From a virus: a DNA stretch of 21,674 bases. Each line of letters begins with the position of its first letter. Positions within the stretch are counted from its first letter, which is position 1. Positions 1 to 21,674 of this stretch are shown piece by piece. The position numbers and the translations under genes are program-made. The stretch lies in IMG/VR virus record IMGVR_UViG_3300009419_000120, positions 1 to 21,674 of that record; one strand, 5' to 3'. The notes under the pieces were generated by a model that saw only the letters and a list, made by a program, of their open reading frames with translations, was not told the origin of the DNA and did no database searches.

Positions 1-403
1 GTATAGTGTTTGGATTGTCGTCGTTGGGGCTGTCTTTGGCCTGTTGAGCTTCTTTGACTGTGTCGCCTGCACTGGCGGTGGCTGTGTCGCCAGCAGGTTT
101 GTCAGCAGTCGGTGGTGCTGTTTGCAATGCAGAGTCCAATTCAGCCTGCAATGCTTGAACTTTTTGTTGCTCGGCTAATAACCCTTGCTCAAATGGGATT
201 TTGGCTGTTACTGCTTGACTTAATTTTTCTTGTAGGGATTGTATCCTAGCAGTATCACCAGCTGCGGTGGCTGTTTGCAGTAATTGGTTAAATCTAACAA
301 TAGCACTATCATAACTCTCTACTCTTTTAACATACTGCGAGGCCAAGAATTCAGCAGCATTAATTGCTGATTTTAGCTTTATGATTTCTTCTGCTGTTGC
401 CAT
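1..403 (-). CDS. Partial coiled-coil phage protein of unknown function (C-terminus beyond the window)
   Basis: An open frame starts with ATG at 403 on the minus strand and runs without a stop off the left edge, giving about 134 residues beginning MATAEEIIKLKSAINAAEF. The first 95 residues are rich in Ala, Gln, Glu and Leu with heptad-like spacing, as expected of a long helix or coiled coil. After that the protein turns to a Pro/Thr/Ala/Asp-rich, probably disordered stretch that reaches the edge. It is the last gene of a minus-strand structural series: the gp53-like gene ends 3 bases upstream of its start, so the two are almost certainly cotranscribed. By position a virion or assembly role is likely, but no family is recognised. 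Confidence 0.75.
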   Translation of the reverse strand, partial: MATAEEIIKLKSAINAAEFLASQYVKRVESYDSAIVRFNQLLQTATAAGDTARIQSLQEKLSQAVTAKIPFEQGLLAEQQKVQALQAELDSALQTAPPTADKPAGDTATASAGDTVKEAQQAKDSPNDDNPNTI

Positions 404-406
404 GTG

Positions 407-709
407 TTAGAATCCCAGAGTGGTACGAAGTGTAGAAATTTTTGGTAGATAAATTTTGGTACCCACTGCAAAATCCCACGGTGGAGAAGTAAGTGTATTG
501 GGATTTCGTTGGTAAAACACCCACCACAAGCCACCGTTATCATACAAGTCAAATGCCAATAGATCCGGGCGGTATTGATAAGTCATATTGATTACCATGA
601 TAGCATCATCAGGCTCTTTGGGTATAGGACGATTGTTCATCACGTCCAGATAAAATTGAACAAAACCAGTTGTGTAATACGGGCTAGTCGATATGTACGT
701 TGCTGCCAT
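407..709 (-). CDS. 53: Baseplate wedge protein, gp53-like (short form)
   Basis: A 100-residue protein. The central stretch, YRPDLLAFDLYDNGGLWWVF followed by a QRNPNTL segment and a C-terminal VGTKIYLPK, resembles the conserved LysM-like core of gp53 baseplate wedge proteins of T4-like marine phages. In T4, gp53 helps join wedges into the hexagonal baseplate. T4 gp53 is about twice as long (196 residues), so this is a minimal version that keeps the core. The start codon overlaps the last base of the upstream 1221-residue structural gene, and the next gene follows after 3 bases, so translation is probably coupled. The assignment rests on recognised motif similarity and on the structural neighbourhood. 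A LysM-like tail protein of another name remains possible. Confidence 0.7.
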   Translation of the reverse strand: MAATYISTSPYYTTGFVQFYLDVMNNRPIPKEPDDAIMVINMTYQYRPDLLAFDLYDNGGLWWVFYQRNPNTLTSPPWDFAVGTKIYLPKISTLRTTLGF

Positions 710-3700
710 TACCAGAATCCTCCTCTCAATAGATTACCATTGGCGTAATTTTTAACACTGAACTGCTGACTCACTTGAGCTCGACTCTGTATAGGTAATA
801 ACGAAATGTTCATGTCCATTTTAACTGGTACGTAGGTTGGTTGATTCAGTCCCAGTGTTGGTGGGGTAGGAGTCCAACTGCCTTGAGCTCCTTTGGTAAT
901 ACCTTGGCTGCTGAACAAGTTTTTCAATCTTCCAGCTGCTGAACTAAAAGAATTTGTTGCTGCAGACTGTCGAGCTCTTCTAGACAACAAATCTGCTCCG
1001 TTAATATTGATACCTCTAGTTCGTATGTAATCAACATCCTTGGGCAAGCTGTAGGTAAAATTGGTTACTACGCAAGGATGTCCATTGAATTGATATTCGC
1101 CTAATCCTGTTAGGTAAACCAGTGGTGGTGGTGTTCCTCTTTGTGCGTCTTGTCCATAAAACATTTTGGTCACGGACTTGAAAAAGTGTATTACTGCCAA
1201 CAAGTAGTTAGCTTCTTGTGTGTCTTGTGCTGTAAAAGTGGCCTGGAGGGTCACTGCTTCAACAGAGCTGCTTTTGTAAAAATAACTCTTGTAGTTGCTG
1301 TGTGTCAACCCCACTGTATCGTAGTCTGCTTTGTAATTTGTATCAATTTGCGGTGTATACGGAAAAATTACGCCGTCAGTTTCTTGTAACGGTTGTAATA
1401 TACCAGCAGTACCTTGACCATCGTTGCCCTGTGGGGAATTGTACAAATAGTCTGCGCCCGGGGCCAAACTTAATTTTACACGCCAATCTCCATTGTCTGA
1501 AAACTTGTCTTGAGCCTGTAGTGTTGCTTGTTGTTGAGCTTCAGCAAGTGTGCTTTGTTGATTGGTTTCAAAAGGATCTTCGCCACCTGCATCAGGTCCT
1601 TGAACATTGGCTACATCGTCGGCGTTGAACGTTGCTGCCTGGTCTAAAGCTTCTGTTTCAGTTAATCCTTGACTTACATAGCTACCTGTTTTGTTGTCAT
1701 AAACTGCATATGTGCCGTCATCATCTTGAGTGACAATATAGCGGCCGCCTGCTTGATCAGCTGGAGTACCTGCTATTAAATTTTGTGGTAAATCAGTACT
1801 GATATTGTTAAGGTCATTTTGTTGTGCATCGTAAAGGCTCTGGTCTTCAAATGCAGCAACTCTAGCATCTGATTCAGACAACCCAGTGCTTACAAATTGC
1901 CCAGTCTCGTTGTCAAATACTCCCCAGCCGCCAGTTTCGTCAGACTCAACTGCAACATATCGTTCGCCATTGTATCCTGTAGTGATACTAGGATCTGGTT
2001 GTTCACTGATTGCCAGTTCTGCGTCAGCTTGGCTTTGTTCTTCAAATGCAGAAACATTGGCCTCTGCTTCTGACAAGCCAGTTTTTACAAAAGTTCCTGT
2101 TGTGTTGTCCCATACTCCGTATGTTTGAGTTTCTGGATCAAACGTGGAAACATATTGATTTCCTTGAGTTGGAGTACCAGTGGTTTCAACCACAGCTGAA
2201 TCTACATTAAGTTCTCCGCCGGCTGGGTCATTGTCTATTGCATCTGCTGTAATAGCATCTGCATTGTCTTTGGACAAACCTGTTTGTATAAAACTACCTG
2301 TTCTCTGATCCCATACTCCGTATGTTTGAGTCTCTGGATCAAATGCTGTGACAAATGCTTGATTGGTAGGAGTACCTGGTGTGAACACCACTGGTTCAGA
2401 AGTGTTTAGTGCAATACCTTTGACTGCTAGATCTTGAGCAAATGCTTCTGCCTCCGCTTGGTCCAGTCCAGTGGTAACAAGGCGTCCAGTATCCAAGTTC
2501 CATACATCGTATGTGCCTGTTTCCGGATTGAGAATTTCTCCAAAATTTTGTCCGTCTACATTTGGATATCCGCCAGCGTTGGTAACTGGTTGATCTTTTG
2601 CAAGCACAGATGATAGCAGCAACACTGTACCAATCTTTGTAGCTGTTTCATCAACAGGTGGCGGTAATACTGTACTGATCTGCGGAGTTGTTTCATCAAC
2701 AGGTGGCGGTAACACTGTGGTGGTGGTAGTAACAGCAGCAGTCACAATAGCAGCAGCGCCTATAATGGGTGCTAGTTGCAATTCAGTTTGATTTGTTAGT
2801 GCAGCATCGTTGAGATAGTTAACAGTTGTTGGCAAAGATGCGCTGGCAGTGGTGTTGTTTGCTTCTCCACTGCCGGTGTTTACTGTGACTGTTTCTGACA
2901 CAACCACTGGGATTGCTGCAGCAACTGTCTCTGCATTCAATGTCTCAACTGTGGTGTTGAGTTTATTAATTGTTTCAGTTCGAGCAGCATCTTGGGCAGG
3001 TGTGAGCAGTTGTTGTCCTGCTCTTCGGCGCACAAGATTACTAGGATTGGCTCGAACAAAAGTGTTTAACGCTTGTTGCGTAGTAGCAGCAGCGGCAGCA
3101 GCGGCGGTGTAAGCAGTTGATGTTGGGTTTATCGCCACAGTATTAACTGTGTTTGTACTGGTCTGATTTGTGGGGTTTGACCCAATTCGGGTTGGGCCTG
3201 TAACAAAGCCGCCTCCTACTACAACTCCGTTGCGTCTGTCTTCCTCGGCCCGTGCTGCTGCCCATTTTTCAGGTTCAAGTATTCGTTCAATCCAACTGTT
3301 GGCTGTTTCGTTATTCCAACCTGTTTCTGCCAGTAGCTTGGCATATTCAGCTGGATTAGTTCGAGCCTGAACTGCTGAATTAAACGAATCCTTTGTGGAG
3401 CCTTGATATGCTGGCCAGTTTTTATCATTCCATGGCTCTTCCCGGCCACCGGCTCTGTTGGTAACCTCTACTGCTGTGCCTACTATACTTGGGTTGCTGT
3501 ATGGGTCAGAAATTCCTTGTATGGCCCAGAGGTCTGCAATAGTACCCGGTCCAACAGGATTTGGCTGACTGCCTTGCCACTGAATAAATTTAGCCAGTTC
3601 TGAGTCTGGGCCGAATGTAACAGTCCCTTCTTTGGTGTTGACCACTTGATTAGTAGGGGTAGGCGCTAGTATTTCAACTTTTCGAAATCCTGTGTCTACC

Positions 3701-4374
3701 TGTATTGTAGCACCAGATTCCACAGCAATGCTGATAGGCACCGGCTGTCTTGGCAAGCCTTGGAAATATTCTGTGATGTCAATATCTCCACGATTTGTGG
3801 TAAGATAAACCCGACCATCAGGGCCTGTTCCAGTGGTTGCAATCACGTCTTTGCCATCAGGGCCGCCAAGGCCATTGGCAATGGCTGCTCTTCGAACAGC
3901 ATCGCGAGCAGCTTGAGTTGCAATTTGGGATGCTTCAAAAAATTCAGGAGTACCCTGAACAAACTGCAACCTTCCTTCGGCATCCAAACTGCCCGGAACT
4001 ACAAGTCCTTGGGGCAACCCGTCTTTTGCCACCTGATAGGAGTAGGCGTTGCCGTACTCAGGATATGCTCGTGCTAAATCTTCTGCACTATACTTGTTGA
4101 GTATCAAATTCAAATAGCCTTGAACCTGAGGGCCGCTACCCACTTCACCGCGAATCACGGCACTGATATCCACAGTATCAGTAGTGGAAGAAGCATTCAA
4201 AGTAGCAGTTGAACCAGAGGCTGGCAACGGCTCTGGTGCTCGGTCAACGCTGGCAGGACTAGGCGGGGGTGGTGGAGGTGGAGGTACTTGTGGATTAGAC
4301 GCAGGCGGCACTGGATCATCTACCCAAACTTGATATGAATCCCCTTCGCCTGTATATGCAGTAATGTATGCCAT
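709..4374 (-). CDS. Large virion protein with internal repeats and a baseplate-like C-terminal domain
   Basis: A 1221-residue protein. Near the N-terminus, at about residues 31-38, is a run of eight prolines. A low-complexity Ala/Thr/Asn/Val region follows, including two 15-residue TVLPPPVDET repeats. Then come five diverged modules of about 65-70 residues, near residues 615, 678, 744, 815 and 885, each with a Y-x-V-[WY]-D-x-x-TG-x-[FYV]-x-x-x-GL core. From about residue 957 the sequence is well ordered (DWRVKLSLAPGADYLY, later FFKSVTKMFYGQD and GLGEYQFNGHPCVVTNF). That part resembles C-terminal segments of baseplate or tail-tube-associated proteins in marine T4-like phages. It lies directly upstream of the gp53-like gene. 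ATG at 4374 is preferred because a late-type element sits 24 bases upstream, matching two other genes here. A GTG at 4383, four bases after GGAG, is the alternative. The repeats may form an extended, evolvable surface; that is inference. Confidence 0.8.
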   Translation of the reverse strand: MAYITAYTGEGDSYQVWVDDPVPPASNPQVPPPPPPPPSPASVDRAPEPLPASGSTATLNASSTTDTVDISAVIRGEVGSGPQVQGYLNLILNKYSAEDLARAYPEYGNAYSYQVAKDGLPQGLVVPGSLDAEGRLQFVQGTPEFFEASQIATQAARDAVRRAAIANGLGGPDGKDVIATTGTGPDGRVYLTTNRGDIDITEYFQGLPRQPVPISIAVESGATIQVDTGFRKVEILAPTPTNQVVNTKEGTVTFGPDSELAKFIQWQGSQPNPVGPGTIADLWAIQGISDPYSNPSIVGTAVEVTNRAGGREEPWNDKNWPAYQGSTKDSFNSAVQARTNPAEYAKLLAETGWNNETANSWIERILEPEKWAAARAEEDRRNGVVVGGGFVTGPTRIGSNPTNQTSTNTVNTVAINPTSTAYTAAAAAAATTQQALNTFVRANPSNLVRRRAGQQLLTPAQDAARTETINKLNTTVETLNAETVAAAIPVVVSETVTVNTGSGEANNTTASASLPTTVNYLNDAALTNQTELQLAPIIGAAAIVTAAVTTTTTVLPPPVDETTPQISTVLPPPVDETATKIGTVLLLSSVLAKDQPVTNAGGYPNVDGQNFGEILNPETGTYDVWNLDTGRLVTTGLDQAEAEAFAQDLAVKGIALNTSEPVVFTPGTPTNQAFVTAFDPETQTYGVWDQRTGSFIQTGLSKDNADAITADAIDNDPAGGELNVDSAVVETTGTPTQGNQYVSTFDPETQTYGVWDNTTGTFVKTGLSEAEANVSAFEEQSQADAELAISEQPDPSITTGYNGERYVAVESDETGGWGVFDNETGQFVSTGLSESDARVAAFEDQSLYDAQQNDLNNISTDLPQNLIAGTPADQAGGRYIVTQDDDGTYAVYDNKTGSYVSQGLTETEALDQAATFNADDVANVQGPDAGGEDPFETNQQSTLAEAQQQATLQAQDKFSDNGDWRVKLSLAPGADYLYNSPQGNDGQGTAGILQPLQETDGVIFPYTPQIDTNYKADYDTVGLTHSNYKSYFYKSSSVEAVTLQATFTAQDTQEANYLLAVIHFFKSVTKMFYGQDAQRGTPPPLVYLTGLGEYQFNGHPCVVTNFTYSLPKDVDYIRTRGININGADLLSRRARQSAATNSFSSAAGRLKNLFSSQGITKGAQGSWTPTPPTLGLNQPTYVPVKMDMNISLLPIQSRAQVSQQFSVKNYANGNLLRGGFW
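2110..2343 (-). repeat. Near-identical 33-base direct repeat inside the large virion gene
   Basis: The 33-base segments at 2110-2142 and 2311-2343 differ at a single base and lie 201 bases (67 codons) apart. Both encode FDPETQTYGVWD in modules 2 and 3 of the five-module array. The other modules are clearly diverged, so this pair looks like a recent duplication or gene-conversion event. Confidence 0.9.
2645..2718 (-). repeat. Short tandem repeat encoding TVLPPPVDET
   Basis: Two 29-base segments starting at 2645 and 2690 differ at one base and are offset by 45 bases, so they encode two consecutive 15-residue units beginning TVLPPPVDET. They lie in the low-complexity stretch just before the five-module array and probably act as a Pro-rich spacer. 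Confidence 0.85.
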
Positions 4375-4398
4375 TTTATTCACTATTCTCCGATATAT

Positions 4399-4406
4399 TA
4401 TTTACC
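4399..4406 (-). promoter_or_regulatory. Late-promoter-like element GGTAAATA
   Basis: Read on the minus strand this is GGTAAATA, matching the T4 late consensus TATAAATA at 6 of 8 positions including the whole TAAATA core. It ends 24 bases before the preferred ATG (4374) of the large virion gene. Similar elements lie 25 and 26 bases before the tape-measure and portal starts. A gp55-type sigma factor, which reads such sites, is encoded just to the right. No -35 box is expected for this class. Confidence 0.5.
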
Positions 4407-4437
4407 GTAAACAAAAACGGCTGTGTTAATGAAAAGG

Positions 4438-4465
4438 TTGACACTGGTGATTTTTATGTTAAAAT
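4438..4465 (+). promoter_or_regulatory. Sigma-70-type promoter for the gp55-gp47-gp46 operon
   Basis: A perfect TTGACA at 4438-4443 is followed after 16 bases by TAAAAT at 4460-4465 (5 of 6 to TATAAT). An extended -10 TG sits at 4457-4458. Transcription should begin near 4472, leaving a leader of about 15 bases before the gp55 start. This is a strong host-type promoter and would place gp55 and the downstream recombination genes under host polymerase before late transcription begins. It was found by eye; no start-site data are available. Confidence 0.7.
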
Positions 4466-4477
4466 AAGTATTATATT

Positions 4478-4482
4478 AGGAG
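4478..4482 (+). promoter_or_regulatory. Ribosome binding site of the gp55 gene
   Basis: AGGAG lies five bases before ATG at 4488. It fixes the start there rather than at the in-frame ATG at 4368, which has no such site, would lie upstream of the promoter and would add 40 unrelated residues. Confidence 0.8.
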
Positions 4483-4487
4483 AATCA

Positions 4488-5408
4488 ATGGCCACCATTG
4501 CAGACAAACCCGCACCAAGAGTGAACTATCTCAACAACAGAGATATTCTCAAAGAGATTCATCACAGTAAAAACACCTACTGCTGGTACAAGGACAGAGA
4601 CCTAGATCATCAATATGATCTTATTTTGCCCAGCATAGACAAGATCAATGTAAGAACCATAGTAGAAGCACGTAAAAATCGTGCAGATCGCATCAAACGC
4701 GAAACCGGCGAAGTGATCGATCAAAAGAAAATTTCCAATCAAGATCTAGTTTTTCGCATCACATGCTGGGACCATATTCCCATGGCTCCAAAGAAGATTA
4801 CCAAAGCCGAAGCCAAACGCAAAAAACTTGAAGATATTTTTGAGTTTGACGAGCCAGAAGAAGATCCATTGGTAGATTTAATCGACAACCCAATTATAGA
4901 CAAAACACATATTCGATTAAACTTTCCACCGTTTGAGCACTACAGATTGGATGATGACAAAAAACCTTTTATAGTTGGGCGTAGTCATTGGACAGGCGAT
5001 CTAGAAACTGGAGAGTTTTCAAAAGAGCACGGCAAGATGACCAAAAAACTAGCACTGATGTTTATGAAGCTGTGTGAGCGATATGCCACAAGATCAAACT
5101 GGCGCGGATATACCTACAACGAGGAAATGCGCGGACAAGCTCTACTACAACTCAGTCAAATTGGTCTTCAATTTGACGAATCAAAAAGTCAAAACCCCTT
5201 TGCTTACTACACCGCTGCTATTACCAACAGCTTTACTCGTATTCTCAACATTGAGAAAAAGATGCAAAACATCCGTGATGACATCCTGGAAATCAACGGA
5301 TTGAATCCTTCATGGACACGTCAAAACTCTGGCGCCAAAAGCATGGCCGCCATGTCCGGACCGGTTGTGTCTACCTTGGATGATGTAGTACAATCAGTAG
5401 ATGAGTAA
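4488..5408 (+). CDS. 55: Late-transcription sigma factor, gp55-like, with long N-terminal part
   Basis: A 306-residue protein. Its C-terminal half, from about residue 190, has the sigma region 2-like pattern of gp55: Y-N-E-E-M-R-G-Q-A, then FDESKSQNPFAYYT and an N-S-F-T-R-I helix. In T4, gp55 binds host core polymerase and, with gp33 and the gp45 clamp, recognises TATAAATA promoters. T4 gp55 is 185 residues, so the first 120 or more residues here are extra. They begin with an NYLNNRDILKEIHHSKNTYC segment like the amino end of gp55 from other marine T4-like phages, then a charged Lys/Glu-rich stretch (about residues 100-135). The start follows an AGGAG site and a sigma-70-type promoter. The stop overlaps the gp47 start by 8 bases, so the two are translationally coupled. 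The sigma call is fairly firm; the role of the extension is unknown. Confidence 0.82.
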   Translation: MATIADKPAPRVNYLNNRDILKEIHHSKNTYCWYKDRDLDHQYDLILPSIDKINVRTIVEARKNRADRIKRETGEVIDQKKISNQDLVFRITCWDHIPMAPKKITKAEAKRKKLEDIFEFDEPEEDPLVDLIDNPIIDKTHIRLNFPPFEHYRLDDDKKPFIVGRSHWTGDLETGEFSKEHGKMTKKLALMFMKLCERYATRSNWRGYTYNEEMRGQALLQLSQIGLQFDESKSQNPFAYYTAAITNSFTRILNIEKKMQNIRDDILEINGLNPSWTRQNSGAKSMAAMSGPVVSTLDDVVQSVDE

Positions 5409-6417
5409 TTTATTTAAAAAAGCTGCAATCTTTACCGACATCCACTTTGGTCTCAAGTCCAACAGTGTTCTGCACAACGAAGACTGTTTGTCTTTTGTCA
5501 AGTGGGCCACTGAGAAAGCACAGGAACAAGGCTGCGAAACTGCCTTGTTTCTGGGAGACTGGCATAATACACGGGCCAGCTTGAATATTGTTACCTTGAA
5601 CTACAGCCTTCGTGCATTAGAGCACCTGAATGCCAATTTTCAACATGTGTATTTTATTCCAGGCAATCACGATCTATACTATCGCGATAAACGAGATATC
5701 CAAAGCGTGGAGTGGGCCAAACATCTGCCCAATGTAGAAATCTGCAATGATTGGTTCAGCAGCGGTGATGTGGTCATTGCTCCTTGGCTGTGCGGAGATG
5801 ACCACAAACGTATTCCTAAACTAAAAGGCAAGTACATGTTTGGGCACTTTGAGTTGCCGGGATACTTGATGAATGCCATGGTGGCCATGCCCGATCATGG
5901 AGAAATTCAACGAGATGATTTTCACGGATTTGAACATGTGTTTACTGGCCACTTTCACAAGCGTCAGACCAAAAAGAATATTACCTACATCGGCAATGCG
6001 TTCCCGCACAACTACGCAGACGCCGGCGATGATGAAAGAGGGCTTACTGTACTAGAATGGGGCAAAGACCCTGTGTATCATGCCTGGCCAGATCAACCAA
6101 CCTACAGAGTTTATGGGCTTGCAAATCTTATCGACAACGGTGCCACTCTGTTGAGACCCAAAATGCATGTGCGTGTGAATCTGGACATTGAAATCAGTTA
6201 CGAAGAAGCCAACTTTATCAAAGAAACTTTTATTCAGCAATACAATCTGCGAGAGATGTCTCTTATTCCCAACAAACACAGCGGTGTTGAAGAAGACATG
6301 GCGCCCGGTGAAGTCAAGTTTGAATCAGTGGATCAAATTGTAACTGACCAGCTCACCAACATCGAATCTGAGTTCTACGACAACAAACTACTGTTGAAAA
6401 TTTATCAGACGTTATGA
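5401..6417 (+). CDS. 47: Recombination endonuclease subunit gp47 (Mre11/SbcD-like)
   Basis: A 338-residue calcineurin-type metallophosphoesterase, almost exactly the length of T4 gp47 (339). The metal-binding motifs are all present: FTDIHFG (D13, H15), GDWHN (D53), GNHD (N89, H90, D91), H149 and GHFHKRQ (H174, H176). With gp46 it forms the phage Mre11-Rad50 complex, which resects DNA ends for recombination-dependent replication and helps degrade host DNA. It starts inside the end of the gp55 gene and its stop overlaps the next start by 4 bases (ATGA). Its partner gp46 is not adjacent: two unrelated genes (6414-8221) lie between. The function assignment is secure. Confidence 0.95.
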   Translation: MSNLFKKAAIFTDIHFGLKSNSVLHNEDCLSFVKWATEKAQEQGCETALFLGDWHNTRASLNIVTLNYSLRALEHLNANFQHVYFIPGNHDLYYRDKRDIQSVEWAKHLPNVEICNDWFSSGDVVIAPWLCGDDHKRIPKLKGKYMFGHFELPGYLMNAMVAMPDHGEIQRDDFHGFEHVFTGHFHKRQTKKNITYIGNAFPHNYADAGDDERGLTVLEWGKDPVYHAWPDQPTYRVYGLANLIDNGATLLRPKMHVRVNLDIEISYEEANFIKETFIQQYNLREMSLIPNKHSGVEEDMAPGEVKFESVDQIVTDQLTNIESEFYDNKLLLKIYQTL

Positions 6418-7292
6418 TTTATTGTGTGTGGTACCCAAGTGGAGGATTTGGACACTTTGTTAATGCTGTTTTAACTTTACACGGTGATAATTTTGTGCGC
6501 CCTAAAAAATCTTTAACATTTTCACCAACTGGCGACAGTCATAGTTTAGATTTAATCTTGCCTAAATACTTTCACGAATGTTGGACAGGTGGGCTTGAGT
6601 TTGTTGACAATCAAAACTATTGTGTGTTAGTTGACAACGGAATTAATAACACAAACAGTGGTTTTAAAAGCACTTTCCCCAATGCTACTGTGATTAAAAT
6701 TTGTTACTCTGATTACAGTTGGCCTGTGGTGGCCCGCACCATGATTGAAAAGGCTATGCAAAGTAGCATTGAAGAACAACTGCCAACTGATCAATGGGAC
6801 TCAACAGAGCCATGGACACGTCGTGAAAAATACTTTTTGTATTTGCGAGATCACCCACTTCGTTATGCTTGGAATTCGCAGAACAAACACACGCTACTTG
6901 ACACTGAACTAGATGTGACTGAATTATATCAGGACTATGAAGAGTGTCATTCTGTAATAAATGCTATTGCAAAAACTGAAGACTTTTGTACTCTTTGGAA
7001 AGAATGGCGGTTGGCAAATTCTAAATATATTGATCCAGTGATAACCGCAAAGACTGTATTGTGCCAGACAGGGATCAACGACTCTGTAGACTTGACACAT
7101 ATAACAGACATTTGGACTCAAGCAGTAGTGTACTATTACATTTGGGTAAGGTACAGAATTGAAGTTCCGCACAATGATTATGCTAACTGGTTTACCAACA
7201 CCTCTGACATTGTTAAAATGTTAAAGGAACACAGGGTAGATTCTACAGTTAATGAAAATTTACCAAACACTATAAAGAAAATTAAACTATGA
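6414..7292 (+). CDS. Conserved phage protein of unknown function between gp47 and the binding protein
   Basis: A 292-residue protein starting MIYCVWYPSGGFGHFVNAVL, with a later WTRREKYFLYLRDHPLRYAW block and many Trp, Tyr and His. It resembles uncharacterised proteins of aquatic T4-like phages. The Gly-rich N-terminus and overall layout faintly recall P-loop sulfotransferases or sugar-modifying enzymes, but no complete Walker motif is present, so no function is assigned. It has no signal peptide or membrane segment and is probably cytoplasmic. It overlaps gp47 (ATGA, 4 bases) and the following gene (4 bases), so all are translated from one message. By eye its bases are more AT-rich than gp47 and gp46, consistent with separate acquisition. 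Confidence 0.75.
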   Translation: MIYCVWYPSGGFGHFVNAVLTLHGDNFVRPKKSLTFSPTGDSHSLDLILPKYFHECWTGGLEFVDNQNYCVLVDNGINNTNSGFKSTFPNATVIKICYSDYSWPVVARTMIEKAMQSSIEEQLPTDQWDSTEPWTRREKYFLYLRDHPLRYAWNSQNKHTLLDTELDVTELYQDYEECHSVINAIAKTEDFCTLWKEWRLANSKYIDPVITAKTVLCQTGINDSVDLTHITDIWTQAVVYYYIWVRYRIEVPHNDYANWFTNTSDIVKMLKEHRVDSTVNENLPNTIKKIKL

Positions 7293-8221
7293 AAAGACTT
7301 TTATCACTATTGCTAGCAACAATTTGTTTTGTTGCTGTGGCCCAGCCAGTTAACACACCTAAAAAAATTATTACATCGTTCCCGGTTGGGTCTGGGCCAG
7401 ATGTTCTGGCTAGAAAGATTGCTGAAAATCTATCCGAACAATGGAAGCACCCTGTGATCGTTGATAATCGTCCTGGTGCCAATGGAACAATTGCAATGGA
7501 TGCTTATCTAGCTGAATCGGCTGCTCCTCAAAGCATTTATTTGGCTCAAAACGATAATTTTATATCGCATCCTGTTTTGTACAATACTCAAAAATACTTG
7601 CAGTCAATGAAGTTGCTATCCCCAGTGTTCAAAGTTGATTTGGTATTGATTGCATCTCCCGAAGTAACAGATTGGCAGTCTCTTGTTGCATTGTCTAAAC
7701 AACGTGTATCGTTTGGGTCTTGGGGAGTTGGTTCCGGTGGACACATTGCTGGTTTAGAACTTGCCGAGCACCTTGGAGTTCCTGCAGTACATGTGCCATA
7801 TCGCGATTACAGCCAATGGTTCATTGATGTTAGTAGCAAGCAATTACTTTATAGTTTTAGCACTCTGGCATCCACTGCCAAACTGGAAAAAGCTGGCAAG
7901 ATCAAATACATAGCATTCAATTCCAACAAAAGAGATCCTGATTATCCCAATGTTCCTACATTAAGAGAGTTAACAGGAAAGACAATTGGTAGTCAACAAT
8001 GGATTGGCTTTTATATCCATGCTGATACTCCCAACTCAATAACTAACAAACTACATCGAGATATCCAAACTGTAATTAAATCTGCAGCAATACAAGAGAC
8101 CTTTGATTCATTGAACTATCGTATGTGGTTGGCTACCCCAAGCGAGTTTGAAAAACAGATTTACACAGATCGTGAAACTTTTTTACGGGCTTATAATAGA
8201 TTCAACATAACAGTCAAATAA
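7289..8221 (+). CDS. Periplasmic substrate-binding protein of the Bug/TctC family
   Basis: A 310-residue protein, close to the usual 300-330 of this family. Residues 1-18 form a signal peptide (Lys-Arg, a Leu-rich core, AVA before Gln19) with no lipobox, so a soluble periplasmic product is expected. Family hallmarks are the FPVGSGPDVLARKIAENLSE segment, PVIVDNRPGANGTIA, a GSWGVGSGGHIAG ligand loop, VPYRDYSQ and DPDYPNVPTLRE near the C-terminus. Such proteins bind carboxylates (citrate and other di- or tricarboxylates, aromatic acids, amino acids) and feed TctAB transporters or sensors. No TctA or TctB is encoded here, so it would have to work with host partners. It is translationally coupled to the preceding gene and lies inside the gp47-gp46 operon. 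All conserved blocks are intact, arguing against a decaying passenger. The ligand cannot be read from sequence. Confidence 0.92.
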   Translation: MKRLLSLLLATICFVAVAQPVNTPKKIITSFPVGSGPDVLARKIAENLSEQWKHPVIVDNRPGANGTIAMDAYLAESAAPQSIYLAQNDNFISHPVLYNTQKYLQSMKLLSPVFKVDLVLIASPEVTDWQSLVALSKQRVSFGSWGVGSGGHIAGLELAEHLGVPAVHVPYRDYSQWFIDVSSKQLLYSFSTLASTAKLEKAGKIKYIAFNSNKRDPDYPNVPTLRELTGKTIGSQQWIGFYIHADTPNSITNKLHRDIQTVIKSAAIQETFDSLNYRMWLATPSEFEKQIYTDRETFLRAYNRFNITVK

Positions 8222-8256
8222 CTAGACTTCTTGGACCACATCAACTACAATAACGC

Positions 8257-10338
8257 ATGATCGAAATTAAAAATCTCACCGTAAAAAACTTTATGAGTGT
8301 AGGCAATGCCACTCAAGGCATTGACTTCAATAGACAAGATTTAACATTGGTGCTAGGAGAAAACCTGGATCTCGGCGGCGATGGTAGCCGTAACGGCACA
8401 GGCAAAACCACTATTATCAATGCACTTAGCTATGCTCTATATGGCCAGGCGTTGAGCAACATCCGCAAAGACAATCTTGTGAACAAGACCAATGGCAAGA
8501 ACATGCTAGTTGGATTGGATTTTGTTGTCAACGGAGTTGAGTACAAAATTGAACGTGGGCGTAAACCCAACGTGTTGAGATTCTATGTCAATCACGAAGC
8601 ACAAGCAGTAACTGACGAAGCTCAAGGAGACTCTAGAGAGACACAGGATGCTATTGAACGTCTAATGGGAATGAGTCATGACATGTTCAAACACATTCTG
8701 GCATTGAACACTTATACTGAACCTTTTTTGAGTTTGAAAGCCAACGAGCAACGTGCTATTATTGAGCAGTTGTTGGGTATTACATTGCTGAGCGAAAAGG
8801 CTGATCGTATAAAAGAGCTCAACAAACAGACCAAAGATGCTATTAGTCAAGAAGAATTCAGAATCCGAGCTGTACAAGAAGCCAACAAACGAATTGAAGA
8901 ACAAATTGAAAGCTTGCGCCGGCGGCAGGTACTGTGGAAAAACAAGCATGATAGCGATGTTGCTGCATTGGTTGCCACTTATAACGATCTTGTTCAAATT
9001 GATATCAAACAAGAACTGCAGGCTCACCGAGATCTAGCTGTATGGAGCGATCAAAAGAAACAACAAGATACCTACAACTCGTTGATAGCTCGTAGTACAG
9101 CTTGGAAACAAAAGCAATATGCTGAATGGCAAGCTGCTGGCCGTGCATACCTTGACAAGAATAGAATCAGTATCGAAGCTGAGTTGGCTGCATGGCATGC
9201 GTTAACGGCTCACAATCAAAAGGCCAAAGACATTGCTGAGCTCCAAAAGCTGATTGATCGCTGCGTTCAAGACGAGCAGAAAGAAGTCAAGCTGGTAGAA
9301 AAGTTGCGAGCTGAGATTCAAGAACTCCAGAATCACAAGTGCTATGCATGTGGACAAGACTTTCACGATGCCAATCACGAAAGTGTGCTGGCTTCAAAAG
9401 AAAAAGCCCTGCAAGAAGCTGCCTTACAGTCCTTGGCCACAAACACACAGTGGATTGAACATACTGATGCGCTGCTCAAGCTAGGTGAGTTGGGCATAAA
9501 GCCCGCTACACACTACAACACCGAAGCTGAAGCAATTCGGCATGCTGGCGAGTTGGCTGGTTTGAAGCAGACCATGGACACCAAAGCTGCAGAAGTTGAT
9601 CCTTTTGCTGAACAACTGGCTGAATTAACTGAAGTTGTTCCCGGGCCACAACCAGCCACACACTACGACACCGAAGCTGAAGCCATCAAACACTCCAGTC
9701 AAGTGGACAGTCTGTTGCAACAGATTGCTGCTCGCGACGGTGAAGTGGATCCGTATACTGAACAAATTGAAGACATGACTCAACAGGCTTTGCAAACAGT
9801 TAGCTATGATCATCTCAACGAGCTGACTCGAGTTCAAGAACACCAAGACTTCTTGCTCAAACTGTTGACTTCCAAAGATTCGTTTGTTCGCAAAAAGATC
9901 ATTGATCAAAACCTCAGTTATCTCAACAGCAGACTCACACACTACTTGGATCGAATTGGACTACCACACACTGTGAAGTTTCAGAATGACTTGAGCGTGA
10001 GCATTGAAGAACTAGGACGCGAACTGGACTTTGACAACCTAAGCCGTGGTGAACGCAATCGACTGATTCTTTCAATGTCATGGTCATTCCGCGACGTATG
10101 GGAAAGCCTGTATCATCCTATCAACTTGTTGTTTATCGACGAATTGATTGACAATGGACTGGACAGTGCAGGTGTTGAGAATGCGCTGGGATTGTTGAAG
10201 AAGATGAGTCGCGAACGACACAAGAGTATCTGGTTAGTAAGTCACCGAGAAGAACTTGCCGGACGAGTAGAGAACATACTCAAAGTTGTTAAAGAAAACG
10301 GCTTTACAAATTACAGCACAGACATAGAATTTGCTTAA
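8257..10338 (+). CDS. 46: Recombination ATPase subunit gp46 (Rad50/SbcC-like)
   Basis: A 693-residue SMC-like ATPase, the partner of gp47. Visible motifs are Walker A GSRNGTGKT (43-51), zinc hook CYAC (C362, C365) at the tip of a long coiled coil (about 165-555), signature LSRGER (595-600), Walker B LLFIDE (D628, E629) and the H-loop (H663). T4 gp46 has 560 residues; part of the excess is a tandem duplication of a 50-residue segment (416-465 and 466-515) on the C-terminal coiled-coil arm just after the hook. A 35-base gap with no clear ribosome binding site separates it from the Bug/TctC gene. Its stop overlaps the stop of the converging minus-strand gene by 4 bases, and no terminator hairpin is seen between them. 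Confidence 0.95.
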   Translation: MIEIKNLTVKNFMSVGNATQGIDFNRQDLTLVLGENLDLGGDGSRNGTGKTTIINALSYALYGQALSNIRKDNLVNKTNGKNMLVGLDFVVNGVEYKIERGRKPNVLRFYVNHEAQAVTDEAQGDSRETQDAIERLMGMSHDMFKHILALNTYTEPFLSLKANEQRAIIEQLLGITLLSEKADRIKELNKQTKDAISQEEFRIRAVQEANKRIEEQIESLRRRQVLWKNKHDSDVAALVATYNDLVQIDIKQELQAHRDLAVWSDQKKQQDTYNSLIARSTAWKQKQYAEWQAAGRAYLDKNRISIEAELAAWHALTAHNQKAKDIAELQKLIDRCVQDEQKEVKLVEKLRAEIQELQNHKCYACGQDFHDANHESVLASKEKALQEAALQSLATNTQWIEHTDALLKLGELGIKPATHYNTEAEAIRHAGELAGLKQTMDTKAAEVDPFAEQLAELTEVVPGPQPATHYDTEAEAIKHSSQVDSLLQQIAARDGEVDPYTEQIEDMTQQALQTVSYDHLNELTRVQEHQDFLLKLLTSKDSFVRKKIIDQNLSYLNSRLTHYLDRIGLPHTVKFQNDLSVSIEELGRELDFDNLSRGERNRLILSMSWSFRDVWESLYHPINLLFIDELIDNGLDSAGVENALGLLKKMSRERHKSIWLVSHREELAGRVENILKVVKENGFTNYSTDIEFA
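9502..9801 (+). repeat. 46: Exact-length 50-codon tandem duplication in gp46
   Basis: Two units of 150 bases, 9502-9651 and 9652-9801, encode PATHYNTEAEAIRHAGELAG and PATHYDTEAEAIKHSSQVDS at their starts, with VDPFAEQ and VDPYTEQ at the same later position. The first 30 bases of the units are nearly identical and the rest has diverged while staying exactly in register. A run of 50 residues with Pro at each boundary would extend one arm of the coiled coil asymmetrically or form a small lobe beside the hook. Confidence 0.9.
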
Positions 10339-10757
10339 AATCCAAAGTATTGTTTGACTTCATTCAACGTTTCTCTAGTGGTATGCTGCCCATGCATTGT
10401 GTCACTGGAAACGTTGAACATTTTTTTGATCCAGTTGTTGACTGGTGTTTGAAATTCTAGTTCCAAGTATCCGTTGTGCCCTAGGTACAAACTGCCAGGC
10501 GGCGGAGGCACAGTGTCCCATGGTGCTAGGTATGCTGTTTGGTTAAACTTGTGTATATGATGTTTGAGATCAACATCATTGATCCAACAACGTTGTAATT
10601 CAAAGTGTTTGTCTGGGCTTTGATCTGTGATGTAATTTTTTCCGTAGTGTTCAATTTGCAATAGATTTATGTCGTTGGAGTCAAATTCCAACACTCCTTG
10701 CCACAAGTTACTGTCGGCTTGGAATCGAGCCAAGATCACATGATTGATCTTGATCAT
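10335..10757 (-). CDS. Small protein of unknown function downstream of the radical SAM gene
   Basis: About 140 residues from ATG at 10757 (MIKINHVILARF). A longer frame reaches 10889 but would overlap the end of the radical SAM gene by 116 bases and add unlike sequence, so the internal start is preferred. The product is hydrophilic and rich in Asn, His, Asp and Trp, with a WDTVPPPPGSLYLGHNGYLE block followed by WIKKMF near the C-terminus. There are no cysteine clusters or membrane segments. It lies 16 bases after the radical SAM gene on the same strand, so the two are probably one transcript and may share a pathway. It converges on gp46 with a 4-base stop overlap. No family is recognised. Confidence 0.65.
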   Translation of the reverse strand: MIKINHVILARFQADSNLWQGVLEFDSNDINLLQIEHYGKNYITDQSPDKHFELQRCWINDVDLKHHIHKFNQTAYLAPWDTVPPPPGSLYLGHNGYLELEFQTPVNNWIKKMFNVSSDTMHGQHTTRETLNEVKQYFGF

Positions 10758-10773
10758 TATAAATGGCCACGTA

Positions 10774-12291
10774 TTATTGTACTGCGATCGGTATTCTAAG
10801 GCCAGTTTTATAACGGCCCTGTTGTAGCTTGTCATATGCTTCTTTGAGTTTGAGTAATTGGCTGTCGCCGTTCCAAATTGTGTATCCAAGATCCATTAAT
10901 ACTTCTTGCATTTCAATGCGCCTGCGAGCACGTTCACGAAAGTCCAGTCCTGGATTTGTGTGCATGATCCAATTGAATCCTGTAACTCGATTACCTGTGG
11001 GGTCTTCTATGCCCAAGCTAACACTTTCGTCGTACAATGGCGTACCTTCGTCAACACTGGCTGTGGTCCCTAGATTTACTCCATATATGGTTCCGTCTAG
11101 TGCATACTTTTGATACTTGCGAAACTGTTCTATCCCTTGTGTATGATCTTCTTGAGTTTCTGTGGGGTATCCAACTATCATCAAGAAATAACAATTCATG
11201 TTGTTGCGATGCATCTGTTCCAGTGTGAAATCCATGTCTGCATTGCTAAAGCCTTTCTTCATGTGATCTCTCACACTTTCACTTAGACTTTCAACCCCCA
11301 TTGCAACTCCGTTCATGCCTGCTCGAGCAGCAAGTTCATAATCAGCAGCTTTCATGCTGGCAGCATCACGCACAATAAACTGGCCGCCCCAATTGAAATA
11401 GCGATCTGGTAGATTGTTTGCTTGGTAATAATCAACTAGACATTGACAAAACTCGCGAAAGCTTTTCATACTGCCGTTGATTAGACTATCAGTAAACCAA
11501 AAGTTTTTTACATTGTATTTTTGATAGTGGTGTATAAACTCGTCGGCTACACTGCGGCCGCTGCGGTACTTGTACTTTTTCCAGGCTGAATGTATGTCAC
11601 AAAAACTACATTTACGCACACATCCTCTACTGCTGGTCACTGGTATTTGCGGTTGCCCTGTACTCCAAAGATAATTTTTGTTTATTACATCATCATAGTT
11701 GGGATATGGAACAGCGTCAAGATCATCAATCTGCACAAAATCATCATTGTTTATTCCTGGGTAGGTAACATTGCCGCTTAACAATTCTAGCAGTGCGCGA
11801 TCGCCCTCCCCTCGAATGTAATAGTCAGTTAGATCGTTGTGTACCAGCCAACTTCCAAAGTCGTTTTGTTTTGCTGCAATACCGTTGCTGCTGAGTCCTG
11901 CACCTCCCACAATTATTTTGTTGTGGAATTTTGGCCGCAACTTGGACAACAACATTTTGGTAAAAATTTGACACTGGAACGTAAACACACTAATTCCTAG
12001 CCAAGTGGGATTGGTTGCAACAATATAATCCACGCACGTATCAATGTACTGATCCAGTATAGTCTGGGTAGATTGACTCAGTGTCCCTGTGTGGTCATTC
12101 AACGAAAAGTATTGATCTAGTTCTTGCTTTGTGTTATTATTGTTGTTACACAGTTCTGCTAGTTCTAAATTAAAATCTCGCACAGACGCAGTGTATCCGT
12201 TTGCTTCGCAAATACCTTTGAGTAGGCTGGTTGCAGCAGGGGGATAAATTAAGGATATCTGTGGAACATTTACTAGCAAAACATCTAACAT
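10774..12291 (-). CDS. Radical SAM enzyme with an N-terminal B12-binding-like domain
   Basis: A 505-residue enzyme. Residues 1-180 match the cobalamin-binding-like domain of the B12-dependent radical SAM class: MLDVLLVNVP at the start, PPAATSLLKGICEANGY, IIVGGAG and YIRGEGDRALLELL. The radical SAM core carries C224-x3-C228-x2-C231 (GCVRKCSFC), which ligates the 4Fe-4S cluster and cleaves S-adenosylmethionine. Core landmarks NFWFTDSLINGS, GMNGVAMGVESLSE and CYFLMIVGYPTET follow. Members of this class often carry out methylations or ring rearrangements on unreactive carbons. The canonical DxHxxG cobalamin motif is not obvious, so cobalamin may not be bound. It diverges from a second radical SAM gene across only 19 bases. 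The substrate cannot be inferred. Confidence 0.88.
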   Translation of the reverse strand: MLDVLLVNVPQISLIYPPAATSLLKGICEANGYTASVRDFNLELAELCNNNNNTKQELDQYFSLNDHTGTLSQSTQTILDQYIDTCVDYIVATNPTWLGISVFTFQCQIFTKMLLSKLRPKFHNKIIVGGAGLSSNGIAAKQNDFGSWLVHNDLTDYYIRGEGDRALLELLSGNVTYPGINNDDFVQIDDLDAVPYPNYDDVINKNYLWSTGQPQIPVTSSRGCVRKCSFCDIHSAWKKYKYRSGRSVADEFIHHYQKYNVKNFWFTDSLINGSMKSFREFCQCLVDYYQANNLPDRYFNWGGQFIVRDAASMKAADYELAARAGMNGVAMGVESLSESVRDHMKKGFSNADMDFTLEQMHRNNMNCYFLMIVGYPTETQEDHTQGIEQFRKYQKYALDGTIYGVNLGTTASVDEGTPLYDESVSLGIEDPTGNRVTGFNWIMHTNPGLDFRERARRRIEMQEVLMDLGYTIWNGDSQLLKLKEAYDKLQQGRYKTGLRIPIAVQ

Positions 12292-12310
12292 AAAGTATTT
12301 AACGGGCTCA

Positions 12311-13417
12311 ATGCAAGGATTTAAATTAACAAGTGTGACTGAATACCAATTGGAGATTACCTCTTATTGCAACGCCTCTTGTCCTCAATGTCCTCGCAAC
12401 AACAACGGACAGGGAATCAATCCATACTTGCCGTTGAATCACTTGAGTCGTGATGTTATCGATCAAGCGTTTTCAGCAGAACTATGTTCTGCTCTTAGAC
12501 AAGTTTTCTTCTGTGGCAGCTACGGTGATCCGATCATGCACCCAGACTTTTTAGATATCTTACGAGACTTTAGGCAAAAGAATCCCACACTGTGGTTGTA
12601 CATACATACCAACGGCGGAGTACATGAACCAGACTACTGGCGCGAGATTGCCAAGATCATGAACGGCCACGGCCAAATTGACTTTGGTATAGATGGACTT
12701 GATGATACTTTACATTTGTACAGAAAAAATGTAAAATACAACAAAGTCATTGACAATGCCACTGCATTTATTGCTGCAGGAGGTCGAGCACAATGGAACT
12801 TTATTGTGTTCAAACACAATCAGCATCAGGTACAACAGGTACAGCAACTGGGAAAAGAATTGGGATTTTTCAACGTGTTGATTCGAAAAACTGGAAGGTT
12901 CATGAATCATTCTACTCTAGAGGAAATGCCTGCTTGGCCCGTTGCAGGTACAGACTTTGCACTAGAAGTACCCACAGATGATCAGTATCGAAATCAAAGC
13001 ATGATGTTCTTGCCCAAGCTCAAGGAACAATATGCCAATATCAAAGAATACTTTGACACCACTCCTATCAGTTGCGATGCATTGTTGGGACACAAAGTAT
13101 CAATCACTGCACAAGGACTGGTATTGCCTTGTAACTTTTTCAATCACAACTTGTATGATGCAAGATTTTACAACAATGCACAGCCCGGGGCACATGCATT
13201 GGCCAATGTGAACGGAAACAATCAAGTTCGTACATTTTTAGAAACTCACGGACTTGATAACTTAAACATAAACTATCGCAGTTTGCAGGAAATTTTTAAC
13301 AATGCATTCTGGCAAGATCTAGTTGAGTCATGGAGCAATTCCAACAGATTGTTTGAATGTGCAATGACGTGCGGATCAAAATTAACCAAGGTCTGGGATC
13401 AAGGAGGATCACGATGA
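12311..13417 (+). CDS. Radical SAM enzyme with a SPASM/twitch-like C-terminal cysteine region
   Basis: A 368-residue protein. The 4Fe-4S motif C20-x3-C24-x2-C27 (CNASCPQC) lies in the usual place after a strand reading YQLEITSY. The following FFCGSYGDPIMHPDFLDILR and HTNGG match the radical SAM barrel, as does DFGIDGLDDTLHLYRKNVKYNKV. The C-terminal part has further cysteines (C255, C274 in VLPCNFFNH, C350, C354) that could hold one or more auxiliary Fe-S clusters as in SPASM or twitch enzymes. Known relatives modify peptides, sugars or aminocyclitols. Its stop overlaps the dehydrogenase start by 4 bases, so the two are coupled. No clear ribosome binding site precedes ATG 12311; the start is supported by the motif position. 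Confidence 0.88.
   Translation: MQGFKLTSVTEYQLEITSYCNASCPQCPRNNNGQGINPYLPLNHLSRDVIDQAFSAELCSALRQVFFCGSYGDPIMHPDFLDILRDFRQKNPTLWLYIHTNGGVHEPDYWREIAKIMNGHGQIDFGIDGLDDTLHLYRKNVKYNKVIDNATAFIAAGGRAQWNFIVFKHNQHQVQQVQQLGKELGFFNVLIRKTGRFMNHSTLEEMPAWPVAGTDFALEVPTDDQYRNQSMMFLPKLKEQYANIKEYFDTTPISCDALLGHKVSITAQGLVLPCNFFNHNLYDARFYNNAQPGAHALANVNGNNQVRTFLETHGLDNLNINYRSLQEIFNNAFWQDLVESWSNSNRLFECAMTCGSKLTKVWDQGGSR
13401..13407 (+). promoter_or_regulatory. Strong ribosome binding site of the dehydrogenase gene
   Basis: AAGGAGG ends six bases before ATG at 13414. It lies within the last codons of the radical SAM gene and sets the dehydrogenase start at 13414 rather than at the upstream in-frame ATG at 13357. 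It is one of the strongest such sites in the window. Confidence 0.85.
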
Positions 13418-14004
13418 ATATATTAGTAACCGGCGGCAATCGAGGATTGGGCAAGCACATTGTTGAAACCTTCAATGCAGATAGCTGCCAACGCAGCAAC
13501 AACTACAACATTACCAGCGACCATGACATCAAGTTGATAGCAACTCGCAGCCTGGAATATGATGTGTTTGTCAACAACGCATTCGACGGTCCGCCGCAAG
13601 AGTCTTGGGCCAATTTTGCACAGATAAACTTGTACATAGCTGTGTACGATGCATGGAAAGCAGCCGGCAAACATGGGCATATTTTCAATATTGGTTCAAT
13701 TGGCGAAAAAACAATTGTTGCGCCCGAGCCCAGGTTTGAAACTTATAGAATCAGCAAGGCTGCATTGGCGCATGCCAGCAAGCAAGGCACACAAGCATTC
13801 AAACAAAATCATGTGCTATTTAAAACCACATTGATCAGCATTGACCGATTAGACACAGAACTCAGCCGCAGCAGACCAAATTGGACTGGCAATGGCATTA
13901 ACTTAAACGACATCACCAATTTTATTCAATACGCTACTGCAGTGAGTGCAAATACTGCGGTAGAAGAGGCAACATTTTATTGTAATCTAGACTTCAAGGC
14001 ATAA
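13414..14004 (+). CDS. Short-chain dehydrogenase/reductase (SDR family)
   Basis: A 196-residue Rossmann-fold oxidoreductase, shorter than typical SDRs (about 250). It has the nucleotide-binding TGGNRGLG (6-13), NNA (54-56), the catalytic Ser95 in FNIGSIG and the YxxxK pair Tyr111/Lys115 in YRISKAAL. The active site is therefore complete. The missing length is in the C-terminal substrate-binding part, so a small or unusual substrate is possible. It is coupled to the preceding radical SAM gene by a 4-base overlap, which suggests that the two act on one pathway, for example radical-based oxidation followed by a ketone/alcohol step; that is inference. Confidence 0.9.
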   Translation: MNILVTGGNRGLGKHIVETFNADSCQRSNNYNITSDHDIKLIATRSLEYDVFVNNAFDGPPQESWANFAQINLYIAVYDAWKAAGKHGHIFNIGSIGEKTIVAPEPRFETYRISKAALAHASKQGTQAFKQNHVLFKTTLISIDRLDTELSRSRPNWTGNGINLNDITNFIQYATAVSANTAVEEATFYCNLDFKA

Positions 14005-14037
14005 TTACTAAGCAAAAGGCAACTCGCAAATTCACAC

Positions 14038-14466
14038 ATGACATGGCTATATCAAAACACCCCAGTTGAGACATTACCCGAAGAGTGTATTGGATTTGTA
14101 TACTTAATCACAAATAATCTATCTGGTCGCAAGTACATAGGCAAAAAACTAGCTAAATTTAGTAAAACTTCATACAAGACAGTTAAACAAAAAAACGGCA
14201 TCAAAAAGAAAAAGAAGGTTAGATCAAAAGTCGATTCAGACTGGCGCGACTACTATGGTAGCAGCGAGCATCTAACCGCAGACATCGCACAATTAGGCAC
14301 CGAAAACTTTACCAGAGAGATACTTTACTATTGCACATCAAAGGCACAGTGTTCATACATTGAAGCTAGAGAACAGTTCGATCGTAAGGTATTGGAATCA
14401 CTAGATTATTACAACGGCCATATCTCAGTCAGAGTACATGGCTCTCATATCATAAACAAAATTTAA
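14038..14466 (+). CDS. GIY-YIG family nuclease (Seg-like homing endonuclease)
   Basis: A 142-residue protein. The GIY-YIG elements appear as GFVY (19-22) and KYIG (32-35). The block DWRDYYGSSEHL (68-79), the ENFTREILYYC strand and an acidic Glu in YIEAREQF follow, all typical of phage Seg-like GIY-YIG enzymes. A Lys-rich loop (about 51-64) probably contacts DNA. These proteins nick or cut DNA, often to spread their own gene. This one stands 34 bases after the dehydrogenase gene and is followed by a 417-base non-coding, hairpin-rich region. No DNA-binding domain beyond the catalytic part is visible. A DNA-repair or host-DNA-degrading role is an alternative. Confidence 0.82.
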   Translation: MTWLYQNTPVETLPEECIGFVYLITNNLSGRKYIGKKLAKFSKTSYKTVKQKNGIKKKKKVRSKVDSDWRDYYGSSEHLTADIAQLGTENFTREILYYCTSKAQCSYIEAREQFDRKVLESLDYYNGHISVRVHGSHIINKI

Positions 14467-14750
14467 AACTTAAACGACTCTGTGCTGAGTGCTTGACTCA
14501 GCCCCATTGAAGAACGGTGAGATACCCGGTCTGGACTTGGGCGTCAAAGGCAATTGCTAACTTAAGGCAACAAATGGTTTGGGCTCTGTGAAAAAGATAC
14601 ACCCCATGCTTATAGGACTTGGATCTATATCGGGTTACTAGGGTTCCGTTGATATGTGAAGCTTGAGTAGGGGGTACCGGTCAACCGCCTCCGCGTAGGA
14701 AACTACAATCTCATTACTATAGATGACTGCTGTCACTCGGATGATGCTTT

Positions 14751-14776
14751 TAATTCACCGTGCATACGGTGAATTA
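14751..14776. repeat. Perfect 10-bp inverted repeat
   Basis: TAATTCACCG (14751-14760) and CGGTGAATTA (14767-14776) flank a six-base loop, TGCATA. No T-run follows on either strand, so it is not a typical intrinsic terminator. It lies in the gap between converging genes. An ATTATG/CATAAT hairpin (14773-14788) shares its last bases, so the two stems are mutually exclusive. Confidence 0.85.
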
Positions 14777-14809
14777 TGACCACATAATCTGGATGATACT
14801 TAATTCGTC

Positions 14810-14875
14810 GCTTCGCTCTTGTTTAACAATCATGTGTGAGCGATAGCGAAGCACATAGACTTACGCAGTAAGTCT
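14810..14875. repeat. Two consecutive inverted repeats beyond the 10-bp hairpin
   Basis: GCTTCGCT (14810-14817) pairs with AGCGAAGC (14845-14852) over a 27-base loop. AGACTTAC (14857-14864) pairs with GTAAGTCT (14868-14875) over a three-base loop. The second ends 8 bases past the stop of the converging minus-strand gene, where a 3' end-stabilising or termination hairpin would lie, but there is no T-run on either strand. Confidence 0.75.
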
Positions 14876-14883
14876 CAAAGCAG

Positions 14884-15219
14884 TTAGAAGTTGTCTGGAT
14901 AGTCTCTAAACAATGCATGTTGTATATTGCCTTTGACGAATTGATTGAAGCTTTTGTGTTTGGTTTCTAATTCACCTTCTAAGGGTGCTACACGACGAAA
15001 TGCGCTGTCCATCTGCGCCATGTCCTGAAACTCCATTAGTATCATGAATTCGGGCATGTCGGGTATGCTACGAAATCCCATCTTGCAACGTGTGATCCTA
15101 TAGGATTCCATTTTGCCTTCAGACACCAAGTGTTCAAAGAAACTTTTCATGTTGTTGACCCAATCAATGTCAGAGATGTCGCCTTCTTTGTCGGCCCAGA
15201 TTGTGTATAAGTCTGCCAT
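14884..15219 (-). CDS. Small conserved protein, probably alpha/beta (resembles DUF6614-type proteins)
   Basis: A 111-residue protein starting MADLYTIWADKEGD, with YRITRCKMGF, EFMILMEFQDMAQMDSAFRR and a C-terminal HALFRDYPDNF. The alternating strands and helices suggest a ferredoxin-like or dimeric alpha-beta-barrel fold. The layout, especially the LYxIW start, the DxxQMDxAF helix and the ALFRDYPD end, recalls a family of bacterial proteins of unknown function that I know as DUF6614; this is from memory and unverified. It is the last gene of the minus-strand operon led by gp26, 6 bases after its neighbour. No function is assigned. Confidence 0.75.
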   Translation of the reverse strand: MADLYTIWADKEGDISDIDWVNNMKSFFEHLVSEGKMESYRITRCKMGFRSIPDMPEFMILMEFQDMAQMDSAFRRVAPLEGELETKHKSFNQFVKGNIQHALFRDYPDNF

Positions 15220-15225
15220 ATTTTT

Positions 15226-15660
15226 TTACTCGATTGGTCCTAGTGTTTTGAATCCTTGCATGCTGTACATGTAAGATTCCACTGATTCAAAATACATAAA
15301 TTTAAATCCACGATCTCGATAAACAGCACATTCGTTTTCAAGACTGGTTCTACCCAGTCTCAGTTGTGGCACACGATAGTCCCATGCATGATGATCACAC
15401 ACAACACTTTGATCGTCCCATATTCTATACATGCTCCAGGCCTGTAGCCCGTGTTCTCCGTAGTAACCAAACACCTCGGTACCCGGTACTAAAAATCTTC
15501 CAGGTACCATGGGCATGACACTGTGAAAATTTTTGTGTTTGCAATAATCTCTATAGACCTTTTGCAGTTGGTCTATTGGCACAGGATTTAACATGTAATA
15601 GTTCAGAGATGCAATGTACGCGGTTGCAGTTAAATCAATGCAACCAAAGGTCATACTCAT
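15226..15660 (-). CDS. Conserved phage protein, possibly GNAT-like acyl- or aminoacyl-transferase fold
   Basis: A 144-residue protein. The C-terminal half reads LQAWSMYRIWDD, HHAWDYRVPQLRLGRTSLENE, then ECAVYRDRGFKFMYFES and a final GFKTLGPIE. This order (strand, conserved W-D-Y, P-x-L-x-L-G, an Arg/Glu helix, G-x-x-[FY]-x-Y-[FL]) recalls the GNAT-type fold of arginyl/leucyl-tRNA-protein transferases and their distant relatives, but the N-terminal cysteine signature of those enzymes is missing. The call is therefore a fold-level guess. It overlaps the preceding gene by 4 bases (ATGA on the minus strand). Confidence 0.7.
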   Translation of the reverse strand: MSMTFGCIDLTATAYIASLNYYMLNPVPIDQLQKVYRDYCKHKNFHSVMPMVPGRFLVPGTEVFGYYGEHGLQAWSMYRIWDDQSVVCDHHAWDYRVPQLRLGRTSLENECAVYRDRGFKFMYFESVESYMYSMQGFKTLGPIE

Positions 15661-16160
15661 GATCTTGGATCCTGTCTATGCCGAAACAGGCCTTGTAAGT
15701 ATTCTTCAGGCCACCCATGATAAAAACTTTTGTCTGCCATTTGTTTTGCACGAATATTTAGATCACTGAGACTTTGACACATGGCCAGTGCATACTGTCC
15801 TTGATTCATACACACACCGTTGACAATTTCTGGGTCACCAGGGTGATCTTCCAACACAATTAGATCTCTTGACAGCAACAAGTCTGTGTTGGCTTGTTCT
15901 AGCGAACTGTGAAATAGTTCAAAACCCCATTCCGCAGGATCATATGCATATATTACAACTTCTCTGCGGCCTAATCCGTGCTTGCTAAGATTCTTTAAAT
16001 CAAAGTAGGGATCAGATCCTAGATACACAGCAACAGTGCCACGAAGTCTTGCTGCCCTTGCATAAGGACAAGGCGGCCAGTTGCCCAAGGCCGGGTGAGG
16101 CTTTTCTACAAAGTTCTCAACCCAACTTAGAATGTCTGCGGTTACTTGCACGATGTTCAT
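15657..16160 (-). CDS. Conserved phage protein of unknown function with a WPPCPYAR motif
   Basis: A 167-residue protein. The N-terminal region holds FVEKPHPALGNWPPCPYARA (residues 17-36), a block that recurs in uncharacterised proteins of aquatic T4-like phages. VAVYLGSDPYFDL, VVIYAYDPAEWGF and a C-terminal FYHGWPEEYLQGLFRHR follow. Its single conserved Cys31 beside two prolines and an Arg could be catalytic, which is a guess. It overlaps both neighbours (1 base upstream as TAATG, 4 bases downstream), so it is tightly coupled in the gp26 operon. No membrane or signal sequence is present. Confidence 0.75.
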   Translation of the reverse strand: MNIVQVTADILSWVENFVEKPHPALGNWPPCPYARAARLRGTVAVYLGSDPYFDLKNLSKHGLGRREVVIYAYDPAEWGFELFHSSLEQANTDLLLSRDLIVLEDHPGDPEIVNGVCMNQGQYALAMCQSLSDLNIRAKQMADKSFYHGWPEEYLQGLFRHRQDPRS

Positions 16161-16372
16161 TAGAAGAACGGTAATTGTGTTTTTTTGGTGGTTTCTAAAT
16201 TTTCAGTAACAATTTGACTAATTATTTCTCTTTCCTGGAAACCCAACTGCATAGCCTCTTCGTAGGACAAACCACCTCGCATGTACCAACAAAGTTTTAG
16301 AGTTTCATGACGTATCTTCTTGGTTTCCGTTTCCATACGGTCAATCAAGGCAACGATACCGTCAGAGTCCAA
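16160..16372 (-). CDS. Small phage protein following gp26, possible baseplate-assembly factor
   Basis: A 70-residue, mostly helical protein with CWYMRGGLSYEEAMQLGFQE and a C-terminal ENLETTKKTQLPFF. Short proteins with this ending follow gp26 in other marine T4-like phages, and in T4 the gene after 26 (gene 51) acts in baseplate hub assembly. Homology to gp51 (249 residues) cannot be shown from sequence, so only an assembly role by position is suggested. It begins 2 bases after the gp26 stop and its stop overlaps the next start by 1 base. Confidence 0.72.
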   Translation of the reverse strand: MDSDGIVALIDRMETETKKIRHETLKLCWYMRGGLSYEEAMQLGFQEREIISQIVTENLETTKKTQLPFF

Positions 16373-16374
16373 GG

Positions 16375-17220
16375 TTACGAGTTGGTTTCGAAAAAATTTG
16401 TCATATCCAAACTAAATTCTTGACGATAAGGTGTTTTGCAATTTTCGCAAATGATGTCTAGAGGTTTGATTTCTGTAGTCTCGCGCAGTGCAATTGCTTG
16501 ATCTCTAATTTTATTGAACACTGCTTTTTCACAGTTTCTCAAAAACTCATTGATAAATGTTTGATCAGACACAACACCGTCTGGACTTGAAATGCTGGCA
16601 ATGCTGCTGGCAATAGCTCGAATGGTCAGATTGGTGATTTTTCTAAAGCTGTCCCCGAGCATGGCCAATCGCTCGTCGCTGGGCATGGTATCAATTTGGT
16701 TGACTGTGCTAATTAATTTTTGATCTTCGAACTGTGCTTTGTTGTTTTCGTTCACTTGCTTGTAGGTAAGCGGCGCAAATTGCACAGATAGATCACCAAT
16801 CAACAACGGAGTTGAGTAATCAGGTATACCAAATCCGTCCATTACAATGCGAAGATCAATTTCAAATTCATGTGAATGTCCGCAATTTGGGCAAGTGCTA
16901 CCAATTTCCATCATATGCCCGTAGCTGGCCAATCGAATAGCAACCAGTGCAGAATTAAGATCAATACTGGGCATGTTCCACGGATCAGTGATGTTGGGAA
17001 CACAGCTACGAACAATATCAACCACTGCCGATCCGTTAAAAAGTGCGTCAGGAGTCCTAGCAGTGATTTCGTCAACTGCAGTCATTGGCAAAACTGGTAG
17101 CTCTTCGTTGGGAGGATAATTCAATGAATTATTAGCATAAAATTTTCCTTGACTCGGAAGTCTGAGATACACAGAAGGTTGACGAAAATGTCTTCGAAGT
17201 GGGTTGATTGAGCTAGTCAT
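16375..17220 (-). CDS. 26: Baseplate protein gp26-like with two zinc-finger CxxC pairs
   Basis: A 281-residue protein from ATG at 17220 (MTSSINPLRRHFRQPSVYLR). A longer frame to 17274 would cross the divergent promoter region and is rejected. The N-terminus LPSQGKFY, the LPMTAVDEITARTPDALFNG segment and two cysteine pairs, CPNC (C110, C113) and CENC (C258, C261), are characteristic of the T4 baseplate family that includes gp26. T4 gp26 (208 residues) is needed for hub assembly. It heads a minus-strand operon of five genes and faces the tape-measure gene across 43 bases. No clear ribosome binding site or promoter was seen for it. Confidence 0.85.
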   Translation of the reverse strand: MTSSINPLRRHFRQPSVYLRLPSQGKFYANNSLNYPPNEELPVLPMTAVDEITARTPDALFNGSAVVDIVRSCVPNITDPWNMPSIDLNSALVAIRLASYGHMMEIGSTCPNCGHSHEFEIDLRIVMDGFGIPDYSTPLLIGDLSVQFAPLTYKQVNENNKAQFEDQKLISTVNQIDTMPSDERLAMLGDSFRKITNLTIRAIASSIASISSPDGVVSDQTFINEFLRNCEKAVFNKIRDQAIALRETTEIKPLDIICENCKTPYRQEFSLDMTNFFETNS

Positions 17221-17230
17221 ATTTTGGTAC

Positions 17231-17238
17231 CATAAATA
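17231..17238 (+). promoter_or_regulatory. Late-promoter-like element CATAAATA
   Basis: CATAAATA matches the T4 late consensus TATAAATA at 7 of 8 positions and lies 25 bases before the tape-measure ATG. It occupies the 43-base gap between divergent gp26 and tape-measure genes. It is the best late-promoter match found in the window. Confidence 0.65.
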
Positions 17239-17263
17239 TAACATACTTAGTAACGGAAATACC

Positions 17264-20086
17264 ATGGCTGACATAAATCAACAATCTGACGAATTAGCAC
17301 GAGAGTTTGAGCGACTGCGCCAGGCAGTACAGAACAATGGTGAAGGACTCGACAAAGCAGCTGAAAAAACAGCAAAATTTGGAGAAGCCACCGCGACTGG
17401 CGCAAAAATGTTGGCCAGCGGATTCAAAGATTTTGCTCTACAAGTTGGCCAAGGTAACACTGAATTTAAATCCCTAAACGGTGCAATTGATGCAGCAAGT
17501 GGAGCAGCAGCTGGACTGGCTAGAACACTGCCGTTTGTGGGCGAAGCAGTTTCAGCAGCACTCAAAGCCACTGGCGAAGCAGCTAAATTTGTTGTAAATC
17601 AGCTAGATCAAACAAACAAAAGTTTTCAGCAGTTAAGTGAAGTAGGCGCAGTCACAGCCAAAGGCATGACTGGGGTACAAGAGCAGTTCCTTAAATCTGG
17701 TATGAGCATGGATGGATTCAAGAAATCCATCATTGACAATTCTAACACATTGGCACGCTGGGGCACAACAGTGGGTGCGGGCGCTGATAGCTTTACAAAA
17801 GCAGTTGGTGATATTACCAAATCCAAAGCAGGTGATGAACTCAGAAGACTAGGTTTTAGTGCAGATGCAATGGGAGAAGCTGCTGCTGGCTTCTTGAAAC
17901 AACAGACATTGTTGGGCCGACAAAACAAAGTCACACAGGACAACCTGGGACAAAGCACAGCACAGTATGGCCGTGAACTAGATCAATTGGCCAAGCTAAC
18001 TGGTATGAGCCGCAAGGATGCTGAAAAACAAAGAGAATCGGCATTACAAGAAGGAAAATTCCTGGCCAGCATACGTGATTTACAAGACATTGGCCCAGCA
18101 GGAGAAAAAGCAGCCAAAGAAATCCAAGCATTCCAGGGACAAATTGCAGCAGTTGCACCACAAACAGCCAAGGGTATTCGAGACTTAACTTCTGGAATGA
18201 CCAACACAGTTGACGCTCAGAAGTTGATTAGAACAACTGGTGGCGCTGCAGTTGGCATCATGGAACAGTTGAAGTCTGGACAAATTGACAGTATCACGGC
18301 TCAGACAATGCTGACTCAGGCAGTTAGCGACAACGAAAAATCACAACGACAGTATGCAAAAACAGTAGGTGATGGTAATGACGTCATGGTTGACTACAAG
18401 GAAACTGTGGCGTTACAAGGACTTGCTAGTAAAAACGAAGCAAAAACTCGAGCTGATCTTGCTACTAGTTCTAAGGCCGCTGCAGAAGGTGGCGATGCAT
18501 TAACTGATTCTGCTGTTCAGGCACAGAAGAACATGGAAGCAATGAATCGAGAGATTCAAGCGTTGGGCTTTACTCTCATGCCCAAAGCCGCTAGCGCAAT
18601 TGAAACTCTTACTGGCGCCACCAGAAAATTTGTTGAATTTATTAACAAAACTCTGGGAGTTTCTACTGAAAAAGAAACAGGAAAAGGCGCAGGAGGAGTT
18701 GGTGTCAGAGAAGCTGCAAGAATGGCGGTGACTGCATCTCCTGAAGTTAAAGCAGCAGATGCCAAAGTAGCAGAAGCCAAAAAAGAAGAAGCCAAAGCAT
18801 ACGAAGATTCTACTATACTGCAACGAGTAGGCATAGGACGCACTGCAGAACAACAAGCAGCAACTGCTAAGTTAGACGCAACACAAAAAGACCTAAGAGA
18901 CAAAGAAAATCAAGTACGACAAGCGGCTATTGCTCGAGAACAATCAAAAGAAACAAGTGCAATTACAGGTAAAGAAGTTCAAATACAGTTGGACATGCTT
19001 AAATTCCGCGAAGCTGATAAAGCTGGATTTGAAGAATATACAAAGCGTAAGAATGCAATATACAAAGAGGAATTGGAAGCTCTTACCAAAGGTAAAAATT
19101 TAACTGGTAGAGATTTACAACAAGCAAGGCGCCAGGCGCAAGCAATAGCTGAACAAAAGTCAGCTATAGAATCTGCTGGAAAAATTAAAGCAGCCGGCGC
19201 TGGATCTGTCACAGTTGGTCCTGCAGCAAGTGGCAGTGCTGGTGGAGGTGGTAGTGCTGGAGGCGGTGGAACACCTAGCGGAGCCCAAGCAGCAGCAGCA
19301 AGTGGTAGTAAAGATTCAGCTAGCGTATCTAAAACAGGAGTTGGGGGATCAGCTCCTCCTAGCAGCAGCAAAGGTGGCGGCGCTGGCGGCGCAATGAGCG
19401 AAGATGAACTGAAGAAAATGATTATTGCTCACGAGGGCATTCGCTACGAGCCATACAAAGACAGTTTAGGACTTTGGACAGTTGGTGTTGGGCACCTTAT
19501 TGGTGATGGTAAAAGTCTACCGCAAGAGTGGAATCGAAAATTCAGTCAAGAAGAAATCATGCAGTTGTTTGAAAAAGACTATCAGCATCACAGAACAGCA
19601 GCAGAAAGAATTCCAGGGTTTGATAAATTCAATCCAATGGGACAAGGTGCTCTTACTGACTTGACCTTTAACATGGGCCCGGCCTGGATCAAGAAGTTTC
19701 CAAATACAGCAAAACAAATTGAAGCAGGCAATGCAGGTGGTGCTGCATCTGGGTTACAAGACAGCTTATGGTACAAGCAAGTTGGTAGACGAGGACCAGC
19801 TATTGTTGATATGGTCAAAAACGGCGGATCTGGTCCAAGCGCCAAATATGGAGGAGTGCTATCTGGCCCAACATCTGGATTTCAAGCCACGTTGCACGGA
19901 AATGAGGCAGTTATTCCACTTGCAGGCGGGCGAAGTATTCCGTTGGAAATACCTGGTTTAATGGATTCTCAGCAACAGAACAACGCTCTGCTAATGCAAT
20001 TGATTGCTGGTATAGACGAATTGGTCAGTGTTAGCCGAACTGGCAACAAGACCAACAAAGACATCTTGCGCCAGTCAAGAGCCTGA
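17264..20086 (+). CDS. Tape-measure protein with an embedded T4-type lysozyme domain
   Basis: A 940-residue protein from ATG 17264; the in-frame ATG at 17204 lies within the gp26 gene and upstream of the late element. Residues 1-640 are long helices rich in Ala, Gln and Lys with a hydrophobic patch (about 80-115), as in tape-measure proteins, which set tail length. A Gly/Ser linker (about 643-708) leads to a phage lysozyme domain (about 711-855). Its E724, D733 and T739 keep the spacing of T4 lysozyme E11-D20-T26, and GVGHLIGDG and FNMGPAWIKKFPN follow. The C-terminus YGGVLSGPTSGFQATLHGNE continuing AVIPLAGGRSIPL is the typical tape-measure end. T4 instead carries its tail lysozyme in hub protein gp5. 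It is followed at 36 bases by the portal gene. The alternative is a tail-spike or hub lysozyme, less likely given the C-terminus. Confidence 0.87.
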   Translation: MADINQQSDELAREFERLRQAVQNNGEGLDKAAEKTAKFGEATATGAKMLASGFKDFALQVGQGNTEFKSLNGAIDAASGAAAGLARTLPFVGEAVSAALKATGEAAKFVVNQLDQTNKSFQQLSEVGAVTAKGMTGVQEQFLKSGMSMDGFKKSIIDNSNTLARWGTTVGAGADSFTKAVGDITKSKAGDELRRLGFSADAMGEAAAGFLKQQTLLGRQNKVTQDNLGQSTAQYGRELDQLAKLTGMSRKDAEKQRESALQEGKFLASIRDLQDIGPAGEKAAKEIQAFQGQIAAVAPQTAKGIRDLTSGMTNTVDAQKLIRTTGGAAVGIMEQLKSGQIDSITAQTMLTQAVSDNEKSQRQYAKTVGDGNDVMVDYKETVALQGLASKNEAKTRADLATSSKAAAEGGDALTDSAVQAQKNMEAMNREIQALGFTLMPKAASAIETLTGATRKFVEFINKTLGVSTEKETGKGAGGVGVREAARMAVTASPEVKAADAKVAEAKKEEAKAYEDSTILQRVGIGRTAEQQAATAKLDATQKDLRDKENQVRQAAIAREQSKETSAITGKEVQIQLDMLKFREADKAGFEEYTKRKNAIYKEELEALTKGKNLTGRDLQQARRQAQAIAEQKSAIESAGKIKAAGAGSVTVGPAASGSAGGGGSAGGGGTPSGAQAAAASGSKDSASVSKTGVGGSAPPSSSKGGGAGGAMSEDELKKMIIAHEGIRYEPYKDSLGLWTVGVGHLIGDGKSLPQEWNRKFSQEEIMQLFEKDYQHHRTAAERIPGFDKFNPMGQGALTDLTFNMGPAWIKKFPNTAKQIEAGNAGGAASGLQDSLWYKQVGRRGPAIVDMVKNGGSGPSAKYGGVLSGPTSGFQATLHGNEAVIPLAGGRSIPLEIPGLMDSQQQNNALLMQLIAGIDELVSVSRTGNKTNKDILRQSRA

Positions 20087-20087
20087 C

Positions 20088-20095
20088 GGTAAATA
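20088..20095 (+). promoter_or_regulatory. Late-promoter-like element GGTAAATA
   Basis: GGTAAATA, directly after the tape-measure stop, is identical to the minus-strand element at 4399-4406 and shares the preceding C. It lies 26 bases before the portal ATG. A ribosome binding site AGGA follows at 20110-20113. Confidence 0.5.
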
Positions 20096-20121
20096 GATCA
20101 TGATACTACAGGAACAATTAA

Positions 20122-21674
20122 ATGGCTGACTCAAACAACGTGCGTAATGGGCCCAACGGCGGCTGGCGTAAGTACTTCAAAGTCGCTGACCTTAGTGGTC
20201 AAATGAGCCCTATCAACGGTGGACGTGAACAGGGACTGCCCGGCTACGGTAAAAATGATGGACGCACTGCTGGTCCTGCTGAAACAGATTTTACTTTTCG
20301 CAATTATGCCAGTCGATTGCCCGAAGTGTATTCAGGCCATCCCAACCGTATTGAAAGATATAACCAATACGAAAACATGGACTCTGACAGCGAAATCAAC
20401 GCATGCTTGGATATCATTTCTGAATTTTCAACTCAGCTGAACGAACAAAATGAAACACCCTTCAACATAAACTATGTTGATGAACCAACTGATCACGAAG
20501 TTGAAATTATCAAAAAACAACTTCAACAATGGGTCAAGCTGAACAAGCTTGACCAACGCATCTTCAAACTGTTCCGTAACACCATCAAATACGGAGATCA
20601 AGTGTTTGTGCGCGACCCAGAAACATTTGAAATGATGTGGGTGGACATGAGCAAGGTAGCCAGAGTTATTGTAAACGAATCAGAAGGCAAGAGACCTGAA
20701 CAATATATTATTCGTGACATCAATCCTAACTTTCAAAATCTAACAGTTGCAGCAAAAACCACAACAGATTTCATGGTTAACCCTCCCACTGGTGGTTATA
20801 CAGCGTCTACTGGTTATACTGCACCAAACTCTGCTGCTGGCAACCAAAGTCGTTTTACTCGAGCAGTAAATGAAACTTGTATTGACGCCAAACATGTGGT
20901 TCATATGAGTCTAAACGAAGGACTAGATACATTTTGGCCTTTTGGAAAAAGCATACTAGAAAATATTTTCAAAGTATTCAAACAAAAAGAATTGCTTGAA
21001 GATGCTATCTTGATCTATCGTGTACAACGTGCACCGGAGCGTAGAGTATTCAAGATTGACGTGGGCAACATGCCAACACACATGGCCATGGCCTTTGTGG
21101 AGCGTGTGAAAAATGAAATGTGGCAACGCCGTATTCCTACATACAACGGTGGTGGCCAAAGTGTAATGGACTCTAGTTATAATCCATTGTCAACTGGCGA
21201 AGATTTCTTCTTTCCTGTAGGTGCAGACGGACGTGGATCTAGTGTAGAACCCTTGCCGGGCGGCAGCAATCTAGGTGAAATTGACGACTTGAAGTACTTC
21301 AATAACAAAATGGCTCGTGGTTTGCGTGTACCATCAAGTTACTTGCCTACAGGCCCTGACGATTCAAGTGCTACAATGAACGACGGTAGAGTAGGAACAG
21401 CTCTTATTCAAGAATACAGATTCAACCAGTATTGCGAACGACTACAAGCTTTGATTTGCCAAAAACTTGATGATGAATTCAAGATGTTTTTGCGTTGGAG
21501 AGGGTTCAACATTGATGCAGGATTGTTTAATATCAAGTTCAATGCACCGCAAAACTTTGCAAGTTATCGTCAAAGCGAGCTGGACAACACACGTATTCAA
21601 GCATTCCAAGGCATGGAACAACTGCCTTATATGTCAAAACGCTTTATGCTAGAACGTTTCTTGGGACTCACTGA
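20122..21674 (+). CDS. 20: Portal vertex protein gp20 (C-terminus beyond the window)
   Basis: The frame is open from ATG 20122 to the right edge, about 517 residues. T4 gp20 has 524, so little should be missing. The sequence shows portal features of T4-like phages: YNQYENMDSDSEINACLDII, FRNTIKYGDQVFVRD, the LNEGLDTFWPFGKSILENIF block, QKELLEDAILIYRVQRAPER and a late MARGLRVPSSYLPTGPDDSS region. The portal dodecamer sits at one capsid vertex, starts capsid assembly and is the channel for DNA packaging and the head-tail joint. It is preceded by a late-type element and AGGA. This gene is widely used as a marker for T4-like phages, which makes it the best sequence here for placing the virus. Confidence 0.95.
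   Translation, partial: MADSNNVRNGPNGGWRKYFKVADLSGQMSPINGGREQGLPGYGKNDGRTAGPAETDFTFRNYASRLPEVYSGHPNRIERYNQYENMDSDSEINACLDIISEFSTQLNEQNETPFNINYVDEPTDHEVEIIKKQLQQWVKLNKLDQRIFKLFRNTIKYGDQVFVRDPETFEMMWVDMSKVARVIVNESEGKRPEQYIIRDINPNFQNLTVAAKTTTDFMVNPPTGGYTASTGYTAPNSAAGNQSRFTRAVNETCIDAKHVVHMSLNEGLDTFWPFGKSILENIFKVFKQKELLEDAILIYRVQRAPERRVFKIDVGNMPTHMAMAFVERVKNEMWQRRIPTYNGGGQSVMDSSYNPLSTGEDFFFPVGADGRGSSVEPLPGGSNLGEIDDLKYFNNKMARGLRVPSSYLPTGPDDSSATMNDGRVGTALIQEYRFNQYCERLQALICQKLDDEFKMFLRWRGFNIDAGLFNIKFNAPQNFASYRQSELDNTRIQAFQGMEQLPYMSKRFMLERFLGLT

Follow-up and report, generated by a model that had tools for sequence, protein, structure and literature searches.

The analysed stretch of DNA, hereafter the window (21,674 bases; IMG/VR virus record IMGVR_UViG_3300009419_000120), carries at positions 7289..8221 on the + strand a complete gene for a TctC/Bug-family periplasmic solute-binding protein of 310 aa, placed between two recombination genes of a jumbo phage. 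We consider it probable that the phage has adopted this TctC, and that the protein is exported through the Sec pathway and captures a carboxylate, probably an aromatic or ring-cleavage acid, feeding it to the TctAB permease of the host during infection. The direct basis of this reading consists of the protein family, the fold, an all-phage clade, an insertion site shared with other phages, the enzymes encoded by neighbouring genes and purifying selection in relatives.

The window is a fragment of a giant-phage genome, and its source is a T4-supergroup jumbo phage. The window encodes a late sigma factor, the nuclease subunits gp47 and gp46, a baseplate protein of T4 type and a probable tape-measure protein that carries a lysozyme. 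Among cultured phages, gp47 and gp46 have their nearest relatives in jumbo phages such as PA5oct (43-49% identity). The gp55-like late-transcription sigma factor (4488..5408, +; phrog_12791, E 5e-74) heads an apparent transcription unit. The gp47-like (SbcD) recombination nuclease subunit (5401..6417, +; phrog_100, E 8e-57) and the gp46-like (SbcC) subunit (8257..10338, +; phrog_77, E 1e-101) border a gap that holds orfA (6414..7292, +) and then tctC. gp47 and orfA overlap by 4 bases (6414-6417), and orfA and tctC share the 4 bases ATGA at 7289-7292, so that the overlap of tctC with a phage neighbour, already noticed in the sequence-only reading, is real. A cargo gene without a recognised family, orfA had no match in Pfam or PHROGs; a fold search returned weak P-loop/sulfotransferase-like matches, none at E <= 0.001. 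Its homologues occupy the same site in 13 relatives. A promoter and terminator scan was uninformative, promoter-like sites being no commoner than in shuffles, and the putative operon status of tctC is taken from the gene layout only. Elsewhere in the window, downstream of gp46, two radical-SAM genes and a short-chain dehydrogenase-like gene lie at 10774-14004, the second radical-SAM gene and the dehydrogenase-like gene travelling together in many relatives. On the - strand, 14884-15219 encodes a 111-aa DUF6614 protein that keeps about 79-90% identity in many relatives, a level comparable to gp47, and 709-4383 encodes a protein of 1,224 aa that has no Pfam match and contains several imperfect copies of a repeat of the type FDPETQTYGVWDxxTGxFVxTGLSExxA.

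The tctC frame runs from ATG to TAA without internal stops. Its product scored 123 bits against PF03401 (cut-off 27, E 1.7e-35) over profile positions 2-249 of 274; no PHROGs family was found for it. By sequence, the best solved chain was Bug27 (2qpq, E 3e-29, 27-28% identity), followed by BugD and the terephthalate-binding protein. The AlphaFold2 model (pLDDT 75.6, weaker in domain 2) had Bug27 as its closest structure in Foldseek (E 4e-19, TM 0.79), and VIA-align gave Z 22-26 for TctC/Bug entries against at most 13 for every other fold, in agreement with the two-domain TctC fold. Judged by family score and predicted fold, the protein is an intact TctC/Bug solute-binding protein, which bears out the earlier description of a complete gene of this family. 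The N-terminus (MKRLLSLLLATICFVAVA, followed by QP) has a clear signal-peptide pattern by eye and forms a helix in the model, and residues 1-18 (7289..7342, +) are annotated as a predicted Sec signal peptide. All family blocks had also been claimed, including the motif VDNRPGANG. This motif is present (aa 58-66; 7460..7486, +), with N60, P62, G63 and G66 invariant in the phage copies, but the first carboxylate pincer loop, SFPVGSGPD (aa 30-38; 7376..7402, +), departs from the family pattern: FPVGSGPD replaces the usual PFxAGGxxD, with F, the first G and D kept and the second G changed to S. Residues G34, S35, G36, P37 and D38 of this loop, for which the role of the motif is taken from PMC5812351, are invariant in the nine aligned phage copies. 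Hydroxyl residues may stand in at such positions of the pincer motif, and in known TctC structures the first pincer loop holds two waters that bridge to the ligand carboxylate (PMC5812351). A probable second pincer loop region, FGSWGVGSGGHIAG (aa 142-155; 7712..7753, +), was placed by alignment to Bug27 and BugD; S144, W145, S149 and H152 are invariant in the aligned phage copies.

To place the gene among related phages, 80 gp47 relatives were taken from IMG/VR, and both gp47 and gp46 were present in 77. The two genes are adjacent (<=12 bases) in 29 of the 77, and in the other 48 an insert separates them, the longest measuring 2,541 bases; on this sequence comparison, the gap is a cargo hotspot. 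The inserts include radical-SAM, AMP-binding, GDSL-like (by eye) and orfA-type genes. Used alone as a query against viral contigs, the window TctC had no matches, whereas a profile of two sequences (the window TctC and the L008 copy) recovered the clade members, and an oxygenase search added two. Overall, a TctC of the window type lies in the same slot in 11 other IMG/VR contigs from many samples (L008, L009, L115, L116, L117, L120, L121, L122, L125, L137 and L138). These represent about nine phages, L008/L009 and L120/L121 looking like repeats. The TctC of L125 is truncated by the contig end and absent from the tree below, and the gp47 side of L117 lies beyond the contig end. One clade member, L118/L119, is located outside the slot. 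Among 50,697 phage records, the TctC query gave only weak matches, to two unannotated fecal records, and therefore cultured phages do not show the trait; TctA and a protein with an SGGSDS motif, both described below, had no match in these records. A phage-wide trait was rejected, as TctC was not seen in isolates.

We infer the export, ligand class, permease partner, timing and benefit of the window TctC as follows. The protein would be made inside an infected Gram-negative cell and exported by the Sec pathway. In the periplasm its two pincer loops would catch a small carboxylate, probably an aromatic or ring-cleavage acid. Once loaded, the protein would pass this ligand to the host TctAB; a phage TctA may be the recipient in two relatives. 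The infected cell would thereby gain carbon or a precursor. Related phages would add an oxygenase, a carboxylate-activating ligase or both to process the acid, and such cassettes would be swapped between phages at the gp47-gp46 cargo slot.

A host permease must be assumed in this scheme, because TctA was missing in 15 of 16 records searched and TctB in all 19 searched. Comamonadaceae-type genomes have from 12 to at least 150 TctC matches apiece, and orphan binding proteins that share permeases would therefore be normal in such genomes. Two relatives, L102 and L135 (contigs of about 160 kb), encode a TctA permease subunit (PF01970, 173 bits; L102 10058-11386, L135 8001-9329), which is 90% identical between them; after it come genes for a divergent TctC and then for an SGGSDS-motif protein. 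The phage genes flanking this set also border TctC in other relatives. The protein next to TctA showed no clear join to TctC in a profile comparison, but a broader profile joined them at E ~1e-7, above 200 shuffles. Use of a permease by the window TctC, proposed in the sequence-only reading, appears more plausible given these phage-encoded TctA genes. Among 50 related virus records, 11 have PF03401, with at most two copies per record; the copies outside the window clade are divergent and lie beside SGGSDS-motif genes, small conserved genes without a family and AMP-binding ligases. The L137 record (G193, 337,119 bases) holds five PF03401 TctC-family genes in several kinds of neighbourhood. The SGGSDS-motif family (about 360-430 aa, PP-loop-like by eye) recurs beside TctC with ends that often overlap, and was found in L102, L103, L106, L107, L111, L114, L125 and L323; three of its proteins tested against Pfam had no match. 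DctP-type (TRAP) solute-binding proteins also occur (L103 6336-7310, L107 6832-7773, L108 9377-10408, L323 2471-3418), and three of the four genes adjoin TctC (L323 by eye). They seem to have no signal peptide, and a cytoplasmic location would be odd.

Delivery to a permease is not the only use that a cell could make of such a protein. Like BctC of Bordetella, which contacts both a permease and a sensor kinase (PMC5812351), the phage TctC might display its bound carboxylate to a sensor kinase or chemoreceptor of the host, and regulation or swimming, rather than uptake, would then be altered. The window tctC is indeed without an adjoining permease gene. Nevertheless, the genes next to TctC in relatives, namely the oxygenase, the ligase and in two contigs TctA, fit uptake and chemistry, and we regard a sensory role as unlikely.

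The partner genes in the slot bear on what happens to the acid. In the window, neither an oxygenase nor a ligase adjoins tctC, and orfA is its only companion. In the relatives, TctC is followed by an AMP-binding (adenylate-forming) ligase in L008/L009, L120/L121 and L122, and preceded by one in L117. The alpha and beta subunits of a Rieske oxygenase come directly after TctC in L115 (6942-8679) and L116 (3852-5589), and the order ligase, TctC, oxygenase alpha and beta is found in L137 (a 337-kb contig; oxygenase 5989-7727) and L138 (5989-7742). L125 has a radical-SAM gene, an SGGSDS-motif gene and TctC. The best solved match of the L115 oxygenase alpha subunit was salicylate 5-hydroxylase (7c8z, 552 bits). 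The best 80 genome matches of the L115 oxygenase were betaproteobacterial where named, mostly from Comamonadaceae, and 58-62% identical, which hints at the donor group and possibly at the hosts. In the oxygenase cassettes, neither a ferredoxin nor a reductase gene was seen. The position of TctC beside a salicylate-5-hydroxylase-like oxygenase or a ligase suggests that these phages aid the uptake of aromatic acids by the infected cell.

The same partners could serve a phage-made product in place of host catabolism: the imported carboxylate would be activated and attached by phage enzymes to a nucleotide, lipid or glycan. The ligase starts at the very end of TctC (overlap of 4 bases in both L008 and L120, and of 1 base in L122), SGGSDS-motif genes overlap or lie next to other phage TctC genes, and the hotspot contains radical-SAM and other enzyme genes, all of which would suit such a route. 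Its end product, the target of the transferase and a complete route are not identifiable, though, and several of the neighbours have no family and were read by eye. We hold it improbable.

We constructed a maximum-likelihood tree from the phage TctC proteins and 57 bacterial proteins. The phage TctC profile initially had no match in bacterial genomes; genomes were then chosen through the oxygenase scan and searched with the profile. The window TctC falls within a nine-row, all-phage clade of complete copies with support 100/100, and other phage copies sit on long branches. This clade groups with a Comamonadaceae subfamily whose pincer loop is mostly of the G[SG]GP[DE] type, among bacterial rows picked by score from Comamonadaceae-type genomes, outside which a closer bacterial relative could exist. 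On this sequence comparison, the window TctC is of bacterial descent and phage-retained.

The bacterial sister subfamily offers a view of the probable ligand. A match to an aromatic catabolic enzyme was found within about 7 kb of TctC in 21 of 28 sister loci and in 3 of 14 control TctC loci, a small set that mostly shares its genomes with the sister loci (Fisher p 0.002). The enzyme panel was built mostly from three sister loci, which favours them, and some matches are weak (27-32% identity); with the source loci of the panel removed, the proportion was 18 of 25 (p 0.003). The comparison of bacterial neighbourhoods covers one family. The clearest sister loci are protocatechuate 4,5-cleavage clusters with LigAB and LigK. 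The terephthalate-binding protein has an aromatic ligand. According to PMC11452294, Bug27 and Bug69 bind quinolinate in vitro with submicromolar affinity. Because of the sister loci, the cassette oxygenase and the ligands of Bug27 and the terephthalate-binding protein, an aromatic acid appears to be the likeliest ligand of the window TctC, which probably narrows the ligand class to aromatic carboxylates, beyond what the sequence-only reading had expected.

With Bug27 as the closest solved relative, one could also suppose that the phage TctC takes up pyridine carboxylates such as quinolinate and nicotinate for NAD synthesis in infection. The identity to Bug27 is low, however, the sister subfamily lies among benzenoid catabolic genes, and the related cassettes hold the salicylate-5-hydroxylase-like oxygenase, and we give this idea little credence.

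A phage clade under purifying selection had been named in advance as a sign of an adopted function, and both parts were found. Pairs of related phage TctC genes are under purifying selection, with dN/dS of 0.05-0.13 (L120/L122 0.08, L120/L008 0.12, L115/L116 0.05); the values were 0.11 for the TctA pair and 0.02 for the L115/L116 oxygenase. No rate is claimed for the window branch, whose nearest relative is 39-40% identical, with a dS of 1.6 to L117 and synonymous sites near saturation. Between L120 and L122, TctC (87%) and the ligase (82%) are more similar than gp47 (68.5%) and gp46 (73%), indicating that the cassette has passed from phage to phage. These data leave little room for the view that tctC is a host gene in a tolerant recombination slot from which the phage gains nothing. 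The slot does take a wide range of unrelated genes, 29 of 77 relatives have nothing in it, and GC3 is lower in the window tctC and orfA (0.31 and 0.34) than in gp47 and gp46 (0.49 and 0.44). By contrast, dN/dS is low in the phage pairs, frames stay intact across 33-57% identity and undisrupted in all 11 further contigs, partner genes recur, and the TctC-ligase pair moves as a unit, making passive cargo very improbable. An assembly chimera or bacterial contamination, conceivable given the extreme abundance of TctC genes in the likely host bacteria, was rejected with near certainty: the gene is neither unique to this contig nor at an assembly junction, 11 other contigs from many samples have a TctC in this slot between gp47 and gp46, and a phage homologue of orfA, 81% identical, lies at the corresponding site.

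Taken more broadly, the data raise the tentative possibility of a modular aromatic-acid system in aquatic jumbo phages, in which one or more TctC proteins, in some phages with TctA, a salicylate-5-hydroxylase-like oxygenase or an adenylate-forming ligase, are exchanged as cassettes in the slot of the recombination-nuclease genes. If true, infecting phages would draw on aromatic acids, either as a source of energy or to make a product of their own. Phage nutrient genes to date mainly concern phosphate, photosynthesis and nucleotides, and here an uncultured jumbo phage group repeatedly encodes the putative capture of organic acids and, in some members, their oxidation or activation. Should the proposed function hold, viruses would be direct participants in the cycling of aromatic carbon that comes from plants and humic matter. 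Because the slot and cassettes recur, this reading is testable, and the phage TctC is a natural experiment on the role of orphan TctC proteins, an open question in Burkholderiales.

Compared with known systems, the window protein resembles the TctC/Bug proteins Bug27, TphC/TBP and BugD in family score, fold, both putative pincer-loop regions and predicted signal peptide. It differs in being borne by a jumbo phage in the gp47-gp46 slot, in its GSGPD loop 1 and in its distance from Bug27. An orphan TctC is itself normal in Bordetella and other Burkholderiales (PMC5812351). Cyanophage PstS, a phosphate-binding protein and phage auxiliary metabolic gene, is likewise a lone phage-encoded periplasmic binding protein with a presumed host-permease partner (PMC6359870), but the phage TctC belongs to another family and ligand class, is multi-copy in some genomes, has oxygenase or ligase partners and in two relatives is accompanied by a permease subunit. 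NagGH salicylate 5-hydroxylase of Comamonadaceae is a close counterpart of the oxygenase in L115, L116, L137 and L138; unlike NagGH, the putative phage oxygenase directly follows TctC, and it is absent from the window. In the open-access literature, phage TctC genes and TctC-oxygenase or TctC-ligase cassettes are unreported, subscription papers and preprints being outside this scope. The nearest precedent found is the tctA domain match on a SUP05 viral contig, likewise a TTT-transporter gene in a virus, reported as a putative viral auxiliary metabolic gene by Roux et al. 2014; in the available text it is a single permease domain match on a contig from non-reference methods, with no TctC, cassette or recurrence described (PMC4164917). 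Phage-encoded binding proteins are thus known from PstS, while the TctC family, its multiplicity and its cassettes appear to be new.
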